Origin: Chlorobaculum parvum NCIB 8327
GTDB lineage: Bacteria > Bacteroidota > Chlorobiia > Chlorobiales > Chlorobiaceae
DNA length: 64,000 nt
Direction of reading: 5' to 3'
NCBI RefSeq assembly: GCF_000020505.1
Contig: NC_011027.1
Location: 1,038,001-1,102,000, forward strand
Part shown: piece after piece, positions 1 to 64,000 of the stretch
Numbering within the stretch: the first letter of the stretch is position 1
Layout: each line of letters opens with the position of its first letter
The notes under the pieces: generated by a model
The model's database searches: none
Told to the model about the DNA's origin: nothing
Seen by the model: the letters and a program-made list of their open reading frames with translations, nothing else
Made by a program: the position numbers and the translations under genes

Positions 1-228
1 TTCGAGACTGATTAATTTTGCCTGACAAAAAGGACAATACTGGAACTCAGGAGGATATTTCTGTCTGGCGCAATCAAGGCCGTTATCTGGATGAAGCTTT
101 GCGCCCACCAGAAGTTCGATAGGCGCAACCTGAACGGGATCACAATTCTTTCCAAAAATGCTTTGTATGGTGAATCTCTTTTTAAGCTCATCCTGCACCC
201 AGATTGTCTCCTTGAATCTCCACAACAT
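1..228 (-). CDS. zinc-ribbon-like protein, 3' end cut by window edge
   Basis: An open frame of 76 codons runs from an ATG at 226-228 to the window edge with no stop, so the C-terminus lies outside. The visible part is charged, and near the edge it contains a CPFC pair preceded by YPPEFQY, which looks like half of a zinc ribbon. A second cysteine pair would be expected beyond the edge. It lies 45 bases downstream of the lipoprotein gene on the same strand, so the two may be co-transcribed. No strong ribosome-binding site is visible. The family is not recognised and the role is unknown. Confidence 0.45.
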   Translation of the reverse strand, partial: MLWRFKETIWVQDELKKRFTIQSIFGKNCDPVQVAPIELLVGAKLHPDNGLDCARQKYPPEFQYCPFCQAKLISLE

Positions 229-273
229 CAGCTATAAAAGGATAATAATGGTTGATTTCAAACCTCTGCGTCT

Positions 274-990
274 TTAGTTAACGGCGTAAAAATTCATAAC
301 GCCATCAACTTTCACAACCTGGATTTTACGCTGTACCTTGTATGGCTCTCTGCCTTCAATCTGAACTATTGCCGTGTGCGTGTAAATACCCTCTTTAGCG
401 TTTCTTGGAAGCGTAAACTGAATACCTGCATCGACACCGCCACACTGCCTTCTCATCGTTCGTTTCATATCATTTGTCCGAGTTGTCAAGCCATCTGGAT
501 CAGTAAGTATGTTGATCTCAACAACATCAACCGCACTGAGATTACTATATTTCGGAATTTCCAACTGATACTTTGTTCCAAGCCACACTTGCTGCCCTCC
601 TCTGAGCACCCTTAGCGGTCGATTGTTGGTGTCGGTAATAGTAGGGACTATACTTGTTACACGTGGAGGCATGCTGGCCGAAGATGGCTTTGCAAGCACT
701 GGCTTCTCCCTGTAAATCTGGGCCGAAGACTTATACTCACGCGCCCTAATCTCTCCAACTATATATCCGACGATTAAACCTGCAGCAGCAGCCTTAATTC
801 CAGTCCTCAACGCTTTATTAACGTCACCAGTTGCTAAATAACTAGCCAAAAAGCCCCCTAAGCCAGCTGCAGCGCCGGTCTTAACTGCAGTCTTGCCAGA
901 ATCTGGAGCTCCTGCCTGATTAGTAGCAGTACAGCCGGACATTGATACCAAATATGACAAAAGGGTGATAACTATAATGCTCTTTTTCAT
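274..990 (-). CDS. predicted lipoprotein with glycine-zipper segment
   Basis: The 238-residue product starts with a lipoprotein signal peptide: a short basic N-terminus, a hydrophobic stretch and a lipobox ending SMSGC with the modified cysteine at residue 20. Residues about 36-82 are rich in Gly and Ala with small-residue periodicity (GLGGFLASYLATGD, AAAGLIVGYIVGEI), resembling a glycine-zipper membrane segment. The remaining ~150 residues look soluble and beta-rich. The family is not recognised. The gene is AT-rich compared with the genes from 1600 onward, which suggests lateral acquisition. It may be co-transcribed with the zinc-ribbon gene downstream. Confidence 0.7.
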   Translation of the reverse strand: MKKSIIVITLLSYLVSMSGCTATNQAGAPDSGKTAVKTGAAAGLGGFLASYLATGDVNKALRTGIKAAAAGLIVGYIVGEIRAREYKSSAQIYREKPVLAKPSSASMPPRVTSIVPTITDTNNRPLRVLRGGQQVWLGTKYQLEIPKYSNLSAVDVVEINILTDPDGLTTRTNDMKRTMRRQCGGVDAGIQFTLPRNAKEGIYTHTAIVQIEGREPYKVQRKIQVVKVDGVMNFYAVN

Positions 991-1079
991 ACCTGTATTT
1001 TTTGTATTTATAATTCTTCACTCTTAAAATCCGTAATCAAAAAACGCACTTTTTTGTTGATCATTATATTCGCGGAACA

Positions 1080-1114
1080 CTTTTTGATATTAATTTAAAT
1101 AACATATCAAAAAG
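1080..1114. repeat. 11-bp perfect inverted repeat upstream of the lipoprotein gene
   Basis: CTTTTTGATAT at 1080-1090 is the exact reverse complement of ATATCAAAAAG at 1104-1114, with a 13-base AT-only loop apart from one C. It lies about 90 bases upstream of the lipoprotein start. It could be an operator or a weak hairpin; nothing in the sequence decides between these. Confidence 0.5.
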
Positions 1115-1462
1115 TAAAAAGAGTAATACTCTCGGAAATAAAAAAAGAATACTCTTGTCGTTGCAAAAGGAATACTAAATATGTTTTTTCCAAGGAATCA
1201 TGGCATTAAGGGTAATGTTTATAACCAATACTAATATGTACTCGGCCAAACTAATGCCTTGACGTATTTTAATAAAAATAAGCACTTTGCCAAAATTTTT
1301 TTATTTTTTTTCCGAAAGGGCACCGCTAAAAAAGTAATTTTTTCTCGTTCTGAACCATTAATCACAGATCTTCAAAAACAGATAGTAAGTTGCCCGTCAA
1401 ATTTTCAACGTCCTGCAGATTTCGCCAACGCTGATGCCGTTATTATGACTCATCTTTTTTGC

Positions 1463-1504
1463 CATCTTTGTAAGGGCGACCGGCCGGTCGCCCTTACAAA
1501 GATG
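1463..1504. repeat. 42-bp perfect palindrome
   Basis: The two 21-base halves, 1463-1483 and 1484-1504, are exact reverse complements with no loop, centred on CCGGCCGG. The inner part (GTAAGGGCGACC and its complement) resembles the GC-rich hairpins found after several other genes in this window. It lies about 100 bases beyond the 3' end of the flxA gene and just outside its terminator. Confidence 0.85.
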
Positions 1505-1544
1505 CACGGACGGAGTGGACAATATTGCGGGAAAAACGGAGAAT

Positions 1545-1576
1545 AAAAAAGGGAGCGAAAATGCTCCCTTTTTTTT
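1545..1576 (-). terminator. rho-independent terminator after flxA
   Basis: A stem of AAAAAAGGGAGC (1545-1556) and GCTCCCTTTTTT (1563-1574) with a 6-base loop. In the direction of the flx/hdr cluster the stem is followed by a run of T. It is symmetric enough to act in both directions. Confidence 0.8.
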
Positions 1577-1602
1577 GTGTCCGTGTCAATCCACGCCGTC
1601 CA

Positions 1603-2469
1603 TCACAAATCAGCCTGTGGCATTGCCTGCACTTCGGCGGCGGTGAAGACCGGGCCTTCTTTGCAGATGTAAACCGAGCCGACGTTGCAGCGGCCGCATT
1701 TGCCTACGCCGCATTTCATCCGGTTCTCCAGTGTCGTGTACACATTTTCTGCCGTGAAACCGAGCTTTTCGAGCGCTGCGAGCGTGAACTTGATCATGAT
1801 CGGCGGGCCACAGAGGACGGCGATGGTGTTTTCTGGCGACGGGGCAGCCTGTTCGAGCACGGTGGGCACGAAGCCGACGTGGTCGTGCCAGTCGGGGGTT
1901 TCGCCTCCGGGATCGACCGTGAGCACCAGGTTGACATCGTCGCGCTGTTTCCACTCCTCAAGCTCGTGCTTGTACACGAGGTCAGCTACGGTTCTTGCGC
2001 CGTACACAATCGTCACGTCCTTGTACTTCTCACGCTGGTCGAGGCACGACCAGATGACGCTGCGGGTCGGAGGAAGGGCGATGCCACCGGCGATGAAGAG
2101 CAGGTTTTTGCCTTCGAACTGCTCGATCGGGAAGCGGTTGCCGTATGGACCGCGGAAGGTTACGATGTCTCCCTCGTCGGTGTTGGCGAGCGTGGTGGTC
2201 ACGCGGCCAGACTGCCGGAAGGTGCATTCGATGTAGTCCTTGCGGGTCTCCGGGCTGGCGACGCAGAAGGTGCTTTCGCCTTCGCCGTAGATGCCGTACA
2301 GACCGAACATGCCGGTATGGTAGTTTGCCTTGAAGAACTCGTGATCTTCCTGATTGACGAATTCAAGTTTGAGCGTGTTGACGCCGGGGGCCTCGACACG
2401 CTTCGATACAACCCGCATCGGGAACGGGGTGTAGATCATGTCGTTGGTGTGGTATCGGTCTTGTGTCAC
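1603..2469 (-). CDS. flxA: FlxA-like FAD/NAD(P)-binding oxidoreductase subunit with 2Fe-2S C-terminus
   Basis: The 288-residue protein has the ferredoxin-NADP reductase-like layout: an FAD-binding barrel (about 15-115), an NAD-binding domain with IAGGIALPPTRS (126-137) and CGPP (220-223), and a C-terminal 2Fe-2S site with Cys 253, 258, 261 and 269, as in dihydroorotate dehydrogenase electron-transfer subunits and sulfhydrogenase gamma subunits. It would oxidise NAD(P)H and pass electrons to the FlxB/FlxC/FlxD-HdrA chain. The start is a GTG overlapping the flxB stop codon (GTGA), so translation is probably coupled. It is the last gene of the cluster. The Flx name rests on cluster composition as well as domains; HydG-like sulfhydrogenase gamma is the alternative family name. 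Confidence 0.85.
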   Translation of the reverse strand: MTQDRYHTNDMIYTPFPMRVVSKRVEAPGVNTLKLEFVNQEDHEFFKANYHTGMFGLYGIYGEGESTFCVASPETRKDYIECTFRQSGRVTTTLANTDEGDIVTFRGPYGNRFPIEQFEGKNLLFIAGGIALPPTRSVIWSCLDQREKYKDVTIVYGARTVADLVYKHELEEWKQRDDVNLVLTVDPGGETPDWHDHVGFVPTVLEQAAPSPENTIAVLCGPPIMIKFTLAALEKLGFTAENVYTTLENRMKCGVGKCGRCNVGSVYICKEGPVFTAAEVQAMPQADL

Positions 2470-3479
2470 CTCGGTAAATTTGTAATCGCTTGCAGAGTTT
2501 CAGTAATACCCATGTCCACCGGGCACTGGCGGGTGCACCGGCCGCAGCCGCTGCAACTGTTGACGCCGAATTTGCCACGGTAGTAATTGAACTTGTGCAT
2601 GATGCGCTGACGCCAGCGGGTCGATTGCGCGTTCCTCGGGTTGTGGCCGGAGGTGTGCATGGTGAAGAGCGCGAAGGAGCAGCTGTCCCAGTTCTTGCGG
2701 CGGATGCCCTGGTAGGTGTCGCCCTCGTCCTGGATGTCGAAGCAGTGGCAGGTGGGACAGAGGAAGGTGCAACTGCCGCAGCCGATGCAGCGCATGGAGA
2801 TGTCTTTCCAGAACTGGCTCTCGAAGTTTTCCTTGTCGCCGAGCCACTCCATTACCTTTTCGACATCGAATTTTTCCGCAACCTGGGGCACGGGAGCAGC
2901 CTCGTCCGAGCTTTCTTCAAGCAGCGATGAGACGCTTTCGAGCAGCGCCGTGCCTCGATCCGAGACGGCGTCGACCTGCCAGCCGTTGCCGTTGGCCAGC
3001 GGGCGGAGCATCACGTCTGCGCCTTTGGTGCTGTCCGGCGAGAGCTTCACCGAAGTGCACATGCAGAAGTCATCCGCTTCGGTGCAGGCGATGGAGATGA
3101 TCACCGAATTCTCGCGGCGCTTGAACCAGTAGTCGTCCTTGTAGTCCCAGCCAAAGAGGGGATCGTCGATCGCCAGACCCGAAGCGTCGCACGGGCGCAC
3201 GCCGAAGAAGACGCGCTTCTTGTCGGGCGGGGTCATGGTTTCGGAGGCGATCTCCTTTTTGGAGATGTTGTACTTGATGAGCGGTTCGGTCTGCGGGAAG
3301 AACTGATCTTTGATGGTGCGTTCCGTCAGGATGAGGTCGAGGGCCATGTCGGAGCCCTTCTGCACCTCGTCAAAGGAGCTCATGTCGTGGCGCTGAACCG
3401 GCGCGAGCACGCTGTAACCGGCTTTCTGCCAGGCTGCAATGCAGTCGTCGAGTTTATTCTTGAGAAGTATTCTGGTCAT
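2466..3479 (-). CDS. flxB: FlxB-like 4Fe-4S dicluster protein (sulfhydrogenase beta type)
   Basis: The 337-residue product has a C-terminal ferredoxin-like domain with two Cys clusters, CIGCGSCTFLCPTCHC and CSGCGRCTRQCP, about 70 residues apart. The N-terminal part resembles the beta subunit of soluble sulfhydrogenases (HydB/AsrA-like). Family members carry electrons between the flavin subunit and a partner enzyme; here the partners are FlxA, FlxC and HdrA. It begins 14 bases after the flxC stop and overlaps flxA by 4 bases. The protein has no signal or membrane segment and should be cytoplasmic. Confidence 0.82.
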   Translation of the reverse strand: MTRILLKNKLDDCIAAWQKAGYSVLAPVQRHDMSSFDEVQKGSDMALDLILTERTIKDQFFPQTEPLIKYNISKKEIASETMTPPDKKRVFFGVRPCDASGLAIDDPLFGWDYKDDYWFKRRENSVIISIACTEADDFCMCTSVKLSPDSTKGADVMLRPLANGNGWQVDAVSDRGTALLESVSSLLEESSDEAAPVPQVAEKFDVEKVMEWLGDKENFESQFWKDISMRCIGCGSCTFLCPTCHCFDIQDEGDTYQGIRRKNWDSCSFALFTMHTSGHNPRNAQSTRWRQRIMHKFNYYRGKFGVNSCSGCGRCTRQCPVDMGITETLQAITNLPR

Positions 3480-3493
3480 GCTTGTCCGGATGC

Positions 3494-4324
3494 TTAAAGA
3501 ATGAAGGTCTCGGGATCGTCCTGGCTGAAGCTTGCGAGCACAGGATTCTGATCGCTGCTTTCACCGGCGTAATAGTCGAAGGCCTCTTTGACCTCTTTGC
3601 CCATGCGGTAGTTGATAAGCCTGAGTGGGATGTTCACCGGGCAGGCGCGGTCGCAGGCTCCGCAGGCGGCGCAGCGGCCTGCAAGGTGGAAGGCCCTGAC
3701 GAGGTTCCACTCGAAGTTGCCGAGGGTGTGCGACGAGGTGCTGACCCACTGCGGCTGGTTGACGTCAACAATGCAGCGGCGGCAGTAGCACATCGGGCAG
3801 GCCTGGCGGCAGGCGTAGCACTTGATGCATTTCGCGAACTGCTCTTTCCAGTACTCGAAACGCTCGGCGGGGCTCATCGCTTCGAGCTTCTCGGCCTCCT
3901 GCTGCACAGACGGTGGCGCAGTGGCGGTACGAAGCTTTTCGCCAAGATTGGCGAAATCGCCGATCGAGTGTCCCGGAAGCTCCTTGATTTCGTTGTTCTC
4001 GATGGTGTAGCCGAAGATCACCACCTGCTCGGGCTTGACCTGCGACTCGGAGATGAGGATGTTGAGGCTTCGGATGGCGTCCGGTTTCAGAAAAATCGCG
4101 ACCTTCTTGCCGTCCGAAAGCAAGCCTCCGGCGACCAGATAGGTCGTGAGGTTGGCGATACATGCCGGGTCGAGCACCAGCTTTTCTGCCTCTTCAGCCG
4201 TGCGGGCGAACAGTGCACGACGGCGGTCGGCGGTCGTGCCGGGGCCGAAGCCGATCACCAGCTTCACTTCACCTGACGAGAGCAGCGATGCCGCTTCACT
4301 TCTGTATTGTTCCTGTATTCCCAT
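3494..4324 (-). CDS. flxC: FlxC-like iron-sulfur subunit
   Basis: This iron-sulfur protein has Cys-rich motifs CIKCYACRQACPMCYCRRC and CAACGACDRACP in its C-terminal half, enough for two 4Fe-4S clusters plus extra cysteines. The N-terminal half lacks obvious motifs. I chose the ATG at 4324 because AAGGAA lies 8 bases upstream. An in-frame start at 4357 would overlap flxD by 23 bases and has no better site. The gene lies between flxD and flxB, as expected for an Flx electron-relay subunit. Assignment to FlxC rather than a generic formate-dehydrogenase-like beta subunit is by context. Confidence 0.78.
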   Translation of the reverse strand: MGIQEQYRSEAASLLSSGEVKLVIGFGPGTTADRRRALFARTAEEAEKLVLDPACIANLTTYLVAGGLLSDGKKVAIFLKPDAIRSLNILISESQVKPEQVVIFGYTIENNEIKELPGHSIGDFANLGEKLRTATAPPSVQQEAEKLEAMSPAERFEYWKEQFAKCIKCYACRQACPMCYCRRCIVDVNQPQWVSTSSHTLGNFEWNLVRAFHLAGRCAACGACDRACPVNIPLRLINYRMGKEVKEAFDYYAGESSDQNPVLASFSQDDPETFIL

Positions 4325-4334
4325 GAATGGTTCC

Positions 4335-4784
4335 TTAATACGAAGACTGGGTTTCAATAACTTTCTGCAGCTCCTGGTACTGCGTGAACGGGCCGAGTTT
4401 TTTTGTGTCCTCGGTGATCTCGTTGATCAGATCGGCGAACTTGGCTCCCTCGGCGGCGCTGACCCACGAGAAGCGGATGCGCTCTTCGGGAATGCCGGTG
4501 AAGGCGAGCAGCGCGCGGAACACCGTCCAGCGGCGGCGGGCATGGTAGTTTCCGGCCGCGAAGTGGCAGTCGCCGGGGTGGCAGCCGCTGACCAGTACGG
4601 AGTCAGCTCCTTTCTGGAGGGCTTTGAGGATGAACATCGGGCTGATGCGTCCGGTGCAGGGAAGGCGCACGATCCTGACGTTCGGCGCGTATTTCAGACG
4701 GCTTGTGCCTGCAAGGTCAGCACCAGCGTAGGTGCAGTAGGTGCAGACAAAAGCCACGATTTTCGGTTCGAATGATTCGCTCAT
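4335..4784 (-). CDS. flxD: FlxD/MvhD-type 2Fe-2S electron-transfer subunit
   Basis: The 149-residue protein matches the MvhD/FlxD family in length and cysteine pattern: CTYC (14, 17), Cys 43 in LPCTGR, and CHPGDC (68, 73). MvhD binds one 2Fe-2S cluster and delivers electrons to HdrA. It lies directly downstream of hdrA, the usual neighbour of this family. There is no signal peptide, so it is cytoplasmic. Family assignment is firm; whether the donor here is FlxABC is inferred from the adjacent genes. Confidence 0.9.
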   Translation of the reverse strand: MSESFEPKIVAFVCTYCTYAGADLAGTSRLKYAPNVRIVRLPCTGRISPMFILKALQKGADSVLVSGCHPGDCHFAAGNYHARRRWTVFRALLAFTGIPEERIRFSWVSAAEGAKFADLINEITEDTKKLGPFTQYQELQKVIETQSSY

Positions 4785-4851
4785 CGGCTGAATTCGGTCG
4801 CTTGGTTTTGGTTCAGTTTGCTGTTGCGTGCTTCAACAGAGTCACGGCCCG

Positions 4852-6825
4852 TCAGAGGGCCATGACTTCTGCAAAAATCTGCTTTTCAGTGAATCCGGCC
4901 AGATCGATGCTGTTGGAGCGGCAGAAGGTCACGCAGGTGCCGCAGCCCTGACAGAGTCCGGGATTGATGTCGGCCACCTGTTTGATGAGGTTGCCGTTGC
5001 GGTCGTTGATGTCGCGCACGTCGATGGCGTTGTACGGGCAGGCCATGACGCAGCCGAAGCATCCGGCGCAGGTCGCATCGCTGACCGATGCCACCACCGG
5101 CTCGCGTTCGAGCTGCTCGCGACTGAAGAGGCCGATCACCTTGGCCGCGGCGGCGGATGCCTGGGCGACCGAGTCTGGAATATCCTTCGGCGACTGGCAT
5201 GCTCCGCAAAGGTAAATGCCAGCCGTGGCGGTTTCGACCGGGCGAAGCTTCAGGTGCGCCTCGTTGTAGAAGCCGTACTCATCGTAGCCGATACCGATCT
5301 TTTTGGCGGTCTCCTTGGCGTCGGGTTGTGGCACCATGGCCGTGGCGAGCACCACCATGTCGGCAGCCACCTCGACCGGCTTGCCAAGCAGCGAATCGAC
5401 GCCGCGCACGATCAGCTTGCCGTTCTCTTCGTAAAGTTTGCTGACGCGGCCACGCAGATATTCGGCTCCGTCCTCCTCGATGGCGCGGCGGGTGAACTCG
5501 TCGTAGCCCTTGCCCGCAGCGCGGATGTCCATGTAGAAGATCTGGCTCTTGCCGTCATGGTTCTTGTGTGCGTACAGCATGGCGTGCTTGGCCGTGTACA
5601 TGCAGCAGATTTTCGAGCAGTACTTGACGCCTTTCGACGGGTCGCGCGATCCGGCGCACTGGATAAAGACGATCGTATCGGGAATCTTGCCATCCGATGG
5701 TCGCCTGATAACCCCGCCGGTCGGGCCGCTCGCCGAAGCGAGACGCTCGAAGCTCAGGCCGGTGATGACGTCCTTGTATTTGCCGTAGCCGTATTCACCG
5801 TAAAGGGTGGTGTCCTGAATCTGGAACCCGGTTGCTACCACGATAGCGCCAACCTCGATCTCCTCGAAGGTATCCTGCATCTCGAAGTCGATGCAGTTTT
5901 CGATCTGGCAGGTCTTCTGGCAGATTTTGCACTTGCCGTTCTTGAAGTAGGTGCAGCGAGTTGTATCGATGACCGGCACGTTCGGCACGGCCTGGGCGAA
6001 CGGGGTGTAGATCGCCGTTCGGTTGCCAAGTCCGCACTCGAATTCGCTCGGAATTTTCTTGACGGGGCACTTCTGGATGCAGTCGCCACAACCGGTGCAC
6101 TTGTCCATATCGACGTAGCGGGCCTTTTTGCGAACCTTCACCTTGAAGTTGCCTATATAGCCGTCAACCGATTCAATCTCAGAGTAGGTGAGCACCTTGA
6201 TGTTGGGGTGCTGAATAGCCTCCACCATTCGTGGCGTCAGAATGCACTGCGAGCAGTCCAGCGTCGGAAAGGTTTCGGAGAGCTGCGACATGTGACCGCC
6301 GATCGAAGGCTCGCGTTCAACCAGCACAACCTCGCGTCCGGCACTGGCAATATCGAGCGCAGCCTGGATGCCCGCGATACCGCCGCCGATGACCAGCGCG
6401 CGGCGGGTGACCGGTACTGAAATCGGTTTCAGGTCATTGTTGCGTTTGACCTTTTCGACAAGCGAGCGGGTGATTTCGATGGCCTTGTTTGTGGCCTCCT
6501 CCTTGTCGGAGTGCACCCAGGAGCAGTGCTCGCGGATGTTGGCCATTTCGAGCATGTACGGGTTGAGGCCCGCTTCAGCGCATGCTTTGCGGAAGGTTGT
6601 TTCGTGCATCCTCGGGGAGCAGGCCGACACCACGACACCGGTCAGGTTGTTCTCCCTGATTGCGCGTTTGACGGTTTCCTGTCCGGGGTCGGAGCAGAAA
6701 TATTTGTACTCGGTGGCTACGGCGACGCCGGGATGTTCGGATATTTCCTTGACCAGCTTTTCCGTATCGACGACCGAAGCGATGTTCTCACCGCAGTGGC
6801 AGACGAAGACTCCTATTTTTGCCAT
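4852..6825 (-). CDS. hdrA: HdrA, FAD-containing heterodisulfide reductase subunit A
   Basis: The 657-residue HdrA has an N-terminal CHCG segment (9-12), an FAD-binding VIGGGIAGIQAAL motif (145-157), the CSQC pair (191, 194), a 4Fe-4S cluster CTGCGDCIQKCP (243-254), a second Cys set at 291-306, and two C-terminal ferredoxin clusters (586-596 and 625-635). This is the full bacterial HdrA layout; the flavin is the bifurcation site in characterised relatives. It sits between hdrCB and flxD. A 313-base gap separates it from hdrCB, so it may have its own promoter. QmoA is a homologous alternative, but the MvhD-type neighbour and the absence of a membrane QmoC here favour Hdr. Confidence 0.93.
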   Translation of the reverse strand: MAKIGVFVCHCGENIASVVDTEKLVKEISEHPGVAVATEYKYFCSDPGQETVKRAIRENNLTGVVVSACSPRMHETTFRKACAEAGLNPYMLEMANIREHCSWVHSDKEEATNKAIEITRSLVEKVKRNNDLKPISVPVTRRALVIGGGIAGIQAALDIASAGREVVLVEREPSIGGHMSQLSETFPTLDCSQCILTPRMVEAIQHPNIKVLTYSEIESVDGYIGNFKVKVRKKARYVDMDKCTGCGDCIQKCPVKKIPSEFECGLGNRTAIYTPFAQAVPNVPVIDTTRCTYFKNGKCKICQKTCQIENCIDFEMQDTFEEIEVGAIVVATGFQIQDTTLYGEYGYGKYKDVITGLSFERLASASGPTGGVIRRPSDGKIPDTIVFIQCAGSRDPSKGVKYCSKICCMYTAKHAMLYAHKNHDGKSQIFYMDIRAAGKGYDEFTRRAIEEDGAEYLRGRVSKLYEENGKLIVRGVDSLLGKPVEVAADMVVLATAMVPQPDAKETAKKIGIGYDEYGFYNEAHLKLRPVETATAGIYLCGACQSPKDIPDSVAQASAAAAKVIGLFSREQLEREPVVASVSDATCAGCFGCVMACPYNAIDVRDINDRNGNLIKQVADINPGLCQGCGTCVTFCRSNSIDLAGFTEKQIFAEVMAL

Positions 6826-7138
6826 CCTGAAGTCCTGATTTTTTAGGTTTCCGATACCGGAAGTTGGATTTGCCCTTCCGTACCGCCAGACTATGGGGAC
6901 AATCAGCCCCTTATACCGCTGATTTTAGCGGAGCATTTCGAGATTTGTGTCTTGAGTTTCCAGACTCACCCGTGATCCGTAACATGATGGCCCTATCGAC
7001 AAGAAACATAAAAGGGCAGGTGCGGATGTTCAGGAGATTATCCGCCTGGGCGAATGTCCAGGGGGGAATAATCTGATGGTCTGATGAAGACCTTTAATGT
7101 ACGAATCCAATGCTCTTTTTTCATACATCCGGAGCGTA
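6826..7138. other. gap between hdrCB and hdrA
   Basis: No gene is seen in these 313 bases. A small hairpin CCGCT/AGCGG lies at 6916-6931. No T run follows it, so it is not an evident terminator. The length suggests an untranslated leader or a second promoter for hdrA and the flx genes. Confidence 0.4.
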
Positions 7139-8641
7139 TTAAAGGTTTCTTACCATGTCGCTTGCCTGAACGAAGTGCTTGTCGAGCGCTACCTCTTCAG
7201 GGCTCGCTCCACAGGCCAGGGCGACCAGGTCTGAAATGTAGTATACCGGCATTTCGCCAACATCGTTGTAGCGTTTGCGCATGCTCTCCTGACGCATGTC
7301 GAGGTTGGCATGGCAGAGCGGACAGGCGACGACGTATGCGCCAGCGCCGCTGTTGGTGGCGTTTCTGGCGATTTTGTGCGTGAGATCCTCGATCATCTCC
7401 TGCTGTGCCATGGTCAAGCCTGCACCGCAGCATTCGACTTTGTAACCCCAATCCACCGGTTTGGCGCCAAGCGCTTCGACGATGGACTCCATCTTGGTCG
7501 GGTTTTCCGGATCGTCGTAACCCATCGCGTCGAAGGGGCGTACCAGCAGGCAGCCATAATAGCAGGCCAGCGGCAGCTCCTTGAGCGGATGCGTTACACG
7601 CTTTTTGATCTCTTCGGGATCCATGCCTTCAAGCAACTGCATGACACCGATGAACTGAGCCTTGCCCTCGGTGTCGTAGCCCATGACGCTTTTCAACTCC
7701 TCGCGAAGCTCTTCGGACTCCTTCAGCGCTTTGCGTGCTGTTACCTGGCGGTTCAGGCAGGCGGCGCAGGGGGTCAGTACGTAATCGAGACCCTGCTGAT
7801 CGGCCAGCGCCTGATTCCTTGCCGGTAGCAGCATCGAGAGCTTGTGATTGGTCGCGTGGGCCGAACTGGCTCCGCAGCAGTTCCAGTCTTCGATTTCGCG
7901 CAGCTTGATGCCAAGATGGTCGCACATGCGGCGGATGGAAATATCGTAATCCTTCGCCGTACCGGAGAGCGAGCAGCCGGGGTAGTAGCCGACGGTCATG
8001 CCGGGCGCGACTTTGATCGGCTCGTCAGGTTTAAAAGTGCGCTTGACAGGCTTGCGTTTCGGCGCAGGGGTGTGGCTCTCCTTTTCGGAAAGCTGGAAAA
8101 TCTTTTCGATTTGGCCTTTGTTCTCGACCTCTTCTTTTGCAGTGAAAGCCTTGACAGGGTTGATCTTGCCCTGTTTCATCATTTTGAAGCCCGCCGCAAC
8201 ATCCTGCGTAAGGGTGCGCGTGCGCAGCTTGTAGCTGTTGACCAGGGCCAGCTCCTGCAAGCGGCCGCTCTTGCGCACCGTGTTCAGGAAAGAAGTGTGG
8301 AATGCGGTGACCAGCTTTTTTGATTTATCGGAGGAGACGATGCCGCTCTTGAGGGCCATCTCGCGAAGCGCGTCCATCGTGCCTGCGATCTCCATATTCT
8401 GCGGGCAGCGCGAAGTGCATGTCATGCAGCCGATGCAGTACCATAATGCGTCACTGCGCATGGCCTCTTCGACGTAACCGGCCTGGATAAGGCGCATGAT
8501 TCTGGCCGGTGGATTGTCCATGAAGCCGCCGGCAGGACAACCGGCGGTACATTTGCCACATTGATAGCAGCAGGCGTAGTTATTACCTGTTGCATTTTCA
8601 AGTTGCTGCTTCAATGAATCTGTACGAATAGTATGCTCCAT
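7139..8641 (-). CDS. hdrCB: HdrC-HdrB fusion, heterodisulfide reductase
   Basis: The 500-residue protein joins an HdrC-type dicluster ferredoxin (Cys 24/25, 28, 31, 35 and 69, 72, 75, 79) through a ~130-residue linker to an HdrB part with two CCG domains: C222, C254-C255, C291/C294 and C359, C403-C404, C439/C442. The CCG domains hold the non-cubane clusters that reduce the disulfide in methanogen HdrB. Separate HdrB and HdrC are the usual form; fusion fixes their 1:1 ratio. It is the first gene of the minus-strand cluster. In this bacterium coenzyme M/B is not expected, so the substrate is another disulfide, possibly DsrC (inference). Confidence 0.9.
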   Translation of the reverse strand: MEHTIRTDSLKQQLENATGNNYACCYQCGKCTAGCPAGGFMDNPPARIMRLIQAGYVEEAMRSDALWYCIGCMTCTSRCPQNMEIAGTMDALREMALKSGIVSSDKSKKLVTAFHTSFLNTVRKSGRLQELALVNSYKLRTRTLTQDVAAGFKMMKQGKINPVKAFTAKEEVENKGQIEKIFQLSEKESHTPAPKRKPVKRTFKPDEPIKVAPGMTVGYYPGCSLSGTAKDYDISIRRMCDHLGIKLREIEDWNCCGASSAHATNHKLSMLLPARNQALADQQGLDYVLTPCAACLNRQVTARKALKESEELREELKSVMGYDTEGKAQFIGVMQLLEGMDPEEIKKRVTHPLKELPLACYYGCLLVRPFDAMGYDDPENPTKMESIVEALGAKPVDWGYKVECCGAGLTMAQQEMIEDLTHKIARNATNSGAGAYVVACPLCHANLDMRQESMRKRYNDVGEMPVYYISDLVALACGASPEEVALDKHFVQASDMVRNL

Positions 8642-8918
8642 CGATTGATGACTGCCTGAGTTATCGGCATCCTGAAAACCGCTGTGCGTTTTTGATAGTT
8701 TGATAGCCTTACGGGCGTTTCGATACTCTATCGGTTACGTCACTGTTTCAGTATTGCCTTTTATTTTTGGATAATTTCGTGCGGGCTCAACAAGGGCATG
8801 AGCTTTAATTTTAACAAAAAATACACTAATGTCCAATTAAGGGGGTTTAATTTCTTGATATTCCCTCGTTGTCCCCCATGACACCAGAGTACTTCCTCAA
8901 ATTTCAATAACCGGAACC

Positions 8919-9374
8919 ATGCTGAAAGAGTTCAAGGAATTCGCCCTGAAGGGTAACGTTGTCGATATGGCTGTCGGCATCATTATTGGTGGTGCTTTTA
9001 CTGGCATCGTTAAATCACTGGTCGGCGATGTTCTGACTCCGCCGCTCGGGCTTCTGCTCAACGGAGTCGATTTTACCAATCTGTTTGTTGTGCTCAAGGA
9101 GGGGGCTACTCCTGGGCCGTACCTTGCGCTTGAGCAGGCGCAGAGCGCTGGAGCGGTAACGCTTAATTATGGCCTGTTTATCAATGCGTTCATAAGTTTT
9201 GTGATTATGGCTGTCGCCGTGTTTTTCCTGGTTCGCGGCATCAATAGACTGCGTAAGATGACCGAAAAACCCCCGGAGCCAGCCGCCGCTCCCGATACCA
9301 AGGAGTGCCCGTTCTGCTTCTCGGCCATCCCTGTCAAGGCCGTGCGTTGCCCGAACTGCACGTCGCAGTTGTAA
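8919..9374 (+). CDS. mscL: large-conductance mechanosensitive channel MscL with C-terminal zinc ribbon
   Basis: The 151-residue protein starts with the typical MscL N-terminus (LKEFKEFALKGNVVDMAVG). Two membrane helices follow, at about 15-45 and 83-105. The C-terminus carries CPFC and CPNC pairs (zinc ribbon) where short MscL proteins have only a helical bundle. The channel opens under membrane tension to release solutes on osmotic downshock. It is transcribed divergently from hdrCB with 277 bases between the starts. Family is certain; the zinc-ribbon role is unknown. Confidence 0.95.
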   Translation: MLKEFKEFALKGNVVDMAVGIIIGGAFTGIVKSLVGDVLTPPLGLLLNGVDFTNLFVVLKEGATPGPYLALEQAQSAGAVTLNYGLFINAFISFVIMAVAVFFLVRGINRLRKMTEKPPEPAAAPDTKECPFCFSAIPVKAVRCPNCTSQL

Positions 9375-9519
9375 GCGCGTGAATTCATGGGGAGTTTCCA
9401 TAACAATTTGCAAGTTCCCCTATGGAGATCAACGGCTTTTTGTTTATGATTGGAGTTGTTTTCATAACCTATAGTGTCACAACCGCTTCTGTTTTAACGA
9501 TTTTTCGGAAACCATTCCC

Positions 9520-10734
9520 ATGTTTGACGAGATTGAATTCGACAAGATCAAGAGATTGCCGAAATATGTTTTTGCTGCCGTCAATGAGCTGAAAATGGCC
9601 GAGCGGCGAGCCGGCGAGGATGTGATCGATTTTTCGATGGGCAATCCCGACGGCCCGACGCCGCAGCATATCATCGACAAGCTCGTCGAAAGTGTCCAGA
9701 AACCGAAGACCCACGGCTATTCGGTCTCCAAAGGCATTTACAAACTGCGTGGCGCTGTAGGCACATGGTACCGCAACAAGTACAATGTCGATCTCGATCT
9801 CGACCGCGAGGTGGTTGTAACGATGGGTTCAAAAGAGGGGTACGTGCACCTCGTGCAGGCCATCACCAATCCCGGCGATCTGGCCATCGTGCCCGACCCG
9901 TGCTACCCGATTCACTCGCAGGCGTTCATTCTTGCCGGCGGGAACGTGCATCGCATGAAGCTGGAGATGAACGACGACTACACGCTCGACGAGGAGGCGT
10001 TTTTCCATAATATCGAAACCGTATTCCGGGAATCATCGCCGAAGCCGAAGTATCTCGTAGTCAATTTCCCGAACAACCCGACCACCGCAACGGTCGAACT
10101 GCCTTTCTACGAACGTCTGGTCGAGCTGGCGCGCCGCGAACGTTTTTACATCATCAGCGACATCGCTTATGCTGAAATTACTTTCGACGGCTATGTGACT
10201 CCGTCGATTCTTCAGGTGCCGGGGGCGAAAGATGTCGCCGTCGAGAGCTACACGCTTTCCAAAACCTACAACATGGCTGGCTGGCGCATGGGCTTCATGG
10301 TGGGCAACGCTAAGCTGATCGGAGCGTTGGAAAAGATCAAGAGTTGGCTTGATTATGGCACTTTTACACCGATTCAGGTTGCATCGACCATTGCGCTTAC
10401 CGGCGATCAGAGCTGCGTCGATGAAATCAGGGAGGTGTACCGCAAACGGCGCGACGTGCTGATTTCAAGCTTCTCCAATGCCGGTTGGGACATTGTGACG
10501 CCCAAGGCCTCGATGTTCGTGTGGGCCAGGATCCCCGAATCGATGCGCCATCTGGGGAGTCTCGAATTCAGCAAGAAGCTGCTCATAGAGGGGAAGGTGG
10601 CCGTGAGTCCCGGCATCGGCTTTGGCGCTTATGGTGACGAATACGTACGTGTAGCCATGATCGAGAATGAGGAGCGCATTCGTCAGGCAGCAAGGAATAT
10701 CAAGCGCTTTTTGAAAAATAATGCCGGGCAGTGA
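9520..10734 (+). CDS. class I/II PLP-dependent aminotransferase, AlaC/alanine-aminotransferase-like
   Basis: The 404-residue fold-type I aminotransferase has the usual landmarks: FSMGNPDGP near the N-terminus, NFPNNPT (182-188), SDIAYAE (213-219) and the PLP lysine K248 in SKTYNMAGWRMG. The overall sequence resembles alanine/glutamate-pyruvate aminotransferases of the AlaC type. LL-diaminopimelate aminotransferase or aspartate aminotransferase are related alternatives that cannot be excluded. It is a single gene followed by a strong terminator. Confidence 0.88.
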   Translation: MFDEIEFDKIKRLPKYVFAAVNELKMAERRAGEDVIDFSMGNPDGPTPQHIIDKLVESVQKPKTHGYSVSKGIYKLRGAVGTWYRNKYNVDLDLDREVVVTMGSKEGYVHLVQAITNPGDLAIVPDPCYPIHSQAFILAGGNVHRMKLEMNDDYTLDEEAFFHNIETVFRESSPKPKYLVVNFPNNPTTATVELPFYERLVELARRERFYIISDIAYAEITFDGYVTPSILQVPGAKDVAVESYTLSKTYNMAGWRMGFMVGNAKLIGALEKIKSWLDYGTFTPIQVASTIALTGDQSCVDEIREVYRKRRDVLISSFSNAGWDIVTPKASMFVWARIPESMRHLGSLEFSKKLLIEGKVAVSPGIGFGAYGDEYVRVAMIENEERIRQAARNIKRFLKNNAGQ

Positions 10735-10766
10735 CGAGCTGGAACGCAACGAGTGACGAGAATCAA

Positions 10767-10798
10767 GAGAGGTGCTGGAAACGGCACCTCTTTTTTTT
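10767..10798 (+). terminator. terminator after the aminotransferase gene
   Basis: GAGGTGC (10769-10775) pairs with GCACCTC (10784-10790), extended by outer A-T pairs, and is followed by eight T. It begins about 30 bases after the stop codon. Confidence 0.9.
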
Positions 10799-10847
10799 GT
10801 TCACGTTGTCGATTGCGTTCACAATGTCAATGCGGTAAGCCGAAACA

Positions 10848-10872
10848 GGGCAGGCGCAAGGCCTGCCCCTAC
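10848..10872 (-). repeat. dispersed 3'-end GC hairpin, copy 1
   Basis: GGGCAGGC (10848-10855) pairs with GCCTGCCC (10861-10868) around GCAAG, followed by CTAC. It lies beyond the 3' end of nnr. Read in the gene's direction the element is GTAG-GGGCAGGC-CTTGC-GCCTGCCC. Similar elements are at 14865, 18321, 47451 and 52644. Confidence 0.75.
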
Positions 10873-10915
10873 AAGGAAGAGTGCGAACCGTTCAGGCTGA
10901 ATTGAAAGCGAAGCT

Positions 10916-12499
10916 TTACTCTTCGCTCTCGAACAACTCCAGAATGGCCTGAGGAATGGCTTCGAGGACATCCATCGAGGATACGAGGCTGGAGACATTG
11001 GAGGCGAGGTCTCCGGCGCGGCCGTGCAGCCATGCGGCTGCAGCTGCAGCCTCGTGGGTGTCGAGCCCTTTAGCAGCCAAGGCTCCGATCATGCCCGAGA
11101 GCACGTCGCCGGTGCCTGCCGAGGCAAGGGCTTCGGTTCCGCTGTCCGAAATGAACACCATGCCTGACGGCGAGGCGATGAAGGTCGGGGCGCCTTTGAG
11201 CAGCAGGTTGACGTTCCAGACCGAAGCGAGATTGCGCGCCGTGTCGATCGGGGCGCTCAGGATTTCATCGACTTCCAGTCCGGACAACCGGCTGCACTCG
11301 CCGGCATGGGGCGTCAACACGGCGTCTTCGAGGCTGGTGATGCGCTCCATCAGGTTCCGTTCGGCGAGGGCAAAGAGCGCGTCAGCGTCGAGAACCAGTT
11401 TCTTTTCCGCAATTTCAGGGGTGCACAAAAGGGCTTCGATCAGCTCCAGCGACTCCTCGCTGCGACCAATGCCGCAGCCGATGACGATGGCGTCGGCCCA
11501 TTTGGCTTTTTCGATGATGGAGACCATATCCCGTCCGATTACCACCACTTCGGGTGCAAAGCTGTGCATAACCGAGGCATGGCCGTCGGGCAGTGAACAG
11601 CAGACGTAGCCCGCGCCGGTTTTGACCGCTGCACGCGCGGAGAGTAGCGCCGCCCCGAGCATCGAGCCTCCGCCGTCAGCCGAGCCGGTGACGAGCAGCA
11701 CTTTGCCGTTCAGGTGCTTGGCGCTGGATGGGTCGCGCAACAGGTAGCTTTCGGCGGCGAAGGTTTCATCGATCAGTTGGCAGGAGGTCGGCTCGACGAG
11801 GAATTCCGGAATGGAGATTTCAGCCGTCTGGATCTCTCCCGAAACTTCTGGGCCGCTATTCTGGAAAAAGCCGGTTTTGAGGAAGGCCATCGTAATGGTC
11901 ATATCGGCCTTGACGCAAGGTTCGGAGCAGTGCCCGGTTGTTGCATCAAGTCCCGATGGCAGGTCGATGGCTACCGTCACCGCTTCGGAGTGCTCGTTGA
12001 TGAAATTGATCAGCTCGACCGCAGACTTGGCCGGCTCATGCAGCTGCGGACTGTCAGCATTGATGCGGAGGCCTGTACCGAGCAGGGCATCGACTACGAC
12101 CTGATAGGTTGTCGCTCCGACCGCCGTGCGGGCCTCGTCCAGTCCCGTGAAGATTCGCAGGCGTTCGTTGTAACGGCGGTAAGCCTTGAGGATGTGCAGT
12201 CCTTCGAGGTTCACGCCGGCCAGCTCTTCTTCTGGCCACGTCAGCAGCACATCGACTTGCGCCCCTTTGTTCAAGAGGTGGCGCGCTGCAACGAAGCCGT
12301 CGCCGCCGTTATTGCCTTTGCCGCACACCACGAGCACTGAAACGCCGTCGAGGTCAGCGCCGGTTTCGAATCGCTCGGCGATCATTCGGGCTGTCTCCCG
12401 CCCGGCAAGCTCCATCAGCCGCGTCTCGCCGGTGCGCAGCTCCTCGATGGCCGCCTTGTCGGCCAGGCTCATCTCTTTGGCAGTCAGTACCGGATTCAT
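10916..12499 (-). CDS. nnr: bifunctional NAD(P)H-hydrate epimerase / ADP-dependent dehydratase
   Basis: The 527-residue protein joins an N-terminal YjeF_N epimerase domain (VCGKGNNGGDGFVAARHL near residue 60) to a C-terminal ribokinase-like dehydratase domain (GSADGGGSMLGAALLSARAAVK, LTPHAGECSRL, GTGDVLSGMIGAL). Together they repair damaged NAD(P)HX back to NAD(P)H. The start lies 14 bases downstream of the purL stop on the same strand, so both are probably in one transcript. Length and domain order are normal for the bacterial fused form. Confidence 0.95.
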   Translation of the reverse strand: MNPVLTAKEMSLADKAAIEELRTGETRLMELAGRETARMIAERFETGADLDGVSVLVVCGKGNNGGDGFVAARHLLNKGAQVDVLLTWPEEELAGVNLEGLHILKAYRRYNERLRIFTGLDEARTAVGATTYQVVVDALLGTGLRINADSPQLHEPAKSAVELINFINEHSEAVTVAIDLPSGLDATTGHCSEPCVKADMTITMAFLKTGFFQNSGPEVSGEIQTAEISIPEFLVEPTSCQLIDETFAAESYLLRDPSSAKHLNGKVLLVTGSADGGGSMLGAALLSARAAVKTGAGYVCCSLPDGHASVMHSFAPEVVVIGRDMVSIIEKAKWADAIVIGCGIGRSEESLELIEALLCTPEIAEKKLVLDADALFALAERNLMERITSLEDAVLTPHAGECSRLSGLEVDEILSAPIDTARNLASVWNVNLLLKGAPTFIASPSGMVFISDSGTEALASAGTGDVLSGMIGALAAKGLDTHEAAAAAAWLHGRAGDLASNVSSLVSSMDVLEAIPQAILELFESEE

Positions 12500-12513
12500 C
12501 GTTCGTCCTGTTA

Positions 12514-14793
12514 TCAGAGTTCTTCGAGATGCAGTGAGGACTCCAGCGCATGTTCGTAGGCATGAACCAGCTCGTCGAGCGAGAATTCCGCTACCTGACG
12601 GCCGTTGACCGCGATGCTCGCGCCTTCCGAGACGACCTTGCCGATGATGCGCACCGGCACATTCAGGCGTTCGGCCTCTTCAATGACCGCTGCGGCGTTA
12701 TCCGGATTGATTGAAATCACCACGCGGCCCTGCGCTTCCGAGAAAAACTGATTCTGGATAGCCGCGCTCTCCTTGCAGGAACATTCGAGATTGACCTTGA
12801 AGCCAAGCATGTTATCGCGGTTCATGATCGACTGTTCGATGAGCGTTACCGCGATGCCACCGTCTGAAACGTCGTGCGCCGAGCGGACGAGCTTTTTCGA
12901 AGCAAGGGTGACCAGCAGATCCTGAAGGTTCTTTTCGTGCTCCAGATCGACCGCCGGGGATTCAGTACCGGGAGTGCCGTACTGCATCACCAGATACTCC
13001 GAGCCGTCGAGCGCGAGTTCCGGATCGCCGAGCAGCACGATGGCGTCACCCTCTTCCTGGAAGGTCGAAACCACCAGATGATCCATGTCGTCGAGCAGGC
13101 CTACCATGCCGATGGTCGGGGTGGGGTAGATGGCCGTGCGTCCGCCGCCAAGCGAGGTCTCGTTGTAAAAGCTTACGTTGCCACCGGTTACAGGAGTATC
13201 GAACATGCGGCAGGCGTCGCCCATGCCTTCGACGGCAGTTTTGAACTGAAAGTACACCTCAGGCTTGTAGGGATTGCCGAAGTTCAGGCAGTTGGTGACG
13301 GCGAGCGGTCTGGCACCCGTACAGGCGATGTTGCGCGCGCACTCGGCGACGGCAATCGCACCGCCCGCTTTCGGATTGAGATAGACGTAGCGTGAGTTGC
13401 AGTCGGTCTTCATCGCGAGCCCTTTTTTGGTGCCCTTGATGCGGATGACTGCTGCGTCGGTCTGGCCGACCGGGGTGACGGTGTTGGTCTGCACCATCGA
13501 GTCGTACTGGTCGTATACCCACGCCTTGCTGGCGATATTTGGGCGCGAGAGCAGTTGCAGCGTGAGTGCTTTAAGATCGAGCGAATCGTCCGGCGCGAGT
13601 TCAGCAGCTTTCGTGTCGGGCTTTTTCTCGACAGCCTCACGGATGTAGACCGGAGCACCGCCGCCGAGTACGAGTGACATGGCCGGAATTTCAGCCATTA
13701 CCTTGCCGTGCTGACGCACGCGAAGCATGTTGTCGTCGGTTACCTCGCCGATCACGACGGCGCTCACATCCCATTTTTTATAGACGTCGATAATCTCCTG
13801 TTCGCGGCCCTTTTCAGCCACAATCAGCATCCGTTCCTGCGATTCGGAGAGCATCAACTCGTAGGCGGTCATGCCCTCTTCGCGGGCGGGCACCAGGTCG
13901 AGATCGATGTCGATGCCGCCGCTGCCGGTCTTTTCGATGCCGCGCGCACTCATTTCCGAAGTGGAGCTGGTCAGCCCTGCCGCGCCCATGTCCTGCAAGC
14001 CGGCTACCGCGCCGGTGGCGATCGCTTCGAGCGTCGCTTCGAGCAGCAGCTTTTCGGCGAATGGATCGCCCACCTGTACGCTGGGGCGCTTGTCTTCCGA
14101 CGCTTCGCTCAAATCTTCCGACGCGAAGGTTGCGCCGTGGATGCCGTCTCGTCCGGTCGATGACCCGACGATCAGCACCGGATTGCCCTTGCCGTGCGCC
14201 GTGGCGCTGACGGTTTTATGATGCTCAACGAGGCCGACCGACATGGCGTTGACCAGCGGGTTGCCCGTGTAGCAATCCTCGAAATAGATTTCGCCCGCAA
14301 CGGTCGGCACGCCGAACGAGTTGCCGTAGTCGCCGATGCCACGCACCACGCCGTCAACGAGGTAGCGCACACGCGGGTCACGCGGTGAGCCGAAGCGCAG
14401 CGAGTCGAGCGATGCGACAGGACGAGCGCCCATCGTGAAGATGTCGCGGTGGATGCCGCCGACGCCCGTGGCCGCGCCCTGGTAGGGTTCGACCGCCGAA
14501 GGGTGGTTGTGCGACTCGATTTTGAACGCCACGGCGAGGTTGTCGCCGATGTCAACCAGACCGGCATTCTCCTCTCCCGCCTGCGTCAGCAGCGCAGCAC
14601 CGTCGCGCGGCAACGTCTTGAGCACGGCGATGGAGTTCTTGTAGCTGCAATGCTCGGACCACATGACTGAATAGATGCCCAGCTCGGTGAAGGAGGGGGT
14701 GCGGCCCAGAACTTCACATATTTTGGCGTATTCCTCTTCGTTCAGGCCATGTTCCTGGGCCAGTTGCAGGTTGACTTCGGGTTCGATGCTCAT
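12514..14793 (-). CDS. purL: phosphoribosylformylglycinamidine synthase subunit PurL
   Basis: The 759-residue protein is the small-type PurL, which works with PurQ and PurS in step four of purine synthesis, converting FGAR to FGAM with ATP and glutamine-derived ammonia. It shows the conserved [20 protein letters not shown] stretch, GARPVA, and two repeated AIRS-like halves ([10 protein letters not shown] marks the middle; [13 protein letters not shown] and [12 protein letters not shown] follow). purQ and purS are not in the window. nnr follows closely. Confidence 0.97.
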
Positions 14794-14864
14794 TGTTCGG
14801 TAGGAATTTTTACAGGTCTAACAGGTCGTATAAGATGTACAGATTGAACAGGATAAGAGATGAA

Positions 14865-14912
14865 AGGGCGGGCGCAAGACTCGCCCCTACAATTAGTCCA
14901 TTGTCCATTATC
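14865..14912 (-). repeat. dispersed 3'-end element, copy 2 (GC hairpin plus AT-rich repeat)
   Basis: A GGGCGGGCGCAAGACTCGCCC hairpin-like core split by GCAAG is followed by CTAC, then by AATTAGTCCATTGTCCATTATCAG running into the secA stop codon at 14915. In secA sense the order is stop, AT-rich TGATAATGG-type repeat, then GTAGGGGC hairpin. Short CAGGTCTAACAGGTCG-type repeats lie just beyond it at about 14813-14860. Confidence 0.65.
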
Positions 14913-14914
14913 AG

Positions 14915-18010
<3,096 letters not shown>

Positions 18011-18362
18011 GTAAACTCTTGATTTCTGCAATGTTTCGTAACAGCCTCAGCGGCTACAGGCGTACCTCACCATGACCCTTAAAGTACCGAATTTAGCACG
18101 CTGAAAAAATACAAATGAAGGATAAATAATGGATAATTGATAGTGGAAAGTTGATAGTTGATAGTTGAATTGTTGAGGCTTGTGGGTGGGGTAAAGGGGG
18201 CGCGGGAAGTGTTGACCGAAGTGGACAGGCTGGAACAACCCGGTATGGCCGGACATTTTCATCATTCGTAGTCTATGATGTCCATTTTGTCCACGCTGTC
18301 CGTGTTCATTCGGTGGGGAAGGGCGGGTGTGAAACCCGCCCCTACAGATCAATTATCCATTA
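18011..18362. other. intergenic repeats between the SDR gene and secA
   Basis: No gene is seen. The interval holds tandem GATAGTTGATAGTTGA-type repeats at about 18135-18175, short TGGACA/GTCCA repeats at about 18215-18305 (GTCCATTTTGTCCACGCTGTCC and its relatives), and a GC hairpin at 18321-18345. Between them these cover about half of the interval. The secA promoter must lie near the right end of it or within the left end of the next sequence upstream of 18010. Confidence 0.6.
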
Positions 18363-18368
18363 TCAACT
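18321..18368 (-). repeat. dispersed 3'-end element, copy 3
   Basis: GGGCGGGT (18321-18328) pairs perfectly with ACCCGCCC (18334-18341), followed by CTAC and then the AT-rich AATTATCCATTATCAACTA. In the sense of the SDR gene, the TGA stop codon (18363-18365) is inside the AGTTGATAATGG repeat itself. Confidence 0.75.
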
Positions 18369-19241
18369 ATTCTTCGCAGCCATCTGCTCGAAGAACGCTC
18401 GCAGCTTGTGGGTGCCGTATTGCGGGGCGACCGTGTCGTTCTTGCTGACGGTGGAGGCGAACAGGGCGATGTCGTGGATGTCACGGTTGATGAAGCCGGT
18501 CACAGCCGTCAGACCATCCGCTACCCAGATCGGTACCGAGATGGTGAACGGGCTTTTCTTGACCACATCGGAGGCCATCTCCGCCACCTCGCGATAGGTA
18601 AAGATTTCAGGTCCTCCGGCATCGATGTTGGTGTTGTCACCCTCGGCGGCATCGACGCACACCTTGGCCAGGTCGGCTCCGTGGATAGGGTTGGATTTGC
18701 GGTCGCCCTCGCCGAGCGAGAGCATGATGCCGTTGCGCGCCATGTTCAGGAACTGCGCCATGTCGGAGAAATAGCCCGTTGGCCGCACAATCGCGTACTC
18801 AAGCCCCGAGGCGCGCAGCTCATCGACGAACTTTTCGTGCGCCTGGATGTTCTCGATCTCCATCATGTTGTGCGCATTGAACACCGAGATATAGACGAAC
18901 TTCCGAACTTTCGCTTTCATGGCCTCGCGGAGGATGTTCAGGTTCGCATGGTAATCCACATCGAAGCTCGAATGCACAAAGTCGGGGCGGGTCATGCCGA
19001 GCGATGAAAAGACGATTTCGATGTCATCGCACAGTCCGGTAAGGGTTTTGGGATTGGTGGCCTCGGCGACCACGAGCTCGTCGGCAAGGTCGGCAATCGC
19101 CGGTTCAAGGTGAGCGCCCGGCTTTGCGGCTTTTTCGACGCTCCGCACCAGAGCGCGTACCCAATAGCCGCGATTCTTGAACTCCTGCACCACATAGCGT
19201 CCGATATAGCCGGTCGAGCCGGCGACAAGTACCTTTTTCAT
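18363..19241 (-). CDS. NAD(P)-binding SDR/NmrA-like protein
   Basis: The product of about 292 residues begins with KKVLVAGSTGYIGRYVVQEF, a glycine-rich Rossmann motif (GxTGYIG), at its extreme N-terminus. It resembles atypical short-chain dehydrogenases of the NmrA/NAD(P)H-binding group, seen in photosynthetic bacteria and chloroplasts as assembly or reductase factors. I start at the ATG at 19239-19241 because the motif then begins at residue 2-3; an in-frame start 33 bases upstream adds a poor leader. Substrate is unknown. The stop codon is part of a dispersed repeat. Confidence 0.8.
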   Translation of the reverse strand: MKKVLVAGSTGYIGRYVVQEFKNRGYWVRALVRSVEKAAKPGAHLEPAIADLADELVVAEATNPKTLTGLCDDIEIVFSSLGMTRPDFVHSSFDVDYHANLNILREAMKAKVRKFVYISVFNAHNMMEIENIQAHEKFVDELRASGLEYAIVRPTGYFSDMAQFLNMARNGIMLSLGEGDRKSNPIHGADLAKVCVDAAEGDNTNIDAGGPEIFTYREVAEMASDVVKKSPFTISVPIWVADGLTAVTGFINRDIHDIALFASTVSKNDTVAPQYGTHKLRAFFEQMAAKNS

Positions 19242-19313
19242 AATGAACAAGGGTGATGGGTTGATAAGAATCAAACTCTTAAATCTAACCAGCGACGCCG
19301 TTACAACGTGCCC

Positions 19314-20267
19314 TTAAAACGCCTTCATCTTTTTGACCTCTTTCCGCCAGCAATGGAACAGGATGTGCCCGGCATAGCCAGCGCATTCAGTGCCGAGGAT
19401 GGCTCGCGCCTTTTCCTGTAGAATCCGGTAGTTCTTTTCAGTCAGGCTGCGGCGGGCTTCTTCAATGCCGAACCACTCCCAGAGGTACTGTTTTACATGC
19501 GTATCGATGGGGAACGCATCGAACCGGCCAAGCCCGAACAGGGCGATGCAATCGGCGATTTTGAGGCCGATTCCGCTGTGCACGCACAAGGTTTCGCGAA
19601 GCGTTTCGAGATCGCATTCGCCTGAACCAACACAGGCTAGCGCCAGCTTGCCAGACTCGAACGAACGGGCCATGGCGATGATGTTTGCAGCCCTAATCCG
19701 GTTGTTATTCGTGCATAATGCCAGCTCAGAAGGATCAGCAGAAGCAAGAGCTGACGGGGTAGGGAAGCCGTAGAAAACCATCTCGCCTTCCGGCGTCTCA
19801 AGCACAATCTTTTGCCCATACCGTTCGGCAATCATGGAGACCTGACGGCGAATCAGGTGCATTCCGATGCCTTGAGCGCACATGAAAGTGACCATGATTT
19901 CGAACGGCTCCTGCCGCATTACCCGAACGGATCGGTACGGTTTTACCATTCGCCATAGTTCCGGATAATCTCGCTGAAAATCTGATGAAAAGATGCTGTT
20001 TTCATCAATATCAAAAGCAAAATACCACCTAAAAAAATCACTAATTTGCAAGCAAAAAGCTTCTTTACTTTGGCTGAAAATTTCAAAAGTAGTGCTATCA
20101 ATACTGCGCAGTAAAAAGATTTTATTGTCGATTACTGTGGAGTAATAACCGCTAAAATTTTCTTTTTGAGACCACCTAAAACTTTGGCCACTGAACAGTG
20201 TTGCGTGTAAATCAAAGTTTCGATGAGATTTTATTATGGTTTTTGATAATTCTTTAGCGTCTGCCAT
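19314..20267 (-). CDS. ogg: OGG1-type 8-oxoguanine DNA glycosylase/AP lyase
   Basis: The 317-residue protein has an OGG1-like N-terminal domain with SGQSFRW, followed by the helix-hairpin-helix GPD core. HSGIGLKIADCIALFGLGR carries the candidate catalytic lysine, and FPIDTHVKQYLW the catalytic aspartate. It would remove 8-oxoguanine and nick the strand. The N-terminal third (about 19900-20267) is AT-rich compared with the rest, grading into the T-rich intergenic region upstream. That suggests drift or a recombination boundary. Confidence 0.87.
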   Translation of the reverse strand: MADAKELSKTIIKSHRNFDLHATLFSGQSFRWSQKENFSGYYSTVIDNKIFLLRSIDSTTFEIFSQSKEAFCLQISDFFRWYFAFDIDENSIFSSDFQRDYPELWRMVKPYRSVRVMRQEPFEIMVTFMCAQGIGMHLIRRQVSMIAERYGQKIVLETPEGEMVFYGFPTPSALASADPSELALCTNNNRIRAANIIAMARSFESGKLALACVGSGECDLETLRETLCVHSGIGLKIADCIALFGLGRFDAFPIDTHVKQYLWEWFGIEEARRSLTEKNYRILQEKARAILGTECAGYAGHILFHCWRKEVKKMKAF

Positions 20268-20974
20268 AATTTGTGTTCATAATTCTGGTATTTATTTGCC
20301 TAATGAATATTTAGACAAGTAATCTAACATCTTTAATTTGAATGACTTAAATTGATTTATCTCATGCTTATGTTATGTCTGTTTTTGGTGTAAAAATTTG
20401 GATAAATATTTCTTTAATCTGGTTTGTTTTGGCTTTTTTGGTGCTTAAAATTTTGTTTTTACTGATCTTGTATTGTTTTTTCATTACTCTATAATATTTG
20501 CTTTAAATTTGCTGATAATTTAATAAATTAATCCATTAAATTATTGTGTGTATAGTTGTTTTGTTTTGTCTTAAAGCGTGATTTTAATTTTTTATGGTTG
20601 TTTTTTATTTTCGGTTTTTGTTTTGTAAGTCGCCTTAATATGGTTGCTTTGGCGATTATAATAATGCTATTAATTCTTTTCGTTTTTGTTTATGAAGATT
20701 TGATGATTGGTGTGTTGGTGCTTTGAACGGTGATTTAAAAATTCAGATGCACCTGCACTTGATTTGCCTTTGAAAACGTCGATGAGAGTTGAATTGAGTT
20801 GATGAGGCTGGTTTTGTCTGTTCTTTTTTGTCAGCAGAAAATGGTTGAGTAATCGAGCTGAAGATTCGATGAAATCGGGGTATGGATGGGTTTAGGTTGG
20901 ATTTGCTTTTCATTTGATGCCGCGATTGAGTGGCAAAAAACTCGATAGCTGACTTAGGCTGCAAGGTGAGATTT
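20268..20974. other. T-rich, gene-free interval
   Basis: About 700 bases without a credible gene. From roughly 20380 to 20700 the plus strand is dominated by T with some G and very little C, unlike anything else in the window. A minus-strand open frame at 20743-20964 has no recognisable features. The interval borders the degenerate tRNA at 20975 and the restriction island. Confidence 0.6.
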
Positions 20975-21050
20975 GCACTCGCAGCACAGTTGGTAGCGCG
21001 ACTGATTTTTTGTTAGTGGGTTCAAGATTTGAGCCCTTGCGTGTGAGCCA
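20975..21050 (+). pseudogene. degenerate tRNA-like sequence (pseudo-tRNA)
   Basis: Exactly 76 bases fold as a tRNA ending in an encoded CCA. The acceptor GCACTCG (20975-20981) pairs at 5 of 7 positions with CGTGTGA, followed by G-CCA. The D arm is GCAC-AGTTGGTA-GCGC with A14, G18, G19 and A21 kept and one stem mismatch. The anticodon stem ACTGA/TTAGT encloses TTTTTTG (anticodon read TTT). The T stem CAAGA/CCTTG encloses TTTGAGC. Departures are C for U8, T for C56, T at position 37, and stem mismatches. The acceptor and GCCA end recall tRNA-Arg more than tRNA-Lys. A terminator follows. A decayed copy fits best; a divergent working tRNA is possible. Confidence 0.55.
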
Positions 21051-21057
21051 AACAACA

Positions 21058-21092
21058 AAAAAGCCTTACAGAACGTGCCTGTAAGGCTTTTT
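21058..21092. terminator. bidirectional terminator
   Basis: AAAAAGCCTTACA (21058-21070) is the exact complement of TGTAAGGCTTTTT (21080-21092) with a 9-base loop. It lies 8 bases after the tRNA-like sequence and before the hsdM fragment, which is read from the other strand. Confidence 0.88.
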
Positions 21093-21126
21093 CTCTTGGT
21101 GATTGATAGTTAGAGGTGGGTCTGTT

Positions 21127-21324
21127 TTATGCCTCGTTTCCCCCTAAGCTAACGGCTATTTGTCGGAAGCTGTTCAGGTCGGCTTCGATGTTTTCGATGA
21201 TCTCCGCCGCCAGCTCTTCTGGGTCGGGCAGGTTGTCGAGGTCGGAGAGGGATTGGTCTTTCAGCCAGAAGATGTCGAGGCTGGTTTTGTTTTTCATTTC
21301 CTTGCTTGTAAAGGGCTTAACCAT
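21127..21324 (-). pseudogene. hsdM 3' fragment
   Basis: The 65-residue frame contains SLDIFWLKDQSLSDLDNLPD followed by PEELAAEIIENIEADLNSFRQIA, which is the usual C-terminal end of one class of type I N6-adenine methyltransferases (HsdM). An in-frame TGA lies immediately before the first ATG, so the rest of the gene is gone. It lies on the strand opposite the intact hsdRMS genes and differs from the C-terminus of the intact HsdM, so it is the remnant of another system, not a duplication. Confidence 0.7.
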
Positions 21325-21481
21325 TCAGTATATAACAAGATGCTTGTGTTAGTAGTGCAAAAGTTATCAATGTCTCCTGAAACCTTTGCTAAGTACCTGG
21401 TTTCCTTATTGATTCACCTGTTGCGCGCAACTGATTCCCATCTTTTATCGGCTTGACGCAACAAGATTGAAGAGCGCTCTG

Positions 21482-23839
21482 ATGGATAAAAAGCAACTCT
21501 CCGAGCGGGACATCTGTACCAAATTTATCACGCCATCACTTGAGCAAGTGGGGTGGGACATCGCTACCCAGGTGCGCGAGGAGTTTCCGTTGACCAATGG
21601 TCGCATCATCGTGCGGGGCAGCGTGCATACTCGCGGCAGCCGCAAGCGCGCGGATTACGTGCTGTTTTACAAGCCCAACATTCCCATTGCCGTCATCGAA
21701 GCCAAGGATAACAAGCATTCGCTGGGCGATGGAATGCAGCAGGCTCTGGGCTATGCCGATTTGCTTCAAGTTCCTTTCGTCTTCAGCTCTAACGGTGACG
21801 GATTTCTGTTCCATAACAAACTTGCCCCTGACGGCATCATTGAGCGCGAACTTGCCTTGCATGAATTTCCTTCCGCCGAAACGCTCTGGCAGTGGTGGGC
21901 AGCGCACCGAGGACTTGACGATCGACAGAACAACCTCGTAACTCAGGACTATTTCAGCGACGGTTCCGGCAAGACGCCCCGATACTACCAGTTACTCGCG
22001 ATCAACAAAACTGTCGAGGCCATTGCAGGCGGGCAGAACCGCATCCTCTTGGTCATGGCGACCGGAACTGGCAAGACCTTCACCGCTTTTCAGATCATCT
22101 GGCGGCTTTGGAAATCGAAAGCGAAAAAGCGCATCCTTTTTCTTGCTGACCGCAACATTCTGGTCGATCAGGCCATTACCAACGACTTCAAGCCCTTCGG
22201 ATCGGCAATGACCAAGATTCAGAAGCGGCAGGCCGACAAGTCGTATGAAATCTATCTTTCCCTTTATCAAGCAGTTACGGGCAATGAAGAAGAGAAGAAT
22301 ATCTACAAACAGTTCAGTCCCGACTTTTTCGATCTGGTCATTATCGACGAGTGCCATCGGGGTAGCGCCGCTGAGGATTCGGCATGGCGCGAGATTCTGG
22401 AATACTTCAATTCGGCTACGCAGATCGGCCTGACTGCTACGCCGAAAGAGACCAAAGAGGTCTCGAACATCGACTATTTCGGCGAACCGATTTACACCTA
22501 TTCTCTCAAGCAGGGCATCAATGACGGCTTTCTGGCGCCGTATAAGGTGGTGCGTATCGACATCGACAAAGACCTCGAAGGCTGGCGGCCCGACAAGGGA
22601 ATGCTCGACAAGTACGGCAACGAAATCGAAGATCGCATTTACAACCAGCGGGATTTCGACCGTAGCCTCGTGCTGGAAAAGCGCACTGAACTGGTGGCCA
22701 GGAAGGTGAGCGATTTTCTGCGCCGTACCAATCGCTTTGACAAAACCATCATCTTCTGCGAGAACATCGAACACGCTGAGCGTATGAGGCAGGCGTTGGT
22801 GAACGAAAACAGCGACCTGGCCTCGAAGCACGACAAGTACGTCGTGCGCATCACCGGCGATAACGAAGAGGGCAAGGCCGAACTCGACAACTTCATCTTT
22901 CCCGAAAAAACCTTTCCGGTCATCGCCACCACCTCAAAACTCATGACCACCGGTGTCGATGCACAGACCTGCAAGCTCATCGTGCTCGACCAGCGCATCC
23001 AGTCGATGACAGAGTTCAAGCAGATTATCGGGCGCGGCACGCGCATCAACGAGGAGTTTGGCAAGTTTTATTTCACCATCATCGATTTCAAAAAGGCGAC
23101 CGAGCTGTTTGCCGACCCCGATTTCGACGGTGATCCAGTGCAGATATATGAACCACAAGCCGGCGACTCTCCCTTACCTCCCGATATTTCGGGCGGAGAG
23201 CCCTATCCGGAAGGTCAAGAGGATCAGGATTGGCCCGATTTACAGGATAAGCCTGTTACTGGCGGAGTGCGCCGCTATGTCGTCGATAATGTTGAAGTGC
23301 GGGTGGTTGCCGAGCGGGTGCAGTACTTCGACGCCAATGGCAAGCTCATCACTGAATCGCTCCGCGACTACACGCGCAAGGCGCTTGCCGGGGAGTTTGA
23401 ATCGCTCTATGACTTCCTCAACCGCTGGAACAGCGCCGAACAGAAGCAGGCGATCATCGACGAGTTGGCCGAACACGGCATCTTTTTCGAGGCGCTTGCC
23501 GACGAGATCGGGCGCAAGTCCGGTAAGTCCTTCGATCCGTTCGATCTCATTTGCCATGTAGCCTGGGACATGCCGCCGCTCAGCCGGAAGGAGCGAGCCG
23601 AGCAGGTCAAAAAGCGAAACTATTTCACGAAGTATGGTGAGGAGGCCCGCAAGGTGCTCGAAGCGCTTCTTGACAAGTATGCCGACGAAGGCATCGGCCA
23701 CGTCGAGGAGACGCAAATCCTTACCATTTCGCCGTTTACCGAAATTGGTACGCCAATGGAGATCGTGCGCTTTTTCGGCGGAGTGGATGGGTACCGCCAA
23801 GCGCTGCTCGATCTTGAGCATGAACTCTATTGCGCCTGA
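21482..23839 (+). CDS. hsdR: type I restriction endonuclease subunit HsdR
   Basis: The 785-residue protein has an N-terminal PD-(D/E)xK nuclease motif (D58, E73-x-K75), then an SF2 translocase: ATGTGKT at about 193-199, DECH at about 289-292, GLTATP soon after, and [12 protein letters not shown] near 520. It cuts DNA at a distance after ATP-driven translocation. The layout resembles the EcoEI-type R subunits. I chose the ATG at 21482 with GAAGAG 7 bases upstream; a TTG at 21467 would add five residues. hsdM follows after 27 bases. Confidence 0.95.
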
Positions 23840-23866
23840 AAACAACAACTTGACAGACAATCAGTA

Positions 23867-25333
23867 ATGTCTATCCAGAACCTCGTAAAATCCATACAGG
23901 ATATCATGCGCAAGGATGTTGGCGTTGATGGCGACGCTCAGCGCATCAGTCAGATTGTGTGGCTCCTTTTCCTGAAAATCTTTGATGACCGCGAGCAGGA
24001 GTGGCTGTTCACTCTGCCCGAATACCGTTCGCCACTGCTGCCTCATCTTCGCTGGAGCAACTGGGCCAAAGACCCGGAAGGTATCACCGGTGAGGAGCTG
24101 ATCGATTTCGTCAACAACGATCTTTTCCCCTCGCTGAAAAATCTCGCCACCACGCCTGGCGTTTCCTCGCATGGGCGCGTGGTTGGCTCGGTGTTCGAGG
24201 ATGCCTATAACTATATGAAGTCCGGTACGTTGCTGCGCCAGGTGATTAACATCATCGAGGAGGATGTGGACTTCAATACCTCTGGCGACCGGCATCTGTT
24301 CAACGACATTTACGAAAAGCTGCTCGCCGATCTGCAATCCGCCGGAAATGCTGGTGAATACTTCACGCCACGTGCGGTGACGCAGTTCATGGTGGACATG
24401 CTCGACCCGCAACTCGGCGAGTCTTTGCTTGATCCGGCCTGCGGTACCGGCGGCTTTCTCACCTGCGCCATCGAGCATCTGAACGAGCAGGTCAAGACCG
24501 TCGATGACCGCGAAAAGATTCAGGAGAGCCTGCACGGCGTAGAGAAGAAGCCCCTGCCGCACATGCTGGCCGTGACGAACATGATGCTGCATGGCATCGA
24601 CGTACCGACTAACATCCGGCACGATAATACGCTCAGCCGTCCGCTCAAGGATTACAGCCCGAAAGATCGGGTCGATCTCATCATCACCAATCCGCCGTTC
24701 GGGGGGATGGAAGAGGATGGCATCGAGAAGAACTTTCCCCGCCAGTACCAGACCCGCGAAACCGCCGACCTGTTTATGGCGCTTATCATGCACCTGTTGA
24801 AGCCCGATACCGGCAAGGCTGCCGTGGTGCTGCCGGACGGGTTCCTCTTTGGCGAAGGGGTCAAGACGACGCTCAAAAAAGAGCTGCTCGAATCGTTCGA
24901 TCTGCACACCATTGTGCGGTTGCCCAAAGGGGTGTTCAGCCCCTACACCAGCATTGCGACCAACATTCTGTTTTTCAAGAAGGGCGGGCCGACAAAAGAG
25001 GTCTGGTTCTTCGAGCATCCCTATCCGGAAGGGTACAAATCCTACTCCCGCTCGAAACCGCTGACTATCGCGGAGTTCGACCGAGAAAAGGCATGGTGGG
25101 GCGGAGCGTCGCGCAAAGGTCGCCAAACGACGGAGTACGCCTGGAAGGTGAGCGCGGAGGAGATTGTGGCGCGCAACGGCAACCTCGATTGCAAGAATCC
25201 GCACGAGGTCGAGGTGGTGCATGGTGATCCGGAGGAGTTGATGCAGGAGTATCATGGGATCGTCCGCCAGCTCGAAGAGGCGCAAGAGGCGCTGAAGCGC
25301 GAGTTGATCGATGCGCTGGAGGGGAGGGGATGA
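23867..25333 (+). CDS. hsdM: type I N6-adenine DNA methyltransferase subunit HsdM
   Basis: The 488-residue HsdM has an N-terminal helical domain, AdoMet-binding motif I DPACGTGGF (189-197) and catalytic motif IV NPPF (275-278). With HsdS it methylates adenine in the bipartite recognition site and protects host DNA. The hsdS start overlaps its stop codon by 4 bases. The C-terminus differs from the hsdM fragment at 21127-21324, so the two belong to different subfamilies. Confidence 0.96.
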   Translation: MSIQNLVKSIQDIMRKDVGVDGDAQRISQIVWLLFLKIFDDREQEWLFTLPEYRSPLLPHLRWSNWAKDPEGITGEELIDFVNNDLFPSLKNLATTPGVSSHGRVVGSVFEDAYNYMKSGTLLRQVINIIEEDVDFNTSGDRHLFNDIYEKLLADLQSAGNAGEYFTPRAVTQFMVDMLDPQLGESLLDPACGTGGFLTCAIEHLNEQVKTVDDREKIQESLHGVEKKPLPHMLAVTNMMLHGIDVPTNIRHDNTLSRPLKDYSPKDRVDLIITNPPFGGMEEDGIEKNFPRQYQTRETADLFMALIMHLLKPDTGKAAVVLPDGFLFGEGVKTTLKKELLESFDLHTIVRLPKGVFSPYTSIATNILFFKKGGPTKEVWFFEHPYPEGYKSYSRSKPLTIAEFDREKAWWGGASRKGRQTTEYAWKVSAEEIVARNGNLDCKNPHEVEVVHGDPEELMQEYHGIVRQLEEAQEALKRELIDALEGRG

Positions 25334-27066
25334 CGATGGATTTTCGGGACGGCGAAACATCGGTGGTTGAGCTGCTTGAGCGGCATTTCGAGGTGGCGTT
25401 TTCTGCGCCGGATGGGGTGAAGAAGCTGCGGGAGTTGATTCTGACGCTTGCGATGAAGGGCAAACTCGTGCCGCAGGATCCGAACGATCAACCGGCGAGT
25501 GAGATGCTGAAGGAGATTGAAGCTGAAAAACAGCGGTTGGTGAAAGAGGGGAAAATCAAGAATCCGAAAGCGTTACCGCCGATTACGGCTGACGATGTTC
25601 CGTATGAATTGCCGGATGGTTGGGAGTGGGTAAGGCTTGGTGAAATTACAGCCTATAACGGTAGAAAAAATATATCAGGAGATCAAATTGATCCAGATAC
25701 CTGGGTGCTTGATCTTGAGGATATTGAAAAGGATACTTCAAGAATTTTATATCGCGCGAAGTTCTCTGAAAGACAATCAAAATCAACAAAATCTACTTTT
25801 TTAAAAGGTGATGTGCTCTACGGTAAACTACGTCCATATTTGGATAAAATAGTTGTTGCTGATAGAGATGGGGTTTGTACTACTGAAATTGTTCCTATTG
25901 TTTCTTTCGTTGGATTGCATTCTGATTTTCTCAAATGGTTATTAAAACGTCCAGCATTTTTATCCTATGTCAATTCTTTGATGTATGGTGTGAAAATGCC
26001 TCGACTTGGAACGGATAATGCAGTGGCGAGTATTCATCCACTTCCACCACTTCCCGAACAACACCGTATCGTCGCTCGTATCGATGAATTGATGGCGCAT
26101 TGTGATGAGCTGGAAAAGCTGCGTGCGGAGCGGGAGCAGAAGCGCGTCAAAGTTCACGCCGCCGCAGTCAGGCAGTTGCTCGATACGACGGAGCCGGAGT
26201 CAAGCGCCAACGCATGGCAGTTCATCTCCCGGAATTTCCGTGAACTTTATAGCGATAAGGAAAACGTCGCCGAACTCCGCAAAGCCATTCTCCAGCTCGC
26301 CGTCATGGGCAAGCTCGTCCCGCAAGACCCGAATGATCCGCCTGCCTGTGAACTGTTGAAGGAGATTGAAGCTGAGAAACAGCGGTTGGTCAAAGAGGGG
26401 AAGATCAAAAAGCCGAAGGCGGTGTCGCCGATTAAGCCGGATGAAGTTCCGTATCCGCTGCCGGATAGTTGGGAGTGGGTGAGATTGGGAGACGTGATTT
26501 CTTATATGGATGCAGGTTGGAGTCCGAAGTGCGAAACTGGACCGGCAAGTGATTCGGAATGGGGAGTTTTAAAAACCACAGCGGTTCAAAAATTGGAATT
26601 CTTGCCGCATGAAAATAAGACTTTGCCTATAAAATTAACACCTCGACCAGAATATCAGGTAGAGGAAAAAGATATTTTGATTACTCGTGCAGGCCCAAAG
26701 AATCGAGTTGGTATATGTTGTGTTGCTACGTCTATAAGGCCTAAACTGATGTTATCGGATAAAATTATTCGGTTCAAAATCTATGGTGATCTGATTTCCC
26801 CGGATTATTGCGCTCTTTCTTTGAATACAGGATATTGTTCCGAACAAATTGAGATGTTTAAATCTGGTATGGCTGAGAGTCAAATGAATATTTCTCAAGA
26901 TAAGGTGAAACGTTTGTTGATGCTAATTCCCCCACTTCCCGAACAACACCGCATCGTCGCTCGCATCGATCAGTTGATGGCTTTGTGCGATACGCTGGAG
27001 CAGCAGATCGATGACGCCACCCGTAAACAAACCGAACTACTCAACGCCGTGATGACTCAGGTGTAG
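25330..27066 (+). CDS. hsdS: type I specificity subunit HsdS with two target-recognition domains
   Basis: The 578-residue product is two similar halves. Each begins with a conserved block (KGKLVPQDPNDQPA in half one and MGKLVPQDPNDPPA in half two, each followed by EIEAEKQRLVKEGKIK and WEWVRLG), has a variable recognition domain, and ends with LPEQHRIVARID plus a helical spacer. The two recognition domains set the two half-sites of the DNA target. They are AT-rich (about 25640-26020 and 26500-26930), unlike the conserved blocks. The start overlaps the hsdM stop; ATG at 25336 is an alternative. Confidence 0.95.
   Translation: MTMDFRDGETSVVELLERHFEVAFSAPDGVKKLRELILTLAMKGKLVPQDPNDQPASEMLKEIEAEKQRLVKEGKIKNPKALPPITADDVPYELPDGWEWVRLGEITAYNGRKNISGDQIDPDTWVLDLEDIEKDTSRILYRAKFSERQSKSTKSTFLKGDVLYGKLRPYLDKIVVADRDGVCTTEIVPIVSFVGLHSDFLKWLLKRPAFLSYVNSLMYGVKMPRLGTDNAVASIHPLPPLPEQHRIVARIDELMAHCDELEKLRAEREQKRVKVHAAAVRQLLDTTEPESSANAWQFISRNFRELYSDKENVAELRKAILQLAVMGKLVPQDPNDPPACELLKEIEAEKQRLVKEGKIKKPKAVSPIKPDEVPYPLPDSWEWVRLGDVISYMDAGWSPKCETGPASDSEWGVLKTTAVQKLEFLPHENKTLPIKLTPRPEYQVEEKDILITRAGPKNRVGICCVATSIRPKLMLSDKIIRFKIYGDLISPDYCALSLNTGYCSEQIEMFKSGMAESQMNISQDKVKRLLMLIPPLPEQHRIVARIDQLMALCDTLEQQIDDATRKQTELLNAVMTQV
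25476..25650 (+). repeat. hsdS conserved block, copy A (direct repeat with 26324-26490)
   Basis: This stretch encodes the repeated block before the first recognition domain. It aligns with 26324-26490 at DNA level, including an identical 20-base core in TTGAAGGAGATTGAAGCTGA-like sequence. A second repeated pair, CCCGAACAACACCG-CATCGTCGCTCG, lies at 26050-26098 and 26938-26984. Confidence 0.8.
26324..26490 (+). repeat. hsdS conserved block, copy B
   Basis: Second copy of the block that precedes a recognition domain, about 847 bases from copy A. Recombination between such copies can swap or delete recognition domains in type I systems. Confidence 0.8.
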
Positions 27067-27078
27067 GAGGGGAAAACT

Positions 27079-28977
27079 ATGCGCCTGACATCACTCTACA
27101 TCGGCCAATACAAAAATCTGCGGGATTTTTCCCTGAGCTTCGATGGCAGCAGTTTCATCGATGTCTTTGTAGGGAAAAACGGCACCGGAAAATCCAACCT
27201 GTTCGAGGCACTCATCGAGATATTCCGCCATCTTGTGGAGTACGATCGCGAAAAGGTTCCCTGCGATTTCAATTACCGTATCAAATTCGTGATTGATGAA
27301 AAAACAACCGAGATCGCATGGAACTCCGGTAAATTGATCATTGATGGTGAGGAACGGAGAACTGTGGGCAAAACACCGATGCCTGATAATGTGCTGATCT
27401 ATTACTCTGGTCATAATTATGCGGTATCCGACCTTGTGGAACGTTATGAAAAAGCCTTTCGTCGCCGACTCAAGGGGGCCAACATTGAAGACAATCGTCG
27501 CTTTATCAGCATTGGTCCGAAATACAAGTCATTGTTGTTGGCCGTGCTGCTTTCACAACCGGAAACGAACAAGGCCAGACGATTTATCATGGATAAATTG
27601 GGCATTGCAACGGTCGGCAAGGAACTCATTGTTGAATTCAGGCGGCCCGATTTTGCCAGAGGGCGCTTGAAAGAGCTTGGGGTTGATGGCATTGAGGCCT
27701 TCGATCCACGCACCCATTACTGGGGTACAGACGGTATTACACGCGAGTTCCTCAACAAATTAGCATCCTGTATCAAAGGCGAATTCAACCACTTTGATAT
27801 GTATAATCGTGGTAAGGATAGCTATCGCTTCAACATCAATCTTGATATCTTTAAGAAACGATTCAAAGATGATTCGGTATCGGAGATTTTCCGGCAGTTT
27901 GACAACCTCAAGACATTGGGAATGTTGGCAAACATCACGTTACGTCTGAAGTTCTCAAATGGTCGTAGCGGATTTATCTCCCATTTCAGCGATGGGCAAT
28001 TTCAGTCGGTTTACATCTATTCTATTATCGAATTGTTCAAGGATCGCAACTGCATTACCTTGCTCGACGAACCAGACTCATTTCTTCACCCCGAATGGCA
28101 ATACCAATTTCTCCAGCAGATCTTTGAGATTACCGATACTGCGGCAAAGAACAATCATGTGCTGATGAGCAGTCATAGTGCGGTTACCTTAATTCCTCAT
28201 GACAAGAAGAAAATTAAATTTTTCGATATCAAGGAAAGCCATGCAAATTGTTACGACTTACCAAAGGCAGTTGCCATCAAAAAGCTGAGTGCAGATATTA
28301 TCAAATATTCAGAGCAGGAACAGTTACTTAGCATCATCAATGCCATCCAGATTGAAAACAAACCGGTACTGTTCACCGAGGGCAGCACTGATCCGGTGAT
28401 TCTCAAGGTGGCATGGTACAAGCTGTATGACGTTGAGATGCCTTTCATCCCGTTTTATGCCTTCAGTTGTACCTACATCAAGCAGTTACTGACTGACGGT
28501 CGCATTCATGCTGAAATGGGTGGATTGCCGGTTTTCGCCCTTTTTGATTTTGACAAGGCCTATGATCAATGGAACGGATTGAATGGCTCCGTCAGTGAAG
28601 CCGATCCATTGAAAGGTATGATCAAGAAATGGGCTGAGGGTGAATCTTATGCTCTGATGTTGCCGGTGCCAGCAAATGTTGACATCCAAAAACAGGTCAT
28701 TCGAAATCCCACTACCGGTGAAACCTTCGGTGGCGACTCGTGCTGTGAGATAGAGCACCTGTTTTACGGTCTTGATGCAACAATGAATTATTACCAAAAA
28801 GAACCGTGTGTTGGCGGTAGCAAGATTGTGTTTAAATCAGACAGAGAGAAGACAGCATTTGCCAAAGAAGTCGTACCAAATCTCGATTCATCATGTTTCG
28901 AGGTCTTTCGTTCGATGTTTGAGTTTATCAAATCGAAATGTGCTGCCGAAGCAGATGGCGTGAAGATCGTGACATAA
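27079..28977 (+). CDS. OLD-like AAA ATPase with TOPRIM-type nuclease domain
   Basis: The 632-residue protein has an ABC/SMC-type ATPase: Walker A GKNGTGKS (32-39), signature-like SDGQF (304-308), Walker B LLDEPDSFLHP (328-338) and H-loop SSHS (364-367). The C-terminal part has TOPRIM-like residues: E435 in FTEGSTD, DFD at 490-492, and EIEHLF at 557-562. This is the arrangement of OLD-family phage-defence nucleases. It starts 12 bases after hsdS and should be co-transcribed. No GajB helicase or other known partner adjoins, so Gabija is unlikely. DNA nicking or cutting is inferred from the family; the trigger is unknown. Confidence 0.75.
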   Translation: MRLTSLYIGQYKNLRDFSLSFDGSSFIDVFVGKNGTGKSNLFEALIEIFRHLVEYDREKVPCDFNYRIKFVIDEKTTEIAWNSGKLIIDGEERRTVGKTPMPDNVLIYYSGHNYAVSDLVERYEKAFRRRLKGANIEDNRRFISIGPKYKSLLLAVLLSQPETNKARRFIMDKLGIATVGKELIVEFRRPDFARGRLKELGVDGIEAFDPRTHYWGTDGITREFLNKLASCIKGEFNHFDMYNRGKDSYRFNINLDIFKKRFKDDSVSEIFRQFDNLKTLGMLANITLRLKFSNGRSGFISHFSDGQFQSVYIYSIIELFKDRNCITLLDEPDSFLHPEWQYQFLQQIFEITDTAAKNNHVLMSSHSAVTLIPHDKKKIKFFDIKESHANCYDLPKAVAIKKLSADIIKYSEQEQLLSIINAIQIENKPVLFTEGSTDPVILKVAWYKLYDVEMPFIPFYAFSCTYIKQLLTDGRIHAEMGGLPVFALFDFDKAYDQWNGLNGSVSEADPLKGMIKKWAEGESYALMLPVPANVDIQKQVIRNPTTGETFGGDSCCEIEHLFYGLDATMNYYQKEPCVGGSKIVFKSDREKTAFAKEVVPNLDSSCFEVFRSMFEFIKSKCAAEADGVKIVT

Positions 28978-28994
28978 ACTGATTCGTTCCCGTC

Positions 28995-29639
28995 ATGCTC
29001 TACGACTATTGCGAAAGAACCGGCTCCGGCTTGTTCGATGAACCGGTCAACCTGCTGACGAACCTCTCGTTCATTGTCGCCGCCGCTTTTGTTTACCGTT
29101 TACTGCGCGATCGCGGTCAGTTCAATCGCGGCAATATTCTTCTTTTGACTCTGGTTGCGTTCATCGGGGTCGGGAGCACGCTGTTTCATTCATTTGCGAC
29201 TGAATGGGCCAGGCTGCTCGATGTGGTTCCGATCTTTTTGTATCAGCTCGCGTTTTTATGGCTCTACATGCAGCGGGTAGCCCGGCTCGGCACCTTTTCC
29301 CGTGTTGCGCTGGTGGGAGTGTTTCTGCTTGTCAGTCTGTACGCCTTGACGTTTAAAGGCTTGTTGAACGGCTCGGTGATGTATCTGCCTGCAATTCTGT
29401 CGGTTATGGCGGTTGCCGTCTTTCACTATTTCCGAAAAAAGATCGAGCCGATGCTGGGTTGGTATGCCTTGATCGTGTTTGCTCTATCGCTCTTCTTTCG
29501 CACGATTGACGCGGTTCTTTGCTCGGTTTGGCCACTCGGGACGCACTTTGTGTGGCATCTCTTGAATGGTGTGCTCTTATACCTCACAACCCGAATTATT
29601 ATCGTGAATTCCGGGTTACAGCAGGCAGATCGTTCATAA
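28995..29639 (+). CDS. ceramidase-like (CREST superfamily) membrane protein
   Basis: The 214-residue protein has about seven membrane helices and the residue pattern of the alkaline-ceramidase/CREST group: YCERTG at the N-terminus, HSFATEWARLLDVVP in the middle and GTHFVWHLLNG near the end. These supply the conserved Glu, Ser, Asp and His residues used for zinc binding. Bacterial members may be lipid amidases; no substrate can be named. It follows the OLD-like gene by 17 bases, so it appears to belong to the same transcript. Its base composition is closer to the chromosome than that of the OLD-like gene. Confidence 0.7.
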   Translation: MLYDYCERTGSGLFDEPVNLLTNLSFIVAAAFVYRLLRDRGQFNRGNILLLTLVAFIGVGSTLFHSFATEWARLLDVVPIFLYQLAFLWLYMQRVARLGTFSRVALVGVFLLVSLYALTFKGLLNGSVMYLPAILSVMAVAVFHYFRKKIEPMLGWYALIVFALSLFFRTIDAVLCSVWPLGTHFVWHLLNGVLLYLTTRIIIVNSGLQQADRS

Positions 29640-29667
29640 AAGAGCTAACGCGAGCTTTATCAGAACA

Positions 29668-30291
29668 ATGGAGAGTGTATTCGGTAGTGATCAGTCTGTG
29701 CAGAAGGCCCGGTGGCAATTGTTGTATTCGGTGGCGATTCTGATGGTGGTTCCTGCCTTGATCTACTTCGATGTTATTCCTTACGGATGGCGCATTTATA
29801 TGCTTCTTGCACTGGGCGTCATCTTTTCCTTCCTCTCGTATCTCCGTGGGTACACGCTGAATGAGCTTGGGTTCAGAAAGGACAATATTCGTAAAGCCTT
29901 TCTGATGCAGGCTCCGTTTCTGATGCTGTTTTTGTTCGTTCTCTCCTTTGCCCACAGGCTTGGTTTTGTCGAACGGGAATTCCTGTCGAAAGAGCTGTTT
30001 CTGGTGTTTTATGTGTTTATCTCCGCTCCTTTTCAGGAGTTTGTCTATCGCAGTTATATGTTCGCGCTGCTGAAGCGTTGCGGCTGGGAGAACCGGTTCG
30101 TGTTCGTCCTTTTCATGGCGCTTCCGTATGTGTTTGTCCACATCATCTATCACAATGCGTTGACCTTGATTTTTACCCTGATTGTCGGCGTGTTCTGGTC
30201 GTACAGCTACATCAGGCAGGCGAACCTTTTTGCCGTTTCATTTTCTCACGCCGTGATCGGGTGCGTTGCCCTCTTTTTGGGCGTTGTGTAA
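29668..30291 (+). CDS. CPBP-family membrane protein (CAAX-protease-like)
   Basis: The 207-residue protein is mostly membrane helices and has the CPBP motifs: FQEFVYRSY (motif 1, usually EExxxR; here the first Glu is Gln), FVHIIYHN (motif with His) and a later helix. Such proteins are intramembrane glutamic proteases or scaffolds. The Q at the first position may reduce activity. It lies 28 bases after the ceramidase-like gene and ends the co-directional run. Confidence 0.7.
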   Translation: MESVFGSDQSVQKARWQLLYSVAILMVVPALIYFDVIPYGWRIYMLLALGVIFSFLSYLRGYTLNELGFRKDNIRKAFLMQAPFLMLFLFVLSFAHRLGFVEREFLSKELFLVFYVFISAPFQEFVYRSYMFALLKRCGWENRFVFVLFMALPYVFVHIIYHNALTLIFTLIVGVFWSYSYIRQANLFAVSFSHAVIGCVALFLGVV

Positions 30292-30433
30292 CCCGTGTTA
30301 AGGAGCTGGTCGGGTTTTGAACGCGTCTCCATTTCTCGCCACCCAGTGTCCGAACTTCACCAGTTAGGTCTGCGCTTTGGAATTCATTATACTCCCGCGC
30401 ACTGTTTCTTTTCAATTTCTCGATTTGACCGCT

Positions 30434-30775
30434 ATGAGCACTCTGCCAAACTGCCCCAAATGCAATTCCGAATACACCTACGAGAACGGCACGTTGCTGG
30501 TATGCCCCGAGTGTGCCCATGAATGGAGCCCTGCCGAGGCTGCTGGCGCGACAGAAGGAGAGCGGGTCTGGAAGGATGCGAACGGCAATGTGCTGCACGA
30601 TGGCGATACCGTGACGGTGATCAAGGATCTCAAGGTTAAAGGAGCCTCTTCGCCGATCAAGGGCGGCACGAAGGTCAAGAACATTCGCCTCGTAGTGGGT
30701 GATCACGACATCGACTGTAAAATCGACGGCTTCGGCGCGATGCAGTTGAAGTCGGAGTTCGTCCGCAAAGCCTAA
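30434..30775 (+). CDS. yjdM: PhnA/YjdM-family zinc-ribbon protein
   Basis: The 113-residue protein opens with a zinc ribbon (CPKC and CPEC, 12 residues apart) and continues with the conserved [23 protein letters not shown] and [13 protein letters not shown] segments of the PhnA/YjdM family. This is full length for the family. Its function is not well established; the historic link to phosphonates is weak. An in-frame extension to 30377 is ignored because the zinc ribbon then would not begin near the start. Confidence 0.9.
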
Positions 30776-31083
30776 GCGGCGTTTCAGTGATTGGCGGATT
30801 CCTTTTGTGTTTTTTTTTGCGTAAAGAACTTTACAAGGCAAAGTAAAGGCTCTTGTCAAGAAAGAAGAAGGAGTTGTACAAGCGTCCGAAAACAATTGGT
30901 TGTAAAGAAATCCAGAGAAGGGAGGGCTCTTCTCGATGAAGCGAAGCCTCAATACTCTTTAGAGGCCATCACGTATTGATTCAGACCCCGACTTGTCGGG
31001 ATCTGAATAAGATTCAAAGCTAAGACGGGATTGCTGTTGAGAGTCTCTTTTGGACAGGCTCAGTCCCCAATTGTCCCAACGGT
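30776..31083. other. gap between yjdM and the ATC-hydrolase-like gene
   Basis: No gene is seen in 308 bases. The interval contains CTTTACAAGGCAAA at 30829-30842, which recurs at 50917-50930 after prc, and a hairpin at 30979-31008. Confidence 0.5.
30979..31008. terminator. hairpin in convergent intergenic region
   Basis: ATTCAGA-C-CCCGA (30979-30991) pairs with TCGGG-A-TCTGAAT (30996-31008) with one internal mismatch and a 4-base loop. Two genes converge here, so it may act as a terminator or mRNA 3'-end stem, but no long T run follows. Confidence 0.5.
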
Positions 31084-31602
31084 TTACGTTGCAGTGCCAG
31101 ATTCGGGGGTTGCCGGGCGCTCATACTTGAAGATGCAGACCGGGCAGCCGAGTGCCTGGCGGCAAAGGATTTCGCCGCTCATTTCCGGGAACGCTCGTCG
31201 GGTAGCCTCCATATCCAGCTCGCAGACCACATGGCACGGAGTGTCGAATCCGTACTCCTTGCTCACCTCCAGCCACGGGCAGATGCGCTGGATTTCCAGC
31301 ACGGCATCGATGCCTTTGTTTGAAATATCCACCACGTCCATTTCCATTCCGATGCTTTCAAACTGCGGAATGGCTTCGCGGAACGCTTTGGCGAGGGTGG
31401 GGCGGGCAAGGAGCGGGCCCATGCGCTGTTTCTGCACTTCCGGAAACCCTTCGAGCATGGTTTCCCAAGCGGCAGATTCTCCAAGTTTCTGGCTCAGTTC
31501 ACGGTAGCGGGCGAACTTTTTGCGCGCCGATTCGATAAGTTCCTTGTGGGCGTTTTCCATAACTTGTTTGGCAAGTTGGCTGTTCAAAGGATTGTGCTTC
31601 AC
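31084..31602 (-). CDS. L-2-amino-thiazoline-4-carboxylate (ATC) hydrolase-like protein
   Basis: The 172-residue protein ends with a pattern typical of the ATC-hydrolase domain family: ICPWLEVSKEYGFDTPCHVV, then CELD, and a final GCPVCIFKYE. The cysteines and the terminal FKYE-like strand match that family's C-terminal half. The N-terminal half is helical. The named activity was shown for only one family member; many anaerobes carry relatives of unknown role. The first in-frame start is GTG at 31602; ATG at 31560 is an alternative. It is divergent from the next gene. Confidence 0.6.
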   Translation of the reverse strand: MKHNPLNSQLAKQVMENAHKELIESARKKFARYRELSQKLGESAAWETMLEGFPEVQKQRMGPLLARPTLAKAFREAIPQFESIGMEMDVVDISNKGIDAVLEIQRICPWLEVSKEYGFDTPCHVVCELDMEATRRAFPEMSGEILCRQALGCPVCIFKYERPATPESGTAT

Positions 31603-31628
31603 TTACATAATTACAAAGAGAATGAATT

Positions 31629-32153
31629 ATGAGTTCAATCGAGTTTCTCAGAGAGTTATACGAGGAGTATCTGGATTGGTATCTGAGCATCGCCGAAGAG
31701 AACGGTGTGTTGCCGCGCTCGATTTCGGGCGTTGATGCCGACGGCAAGCAGTTCATTTACCTGATCGATGGTTTGACCTTGCAGCCGATGGCGCGGAACA
31801 AGTATCTCCGCTATGTGCTGGATGAGCACCAGTCGGTTGCGTATGCTTATGGTGGGCTTGCTTTGCGGGGCGACAGCGACCTCGGCCAGATCGAGGAGGT
31901 GCTGGATGTGGTGGCTGCCGATGCGAACCAGTACGTGATGGGGCACTGGCAGGTGATTCGTGGCGAGGGCAACAAGGTGACCAGCTTGCGCCCGATGGGG
32001 GTGACAGAAGGAACCGACCCCGAAAAGCATCCGGCCTCCTGGTACCTTGCGGGTGCGATACGCTTCACCGACAAGGAAAAGGAAAAATACGGCACCCTCT
32101 GGGATGAGGCCCAGCCCTCGGTGATGTTCAACGATCGGAATGCCGCGGAGTGA
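31629..32153 (+). CDS. hypothetical protein, 174 aa
   Basis: A soluble acidic protein beginning MSSIEFLRELYEEYLDWYLS with a helical start, a central region containing two short aromatic motifs (WQVIRGEG, WYLAGAIRFT) and a C-terminus ending in FNDRNAAE. No known motif is recognised. It shares a 26-base divergent start region with the ATC-hydrolase-like gene. The codon pattern matches neighbouring chromosomal genes, so it is probably real. Confidence 0.7.
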   Translation: MSSIEFLRELYEEYLDWYLSIAEENGVLPRSISGVDADGKQFIYLIDGLTLQPMARNKYLRYVLDEHQSVAYAYGGLALRGDSDLGQIEEVLDVVAADANQYVMGHWQVIRGEGNKVTSLRPMGVTEGTDPEKHPASWYLAGAIRFTDKEKEKYGTLWDEAQPSVMFNDRNAAE

Positions 32154-32372
32154 TGGCGCTGCGAATTTGCGAGAGCTGTTGAGTTTGCGAAACATGGTGA
32201 ACCGTCTGTAGAATTGCAATGCCTTTGCGCCGGATTTTCTTATCTTTGGCATTCAAAAGGCGCGGTTTACCGGTAGTTACTATCCATCTGCCTGGCGGTG
32301 TAACTCATTCTGATTGTTGATAGTCGGAATGCCGTGCAACAAAATCATGTGGCGATAAATTTTTTCTGAGGC

Positions 32373-33035
32373 ATGAAACAATCTTGGCTGTGGGCACTGT
32401 TGCCATTGACCGTTCTTCTGGCGGTTTTCGGATTCTTTTTTGCACTTTTTCCGGGCCTGTTTTTTGACAGCGGCATGCTGTTTGGTTCGGTGACGCTGAT
32501 GGCGCTTGCCGCGGCTTCAGCCGTTTATTCACCCGTCAGGGGCTTTGTGCAGGGGTGGAGTGTTCCGGCGCTTGTCGGTACGGTGATTGCGGCGCTCATG
32601 CTTCTGGTTTCGGCCAGTGGCGTGGCGATGGTGCTGAATGGCTTGCACATGGGAGCGATGATTGCCGGTCTGGTGACGGTGGTCGGTTTCGCTCTTCTGC
32701 TTGTGGCCACCGGCATGGATGGCGCGGCGATGCAGCGCAAGGCAAAATCGGTTCCAGAGCAGAAAGCCGGCCCGAAAGAGTGGGCTGAACGCCTTGAGGC
32801 TATCGGTCATCAATGCGCTCGTCAGGAGATGAAAACCAGAGTGTTGCGGCTTGGCGGCGAGACGCGCTTTCTGACCGAATCCGGTTCGGTCGATACCATT
32901 GTCGACCAGCATATCGGCCGCGCGCTTGAGGAGCTTGCCCAGGTTGTCAGAAGTGGTGACGATCAGTCGGCCATCTCAATGCTTTCGGGGATCCGGAGCC
33001 TGTTCGCACAACGCGAAAATCAGTTGAAGCCGTAA
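32373..33035 (+). CDS. hypothetical inner-membrane protein, 220 aa
   Basis: Four predicted membrane helices lie in the first ~120 residues (about 5-27, 32-52, 63-88 and 92-112). A soluble C-terminal domain of about 100 residues follows, with a helical, charged sequence. No motif is recognised. A terminator follows at 33061-33097. Confidence 0.75.
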   Translation: MKQSWLWALLPLTVLLAVFGFFFALFPGLFFDSGMLFGSVTLMALAAASAVYSPVRGFVQGWSVPALVGTVIAALMLLVSASGVAMVLNGLHMGAMIAGLVTVVGFALLLVATGMDGAAMQRKAKSVPEQKAGPKEWAERLEAIGHQCARQEMKTRVLRLGGETRFLTESGSVDTIVDQHIGRALEELAQVVRSGDDQSAISMLSGIRSLFAQRENQLKP

Positions 33036-33060
33036 CGCACTCCTTTTTTCATCGTGACAT

Positions 33061-33097
33061 AACCCCGTTTCGAGAGCAAAGTCGTGACGGGGTTTTT
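33061..33097 (+). terminator. terminator after the membrane protein gene
   Basis: AACCCCGT (33061-33068) pairs with ACGGGGTT (33087-33094), followed by more T. It begins 26 bases after the stop codon. Confidence 0.75.
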
Positions 33098-33320
33098 GCT
33101 TTTCCCCATTTCGTTCTCTGTGAGAATCCCTGGAACAGGATTTGTTGTCAATATCGATTGAATGGCATGAAATGGCAGGATTCGAGTCCTGCTGCTCTTT
33201 AGATGGATGCGGACGTGAATGCGGCGCGGAGATGATTTCCGGCGCGGCGGTTTCCAAAAACGGCGCGATTTTGTTACATTCCGTTCAATATTTTCGACGA
33301 ATCAACCTCTCTTTACGGAC

Positions 33321-34364
33321 ATGGCGCATCGGCACTTTTCACCATCGCTCCTCAGGCTTTCGTCTTTCCTGCTCATTTTCGTTTCGCTTCTTGCCGGTTG
33401 TTCCGGTAAGGAAAAAGCGGCCAGCTCGAATCCGGACGCCTACAAGGTTGGGCTGGTGTTCGATGTCGGAGGTCGTGGCGACAAGTCGTTCAACGATTCT
33501 GCCTATAACGGACTCGAACTGGCCAAACAAAAGCTTGGCATCGATTTCGACTATATCGAGCCTCAGGGAGAGGGTGCAGACCGTGAGGCTGCATTGCGCC
33601 AGATGGCTGCCGATCCGGACGTAAAGCTCGTTATCGGTGTCGGCCTGCTCTTTACCGAAGATATTACGGCTATCGCCAAGGATTTTCCTGACAAGAAGTT
33701 CGCCTGTATCGATTACAATCCGCAGCCCGGAACCGAGATTCCGTCGAATCTTTCGGGGATTGTGTTCGAGGAGAAAAAGGGGTCGTTCCTGGCCGGGGCG
33801 CTTGCCGCACTTGAGTCCCAAACCGGTACGATCGGTTTTATCGGCGGCATGGATTCGAACATCATTCGCAAGTTCGAGAGTGGTTATGCAGCTGGTGCCC
33901 GCTATATGAAGCCGGACATCAAGATCATTACAAACTTCATCGGCATGACCGGCAGTGCGTTCAACGATCCGGCCAAAGGCAAAGAGCTGGCACTCGGTCA
34001 GTACAGCCGTGGCGCGGACATCATCTATCAGGCGGCTGGTGCAAGCGGTCTCGGCGTGATCGAAGCGGCCCGGGAGACTGGCAAGCTGGTGATCTGCACC
34101 GACATGGCACTTGAGTGGCCAGCGCCGGATCAGATGCTGACCAGCATCAACAAGGCGATCGACAAGGCGGTGCTGACCACGATTGACGATGCGATGAACG
34201 GCCGCTTCCAGGGAGGACGTCAGCGGATGTTCGGCCTTGACGGGCGCTACACCGATTACGTGTGGAACAGCGATACCGAAAAGCTGATCGATCCGGCCGT
34301 ACATGAGCGCATCGAGAAGATTCGCCAGGACATTCTGGACGGCAACATCTCCGTTACGGAGTAA
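33321..34364 (+). CDS. BMP-family substrate-binding lipoprotein
   Basis: From the ATG at 33321 the 347-residue product has a lipoprotein signal peptide with lipobox LLAGC. The mature part matches the Med/BmpA/PnrA family: VGLVFDVGGRGDKSFND, IGVGLLFTEDI, IGFIGGMDSNIIRKFESGY and DIIYQAAGASGLGV. Members bind purine nucleosides or riboflavin for an ABC importer. No ABC ATPase or permease gene is next to it, so it is an orphan here. The ligand cannot be read from the sequence. Confidence 0.92.
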   Translation: MAHRHFSPSLLRLSSFLLIFVSLLAGCSGKEKAASSNPDAYKVGLVFDVGGRGDKSFNDSAYNGLELAKQKLGIDFDYIEPQGEGADREAALRQMAADPDVKLVIGVGLLFTEDITAIAKDFPDKKFACIDYNPQPGTEIPSNLSGIVFEEKKGSFLAGALAALESQTGTIGFIGGMDSNIIRKFESGYAAGARYMKPDIKIITNFIGMTGSAFNDPAKGKELALGQYSRGADIIYQAAGASGLGVIEAARETGKLVICTDMALEWPAPDQMLTSINKAIDKAVLTTIDDAMNGRFQGGRQRMFGLDGRYTDYVWNSDTEKLIDPAVHERIEKIRQDILDGNISVTE

Positions 34365-34444
34365 AACAATAGCGCCCGAAAGGGCTTTCAGCGCGGCAGG
34401 AGCTTATTGCGCGCATTTATTACCAACAGTTCTTGAGATCATCC

Positions 34445-35440
34445 GTGGGGAAAAAAATCGTCGTTACCGGAGGCACCGGCTTTATCGGCTCCCGCCTTGT
34501 GCACAAACTCGCTGAATCGGGGCACGAGGTCAATGCGCTTGTTCGTACGAGCTCCGACCTCACGTCGCTCAAGGGCTGCCTCGACAAGATCAATCTGGTG
34601 TATGGCGATGTCACCAATGCGTCGTCTCTGAAAGGTGTGTTCGATGGCGTCGATGAGGTCTATCATTGCGCCGGCATCACCTACATGGGGGGCAAGAAGA
34701 ATCCGCTGCTTCAGAAAATCAACGTTGACGGTACCCGCCATGTGCTTGAAGCTTCGCGCTTGGCCGGTGTCAGGCGGGTTGTGCATGTCAGCTCGATTAC
34801 TGCGGTCGGCATAAGCGGCCCGAACCGGAAATTCGACGAGGAGAGTCCCTGGAATTTCGATACGATCGATCTCGAATACGCTCGCACCAAGTATGTCGCC
34901 GAGCAGATCGTGGCCGAAGAGGTTCGCAAGGGGCTCGATTGCGTGATCGTGGTGCCGGCCTTTGTGTTCGGTGCCGGCGATATCAACTTCAATGCCGGTC
35001 GCATTATCAAGGATGTCTATAACCGCAAGATGCCGTTTTATCCCCTCGGAGGCATCTGCGTGGTCGATGTCGAGATTGTGGCCGAGACCCTGATAGCCGC
35101 GATGAACCAGGGGCGCAAAGGTGAACGCTACATCGTCGGCGGCGACAACGTTTCCTTCAAGGAGCTGGCGCAGACCATCATGAAGGTGACTGGTGTACAT
35201 CAGCTTTCACTTCCGCTTCCAATATGGGCTGCGCATTTCATCACGTATCTTCTTAAATTCAGTAAGGAGAGGAACAGAATATCCAAGCTGTTCAACATGA
35301 GCATGTTCACCGTGGCTTCGAAGTTTCTTTATTTCGACTCATCGAAAGCGGAGCGTGAGCTGGGAATGCGCTACGAGCCCTACGAAAAGAGCATCAAGCG
35401 CACGTTCGAGTGGTATCGTGAACACCGCATGCTGGTCTGA
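34445..35440 (+). CDS. NAD-dependent epimerase/dehydratase (extended SDR)
   Basis: The 331-residue product begins with the Rossmann motif KIVVTGGTGFIGSRLV and has HVSSITAVG and an active-site YARTK (YxxxK). It resembles dihydroflavonol-4-reductase-like/HpnA-like extended SDRs that act on sugars, sterols or isoprenoids. The start is either GTG at 34445 or TTG at 34433; I prefer GTG because the motif is then at the N-terminus. Substrate is unknown. The next gene follows after 82 bases. Confidence 0.85.
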   Translation: MGKKIVVTGGTGFIGSRLVHKLAESGHEVNALVRTSSDLTSLKGCLDKINLVYGDVTNASSLKGVFDGVDEVYHCAGITYMGGKKNPLLQKINVDGTRHVLEASRLAGVRRVVHVSSITAVGISGPNRKFDEESPWNFDTIDLEYARTKYVAEQIVAEEVRKGLDCVIVVPAFVFGAGDINFNAGRIIKDVYNRKMPFYPLGGICVVDVEIVAETLIAAMNQGRKGERYIVGGDNVSFKELAQTIMKVTGVHQLSLPLPIWAAHFITYLLKFSKERNRISKLFNMSMFTVASKFLYFDSSKAERELGMRYEPYEKSIKRTFEWYREHRMLV

Positions 35441-35522
35441 CTTTCTGTCCCATTCCTGTCACATCGTTCCGGTGCGGCCATAGATAAGAGGATGAACCCG
35501 CCAATCTTCGGGAGTCTCAGGC

Positions 35523-37490
35523 ATGAACAACGCTACTCCGTCCAACACCATTGTCGAGAGGGTCGCTGCCGATCTCGGCAAATATCCACCTTTTGACCAT
35601 CTTTCCGAAGAACGGATTCGCAAAATAGCTGAATCGTTGTTTGTCGAGTACCATGAGGAGGGCGAAATGCTTTTCCGGAAAGGTGATGAGCTCGGTAAGG
35701 TTTCCTACATGGTGATGAAGGGGGCTGTCCGCCTGTACGATACCATCGACGGCGAGGAGGTGCTTGTCGATCTGTGTGACGAGGGCGATCTGTTCGGCGT
35801 GCGGGCCATTTTCGGTACCAGTGACTACCTGCTTTCGGCGCAGGTCGTTGAAGAGAGTCTGCTGTTTGCCATTCCGGTTGAGACGATTCGCGAGCTGTCC
35901 CAGTCCGAACCTTCGGTTGCGGCATTCTTTACCGGCGCGATCGCAAAAAGCGTGCAGAATATCGAGCACTCGCTCTCCGAAGCGTTCGACTTGCGCCGGG
36001 GTTCTATGGAACCCTCCGAGCTTACCCTCAGATGCCTGCTCGATAACGAGCCTCTCGTGGTCGATCAGGTGCGTGACGTGATCACCTGTTCGCCAGATAT
36101 TTCTATCCGGGAGGCGGCCAAAATCATGTCCGACAACAACATCGGCTCGATTATCGTCGTCTCCGAAGAGCGCCATCCACTTGGCATCATCACCGATACC
36201 GACCTGCGCAAAAAGGTTGTGGCCGTGCCAGGCCAGGTCAGCGATCGCCCGGTGAGCGAGATCATGAGCAGTCCGGTCTATACGATCACCGCTGGCAAGA
36301 CCGTGGCCGACATGACGATGCTCATGGTCAGAACCAAGCTTCGACACTTTTGCATCACCGAGGACGGCACTCTGAACAGTCCGATTACGGGCATCATTTC
36401 GGAGCACGACATCGTGACCTCCGAAGGGGTTAATCCCGCGGTGCTCATGAAGTCGATCATGCAGTCGGAGAGCGTAGAGCAGCTGAGCGCCGAGCGCGAC
36501 AAGGCCGAAAAGCTTCTGCAGATGTACATCGCTCAGGAGGTTTCAATCCACTTCGTGCTGAATATTTTCGCCGAGCTGAACGACGCGGTGATCGTCAAGG
36601 CGATTGACTTCGCCATTGCTGAAATGAACGCAGAGGGCTTGGCGATGCCCGATGTGGAGTTCTGCTGGCTGTCGCTGGGCAGCGAGGGACGCAAGGAGCA
36701 GTTGCTCCGCACCGATCAGGACAACGCGATTCTCTACGCCGATCCGCCTCCGGAAGGCAGGGAAGCGGCGGAGCGCTACTTCCTCGAACTTGGCAAGCGG
36801 GTGTGCGCCACGCTGGTGGCTTGCGGTTTTACGAAGTGCCCGGCGGATATCATGGCCAGCAATCCGCAATGGTGCCAGCCGCTCGGCGGGTGGATGAACT
36901 ATTTCCGCAAGTGGATCCAGACGCCTGAGCCGAAAGCGTTGATGCACTCGACGATCTTTTTCGATTTCCGTCCGGTCTATGGCAGCACTTCGCTGGCTGT
37001 CGAGATGAAACGGCAGATTCTGAAGGAGGTCGAACAGGGCCGTGGCTTCCTGCAGTTTTTTGCCAAGAACGCCTTGCAGAATCCGCCACCGCTCGGATTT
37101 TTCAGGAACTTCCTTGTGGAGAAAAGCCGCGAACACGCTCACGAGTTCGACATCAAGGCTCGGGCCATGATGCCGCTTTCCGATGCGGCTCGAGTGCTGG
37201 TGTACGAGCAGAAGATCGGAGAATTTCTGAGTACAACCGAACGGTTCAGGCGGCTCGGTCAGGTGATTTCAGGTTTCGAAGAGCTGGCTTCGGAAGCAAT
37301 TGAGGCCTATGAGTTTCTGATTCTTCTGAAAACAAAGCATGGCCTGGCCAACGACTCTTCAGGTCGTTATATCGATCCGGAAGGGCTTAACAAGATCGAA
37401 CGCCAGATGCTCAGAAACGTCTTTTCAACCATCGGCAAGGTGCAGAGCATGCTCAACCTCCGGTTCCAGCTCGACTACATCCGTGATTGA
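35523..37490 (+). CDS. DUF294 nucleotidyltransferase with cNMP-binding and CBS domains
   Basis: The 655-residue protein has, in order, a cyclic-nucleotide-binding-like domain (about 20-140), a CBS pair (about 185-310, with MSDNNIGSIIVVSEERHPLG and ITDTDLR) and a DUF294-type nucleotidyltransferase domain with SLGSEGRKEQLLRTDQDNAI (near 383-400), then a helical C-terminal domain. The GSxGRxExxxxxDxD motif is complete. The family resembles the GlnD nucleotidyltransferase fold. The partner DnaQ-like gene overlaps its end by 8 bases, a pairing common for this family. The signal it senses is unknown. Confidence 0.92.
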   Translation: MNNATPSNTIVERVAADLGKYPPFDHLSEERIRKIAESLFVEYHEEGEMLFRKGDELGKVSYMVMKGAVRLYDTIDGEEVLVDLCDEGDLFGVRAIFGTSDYLLSAQVVEESLLFAIPVETIRELSQSEPSVAAFFTGAIAKSVQNIEHSLSEAFDLRRGSMEPSELTLRCLLDNEPLVVDQVRDVITCSPDISIREAAKIMSDNNIGSIIVVSEERHPLGIITDTDLRKKVVAVPGQVSDRPVSEIMSSPVYTITAGKTVADMTMLMVRTKLRHFCITEDGTLNSPITGIISEHDIVTSEGVNPAVLMKSIMQSESVEQLSAERDKAEKLLQMYIAQEVSIHFVLNIFAELNDAVIVKAIDFAIAEMNAEGLAMPDVEFCWLSLGSEGRKEQLLRTDQDNAILYADPPPEGREAAERYFLELGKRVCATLVACGFTKCPADIMASNPQWCQPLGGWMNYFRKWIQTPEPKALMHSTIFFDFRPVYGSTSLAVEMKRQILKEVEQGRGFLQFFAKNALQNPPPLGFFRNFLVEKSREHAHEFDIKARAMMPLSDAARVLVYEQKIGEFLSTTERFRRLGQVISGFEELASEAIEAYEFLILLKTKHGLANDSSGRYIDPEGLNKIERQMLRNVFSTIGKVQSMLNLRFQLDYIRD

Positions 37491-38181
37491 GCTGATCCAG
37501 AAAAAGCTGCTCTTGCGGAAGTGCCGGAACGGAGAGCTGCCGGAGAGCGTCTGCCGCTACCTGCACCGGTTCGACGAAGGCTTTCGCGCACAGACGCCGA
37601 TAGAGGATGCGCGTTTCGTCATTTACGATACCGAAACCACCGGATTCGATTTCAGGCATGACCGGATCATTTCGATCGGCGCGGTCGGCACGAAAGGGGA
37701 GGTGATCGATATCGCCGATTCGTTCGAGGTGCTGCTTCGTCAGGAGGTGTGCAGCGAGCGCGATGCGGTGACGGTGCATGGCCTGCTCAAGCGCGATATC
37801 GACAGCGGTCTGGAAGAGAGCGAGGCGGTTTGCCGTTTTCTGGACTATCTCGGCAATGCGGTGATCGTGGCGCATCATGCCGATTTCGATATCGCCATGA
37901 TCAATCAGGTGCTTTCGAGGCGCTTCGGAATGCGGCTCTTCAACGAAGCTCTCGATACGGCCAGCTTTGCCAAACGGCTTGAAAAAGGTCCCTACTACAA
38001 CCTTGCGCATAAGGGTGGTGAGTACCGCCTTGACAACCTCTGCGCCCGTTACGGCATCCGCCTCTACGACCGCCACACCGCACCAGGGGACGCCTACCTT
38101 ACCGCCCAGCTTTTCCAGCGCCTTCTCGCGCTTGGCCGCAAAGCGGGTATCGATACGCTCGGCAAGCTCTTGCTGAAGTGA
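37483..38181 (+). CDS. DnaQ-like 3'-5' exonuclease
   Basis: The 232-residue protein has the DEDDh exonuclease motifs: FVIYDTETTGFDF (Exo I), VIVAHHADFDIAM (Exo II) and a late HTAPGDAYLTAQ (Exo IIIe). It starts at GTG 37483, inside the end of the DUF294 gene (GTGATTGA overlap of 8 bases), so translation is coupled. It resembles the polymerase III epsilon chain but lacks its usual context and is probably a stand-alone exonuclease working with the DUF294 protein. Confidence 0.9.
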   Translation: MIELIQKKLLLRKCRNGELPESVCRYLHRFDEGFRAQTPIEDARFVIYDTETTGFDFRHDRIISIGAVGTKGEVIDIADSFEVLLRQEVCSERDAVTVHGLLKRDIDSGLEESEAVCRFLDYLGNAVIVAHHADFDIAMINQVLSRRFGMRLFNEALDTASFAKRLEKGPYYNLAHKGGEYRLDNLCARYGIRLYDRHTAPGDAYLTAQLFQRLLALGRKAGIDTLGKLLLK

Positions 38182-38243
38182 CGTTGCCGCGGCAAAAAGT
38201 CCAGGACAATCCAGATTGAAATCGGAATCGGAAGGCTCGTTCG

Positions 38244-39038
38244 TCAGGAGACGGCCGGTTTGCGGGCAAGCAGCATCATGCGCGGTGATGTGGCTGCTTC
38301 GAACGTGGAGCCTTCATAGTCGCCGATGATGCGTTCTAGGCTGAATCCTGCCGACTCAAGCAGCCCAATTGCTTCATCGGGCGTGAAGAATCTGACCGAC
38401 TCGGTAAAAGAGTGGCTCTTGCCGTTCTCTTCGGTGAGGGTGAGGCGCTTGGTGACGTGATGATCGGAAAGGGTACGCTCTTCGGTGATCCGCAGGCCGC
38501 GGTTGCTGCGTTCGGTGCGCGGCACGAAGTTGCGTTTCAGGTGCTCGGGATTGAGCAGGTCGAGCACGTACCAGCCGCCGGGGCGGAGCATCGAGAAGAC
38601 GTGGCCCAGAATGTCGCGATCCTCTTCGTCAGTCTCGAAATAGCCGAAGCTGGAGAAGAGCTGGGTAGCGAGGTCGAACTGCCGGTCGAACCGGATAGTG
38701 CGCATGTCCTGGCGGCTGAAGTCGATTTCAAGCCCTTCCTTGCGGGCAAGGTCGCGAGCCTGGTCGAGCAGAAATGCCGAGAGGTCGTTGGCGGTTACCG
38801 TCAGTCCTGAGCGGGCGAATTCAGCTGCGTGCCGCCCTGCGCCGCAGGCGATATCGAGCATCGAGGCCGGGGGATTAGTGGCTTCAAGGCCGGTCAGTGA
38901 CAGGATGGTGTGTGCACAACGAGCCGCTTCCTTCTGGTCGCGGTGCTGGTAAACTTCGAGGTAGAGGGGATGGTCGAACCATTCTTCGAACCATTCCCGG
39001 GTTTCATTGTCCCGGGAATGTGTCTGGTGATCGCTCAT
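38244..39038 (-). CDS. class I SAM-dependent methyltransferase
   Basis: The 264-residue protein has AdoMet motif I LDIACGAGRHA (about 62-72), an acidic residue in TANDLSA after it, and a typical DLATQLFSSFGYF strand. The C-terminal part is beta-rich. It is a small-molecule type methyltransferase; the substrate is not apparent. It follows the 63-residue gene by 40 bases on the same strand and converges with the DnaQ-like gene. Confidence 0.88.
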   Translation of the reverse strand: MSDHQTHSRDNETREWFEEWFDHPLYLEVYQHRDQKEAARCAHTILSLTGLEATNPPASMLDIACGAGRHAAEFARSGLTVTANDLSAFLLDQARDLARKEGLEIDFSRQDMRTIRFDRQFDLATQLFSSFGYFETDEEDRDILGHVFSMLRPGGWYVLDLLNPEHLKRNFVPRTERSNRGLRITEERTLSDHHVTKRLTLTEENGKSHSFTESVRFFTPDEAIGLLESAGFSLERIIGDYEGSTFEAATSPRMMLLARKPAVS

Positions 39039-39078
39039 GCGAAAAAGGAGGGATGAATAGCCTTGAGCCGGGAGGGAA

Positions 39079-39270
39079 TTACTTACCCTGGGCGGTCATG
39101 GCTTTTTTCAGGACATCCACATCATTCTCCCCATTGGGAATGCGGACGTTTTTCTCGACGAATTTCCAGGCGTTGGTTTTTTCGGATTTCACCGAATAGA
39201 CCAGTTTTGCCATTTTGAAATCAGCTGCGCCTTTTTTCTGCTTGTCACCGAACGTTTGTTTTTTGGCCAT
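39079..39270 (-). CDS. small basic protein, DUF4295-like
   Basis: A 63-residue lysine-rich protein: MAKKQTFGDKQKKG, then a core AKLVYSVKSEKTNAWKFVEK. It resembles the short DUF4295 proteins of Bacteroidetes/Chlorobi (Lys-rich start, then a K-x-V-K-S-x-K-T core) and may act near the ribosome, but this is weak similarity from memory. It is upstream of the methyltransferase gene. Confidence 0.65.
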   Translation of the reverse strand: MAKKQTFGDKQKKGAADFKMAKLVYSVKSEKTNAWKFVEKNVRIPNGENDVDVLKKAMTAQGK

Positions 39271-39389
39271 GGGTCGTAAAAGAAATACTTAGAGTTGACG
39301 CTGAATCTTTGCCTTCAGATAAAATGATACCGAAAGTAAGAAAAATCGTGTAAAGAAAAAAGATAAAATATTGTATCGCTTCAGTCGTT

Positions 39390-40709
39390 TTATCGCATAA
39401 TGAGCTTTGCCTTGTTGTAAATACCGAGCGCTTTACCCTTGAGCTTGCGGCCCAAGAAAGGCGTGTTTCTCGATTTCGAACCGAACTCATCGTCGCTGAC
39501 CGTCCACTCAAGATCGGGGTCGATGATGGCAAAGTTGGCTTTCTTGCCGGGTTTGAAGAGAATCTCTTCCAGCCCCATGATGCGCCTCGGATTGGTCGAA
39601 AGCAGTTCGATAGCCCGTGACAGGGTGATGACGCCCTTGTCCACCAGCTCGGTAATGGTGAGCCCCAGCGAGGTTTCGAGGCCGATGATGCCGAAGGCCG
39701 CCTGGTCGGGCGGACACTCCTTCTCGTGGCGGGCGTGCGGGGCATGGTCGGTGGCGATGGCCTCGATGGTGCCGTCGCGGAGCCCTTCGATGAGTGCGTC
39801 ACGATTTTCTTCGGAGGGGAGCGGCGGCTTCATGATGTAGTTGCCTTTTTCTTTCGCGGCTACCAGATCGTTTTCGGTGAGGGTGAAGTGGTGCGGCGTC
39901 ACTTCGCAGGAGGCCTTCAGGCCAGCGGCCTTGGCCTTGCGCACCAGATCGACCGAGGCTGCCGTACTGATGTGCGCCACATGGTAGCGCGGCTCCGGCA
40001 GGGCGCCGCTGAGCTTGTGCTTTTTCAGCCAGGTGATCAGTTGCAGGTCACGGCCGATCATGATCGGTTCGGCCACTTCGGGGATACCTTTCAGGCCGAG
40101 CATGGCCGATGCTGCGCCGTCGTTCATGATACCGCCAGCGGTGAGGTATTTGTCTTCGGCATGCTGGATCAGCAGCAGGTCGAAATTGGCTGTGTACTCG
40201 ACGGCCAGCCGCATGATCTGCGTGTTCTGGATCGCCGTGCCGTCATCTGAAATAGCTTTGACGCCATAGGAACTGTACTTGCCGTAAGGGGCGAGCGCTT
40301 CGCCGAGGCTTCCGACGGTCATGGCGCCGATCACTTCGATGTCGATCGGCAGTTCGGCGCTGTGGTGGCGGATGTAGGCCACACCGAGCGGGCTGTCGAT
40401 GACCGGCTTGGTGTTCGGCATAAGCGCCACGCCGGTGAAGCCGCCTGCGACTGCTGCTGCCGAGCCGCTCTCAAGCGTCTCCTTGTACTCCTGGCCCGGT
40501 TCCCTGAAGTGGCAATGCATGTCGAACAGGCCGGGTGCGAGCACCTTGCCTTCCAGATCGATGATGAGATCGCCGTCTCCGGCTGCTATGGTTTCCGCGC
40601 CGGTAGCTACGGCTTCGATGATGCCTTGGTCGTCGATTTTTATCGAACCCGTGGTATCGAGGTCTTCGGCCGGGTTCAGGAGTCTTGCGTTTAGGAAGAG
40701 TGTGCTCAT
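39390..40709 (-). CDS. pyrC: dihydroorotase
   Basis: The 439-residue amidohydrolase has the metal motif DMHCHFREPGQE (about 58-69), a central GVKAISDDG, and ATDHAPHARHEKE (about 310-322) with the catalytic Asp. It cyclises carbamoyl-aspartate to dihydroorotate in pyrimidine synthesis and is of the long class I type. It begins 18 bases after the FAH-family gene on the same strand. Confidence 0.95.
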   Translation of the reverse strand: MSTLFLNARLLNPAEDLDTTGSIKIDDQGIIEAVATGAETIAAGDGDLIIDLEGKVLAPGLFDMHCHFREPGQEYKETLESGSAAAVAGGFTGVALMPNTKPVIDSPLGVAYIRHHSAELPIDIEVIGAMTVGSLGEALAPYGKYSSYGVKAISDDGTAIQNTQIMRLAVEYTANFDLLLIQHAEDKYLTAGGIMNDGAASAMLGLKGIPEVAEPIMIGRDLQLITWLKKHKLSGALPEPRYHVAHISTAASVDLVRKAKAAGLKASCEVTPHHFTLTENDLVAAKEKGNYIMKPPLPSEENRDALIEGLRDGTIEAIATDHAPHARHEKECPPDQAAFGIIGLETSLGLTITELVDKGVITLSRAIELLSTNPRRIMGLEEILFKPGKKANFAIIDPDLEWTVSDDEFGSKSRNTPFLGRKLKGKALGIYNKAKLIMR

Positions 40710-40727
40710 GATCGGGATGTGAATGAT

Positions 40728-41441
40728 TCAGGAAACTGTTGCTTCAAGCAAGGCCAGACGGGTCGTCTGAACATGTTGTTTGCCTCCGGTTTCGAGGGAG
40801 ACTTCGAGCCGATCTCCGGGCAGGACGCTTCCGACACCAGCCGGTGTGCCGGTGAAGATGAGGTCTCCTGCCCGGAGTCCATAAATATACGACAAATAGT
40901 GCACCAGATAGGCCGGTGAAAAGGTCATGGCCGCCACGGGGGAGTGTTGTTTGAGTTCGCCGTTCAGCTTCAGTGAAATCGACAGTTCGCTCCATGCTCC
41001 CGCCTTGTCAGGCGCGATGAAATCCGAGGCGAGAGCGCTGTTGCGGAATCCTTTGCTTTTCAGCCAGGGATTCCCGCCCTTTTTGGCTTCGAGCTGCACA
41101 TCCCGGAGCGTCATGTCGAGTCCTGCAGCGTAACCGGCGATGTATGACGCAGCTTCTTCAATCGAGACTTTTTCGGCGTCCCGCCCAATAAGCAGTACCA
41201 GTTCGCCTTCGTAATGGAGGCTTGCGCTGACTGGACGGCCCTCGAACAGCGGAATCGAGGTAGTGCCATCGTCGGAGAGCGCCGAGCCGGGCTTCATAAA
41301 GATGATCGGCTCGTTCTCATGCGTCTCGTCGGTTGCCGTCTCCCAGGCTTCCCAGGTCGCCATTTCGCGGGCGTGATCGGGATAGTTTTTGCCGACGCAG
41401 AAAATCGAACGGGGCGTGGCTGGCAGTGTGAGGTGATGCAT
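40728..41441 (-). CDS. fumarylacetoacetate hydrolase (FAH) family protein
   Basis: The 237-residue protein has the family motifs CVGKNYPDHA, PIIFMKPGSAL, LHYEGELVLLIG and DLIFTGTPAGVG, and the metal ligands E and D expected for this fold. Members include acylpyruvases and oxaloacetate decarboxylases/tautomerases; substrate is not decided. It is the first gene of a two-gene unit with pyrC. Confidence 0.92.
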   Translation of the reverse strand: MHHLTLPATPRSIFCVGKNYPDHAREMATWEAWETATDETHENEPIIFMKPGSALSDDGTTSIPLFEGRPVSASLHYEGELVLLIGRDAEKVSIEEAASYIAGYAAGLDMTLRDVQLEAKKGGNPWLKSKGFRNSALASDFIAPDKAGAWSELSISLKLNGELKQHSPVAAMTFSPAYLVHYLSYIYGLRAGDLIFTGTPAGVGSVLPGDRLEVSLETGGKQHVQTTRLALLEATVS

Positions 41442-41541
41442 AACGGTGCTGCTTCGGAGATGAACGTTGCATCACAATGTACGCCACGCACGCTGCTCGT
41501 CCAACCTTTTCAACCAAGGGTAGCTTAGGGTGGTAAATGAG

Positions 41542-41578
41542 AAAAGCCCTTTACGTTTAGGCAGCGTAAAGGGCTTTT
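41542..41578 (-). terminator. terminator after the CsmB/CsmF-like gene
   Basis: AAAAGCCCTTTACG (41542-41555) is an exact complement of CGTAAAGGGCTTTT (41565-41578) around a 9-base loop. It is one of the strongest stems in the window, and it lies about 65 bases beyond the 3' end of the 76-residue gene. Confidence 0.9.
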
Positions 41579-41640
41579 GAGTTTGTCGCGCCATTGCTTC
41601 GTTCAGTTTGAACAGGTGGGCGACGGGACACTTCTCAGGC

Positions 41641-41871
41641 TTACTGTTTTGGAGCGATTGCCGAAGTGATGGCTTTGGTTACGCCCTCGACGAGCTGGGT
41701 AGCCGAGTTGATGGTGGTGGTGCACAGCTCGATAGCAGCGTTGCTGACCGGCTGAACAGTGTCGGTAGCGGTTTTGACAGCGCTTCCGGCCATGTCGGTT
41801 GCCTGCTGGGCAAGGTCGCCGACAGCCGTGAAGAGATCGCTGAATACGCCGTTTCCTGATTCGTTTGCCAT
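41641..41871 (-). CDS. small chlorosome-envelope-like protein (CsmB/CsmF type)
   Basis: The 76-residue Ala/Thr/Val-rich protein (MANESGNGVFSDLFTAVGDL at the start, SAIAPKQ at the end) has no charge-rich core, no signal peptide and a weakly amphipathic pattern throughout. That matches the small CsmB/CsmF-like envelope proteins of chlorosomes in size and composition. It stands alone with its own strong terminator, as expected for a highly expressed structural gene. I base the family on pattern, not on remembered alignment. A phasin-like small protein is the alternative. Confidence 0.5.
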   Translation of the reverse strand: MANESGNGVFSDLFTAVGDLAQQATDMAGSAVKTATDTVQPVSNAAIELCTTTINSATQLVEGVTKAITSAIAPKQ

Positions 41872-42210
41872 GATTGTCTATGATTTATGGTTTGATGAAA
41901 AGGTAGAAAAAAATCGATGCAGGCTACAGTTGTGGAGTTTCATAAACTTGTGCCCAATACTTTAAATGTAATACAATCCGCCCTTATTTCACATAACCGA
42001 AAGCGTTGAAACGTATGTTGAGCATTGTGGCCGAAGCGGGCATTAAGTTCTGCTTCTAAAGGCAACGGTTAAAATGCGTTCTGTTCTGCGTTATCGGCTT
42101 CTGTTTTATTATCTTAACATTTCTAATCCAACGGGCTGATCGGAGGGTTTTGCCGGACGTTGGCGAAAGGGATCAACAGCCGTCATGGCTTGTTTTTTTG
42201 CAGGTTAAAG
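41872..42210. other. divergent promoter region
   Basis: No gene is seen in 339 bases. It must hold the promoters for the CsmB/CsmF-like gene (minus) and the fthC-ppk-rpiB run (plus). I see no clear motif. Confidence 0.4.
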
Positions 42211-42801
42211 ATGATGAACAGCAAGGTGGACATCCGCAGGGAGCTGCTTTTGAAGCGCAGGGCTCTGAGTCGGGAGGCATGGCTTGAAAAAAGCGGAACA
42301 ATCCGGCAGTGGCTCATGACCATGCCGGAGCTGCTCGGTGCAGGAAAGGTTCACTGCTACGTTTCGATGGAACGTGACCGGGAGGTAGGGACGCTCGAAG
42401 TGCTCGAATGGCTTTGCAGCGAACGGAAAGCGGTGTTCATGCCTTATATTGAGCGTGACCGGATGCTTGCAGTGCGCTATTTGCCAAGCCAGCGATTCGA
42501 AGCTGCCAAAATAGGCCCTCCGCTTCCTGTGCCGCTTGAACTTACTGACGAGCGGTGTTTCGATGCTGTGATTGTGCCGCTTGTCGGTTTCGATCGTCAG
42601 GGGGGACGCATTGGCTTTGGAAAAGGGTGGTACGACCGATTTTTCGAGGAGTTGTCAACCCGTGGCATCAGCCCGGTCAGAGTCGGCCTGGCGTTCGATT
42701 GCCAGGAGGTGCTGGCGGTTCCTTTCGACCCATGGGACCAGCGGCTCGACTATGTGGTAACTGAAACCGGGATCATCAAGTGTTTGAACAGCAGGTCATG
42801 A
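42211..42801 (+). CDS. 5-formyltetrahydrofolate cyclo-ligase
   Basis: The 196-residue protein has the family motif [15 protein letters not shown], with the conserved G-x-G-x-G-[WY]-YDR, and an N-terminal KxxxR region ([12 protein letters not shown]). It converts 5-formyl-THF to methenyl-THF with ATP. The ATG at 42211 is chosen; AGG lies about 10 bases upstream. Another ATG follows at 42214. The ppk start overlaps its stop by 4 bases (ATGA). Confidence 0.92.
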
Positions 42802-44939
42802 AGAGCGGACAAAACCGAACCATGGTTGCGGCGCCGGAAACGGACCTGCGCGATCCGTCGCTCTACGTGAACCGGGAGCTGAGCTGGATCGATTTCAACC
42901 AGCGCGTGCTGGAGGAGGCGACCGATCTGCTGGCACATCCGCTGCTCGAACGCATCAAGTTTATCTCGATTTTCAGCTCGAATCTCGACGAGTTCTTTAT
43001 GATCCGTGTAGCCGGTCTTGACGACCAGTGCGCGGCGGGCATCACGGAGCGTTCGGTCGATGGCCTGACGCCGATGGAGATGGTCGAGAAGATTCGGGAG
43101 CAGGTCAGCGAACAGCTCCGTCAGCGCAACGCCTGTTTTTTCGAGGTGCTCTATCCGGCGCTGAAGAAAAAGGGGATCGAGTTCGTTCTTGCCTCGTCGC
43201 TCACTCCGCACCAGCAGAAGGTGCTTCAGGAGTTCTTCCGCAAGGAGATTTTTCCGGTGCTGACTCCGCTGGCGTTCGATACCGGCCATCCGTTTCCCTT
43301 CATGTCCAACCTGTCACTCAATCTGGCAATCGAGCTTGAGGACGAGGAGAGCGGCTCGATCAAGTTCGCCAGGGTCAAGGTGCCGGGCATTCTGCCAAGG
43401 TTCATAAGGCTCGACGAGATCGAAGGGCTCGATTTCACCGACGACCGCATCCGGTTGCTCCGGCTCGAAGATTTGATCGAGCACAACCTGTGGCAGCTCT
43501 TCCCGAAGATGCGCATCCTGCAGTGCCATCCGTTCAGGATCATCCGCGACGCCGACATCGAGATCGAGGAGGACGAGGCGGGCGATCTGCTCGAAAGCAT
43601 CGAGCAGGGGGTGCGTTCGCGTCGTTATGGCAAGGTGGTGCGGCTGGATGTCAATCCGGAAATGCCGCATTCCATCAGGAGCCTGTTGGTCAAGAATCTT
43701 GAGATTTACGAGCGCAACGTCTACGAAATCGGTGGATTTCTTGGCATGAGCGCGCTGATGGAGCTGCTTAAAATCGACCGGCCCGATCTGAAAGACAAGG
43801 CGTTCGTGCCGAACAATCCGCTCGACGACAAGCGTCAGCCGGACATGTTTGCGCGGCTCCGTTCGGGCGATATGCTGCTGTATCATCCGTACGATTCGTT
43901 CAAGCCGGTGGTCGATCTCGTCTGGCAGGCGGCGCGCGATCCCGATGTGCTTTCCATCAAGCAGACGCTTTACCGCACCGGCAGTAACTCACCGATCATC
44001 AAGGCGCTGATGTTTGCCGCCGAGCAGCATAAGCAGGTTGCCGTTCTGGTGGAGCTGAAGGCGCGCTTCGACGAGGAGAACAACATCCTTTGGGCAAGGG
44101 CGCTCGAAGATGTTGGCGCACACGTGGTGTACGGTTTGCCGAACCTGAAGACCCACGCCAAATTGACGCTCATCGTCCGGCGTGAGCAGGGGAAGCTTTG
44201 CCACTACCTGCATCTGGGAACCGGAAATTATAACTCGATTACGGCCAAAATTTACACCGATTACAGCTATCTGACCACGAACAAAGCGCTTGCCGACGAT
44301 GTGTCGGAGCTGTTCAATTCGCTGACTGGCTACTCAAAGCATCGCAACTACCGCTCGCTGATCGTCTCGCCGCTGCACACCCGGCGGTGGGCGCTGGAGA
44401 TGATCCAGCGTGAAATCGAATGGCAGAAGCAGGGACGCGGCGGCCGGATCGTCATCAAGATGAACTCGCTGGTCGATGAGGAGATCATCAGGGCGCTCTA
44501 CCGCGCATCGATGGCAGGGGTTGAGATCGACCTGATCATCCGCGGCATCTGCTGCCTGAAGCCTGGCGTGCCGGGAGTGAGCGACAACATCCGCGTGGTG
44601 AGCATTATCGGACGTTTTCTGGAACACAGCAGGGCCTTCTATTTTGGCAACGGCGGTAACGGTGAGCTGTTCATGGGCAGCGCCGATTTCATGCCGCGCA
44701 ATCTTGATCGCCGCGTTGAAACCATTTTCCCTGTGCTCGACCAGAAGCTCGTGGGGTCGGTCGTAGCCGATCTGGAGCTGATGCTTCGCGATAACCGGAA
44801 GTCCTGGGAGATGAATCCCGACGGAACCTACAGCAGAACGAAAAAGGAGGCTCGCAGCGTGACCGATAGCCAGCGGCTGTTCATGCGGCGTGCGCTCCGG
44901 AGAAAGAAAACCCACAAAACCAAAGTTAACGGATTATGA
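42798..44939 (+). CDS. ppk: polyphosphate kinase 1
   Basis: The 713-residue protein has [19 protein letters not shown] at its N-terminus, [15 protein letters not shown], the phosphorylated-His stretch [11 protein letters not shown] and the second [15 protein letters not shown] motif. It makes polyphosphate from ATP. The start is the ATG overlapping the previous stop (ATGA); a GTG 18 bases upstream is in frame. The next gene, rpiB, overlaps its stop by 4 bases. Confidence 0.97.
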
Positions 44940-45370
44940 ACATTGCAGTTGGAAGCGACCACGCAGGCGTGGAAATGAAGAAAAGCGTCATCGCCTGGCT
45001 CGAAAAGAACGGCCACACCGCTGAGGATATGGGGCCATATACCGAAGAGTCGGTCGATTACCCCGATTTCGCCCATAAGGTGTGCAGCGCAGTTCTGGAA
45101 GGCAAAGCCGATCAGGGGATTCTGATGTGTGGCACCGGTATCGGCATGTCCATCGCGGCCAACAAGGTGAAGGGCATTCGCGCCGGGCTGGCGTGCGGCC
45201 CTGAATTCGCGGCACTTGCCCGTCAGCACAACAACGCCAACGTGCTCTGCTTTGCGGCGCGCTTCAACGATGTGCCCACTGCCGAGAAGATTCTCGAAAG
45301 CTGGTTTGCTTCGGAGTTCGAGGGAGGCCGTCACCAGCGCCGTGTCGATAAACTTGAAGCCGGTAGCTGA
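44936..45370 (+). CDS. rpiB: ribose-5-phosphate isomerase B
   Basis: The 144-residue protein has GSDHAG (6-11), the catalytic-Cys stretch [16 protein letters not shown] and the [12 protein letters not shown] motif of RpiB. It interconverts ribose-5-phosphate and ribulose-5-phosphate, feeding the Calvin-type/pentose pathways. It overlaps ppk by 4 bases; the CBS gene follows with no gap. Confidence 0.97.
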
Positions 45371-46054
45371 ATGAGCGTCACCTTCTCATATCTGGCCGAT
45401 GCGGTCTCTACAGCGTTCACCATTGGTGATCCGCTGGAAGAGGTGACCAAAACGCTTGTCGCCAAAGAGCTTGAATGTGCTCCGGCGCTTGACGATGGCC
45501 GTTATGTTGGCATGGTGTCCCTGTCACGATTGCTGCGGGATCGGGAAGGGACACCTGATGCCTCACAAACGCTTGGCGCGGATATGATCGAGAAGGCACG
45601 TGCCTACGGGCCGGACGAGCAGCTTTTCGACAACCTCTCCGCTGTTGCGTCAGCCAGGTGTGGAATTGTGCCGGTTGTCGATGAAGATGAACGGTTGGAA
45701 GGGGTGGTTTCCAAAAGCCGTGTCCTTGCGTTCCTCGCTGACCGGATGCACTCCGGTGAAGGCGGCTACAACCTTGAGATCGAGGTGCCGCCAACAGGCA
45801 CGAAGCTCTCGGAGATAATCGAGACGATTGAAAAAAACGACGCTTCCGTGCTGAGCTTCACCTCATGGCCTACCGGGCCAGGTCAGGCTGGCAACATTAT
45901 CTTTTTCCGGCTCGCCACTCACGACTTTTACCGGCTTATCCGGAATATGGAGAAATACGGTTACCTTATCCGGTACCATTCCCTTTTCCCTGAAGCCGGT
46001 TACGACGAGCTTCGGGAAAAAGCCCTTGAGTTCATCCGCTACATGGATATGTAG
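45371..46054 (+). CDS. CBS-domain protein, AcuB-like
   Basis: The 227-residue protein has a CBS pair (about 10-125, with ALDDGRYVGMVSLSRLLRDRE and GIVPVVDEDERLEGVVSKSRV) and a C-terminal ACT-like region of about 85 residues (SVLSFTSWPTGPGQAGNIIF). CBS pairs bind adenosyl ligands. The start immediately follows the rpiB stop. Function is not known. Confidence 0.85.
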   Translation: MSVTFSYLADAVSTAFTIGDPLEEVTKTLVAKELECAPALDDGRYVGMVSLSRLLRDREGTPDASQTLGADMIEKARAYGPDEQLFDNLSAVASARCGIVPVVDEDERLEGVVSKSRVLAFLADRMHSGEGGYNLEIEVPPTGTKLSEIIETIEKNDASVLSFTSWPTGPGQAGNIIFFRLATHDFYRLIRNMEKYGYLIRYHSLFPEAGYDELREKALEFIRYMDM

Positions 46055-46152
46055 CCGTGTTGTTGCCTTGATGCTATTGGCGCTCATTGCACGGAGAAAG
46101 GGGCAATTTCAGAGTTTTTGACTTCACGAAGTCACCACGAACGATATGGTTT

Positions 46153-47370
46153 ATGCAGAATGATGAATTGAGCATCCTTGCCACGAGGGTCAGAGAGGCT
46201 GCGCAACGGTTGTATCCGGATATAGCTGCGGTGCGTCGGCATCTGCACATGCACCCGGAACTTTCGTACCAGGAGTTTCGCACCACAGCCTTCATCAAGG
46301 AGTATCTTGCCAAACTCGGCATCGAGCCCGAGCCTCAGCTTCTCGAAACGGGCGTCGTTGCCGTGCTGCGTGGAACGGGCGCTCCAGAGTCCAAAGAGCG
46401 CAAAACGGTCGCGCTGCGGGCGGACATCGATGCCCTTCCGCTTCAGGAGGAGAACTCGCACGACTTCTGCTCGACTGAAGCGGGATGCATGCATGCCTGC
46501 GGTCACGATATGCACACGGCGATGCTGCTCGGTGCGGCATCTGTGCTCAGCGATATGAAGGATGAACTGAACGGCGATGTGCTGCTGATTTTCCAGCCAG
46601 CCGAAGAGAAAGCGCCGGGCGGCGCGAAGCCGATGATCGATGCCGGTCTGCTGAAACGTTACCAGCCGTCAGCCATTTTTGCCCAGCACTGCTTTTCCAG
46701 CGTTCAGAGCGGCTCGGTCGCCATGTGCAAGGGCGGCTTCATGGCTGCCGCTGACGAGCTGTACATCACCGTGCACGGGCAGGGAGGCCACGCCTCGTCG
46801 CCGCACAAGACCCGAGACCCGATTCTTGCCTCAGCCCACATCATCACGGCGCTCCAGCATCTGGTTAGCCGCGTGGCGCCGCCGCACGAACCCGCAGTGC
46901 TCTCGATCGCCTCAATCAACGGCGGCCACGCCACCAACATCATTCCCGGCAAGGTGACGATGCAGGGCACCATGCGAACCATGAATGAAGAGCTTCGTTC
47001 GCTTCTGCACGAGCGCTTCGAGAAGACGGTCAAACAGGTGGCCGAAGCGTTCGAGGTCGAAGCCGACGTCGAAATACGGTTCGGCTATCCGGTGCTCTAC
47101 AACGATCCCGATATGACCGATCTGGCCTGGGAAGCCGCCAAGGAGTATCTCGGCGACGAAAACGTGCACCCCTCCGCGCCGCTCATGACCGCCGAGGATT
47201 TCGCTTACTACCTGCGAGAATGTCCGGGAAGTTTCTGGCAGCTCGGCACCGGTCTTGCTGATGACAAGCCGGGGAATCTGCTGCATTCACCGACCTTTAA
47301 TCCCGACGAGCACTCACTCGAAACCGGCGTTGGCATGATGAGCTATCTTGCCTTGCGTTACTTGCGGTAA
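46153..47370 (+). CDS. M20-family amidohydrolase/aminoacylase
   Basis: The 405-residue protein has HMHPELSYQEF, the metal motif HACGHDMHTAMLLGAA, FQPAEEKAPGGAKPMI and a dimerisation-type middle domain. The family hydrolyses N-acyl amino acids, hippurate or acetyl-diaminopimelate. I start at ATG 46153. It lies 98 bases after the CBS gene and converges with fba, with a shared terminator. Confidence 0.9.
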   Translation: MQNDELSILATRVREAAQRLYPDIAAVRRHLHMHPELSYQEFRTTAFIKEYLAKLGIEPEPQLLETGVVAVLRGTGAPESKERKTVALRADIDALPLQEENSHDFCSTEAGCMHACGHDMHTAMLLGAASVLSDMKDELNGDVLLIFQPAEEKAPGGAKPMIDAGLLKRYQPSAIFAQHCFSSVQSGSVAMCKGGFMAAADELYITVHGQGGHASSPHKTRDPILASAHIITALQHLVSRVAPPHEPAVLSIASINGGHATNIIPGKVTMQGTMRTMNEELRSLLHERFEKTVKQVAEAFEVEADVEIRFGYPVLYNDPDMTDLAWEAAKEYLGDENVHPSAPLMTAEDFAYYLRECPGSFWQLGTGLADDKPGNLLHSPTFNPDEHSLETGVGMMSYLALRYLR

Positions 47371-47397
47371 GGGGGGCGTTCTGATTTTTTGTGATTG

Positions 47398-47477
47398 TAG
47401 GGATGAACCTGTGTGTTCGCCCTCTCTTGCGGTTTATGTACAGATTGCAAAGGGCAACCGCAAGGGATTGCCCCTAC
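47398..47477 (-). repeat. dispersed 3'-end hairpin pair, copy 4
   Basis: Two hairpins. The first is AGGG-TGAAC/GTTCG-CCCT at 47400-47424 with a small mismatch. The second is AGGGCAA with TTGCCCCT at 47451-47475, around GCAAGG, followed by CTAC. The second copy has the same GCAAG loop and CTAC end as the copies at 10848 and 14865. Confidence 0.6.
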
Positions 47478-47505
47478 AAGACAGAAGTGGAAAGAAAGGG
47501 AAAAG

Positions 47506-47542
47506 AAAAAGGCTGTCACGAATTGTCGGGACAGCCTTTTTT
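47506..47542. terminator. bidirectional terminator between the M20 gene and fba
   Basis: AAAAAGGCTGTC (47506-47517) is an exact complement of GACAGCCTTTTT (47530-47541), loop about 12 bases. Two convergent genes end on either side of it. Confidence 0.9.
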
Positions 47543-47564
47543 GACTGGCGGGGAAAGCGTTCTT

Positions 47565-48536
47565 TTACGCTTTGCCGTTCGAACCGAGCACGTTGATAAT
47601 TTTGTGCTTGTAGAGCTCTTTGAGGGCTTCGCGAGCCGGTCCGAGATATTTGCGAGGATCGAACTCTTCCGGCTTTTCGTCGAGCACCTTGCGCACGGCA
47701 GCAGTCATTGCCAGGCGACCGTCGGAGTCGATGTTGATCTTGCAGACTGCCGAGCGCGCTGCTTCGCGGAGCTGATCTTCGCCGATGCCGACCGCGTCCT
47801 TGAGCTTGCCGCCGTGGGCGTTGATCATCTGCACCAGATCCTGCGGTACCGACGAAGCGCCGTGCAGCACGATGGGGAAGCCGGGAATGCGCTTCTCGAT
47901 CTCAGCGAGAATGTCGAGCCTGATTTTATGATCTTCACCCGGTTTGAACTTGAACGCGCCGTGCGAGGTGCCGATGGCGATGGCCAGGCTGTCCACGCCG
48001 GTTTTGCCGACGAAGTCCTCGACCTGGTCGGGCTCCGTGTAGGTGTGCTCGGCGGCATGCACATCGTCTTCGATGCCGGCCAGCACGCCGAGTTCGCCCT
48101 CGACGGTGACATCATGCTGGTGCGCAAACTCCACGACCTTGCGGGTCAGTTTCACGTTTTCGTCGTAGCTCAGGTGAGAGCCGTCGATCATCACCGATGA
48201 AAAGCCGGTTTCGATGCAGTCCTTGCAAAGCTCGAAGCTGTCGCCGTGGTCGAGGTGCAGCACAATCGGAACGGCGCAACCGAGTTCAGCGGCATATTCA
48301 ACAGCACCGGCAGCCAGATGGCGCAGGAGGGTCTGGTTCGCATAGTTCCGGGCGCCTTTCGATACCTGCAGGATGACCGGCGAGGAGGTTTCCGCGCAAG
48401 CCATGATGATTGCCTGCAGCTGTTCGAGATTGTTGAAGTTGTAGGCAGGAATGGCATAGCCGCCGCTGACCGCCTTGGCAAAAAGATCACGACTGTTAAC
48501 GAGCCCCAGCTCTTTGTAACTGGTGATTTTCGACAT
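47565..48536 (-). CDS. fba: class II fructose-1,6-bisphosphate aldolase
   Basis: The 323-residue protein has zinc ligands in HLDHGDSFELC, and downstream motifs MIDGSHLSYDENV, TVEGELGVLAG, and GTSHGAFKF, typical of class II enzymes. It works in glycolysis and gluconeogenesis. I use ATG 48534-48536, preceded by GGAGAG at 6 bases; a longer frame to 48614 lacks a site. It diverges from prc. Confidence 0.95.
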   Translation of the reverse strand: MSKITSYKELGLVNSRDLFAKAVSGGYAIPAYNFNNLEQLQAIIMACAETSSPVILQVSKGARNYANQTLLRHLAAGAVEYAAELGCAVPIVLHLDHGDSFELCKDCIETGFSSVMIDGSHLSYDENVKLTRKVVEFAHQHDVTVEGELGVLAGIEDDVHAAEHTYTEPDQVEDFVGKTGVDSLAIAIGTSHGAFKFKPGEDHKIRLDILAEIEKRIPGFPIVLHGASSVPQDLVQMINAHGGKLKDAVGIGEDQLREAARSAVCKINIDSDGRLAMTAAVRKVLDEKPEEFDPRKYLGPAREALKELYKHKIINVLGSNGKA

Positions 48537-48724
48537 AAAAAGCTCTCCGTTTGGATTTGTTGGGTTATCGGCGTTAATCGGGGTGGTCTGCAATGCGATT
48601 TTACGCATTCGCATGAAACCTGTTAGTTAAATACTATGTTTAGCAAATATAATATATTGAACCAAGATTTGAGGCTCTCGTTACTTTAAAGGTTCTTTTT
48701 ACCAATACGTCATAGTTTATAAAT

Positions 48725-50836
48725 ATGAAATCGCTACGTACGGCACTGTTTCCCGTTTTCCTGATTTTCTCGATCCTGACGATGTCATGGGGTCAATCAC
48801 AGGCAGTTCCAGCGAAAGCCGCCGCACCGCCAGCCTTGCTCGCACCGACTCCTGAACAGATGGAGGCCTCGCGCCATCTGGCCCAGTATCTTATCCAGAA
48901 CCATTACCGGAAAGTTCCGCTGAACGATTCGCTTTCCCAGCAGATCTTCGACCGCTTCCTGGATAATATCGACAACAACCGGAGCTACTTTACGGCCTCA
49001 GACGTCGAAAGACTCAGAAAGGAGTACGGCAACCGCCTCGACGACGATTTCATAACCGGTAATCCGGAGGGCGGGTTCGCCATCTACAATCAGTTCCTGA
49101 AACGGGCTCGTCAGAAGATGGCGTTCATGATGAAGGCGCTCAAAACTTCGACATTCGATTTCACCAAGCCCGAAACGCTTGAACTCGAACGAAGCAAAAC
49201 CGCTCCCTGGTCGGTTGATCTTGCCGCCCTGCAGGATCAGTGGCGTAAAGAGTTGAAGTATCAGTACCTGAACATGAAGTTCACCGGCGAAAAGGGAAAA
49301 AGCATCAAGAGCGCGCTTGAAAAGAGTTTCCGGAACCGCCTGAACCTCTTCAACCAGCAGAAGCCCGAAGACGCTTTCGTGGCCTACATGAATGCCGTGA
49401 CCACCTCGTTCGATCCCCATACGGACTATTTCTCGCCCGATATGTATGAGAACTTTCAGATCGACATGAGCCGCTCGCTCGAAGGTATCGGAGCGAAGTT
49501 GCAGATGGAGAACGAATACACGGTGGTGAATGAAATCATTCCCGGCGGGCCGGCTTTCAAGGGCAACCAGCTCAAGAAAGGGGATCAGATTATCGGCGTC
49601 GGTCAGGGCGAGAATGGTGAAATTATCGATGTGGTCGGATGGCGGATCAACGACGTGGTCAAAAAAATCAGGGGTCCCAAAGGAACCGTGGTGCGGCTCA
49701 AGGTGCTTCCGGCCAGCCAGGCCAACAAGGGGCCGGCCCGCATCATCAGGATTGTCAGAGCCAAAGTCGATCTGCAGGAGCAGGCAGCCCAGAAGAAGAT
49801 TATCATCGAAAAAGGTAAAAAGATCGGCGTGATCGTGCTGCCCTCGTTCTATCTCGATTTCGAAGGTGAACGACAGAATAAAACGAATTACACCAGCACC
49901 ACACGCGATGTCATCAAGATTCTTAATGAGCTGAACGCTGCGAAGGTGGATGGTATTATTCTCGACCTGCGTGATAATGGCGGGGGTTCGCTCGAAGAGG
50001 CGGTCAACGTGACCGGCCTGTTCGTTGGACAGGGCCCGGTCGTGCAGGTCAGCAACGCTCTTGGCGGCAAGATGGTGCTCAAGGACGAAGAGTATCCGGC
50101 ATTGTACACCGGGCCGCTTGTTGTGCTGGTCAACCGCTACAGCGCTTCGGCTTCGGAAATTTTTGCCGCAGCCATTCAGGATTACGGACGTGGCGTCATT
50201 GTCGGCGATCGCACGTTCGGCAAGGGCACCGTGCAGAGCATCGTATCGATCAAGCGCCCCTTCAGCATGTTCACGAACCAGCCCGATCTTGGCCAGCTCA
50301 AGCTGACCGTGGCAAAGTTCTACCGCATCTCTGGCGGAAGCACCCAGCATATCGGCGTGTTGCCCGACATCGTGCTGCCCTCGATGATCGATCCGGAGGT
50401 TGTCGGCGAAGATACCTACACCAGCAGTCTGCCCTGGACAACCATTTCAAGGGCGGACTACACTCCGGTCGGTTCGGTCAGCCGCGCCGATATTTCGATG
50501 TTGAAAAGCGAGTTCAAAGCGCGGGCTGCAAAGGATAGTCAATACCAGGCCTACCTTGCCGATCTGGCAACCCTGAACCGTATCAGAAACAAGAAGAGCG
50601 TCTCGCTTCAGGAAAAGAACTTCGAGACGGAGAGCAAGACCCTGAAGCAGATTCAGGATCGCTGGGGTGACGAGAATCTTGAAACCGGCAAGAAAAAGAA
50701 AACCGACTTTATCATTCAGGAAACCGCCGGTATCATGGATGATCTGATTGACCTCAAAGCTCAGGAGACAGATGCGCCGATGCTTCAGAAACCGGCAGCA
50801 CAGCTCATCAAGGCTATGCCGCTAGGGAAGAAATGA
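48725..50836 (+). CDS. prc: carboxy-terminal (tail-specific) processing protease Prc
   Basis: The 703-residue S41-family protease has an N-terminal signal peptide (about 1-27), a helical N-domain, a PDZ domain (about 230-320) and a catalytic domain. S475 in SASASE and K500 in TFGKG are 25 residues apart, the Ser-Lys spacing of Prc/CtpA. It degrades or trims periplasmic proteins. Confidence 0.95.
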   Translation: MKSLRTALFPVFLIFSILTMSWGQSQAVPAKAAAPPALLAPTPEQMEASRHLAQYLIQNHYRKVPLNDSLSQQIFDRFLDNIDNNRSYFTASDVERLRKEYGNRLDDDFITGNPEGGFAIYNQFLKRARQKMAFMMKALKTSTFDFTKPETLELERSKTAPWSVDLAALQDQWRKELKYQYLNMKFTGEKGKSIKSALEKSFRNRLNLFNQQKPEDAFVAYMNAVTTSFDPHTDYFSPDMYENFQIDMSRSLEGIGAKLQMENEYTVVNEIIPGGPAFKGNQLKKGDQIIGVGQGENGEIIDVVGWRINDVVKKIRGPKGTVVRLKVLPASQANKGPARIIRIVRAKVDLQEQAAQKKIIIEKGKKIGVIVLPSFYLDFEGERQNKTNYTSTTRDVIKILNELNAAKVDGIILDLRDNGGGSLEEAVNVTGLFVGQGPVVQVSNALGGKMVLKDEEYPALYTGPLVVLVNRYSASASEIFAAAIQDYGRGVIVGDRTFGKGTVQSIVSIKRPFSMFTNQPDLGQLKLTVAKFYRISGGSTQHIGVLPDIVLPSMIDPEVVGEDTYTSSLPWTTISRADYTPVGSVSRADISMLKSEFKARAAKDSQYQAYLADLATLNRIRNKKSVSLQEKNFETESKTLKQIQDRWGDENLETGKKKKTDFIIQETAGIMDDLIDLKAQETDAPMLQKPAAQLIKAMPLGKK

Positions 50837-50864
50837 GTGCTGAGTATGAATAGTTGATCGTTGC

Positions 50865-50891
50865 CAGGGCGGGCTAGAGATGTCCGCCCTG
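50865..50891 (+). repeat. GC hairpin after prc
   Basis: CAGGGCGGGC (50865-50874) pairs with GTCCGCCCTG (50882-50891), 10 bp with one G-T pair, loop TAGAGAT. It lies 28 bases after the prc stop and may end the prc mRNA. It lacks the CTAC tail of the minus-strand copies. Confidence 0.6.
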
Positions 50892-50950
50892 TCTCTTCTT
50901 GTGGGCGATAAAGTACTTTACAAGGCAAAATATCTTTGGAGACGTGAATA

Positions 50951-50982
50951 AAAAAGCAGGCTTATTACGGAGCCTGCTTTTT
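50951..50982 (-). terminator. terminator after argH
   Basis: AAAAAGCAGGCT (50951-50962) pairs with AGCCTGCTTTTT (50971-50982) around an 8-base loop. The stem is almost the same sequence as the terminator after argG at 52594-52628. Confidence 0.88.
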
Positions 50983-51012
50983 GCGTTTAATGGGTACCGC
51001 GTCAGCAATCCA

Positions 51013-52404
51013 TCAACTATTCTTCCTTGCTCTGGCGATCTGCTCTTCGACGGACTTGAACGAGCAACTGCCAGCGGTTTTCTTGGAGTTGACGCTGGCG
51101 TCGGGTTTGAGGTCATCATAGATGCCTTCGTCGAACGATTCGGAGAAGGTGCGATACTCGTCGAGCGAAATGGTCGGCAGGGTCTTGCTCTTTTCGATAG
51201 CGTAGGCCACGATTTTTCCGGTGATGCGGTGAGCGTCACGGAAGGGGATCTGCTTTTTGACCAGGTATTCGGCGATTTCTGTCGCGAGGCTCAGATCCTC
51301 GGCGGTGAGCTTTGCGAGGCGCTCCTCGTTGAGCCAGGTTTTTTCGATCATCCGGCGGAACACCGACAGGCTCGACGCTGTGGTTTCGGCGGTGTCGAAC
51401 AGCGGCGGTTTGTCTTCCTGCATGTCGCGGTTGTAGGAGAGCGGCAACCCTTTCATGATCGTCAGCAGGTTCATCAAATTACCATAAACCCGACCCGTCT
51501 TGCCACGCACCAGCTCGGCGATGTCGGCGTTCTTCTTCTGCGGCATGATCGACGACCCGGTCGCGAAGGCGTCGCTGATTGACAGGTAGTTGAACTCCGC
51601 CGATGTCCAGAGAATCACATCCTCCGAGAAGCGCGACAGGTGCATCATAATCATCGAGCAGGCCGAGACGAACTCGATCACCAGGTCGCGGTCGCTCACC
51701 GCATCGATGCTGTTGGCGAACACGCCGTCGAACTCAAGCAGCTCCGCCGAGCGCGCGGGGTTCAGCGGCAACGTGCTGCCCGCAAAGGCCGCCGCGCCGA
51801 GCGGCGAGATATTCGCCCGCTTGCGCAGGTCGGCGAGCCGCTCGGCGTCGCGGCCAAACATCGAGTGCCACGCCATGTAGTAGTGCCCGGCGGACATCGG
51901 CTGGGCGCGTTGCAGGTGGGTGTAGCCGAACATGATCGTGCTCTTGTACCGCTCCGCCTTGTCGAGCAGCGTCGATTGCATCGCTTCGAGCAGGCCGACC
52001 AGCCGGTCGATGTTCCGGCGCAGGTAAAGGCGCGTGTCGGTCGCCACCTGGTCGTTGCGGCTGCGCCCCGAATGCAGTTTGCCGGCCGCCGGGCCGATCA
52101 GCTCCTTCAGCCGGTTCTCGATCACGGTGTGAATATCCTCGTCCTCCCACACCGGTACCAGCTCGCCCGACTCGATCTCCTTTTCGACAGCCTTGAGACC
52201 TTCGACAATCTGTTCAGACTCTCCGGCAGAGATGATCCCTTCCTCGCCAAGCATCGTCGCATGGGCGATCGAACCCTGAATATCTTCACGGTAGAGCAAT
52301 CCGTCCACATGAACGGACGAGGAGAACTGCAAAGCCTCCCGGTCAAACGGTTCCGAAAAACGGCTCTGCCACAAGAGTTCCTTCTGTTTTGACTGGTCGG
52401 ACAT
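51013..52404 (-). CDS. argH: argininosuccinate lyase
   Basis: The 463-residue protein has the fumarase-superfamily signature [12 protein letters not shown] (about 280-291), and [10 protein letters not shown] with [10 protein letters not shown]. It makes arginine and fumarate from argininosuccinate, the last step of the pathway. It is separated from argG by 296 bases with a terminator between them, so it is likely a separate transcript. I see no ARG box in the argG-argH gap. Confidence 0.97.
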
Positions 52405-52700
52405 GGTAACGTAACGCTATGAGATTTGCAGGGCTAAACGCCCAATGATAATGGTTTGCTGGGAAGATAAACAATCCGGTGGGAAAAGTGGTGAAGCAAC
52501 CTTTTTCTGCGAGTCGACAACTTTCGCCAAAAAGATTCGGTGCCTGTCAAATGATTAAGGGGGCAGGCAATTTTGATTCCACATCGCATAATAAAAAAGC
52601 AGGCTACGGAAATTCGCGCCTGCTTTTTGCGTTTTGATGAGGAGGACAGCTGCAAGGGACTGCCCCTACGAAATGGCATTCAATCGATAATTATCAATTG
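52405..52700. other. gap between argH and argG
   Basis: No gene is seen. It has the argG terminator (52594-52628), the dispersed element at 52644-52703, and the argH promoter region, where no clear motif is visible. Confidence 0.5.
52594..52628 (-). terminator. terminator after argG
   Basis: AAAAAGCAGGC (52594-52604) pairs with GCCTGCTTTTT (52618-52628) around a 13-base loop, near-identical to the argH terminator. Confidence 0.88.
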
Positions 52701-52703
52701 TCA
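52644..52703 (-). repeat. dispersed 3'-end element, copy 5
   Basis: GGACAG...CTGCCCCTAC (52644-52669, imperfect stem, GCAAG in the loop), followed by the AT-rich CGATAATTATCAATTGTCA reaching the argG stop codon at 52701-52703. In argG sense, the TGA of the stop is followed by the CAATTGATAATTATCG-type repeat. Confidence 0.6.
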
Positions 52704-53906
52704 TTTCCCCAGATTCACCTCGCTGTAGGTCTTCAATCCGAGGCCATAAAGCTGGATGAAGCCTTCGGCTGCTTTGTGGTTGAAGGTGTCGGCTTCGGTG
52801 TAGGTGGCCAGCTCTTCGTTGTAGAGCGAGTTCGGCGAGGTGCGACCGAGCAGGGTGACGTTACCCTTGTAGAGCTTGAGCCTGACCATGCCGGTGACCG
52901 GTTTCTGCGTGACGTCAACGAAGGCGTCGAGAGCTTCGCGCATCGGGGAGAACCAGGTGCCGTTGTAGATGATGTTGGCATAGTCCTGACCGATGTTCCG
53001 CTTGTACTGGAAGACGCTTTTTTCAAGCGTGAGGCGTTCGAGTTCGCGGTGGGCGAAGTGCAGGATGGTGGCTGCCGGAGCTTCATAAATCTCGCGTGAC
53101 TTGATGCCGACCACACGGTTCTCGATCATATCGAGCCTGCCGACGCCGTTCATCGCGCCGAGTTCGTTGAGCTTGACGATGAGGTCGAGGCCCTCCATCT
53201 GCTGGCCGTCGAGCGCCACCGGGATACCTTCGACGAAGTCGATGTCAACCACGGTCGGCTTGTCGGGAGCCTCTTCGGGCGAGGTGGTGATCTGGTAGGC
53301 GTCGGCGGGCGGCGGCACCATCGGGTCTTCGAGCACGCCGCACTCGATGCTGATGCCCCAGATGTTCTCGTCGATCGAGTAGGGATTTTTCTTGGTTGCC
53401 GAAACCGGGATGTTGTGCTCCAGCGCGTAGGTGATCTCCTGCTCGCGCGAGGTGAACTCCCACTCGCGCAGCGGGGCGACCACCTTCATGTGCGGGGCGA
53501 GTGAGGCGAAGGTCACCTCGAAACGAACCTGGTCGTTGCCCTTGCCGGTGCAGCCGTGGGTGAGCATGGTGCATCCTTCGGCGAGCGCCACATCGACCAG
53601 CGCCTTGGCGAGGATCGGACGTCCGAGCGCCGTGGCGAGCGGGTACACGTCCTCGTAAAGCGCACCGGCTTTCAGTGCTTTCCAGATGCAATCTTCGACG
53701 AACGTTTTGCGCAGATCGACGAAGTGGAACGACGCCGCGCCGGTGGCGAGTGCTTTCGGTTCGAGGTTATCGACCTCCATCTTCTGGCCGAGGTTGCCCG
53801 TGACTGCCACGATTTCTGCGCCTTCATATTTATCCTTCAGCCACTTGATCATGACTGACGTGTCGAGGCCGCCGGAGTAGGCGACCGCAATTTTTTCCTT
53901 GCTCAT
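52701..53906 (-). CDS. argG: argininosuccinate synthase
   Basis: The 401-residue protein begins with the N-type ATP pyrophosphatase motif [16 protein letters not shown] and has [16 protein letters not shown] and WGISIECG. It joins citrulline and aspartate with ATP. The start lies 14 bases downstream of the argR stop on the same strand. Confidence 0.97.
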
Positions 53907-53920
53907 GCTTGCGATACCGG

Positions 53921-54370
53921 TTATGGTTGTGAGAGAATTTTCTGAATATAGGATTTGACGGACGAAATTTTCCTGATGGTTGCAGGAATTACGAGCACCG
54001 TATCGTCCCCGGCGATGGTGCCGAGGATTTCGGGGCTGTTTATGCGGTCGAGGAACGATCCGACGCCGTGAGCGCGACCGGGCAGGGTGTTGATGATGAT
54101 CGAGGTTTCGTTGGCTGTGATCGAGAGCACCTCCATGCCGACAAGCCCGCGAAGAATGTCCTCCTGGGGCTCTTCGGGCACTGAGAGCCGGTAGCCACCG
54201 TCGGCGGTGCGGTTGCGGACGATGCCCATTTCGGCGAAGTCGCGCGAAAGTGTAGGCTGGGCGACGGAAAAGCCCTCCTTTTCAAGCATTCCGAGCAACT
54301 CCTGCTGGCCGGATACGTCGTTGTTTTCGACCAGCTCTCTGATCTTTTTCTGCCTGAGCGCCTTGTTCAT
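53921..54370 (-). CDS. argR: arginine repressor ArgR
   Basis: The 149-residue protein has the ArgR winged-helix DNA-binding domain (about 1-70: [20 protein letters not shown] and [16 protein letters not shown]) and a C-terminal arginine-binding domain with [18 protein letters not shown] and [12 protein letters not shown]. With arginine it forms a hexamer that binds ARG boxes; a perfect match lies upstream of argC. It is inside the operon between argF and argG, so it should repress its own gene. Confidence 0.95.
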
Positions 54371-54380
54371 CGTTTCCTTC

Positions 54381-55391
54381 TCAGGCTTTGAGCTGGCTGG
54401 CCGCGCGGTTCAGGCGGTGCGTCAGGTGGAACTTGCGATAGACGTCGTGGTTCATCAGTTTCACCATGAGCGCTTTCTGCACGTGCAGGCGGTTTTCGGC
54501 CTCGTCGATGATGATCGACTGCGGGCCGTCCATCACTTCGGCGCTGATCTCCTGGCCGCGATGGGCGGGCATACAGTGCATCACCACAGCAGACGATTTG
54601 GCTTCAGCCATCATCTTCGAGTTGATCTGGTAGGGCTCGAAAGTCTTCAAACGCTCGGCCATCTCATCCTCCTGGCCCATGCTCGTCCAGACGTCGGTGT
54701 AGAGCACGTCGGCGTCTTTGGCAGCTTCCATCGGGTCGTGCACGATTTCGATGACGCTTTTTGCGTTTGCGCGCGCCTGCTTCAGCAGCGTTTCGTCCGG
54801 CAGATAGCCTTCGGGGCAGGTGAGCACGAAGTGGAACGGGAGGATTCCGGCAAGCTCGATCCACGAATTCGCCACGTTGTTGCCGTCGCCAACGAAGACC
54901 ACCTTGATGTCGTCGCGCCACAGCCCTTTTTCGTAAAGCGTGAAGGCGTCGGCCAGAATCTGGCACGGGTGTGACAGATCGGTGAGCGCGTTGATGACCG
55001 GAATGCTTGCGTGCGCGGCGAGTGTCTCGATGATTTCGTGCTCGTGCAGGCGGGCCACAATCGCGTCGTTGTAGCGCGACAGCAGACGGGCGATATCCTC
55101 GACCGATTCACGTTCGCCGACGCCGATGGATTTGCCTTCGAGGCTGATGGCGTGGCCACCGAGTTCATAGACGCCCAGCTCGAACGAAACCCGCGTGCGC
55201 AGCGATGGCTTGTTGAAGATCATGGCCACGGTTTTGTGGCGGATCGGGCGGAACTCGGCAGTCTGGCGGTTGGCTTCACGCTGTTGCTTGATGTGGAGCG
55301 AGTAGTCGAACAGTTCGATGATCTTTTCGGCATCGAGTCCCGTGAATCCGAGAAAGTCGCGTTTTTTGGTTCCGGTCTGTTGTTTGCTCAT
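54381..55391 (-). CDS. argF: ornithine carbamoyltransferase
   Basis: The 336-residue protein has the carbamoyl-phosphate motif [13 protein letters not shown], ornithine-site HCMPAHRG, and the DVWTSMGQE segment. It makes citrulline. It overlaps argB by 4 bases (ATGA) and precedes argR by 10 bases. Confidence 0.96.
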
Positions 55392-56293
55392 GATAGAATT
55401 TCTTTTTCGGTTTCGACGACGAACTGCGTGCCGACGCCTTCATTGGTAAAGACTTCGAGCAGCAGGGCATGGGTAATCTGCCCGTCGATGAGATGAACTT
55501 TGCCGACCCCTCCGTCAAGCGTCTGGTAGGCCGAAACCACCTTCGGAATCATGCCTCCAGTGATGACGCCGCGCTCGATGAACTCTGCGGCGTCAGCTTT
55601 GCAGATCGTTTTCAGGATGCGGTCGCCGACCCGGACGCCTTCGACGTCGCTGATGTAGATCAGCTTTTCAGCCTTGAGCGCTACGGCGATGGCTGCGGCC
55701 GCGTCGTCGGCGTTGATGTTGTAGACGTTGCTCTCCATGTCGTAGCCGATGGGGGCGATCACTGGAATCAGTCCGGCATCGGTGAGCAGGTCGATGTAGC
55801 GCGTGTTGATTTCAGCGACCTGGCCCACCAGCCCCAGCGTCTCTGCATTGGCGGCTGGCACGGCGCGGATCATGTCGGCGTCGAGGCCGCTGACGCCGAC
55901 TGCGTTGCCGCCATCCTCGTTGATGAGCTGCACGATGTCCTGGTTCACCTTACCGGCCAGCGTCATCTGCACCACGTTGATGGTTTCGAGGTCGGTGACG
56001 CGCTTGCCGTGCACGAAGGTGGTTTCCAGCCCCATCTTGTCGGAGGTCTTGGTAATGGCATCGCCCCCGCCGTGCACGATCACCACCTTGATGCCGACTT
56101 TGCGTAACAGAGTAACGTTTTCGGCGAAGATGTTCTTGAGCACCTCGTCTTTCATGGCCGCGCCGCCGTACTTGATGACGAAAGTTTTGCCCTCGAACTG
56201 TCTGATATAGGGCAGCGCCTCGACAAGCACGTGGCCGATCACCGGCTGGGGACGTTTGCCGTCGGGGCGGAATTCACTGCACATTTTTTCCAT
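55388..56293 (-). CDS. argB: acetylglutamate kinase
   Basis: The 301-residue protein has [28 protein letters not shown], and a sulfur/ATP binding segment ISDVEGV. The N-terminal extension beyond 20 residues is the form seen in arginine-inhibitable hexameric kinases (inference). The argJ-argB gap is 165 bases and contains a repeat, yet no obvious terminator. Confidence 0.95.
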
Positions 56294-56333
56294 GTCAAAT
56301 CTCTGAAATTCAAAAAAAGAAAGCTCTCACAAG

Positions 56334-56470
56334 CCCAACGCAAGAAACCAAAGGTACTATTGGCGGCATGGACTTAGTGGACGAAGTGGACAATCTGGAT
56401 GAAAAAGCAAAAGCACTGATTACCACCCAACCAAAACTGTCAACTACATTATCAATTATCAACTCCGATA
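56334..56470 (-). repeat. short repeats between argJ and argB
   Basis: The gap contains GGACTTAGTGGACGAAGTGG-type repeats (about 56368-56400), also seen near 18215-18305. It then has TATCAATTATCAACTCC reaching the argJ stop. In argJ sense, the TGA stop codon is part of the TTGATAATTGATAATG repeat. No GC hairpin is present in this copy. Confidence 0.55.
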
Positions 56471-57742
56471 GCTGCCGTTGATTTCGATATAACCGTGGCT
56501 CAGGTCGCAGGTCCAGACGGTGGCTGCGCCCGGACCGTTGCCGAGCGAAAGCGTGATGGTGAACTCTTTCTGCTGCATGACCTCTTTGGCCCGCTCTTCG
56601 GAGAAGTTGGCGTCGAGGCCCGGTTTGAGAATCGGTTCGTCGTCGAAATAAACCGACAGCTCCTCCTGAATGAATGAGGCGCCCGAGCGTCCTGCCGCTG
56701 CAATGATGCGGCCCCAGTTGGCGTCCTCACCGTGGATGGCCGTTTTGACGAGCGGGGAGTTGGCCACGGTCATCGCCGCCATGCGAGCCTCGGCATCGCT
56801 TTTCGCGCCGGTGACGCGCAGTTCGACGAACTTGGTCGCTCCCTCGCCATCGACGATGATGAGCTGGGCGAGCATGGTCATTACCGAGCGCAGCGCCTCG
56901 CCAAAGAGCTTGGCATCCTCCGTGCCGCGCAATACCTCCGGCCCTTTGCCGCTCGCCATGATGGCTGCCATGTCGTTGGTGCTGGTGTCGCCGTCAACCG
57001 TGATGGCGTTGAAGCTCACCATGTTGGCCGCCGAGAGCAGCTCCTGCAACAGCGCCGGTTCAATCGACACATCGGTGCCGAGGAAGGCGAGCATCGTCGC
57101 CATATTCGGGCAGATCATCCCCGAACCTTTGGCGATGCCCGCGATGCGAGTAGTGCCGCTCGAGAGCTTCACGTCAACCGCGAAGGCCTTCGGGAAGGTG
57201 TCGGTGGTCATGATCGCTTCGGCGGCCTCAGCCCAGTTCGCGGTGCCGGAAGCGGCTTTCAGCGCTGGCATGGCTGCGTCGATTTTGTCGACCGGCAGCG
57301 TCTGCCCGATCACGCCCGTTGAGGCGACAAGTACTTCGCCCGCATCGACGCCGAACGCGGCAGCCGTGGCTTCAGCCATGCGTTGTGCGTTCTTCATGCC
57401 CTCGGCGCCCGTGGCAGCGTTGGCGTTGCCGCTGTTGCAGATGACCGCACGCATTTTGCCGTTTGAGGCCGACAGCGCAGCTTTCGACAGCTCGACCGGA
57501 GCCGCGCAGCAAAGGTTTGTCGTAAATACCGAGGCGGTGCTGGCGAGCTGGTCGCAAAGCAGCAGCATCAGATCCTTGCGCGTCGGCTTGATTCCGCAGT
57601 TGATGCCCGAGAGCGTGAAGCCTTCAGGCCAGAATGTATCGCCCGATGCGGGATCGGCAATAACCGGCATCACCCCCTGCGGCCAGACGGTTCTGGCGGC
57701 GAGGCGTTTGACAGCGGTAATCGATTTATCGAATGGTTCCAC
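56459..57742 (-). CDS. argJ: bifunctional ornithine acetyltransferase / N-acetylglutamate synthase ArgJ
   Basis: The 427-residue protein has the self-cleavage stretch TVDGDTSTNDMAA, with the nucleophilic Thr that starts the beta chain, and GSGMICPNMATMLAF. It transfers the acetyl group from acetylornithine to glutamate, making the acetyl cycle. Whether it is also a synthase cannot be read from sequence. argC precedes it by 22 bases. Confidence 0.95.
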   Translation of the reverse strand: MEPFDKSITAVKRLAARTVWPQGVMPVIADPASGDTFWPEGFTLSGINCGIKPTRKDLMLLLCDQLASTASVFTTNLCCAAPVELSKAALSASNGKMRAVICNSGNANAATGAEGMKNAQRMAEATAAAFGVDAGEVLVASTGVIGQTLPVDKIDAAMPALKAASGTANWAEAAEAIMTTDTFPKAFAVDVKLSSGTTRIAGIAKGSGMICPNMATMLAFLGTDVSIEPALLQELLSAANMVSFNAITVDGDTSTNDMAAIMASGKGPEVLRGTEDAKLFGEALRSVMTMLAQLIIVDGEGATKFVELRVTGAKSDAEARMAAMTVANSPLVKTAIHGEDANWGRIIAAAGRSGASFIQEELSVYFDDEPILKPGLDANFSEERAKEVMQQKEFTITLSLGNGPGAATVWTCDLSHGYIEINGSYRS

Positions 57743-57764
57743 TTTTCTTTAAGTCGATAATACG

Positions 57765-58781
57765 TTATAACAAGGCAGTTGTTTCGTCGAAGCCGAGCAT
57801 CAGGTTCATGTTCTGAACCGCCTGACCGGCTGCGCCCTTGACCAGATTGTCGATGGCCGTGATGATGACAAGCGAGCCGTCGTTTTCGAATGCGAGGCTG
57901 ACGTCGCAGAAGTTGGTGTTGGCCACATGGCTCACCTCGGTCACGCCGTTGCGCAGACGCACGAACGGAGCGTCGGCATAGAATCCCGCGTACAGCTCAC
58001 GAATCGACGCCATCGTCGCCGGTGAGGCGAGGCGTACGTTCAGCACCGAGTAGATGCCGCGCACGTACGGGGCGATCATCGGCGTCATGACGAAGCGGAA
58101 CGATGGCTCCGTGGCCGAAGTGCCGAGTGCCTGCATGATCTCCGGCGTGTGCTGGTGTTTGCCCACCTTGTAGGCGCGCATGTTGCCGCTCATTTCCGAG
58201 AACGAGAGTTCGGTCTTTGCACTTCTGCCCGCACCCGAAATGCCTGATATCGCCGTCACGTTGACCGACTCCACTTCGAGCCCCACCATGCCGCCACGGA
58301 ACAGGGGAGCGAGCCCGAGGATGATGCTCGTGGCATAGCATCCCGGATTGCTGATTGCCGTCGATTTGACGATTTCGTCGCGGAACAGCTCTGGCATACC
58401 GTACTGTAGAACAGCTTCCGGCGACTTGTCGCCACCGTAGAAATGCTTGTGCTCGTCGACTTTTTCGAGCCTGTAATCGCCCGACAGATCGATGATCTTC
58501 TTGCCGGCAGCAAGCAAGCCCGGCACCAGTCGCAGTGCTTCGCCATGCGGAAGCGCGAGGAAATAGATATCGCTATCGGTCTGTCCCTCGTAGGTCTGGA
58601 ATACCTTGTCGCAGGGAATGGCCGGGTAAAGCTCCGAAAAGTGCTTGCCCGCCTGGGTGTGGGCGTACAGCGCTTCGATTTCAATTCCGGGATGCCTCTT
58701 GAGCAGTTTGATCAGCTCGGCTCCCGAATATCCGGAAGCACCAATCACCGAGGCCGTCCAGGTTTTTTGCTGTTGATTCAT
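57765..58781 (-). CDS. argC: N-acetyl-gamma-glutamyl-phosphate reductase
   Basis: The 338-residue protein has an NADP-binding [17 protein letters not shown] motif at the N-terminus, catalytic Cys in [10 protein letters not shown], and [11 protein letters not shown]. It is the first gene of the arg operon, and an ARG box lies 25-40 bases upstream of its start. Confidence 0.97.
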
Positions 58782-58804
58782 CGACGATTACACGTATTCA
58801 GTAA

Positions 58805-58822
58805 AGTGAATAAATATTCAGG
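58805..58822 (-). promoter_or_regulatory. ARG box upstream of argC
   Basis: TGAATAAATATTCA at 58807-58820 is a perfect TGAAT-N4-ATTCA palindrome, the ArgR operator consensus. A further ATTCA half-site (58797-58801) followed by AGTGAAT makes a tandem overlap. argR is in the same operon. The location, about 25 bases from the argC start, fits repression at the promoter. Confidence 0.85.
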
Positions 58823-59050
58823 GAAGCGGATATATTACTTAATTCGTGTCGTTTTTCCATGAAAATTGATGATTGTTTACAAAGCCAATTTCTGCTCGGC
58901 TCCATTCAGTTCACAATCCTCCTTTGAGTCTTCGTTTTCTTTTGGTTTTTCAATGAGTTGCAGGGGTTGCTGTTAATCCGGATTTTCAGCGCCTGATAGT
59001 ACCTTTCTGCTGTTTTTTGCCTACATTTCAACTATAAATCTACTATAGCC

Positions 59051-59992
59051 ATGAATCACCGGTTCCGTAACGTTGTGATCATCCTCATCCTGGCCGCAGG
59101 CATTCTGGTGCCGTTGTGGTTATGGATGCGTCCTCCCGCTTCCGAGCAACAGGTGAGCTCGGCAGTGTCCGGTCCGACGCCGATCAGCGGGAGCCTCATC
59201 GTGGCTGTTGACCACACCCTGATGCCGGTAGCTACTCTTCAGTCCCGAGCTTTTTCCGATCAATATGGCCAGGCGTCGATTTCCATCGAAGGCTCCAGTT
59301 CACGGCCCGTGCTGCAATTCCTGCGCCGTGAGGCCGGGGCTGCTCTGATTCAGGGAGCGCTTTCTGCCGAGGAGGATTCGGTGATGACTTCATTGAAACG
59401 TCCGGTCAAACAGCAGTCGGTGGCTCGTAACGCTCTGGTGCTGGTGGTTAATAAGGCCAATCCTGTCCGTACTTTTTCCCTTGAACAGTTGCGCCAAATC
59501 TTTTCCGGCAAGATGTTGGACTGGAAAGCTGTCAGCAGTGTATCCGGCCCGATCGTCCCCTGTGTGAACGGCAGCGATCTGCGGTCGAGGCTGGTGCTTT
59601 CGTCGCTGCTTTTCGGCAAGCAGGATGAACTGAAAGCTTCCGCCGAACCAGGCCTTTCCGAGCTGCTTGAGCGGGTGAGCAGTGACCGCAACGCCTTGGC
59701 AGTCATCACTATGCCAGCCTGGGCAGAAACCTTGCGCAGCGGCAGATACGGCCAAAGTCTTCGGGCGGTGCCGCTCATTGGTGACGATGGGGGAGCGCCG
59801 GTAAGCGCTTCGCCTGCAACGGTGTACCGTGGAGAGTATCCGCTCTCGACGGTCATCCTCTATCTGTACGACCCGTACAATCCCCTTGCCACCGGTTTTG
59901 GCGCATGGCTCGCCAAGGAGGGGCAGAAGCTTTTCGAGCGCGGCGACATGGCTCCATACCAGCAGCTCGTGCGCACGATCATTATCAAATGA
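59051..59992 (+). CDS. membrane-anchored PstS-like substrate-binding protein
   Basis: The 313-residue protein has one N-terminal membrane anchor (about 8-26) and a PBP-like domain of the phosphate-binding type (SFSLEQLRQIFSGKMLDWKAV-like sequence near 140-160, and TFSLEQLRQIFSGK in full). It lacks a lipobox and a cleavage site, so it should stay in the inner membrane. The GGDEF gene follows after only 4 bases, which suggests shared function. Confidence 0.8.
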   Translation: MNHRFRNVVIILILAAGILVPLWLWMRPPASEQQVSSAVSGPTPISGSLIVAVDHTLMPVATLQSRAFSDQYGQASISIEGSSSRPVLQFLRREAGAALIQGALSAEEDSVMTSLKRPVKQQSVARNALVLVVNKANPVRTFSLEQLRQIFSGKMLDWKAVSSVSGPIVPCVNGSDLRSRLVLSSLLFGKQDELKASAEPGLSELLERVSSDRNALAVITMPAWAETLRSGRYGQSLRAVPLIGDDGGAPVSASPATVYRGEYPLSTVILYLYDPYNPLATGFGAWLAKEGQKLFERGDMAPYQQLVRTIIIK

Positions 59993-59996
59993 ATGG

Positions 59997-61286
59997 ATGA
60001 AACAGGAATACGAAACTTCCGGCAGAGGCTTGCTCCGACTGCCCATTATCACTGGTATTGCAGCGCTGCTGCTGGCTTTCGGCGGCACGGCATGGTTCGG
60101 GGCTTACCAGACAGAGCATATCCGGGCTATTTCGCTCAAGCAGGATCTTCGCATGAAGCTGGTCGAGTGCCGCACAACGGTTGCTTCGATCGAACAGCAG
60201 TTGGGGAGTGAGCAGCTCTCGCTTGCCCAGCGCGAGGAGATTCAGTCGAGATTGCGCATCGAATGCGCCCGCTTTGCGGATGTGAAAAAGAATTCAGGCA
60301 TCAAGCCGGAAAGCGAGCTGGGGGAGTGGCTGATGAAAAGAAAGCCCATTACCAGCATTGTCAATCGGGAAACGCTTCAGCTTATCGTGGTCGATCTGGA
60401 CGAAATGATCGCGGCCATGACCAGCCAGATCGCTGAAGAGAACGATATGGTCGGCCTGAGCCTGATCTACTACCTCGTATTCATCACCATTCTGCTGCTC
60501 TTTATCGTGCTTGCAGGCGGTCGCCTCCTCGCGTCAAACTATCGCCACTCGATCATTCCGCTCCACCAGCTTGCGCAACGCCTGATGCAGTTGAACCGCG
60601 ATCTGCCCGAAAGCCTGCACGACACGGCCGAAGCCGCCGAGGATATGCTGACCGGCCCCAACCCCTCCGCCGAAATGCGCTCCGTCACCAGCTCGGTAGC
60701 TTCGCTCTGCCACGACATCGAGGCCAAAAACAAGAAGCTCGACGAAATTTACATTCGCGATGAAAAGACTGGCCTCTACAACTACCGCCACTTTAAGGAG
60801 CACCTCATCATCGATGTGGAGCGGGCCAAGCGGTTTGGCGCCAGTATTGCGCTGGCCATGATCGACATCGACTACTTCAAGATGTACAACGATCTGCACG
60901 GCCACATCGAGGGCGATAAGGTGCTTGTCAGGATCGCCGAAATCATCCACCAGGAGTGCCGCGCGACCGACATTCCGTCACGGTTCGGTGGTGAGGAGTT
61001 CGCGCTGCTGTTCCCGAAAACCGATCGCCAGACAGCGCTGGAGATTGCCGAACGGCTGCAAAGCATCATCAGCGCCGAACCCTTCGAGCACGAGCACACC
61101 CAGCCGGAAGGCCAGTTGACCGTAAGCATCGGTGTGGCTGCGCTGCCTGATGATGCAACCGACTGGTATTCGTTGGTTAATAATGCCGATAAAGCTCTTT
61201 ACAAAGCAAAGTCTTTGGGCCGCAACAGAGTTTTAGGATTTACGAGGGAATTCTGTCAGGAACAACCGCCAGACAGACAGTGTTGA
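59997..61286 (+). CDS. membrane GGDEF diguanylate cyclase
   Basis: The 429-residue protein has a first membrane helix (about 12-33), a helical sensor region (about 40-150), a second helix (about 154-178), a HAMP-like linker and a C-terminal GGDEF domain with GGEEF (331-335) and RATD (322-325), the inhibitory site in the same spacing as PleD. It should make c-di-GMP and be product-inhibited. It is coupled to the PBP-like gene (TGAATGGATGA junction). Confidence 0.9.
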   Translation: MKQEYETSGRGLLRLPIITGIAALLLAFGGTAWFGAYQTEHIRAISLKQDLRMKLVECRTTVASIEQQLGSEQLSLAQREEIQSRLRIECARFADVKKNSGIKPESELGEWLMKRKPITSIVNRETLQLIVVDLDEMIAAMTSQIAEENDMVGLSLIYYLVFITILLLFIVLAGGRLLASNYRHSIIPLHQLAQRLMQLNRDLPESLHDTAEAAEDMLTGPNPSAEMRSVTSSVASLCHDIEAKNKKLDEIYIRDEKTGLYNYRHFKEHLIIDVERAKRFGASIALAMIDIDYFKMYNDLHGHIEGDKVLVRIAEIIHQECRATDIPSRFGGEEFALLFPKTDRQTALEIAERLQSIISAEPFEHEHTQPEGQLTVSIGVAALPDDATDWYSLVNNADKALYKAKSLGRNRVLGFTREFCQEQPPDRQC

Positions 61287-61345
61287 CTTTAAACAGGGCA
61301 AAATGAGTTGATCGGTACAATTAACGTTTGAAAGGTTTGGATACC

Positions 61346-62446
61346 ATGCTTGAAAAACTCATATCATTCGGGCCGTTTATAGCCACGGTTACCGTTATTG
61401 GCGGACTCCTGTGGGGAGTGCATTGGCTGCTTATCAAACGGCATCCAGACTTCGGCAGTGAGCGCAAGTTTTCGCGTCAGCTCATTATACTCGGGTTGAC
61501 TATTATTGGAATCATTGTCTCCGTTCTTGTGCTGCCCATGAGCGATAGTTCACGCAATCAATTGCTTACATTGATTGGACTTATACTGTCGGGACTTTTT
61601 GCTTTCTCTTCTTCGACGGTCATTGCGAATCTCATGGGTGGGGTGTTGATGCGAATCACCACGCCGTTCAGAGTCGGTGATTTTATTCGCATCGGCGACC
61701 ATTTTGGCAGGGTATCCGAGCGAGGATTGTTCGACACCGAAATCCAGACTGAAGCTCGTGAACTTATCTCTTTGCCGAACTCCTACTGCATTTCGAACCC
61801 TGTCACGACAACCCGGAGCTCGGGCACCATTATCTCGTCGTCGCTCTCGTTGGGCTACGATCTGGATCATCGACAAATCGAATCCTTACTGATCGAAGCT
61901 GCTAAAACGAGTGGTCTGGTCGAGCCATTCGTTCATATTGTGGAGTTAGGCAACTTTTCGGTTGCCTATCGCGTGTCGGGTTTGCTTGAGGATCCCAAAT
62001 ACCTTATTTCAGCGCGTTCAAAACTTTATGCCAGTGTGCTGGATACGCTGCATAGCAAGGGAATCGAAATCATGTCGCCCACCTTCATGAACCAGCGCCA
62101 GCTCAGCGATAAAGAAAAAATTATCCCGTCAACTCATGTTGCCGTGCCAAAAACCGGGAAGCACGAGTCCTCAGCCGAAGACATCGTTTTTGACAAAGCC
62201 GAAAAAGCGGAAAAGCTTGAGAAGGAAAAGCAGCAAATCAGGCAAGAGATCGAAAAGCTGGAAGCTTTGTTAAAAGAGGTGAGTGACGAGGAAGAGAAAA
62301 CGGCCAAGCAGGAAGCAATCAAGCAATTGGAGGAGCGTCTGAAAGCGCTTGAAGAGACTCCGAAGGAAGAGGAGGGGGAAAAGGGGAATGTAGAGCCGGA
62401 CGACTCTATAGTTGCTGATACCATTAATCCCTCCATTCAACGTTGA
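61346..62446 (+). CDS. MscS-family mechanosensitive channel with charged coiled-coil tail
   Basis: The 366-residue protein has three membrane helices in the first 100 residues (about 7-27, 40-62, 72-100), the MscS beta domain (PFRVGDFIRIGDHFGRVSER) and an extended C-terminal tail rich in Glu and Lys (about 265-345), probably coiled coil. I start at ATG 61346, with AAAGG about 10 bases upstream. Confidence 0.88.
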   Translation: MLEKLISFGPFIATVTVIGGLLWGVHWLLIKRHPDFGSERKFSRQLIILGLTIIGIIVSVLVLPMSDSSRNQLLTLIGLILSGLFAFSSSTVIANLMGGVLMRITTPFRVGDFIRIGDHFGRVSERGLFDTEIQTEARELISLPNSYCISNPVTTTRSSGTIISSSLSLGYDLDHRQIESLLIEAAKTSGLVEPFVHIVELGNFSVAYRVSGLLEDPKYLISARSKLYASVLDTLHSKGIEIMSPTFMNQRQLSDKEKIIPSTHVAVPKTGKHESSAEDIVFDKAEKAEKLEKEKQQIRQEIEKLEALLKEVSDEEEKTAKQEAIKQLEERLKALEETPKEEEGEKGNVEPDDSIVADTINPSIQR

Positions 62447-62593
62447 CCAAATCCAACCTTCGCCGTTGGTTGAGCTTCTACCTTAAACTCAATCTCGCAA
62501 TCCTGCACCAGCAACCCGGAAATTCTTATCTTTCCCGTCATTAATCTTCAAAGACCCGTTCCCAGAAAGCCACCACACGCCCTTATCTACCCA

Positions 62594-63874
62594 GTGAAAG
62601 CCGAGTTCTATATTGCCCGTCGATTTGCGTTCAAGCCGCGGTCGCATTCGAAGCCGACCTTTATTGTGTTTGCTTCAGCGCTGGGCATTGCGGTCGGGAC
62701 GGCGGCGCTGATTTTGACGTTGTCTATCGTCAACGGGTTTTCATCCGTCATCGAAGGCAAGCTCATCCGGTTTACGTCGCATCTTCAGGTGCGGCAGGCG
62801 GATGGGCGTCTTTTTTACGAGACTCGCCGAGATCGCCAGACGTTGAACGGCGTGCCGGGCATTGCTGAAACTTACCCGTTCCTCGAACTGAACGTGATGC
62901 TCAAGAGCCGGAACCAGTCGCGCGGTGACGGCGGTGGCATTGCGCCCGCGCAGATTCGGGGGATCACGCCGGAGGAGGCCCGGAAATTTCTCGGCGGTGC
63001 AGAGAGCGGTTTGTGGCAGGCGCTGGATGGCACGGATGCAGAGGCAGATGGAGCGCTGCCGGTGATGTGCGGCAAGGCGCTGGCCGAGCAGCTCGGCATC
63101 AAGACCGGCGACCGGCTGATGATTGTGGGTGTCGATGGTGGTGCAAATGGCTCGGCTCTTTCCGGAGCGCAGAGCGTGGTTGAGCTTTTATCCGGCCTCG
63201 ATCTGCAGGTGGCCAGAGTTGCGGGCATCTACAACACCGGCCTGACCGAGGGGTTCGACGATCTGGTGGTGTTCGCCGGTCTGGGGCGGCTCCAGGCGCT
63301 CTACCATCCCGGCATGATTTCTGGCTACGAGGCTAACGTCACCGACCTGCGCAACCTCGACGCCATTTCGGCGCAAGTGACCGAGGCGCTCGGCTATCCC
63401 TTTTATTCCTACACGGTTTATCAGCGCTACTCAAACCTCTTCGAGTGGCTGAAGCTCCAGAAGAACATCACACCGCTCCTGATCGTGACCATCACGGTGG
63501 TGGCGGTGTTCAACATCGTTTCGACGCTGCTGGTGCTCATCATCGAAAAGACGAAGGAGATCGGGATGCTCTCAGCGCTCGGGCTTGAACCGGGCGGCAT
63601 CAGCCGGGTGTTCATGGGGCAGGCGCTGATGATTGCGCTGGTGGGCATCGGCACGGGTAATCTGCTTGCGCTTGGGCTGTCGCTGTTCGAGCTGCACTTC
63701 CACCTCATCAAACTTCCTGAGGAGAGCTACTTCGTCAGCCAGGTGCCGATCCAGATCGACCCGATGAACTACCTGCTCGTCTCCGCTGCCGTGGCGCTGC
63801 TGACGCTGCTGTTTGCTTTCATTCCATCGCGTGTGGCTGCCTCGCTGCGGCCCAGCACGGCCCTGACCGTATGA
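62594..63874 (+). CDS. FtsX/LolC-type ABC transporter permease
   Basis: The 426-residue protein has a first membrane helix (about 24-48), a MacB-like periplasmic domain (about 50-285) and three C-terminal helices (about 288-310, 335-365, 390-415). This is the layout of LolC/LolE permeases for lipoprotein release. GTG start at 62594. A second permease gene follows after 13 bases. Confidence 0.9.
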
Positions 63875-63887
63875 GGAGCCACGAACG

Positions 63888-64000
63888 ATGAACGCAGGGT
63901 TCTGGATAGCGAGTCGTTACAGCTTCGCGCGGAAGCGGTTTCGGGTGATCAACATCATCTCCGGCATCAGCCTCGCAGGGATCGTAGTCGGCGTTTCAAC
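63888..64000 (+). CDS. second LolC/LolE-type permease, cut by window edge
   Basis: ATG at 63888 with GGAG about 9 bases upstream begins [20 protein letters not shown], then a membrane-helix-like stretch. The frame continues past the edge. The N-terminus looks like the same family as the previous gene. A permease pair with an ATPase (LolD) outside the window is expected. Confidence 0.75.

Follow-up and report, generated by a model that had tools for sequence, protein, structure and literature searches.

A decayed tRNA-Lys(CTT) copy beside a type I restriction system of Chlorobaculum parvum, probably a pseudogene of a duplicated secG-tRNA-terminator segment

At the edge of a restriction island of Chlorobaculum parvum NCIB 8327 lies a sequence that resembles a tRNA but departs from a functional one at several positions, which raises the question of whether it is the remains of a tRNA gene, the scar of an integrated element or a divergent RNA with a role of its own. 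To understand its origin, a 64,000 nucleotide stretch of the genome (contig NC_011027.1, positions 1,038,001 to 1,102,000; in the following the window, to which coordinates refer unless stated otherwise) was analyzed together with related genomes of the genus Chlorobaculum. The degenerate tRNA-like tract comprises 76 nt (20975-21050, plus strand) and ends with an encoded CCA. These are exactly the coordinates proposed in the initial annotation, which had also called the bases C8, T37 and T56 correctly. ARAGORN called no tRNA in the window, and a search of the window with Rfam at gathering threshold yielded nothing at 20975-21050. With a relaxed threshold, the Rfam tRNA model scored 23.6 bits at 20975-21047 (cut-off 29), compared with 75.1 bits for the intact copies of the genus including the parent gene described below. 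A match to the icaR 5' UTR family, which at 31.5 bits fell below the cut-off of 88, was treated as chance, as were the other sub-threshold Rfam matches. In a blastn comparison, the tract aligned to the tRNA-Lys(CTT) gene of its own genome over 119 nt with E = 9.4e-17, and local alignment to the intact tRNA reached a score of 72, while 2000 shuffled sequences averaged 13.0 and did not exceed 25, demonstrating that the resemblance to a tRNA is not due to chance. Thus the shuffling check that had been proposed for a tRNA origin was passed clearly, and of the suggested comparison with tRNA-Arg and tRNA-Lys genes the guess of lysine proved right.

The parent is an intact tRNA-Lys(CTT) gene of the same genome (C1:753791-753866), which is called by ARAGORN and lies 305 kb from the tract. 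When the own genome (2,289,249 bp, one contig) was searched, the other copy was detected at 753790-753909 with 75% identity over 119 nt, and besides the tract itself only this intact gene and the palindromic terminator matched the block. The intact gene follows secG, a position which is conserved across the genus. Homology was found to exceed the tract first described and covers at least 20961-21092, comprising the last bases of secG, the entire tRNA and a terminator. Upstream of the tRNA, a remnant of the secG 3' end with a short spacer (20961-20974, plus strand) reads GCAAGGTGAGATTT as compared to GCAAAATAAGATTT in relatives (11/14), and blastn matches with several relatives start at 20961. 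The tRNA part (20975-21050) carries 16 substitutions and has 4 of 21 pairs broken, but the CCA is kept. It is followed by an intrinsic bidirectional terminator (21058-21093), whose 9-bp stem, GCCTTACAG/CTGTAAGGC, is perfect and lies between runs of A and T; the fold of this hairpin has a z-score of -5.2. As the sequence of the terminator is closer to that of three relatives (G002, G003 and G016) than to that of the own intact copy, the donor of the block is ambiguous. Searches of genome contigs for an identical 29-nt part of the pseudogene, and of viral contigs for part of the tRNA 3' half, found neither.

Judged from these alignments, the tract is very probably a non-functional tRNA-Lys(CTT) pseudogene, which would have arisen when a segment with secG tail, tRNA and terminator was duplicated or translocated, and would then have decayed neutrally. 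It combines significant homology to a tRNA gene with broken structure and identity elements and a score below the threshold of the gene caller. Like the tRNA pseudogenes and tRNA gene remnants of other bacteria, it can still be recognised as a degraded version of a gene that persists intact elsewhere in the genome, but in contrast to these it carries the tail of the upstream gene as well as the terminator and is located 305 kb from its parent. The view of the initial annotation that the tract is a decayed tRNA copy is borne out by the missing ARAGORN call, the difference between 23.6 and 75.1 bits, the 16 substitutions and the four broken pairs.

The copy is located in a variable region. Its conserved left neighbour, ogg (19314-20267, minus strand), encodes an OGG-like DNA glycosylase and is present in 20 of the 21 genomes of the genus. 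Between ogg and the copied block lie about 700 bp of non-coding DNA (20267-20970) with 32% GC and a skew towards T and G; similarly AT-rich stretches with little sequence similarity to this one follow ogg in G003 and G014. On the other side, a truncated hsdM gene, of which about 55 codons at the 3' end are left (21127-21290, minus strand), runs towards the terminator; at the nucleotide level it is 85-90% identical to hsdM at four loci in three relatives. The break in hsdM is abutted by a short dispersed repeat of about 64 bp (21290-21353), which occurs in several relatives with 83-92% identity and in two cases is placed just upstream of a restriction or helicase gene. A type I restriction system follows with intact frames for hsdR, hsdM and hsdS (21467-27066, plus strand). 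Its hsdS harbors an internal direct repeat of 78% identity (25438-25643 and 26287-26492), as is typical of type I specificity subunits, and the island ends with genes for a ceramidase-like and an Rce1-like membrane protein (28995-30291). The placement of the tract beside hsdM debris and an hsdRMS island, as originally described, was therefore accurate.

From ogg to the conserved downstream gene (20267-31100), the accessory and defence content varies across the genus. Beyond ogg, G020 carries hsdRMS, G016 an HsdR remnant, and G003 a PemK/MazF-like gene together with an RNase II-like gene (rnb2). The hsdR-hsdM pair of the window is 85% identical to a system of G002, which is followed there by rnb2 and is situated near a contig end; this appears to be the same locus. 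By blastn, neither a tRNA nor a tRNA-Lys homologue was detected in 79 ogg-locus sequences of relatives, a set that contains duplicates and in which several sequences end at contig ends, that of G012 at ogg itself; the species of the window is represented by one genome. Conservation in relatives had been named as an argument against a pseudogene; no tRNA was present in the ogg-adjacent sequences examined, which favours a pseudogene. A specific report of the ogg-adjacent locus was not found in the literature searched.

It had been suggested that the tract might be the scar of an integrated element. According to this explanation, a mobile element targeting tRNA-Lys(CTT) had taken along a copy of the tRNA at which it was formerly attached, brought it here with the restriction genes as cargo, and decayed thereafter. 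The tract shares with the attachment remnants of tyrosine integrases that a tRNA copy lies beside defence genes and that its parent is targeted in the genus. Indeed, tRNA-Lys(CTT) is a genuine integration target in Chlorobaculum. In G005, a tyrosine integrase gene directly follows it (L088:1283-2491), and another contig carries the 3' half of the tRNA separately, together with a terminator (L092:4609-4700) and close to a gene encoding a DUF3987 protein. In G007, tRNA-Lys(CTT) occurs twice in intact form, the second copy having a terminator of its own and lying 2.4 kb downstream of the first (L091:7756-7831). In G009, a type I restriction system lies directly downstream of the gene. The arrangement in G005 probably represents an element integrated at tRNA-Lys(CTT). 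The two genes of G007 are separated by a PAS/histidine-kinase-like gene, and the acceptor bases of the second copy differ. In G080, the intact gene is followed after about 0.8 kb by a 5' fragment of tRNA-Lys(CTT) (L093:5758-5816).

Integrases which target tRNA genes duplicate the 3' part of the tRNA only. The copy in the window, however, extends over the 5' half of the tRNA into the secG tail, which argues against an origin by such a duplication. Further, a search with the integrase of G005 matched nothing related in the window. At up to 3 mismatches, the tRNA 3' end was not detected a second time in the window, as would be expected of an att core direct repeat at the other end of an element; a strongly decayed repeat could escape this limit. 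The genome-wide search with the block revealed only the intact gene and the palindromic terminator. Unlike integrase attachment remnants, the window has a whole tRNA with upstream DNA, and neither a relative of the G005 integrase nor a paired repeat was found. We consider this origin, which would call for an element that carried a whole tRNA, rather unlikely. What stands of the suggestion is that the parent tRNA serves as an integration target in the genus, which favours it indirectly; that the copy itself is the scar of an element would fit poorly with its complete tRNA and secG tail, and neither a relative of the G005 integrase nor a second att copy was found in the window.

A second explanation connects the copy with rnb2 by linked events in the same lineage, through which the pseudogene would have reached the ogg locus from that of tRNA-Lys while rnb2 would have moved from the ogg locus to that of tRNA-Lys. 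In G003 and G016, rnb2 is present at the ogg locus, and in G002 it lies beside the same type of hsdRMS, whereas in the genome of the window it directly follows the intact tRNA-Lys(CTT); a short stretch which follows rnb2 in relatives persists in the window at 30798-30845. However, rnb2 has a patchy distribution (5 of 21 genomes), for which independent gain and loss would be enough, and where rnb2 now lies, its flanking sequence, including that upstream, does not match the ogg locus. Because of the unmatched flank and the patchy distribution, an exchange is a suggestion only, and we regard it as unlikely. In a further reading, the loci after tRNA-Lys(CTT) and after ogg would swap cargo, and the tRNA-terminator block would travel as the edge of a defence cassette without an integrase; this appears distinctly improbable.

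The pattern of decay was compared with that expected under neutrality. Relative to the intact gene of G003, the tract shows 16 substitutions, 11 of which are transitions, and no indels. The pairs 1-72, 5-68, 12-23 and 53-61 are broken and pair 30-40 has become G-U, while the anticodon stem is kept. The bases T8, A37 and C56 have been replaced, and the anticodon is TTT in place of CTT. None of the 16 substitutions is a compensatory pair change. When 16 random substitutions were simulated, 5.0 ± 1.7 pairs were broken (P(≤4) = 0.39); the broken pairs thus show no sign of structural constraint, although with 16 substitutions only this is a weak test. The decay of the tRNA part matches what neutrality would produce. 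The intact cloverleaf and the tertiary bases T8 and C56 of a functional tRNA-Lys are missing from the tract, and a tRNA that lacks T8, A37, C56 and the 1-72 pair would not be expected to fold and be charged normally. Minimum-energy prediction returned a cloverleaf neither for the pseudogene nor for the intact gene and is uninformative for either.

The divergence of the copy amounts to 0.23-0.25 substitutions per site. Between the genome of the window and its nearest relative, G012, the difference at fourfold sites is 0.41, i.e. 0.20 per lineage. As both values are similar, the duplication would be about as old as the split from G012. At position 15, the tract has G where the own intact gene and G012 have A, which fits an origin before the G012 split or from another lineage; T48 is common to the tract, the own intact gene and G012 and would fit an origin in the common stem. 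Each of these is a single site and weak evidence.

The non-translating tRNA-Gly of staphylococci is an altered extra copy of a tRNA. A comparable special role, as a divergent functional tRNA or a regulatory tRNA-like RNA, had been suggested for the tract and could be read from its full length without indels, the intact CCA and terminator, the retained anticodon stem and the residual covariance model score, but with the broken pairs and lost tertiary bases, no compensatory change, decay as under neutrality and no tRNA in the ogg-adjacent sequences examined in relatives, the copy is not comparable to the staphylococcal one beyond being an altered extra copy, the suggestion finds no support, and such a role is highly improbable.

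Taken together, these results are best explained by a pseudogene. A segment with the tail of secG, the tRNA and the terminator would have been copied into the variable defence locus downstream of ogg, its source being the same lineage or a close relative. Presumably this happened by recombination or translocation and not by the duplication of a tRNA 3' end that integrases ordinarily bring about. Because the intact gene remains, the tRNA part would have been free of constraint and may have decayed neutrally. The terminator hairpin is still perfect, which may be due to chance or to a continuing use in stopping transcription on either strand.

The tract is an ordinary genomic fossil. Its recognition explains an oddity of the sequence and should prevent its annotation as a tRNA. 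In Chlorobaculum, the loci after ogg and after tRNA-Lys(CTT) are both sites of turnover of defence genes and other accessory genes, and the copy described here provides an example that a tRNA copy can reach a variable locus together with its upstream tail and its terminator.
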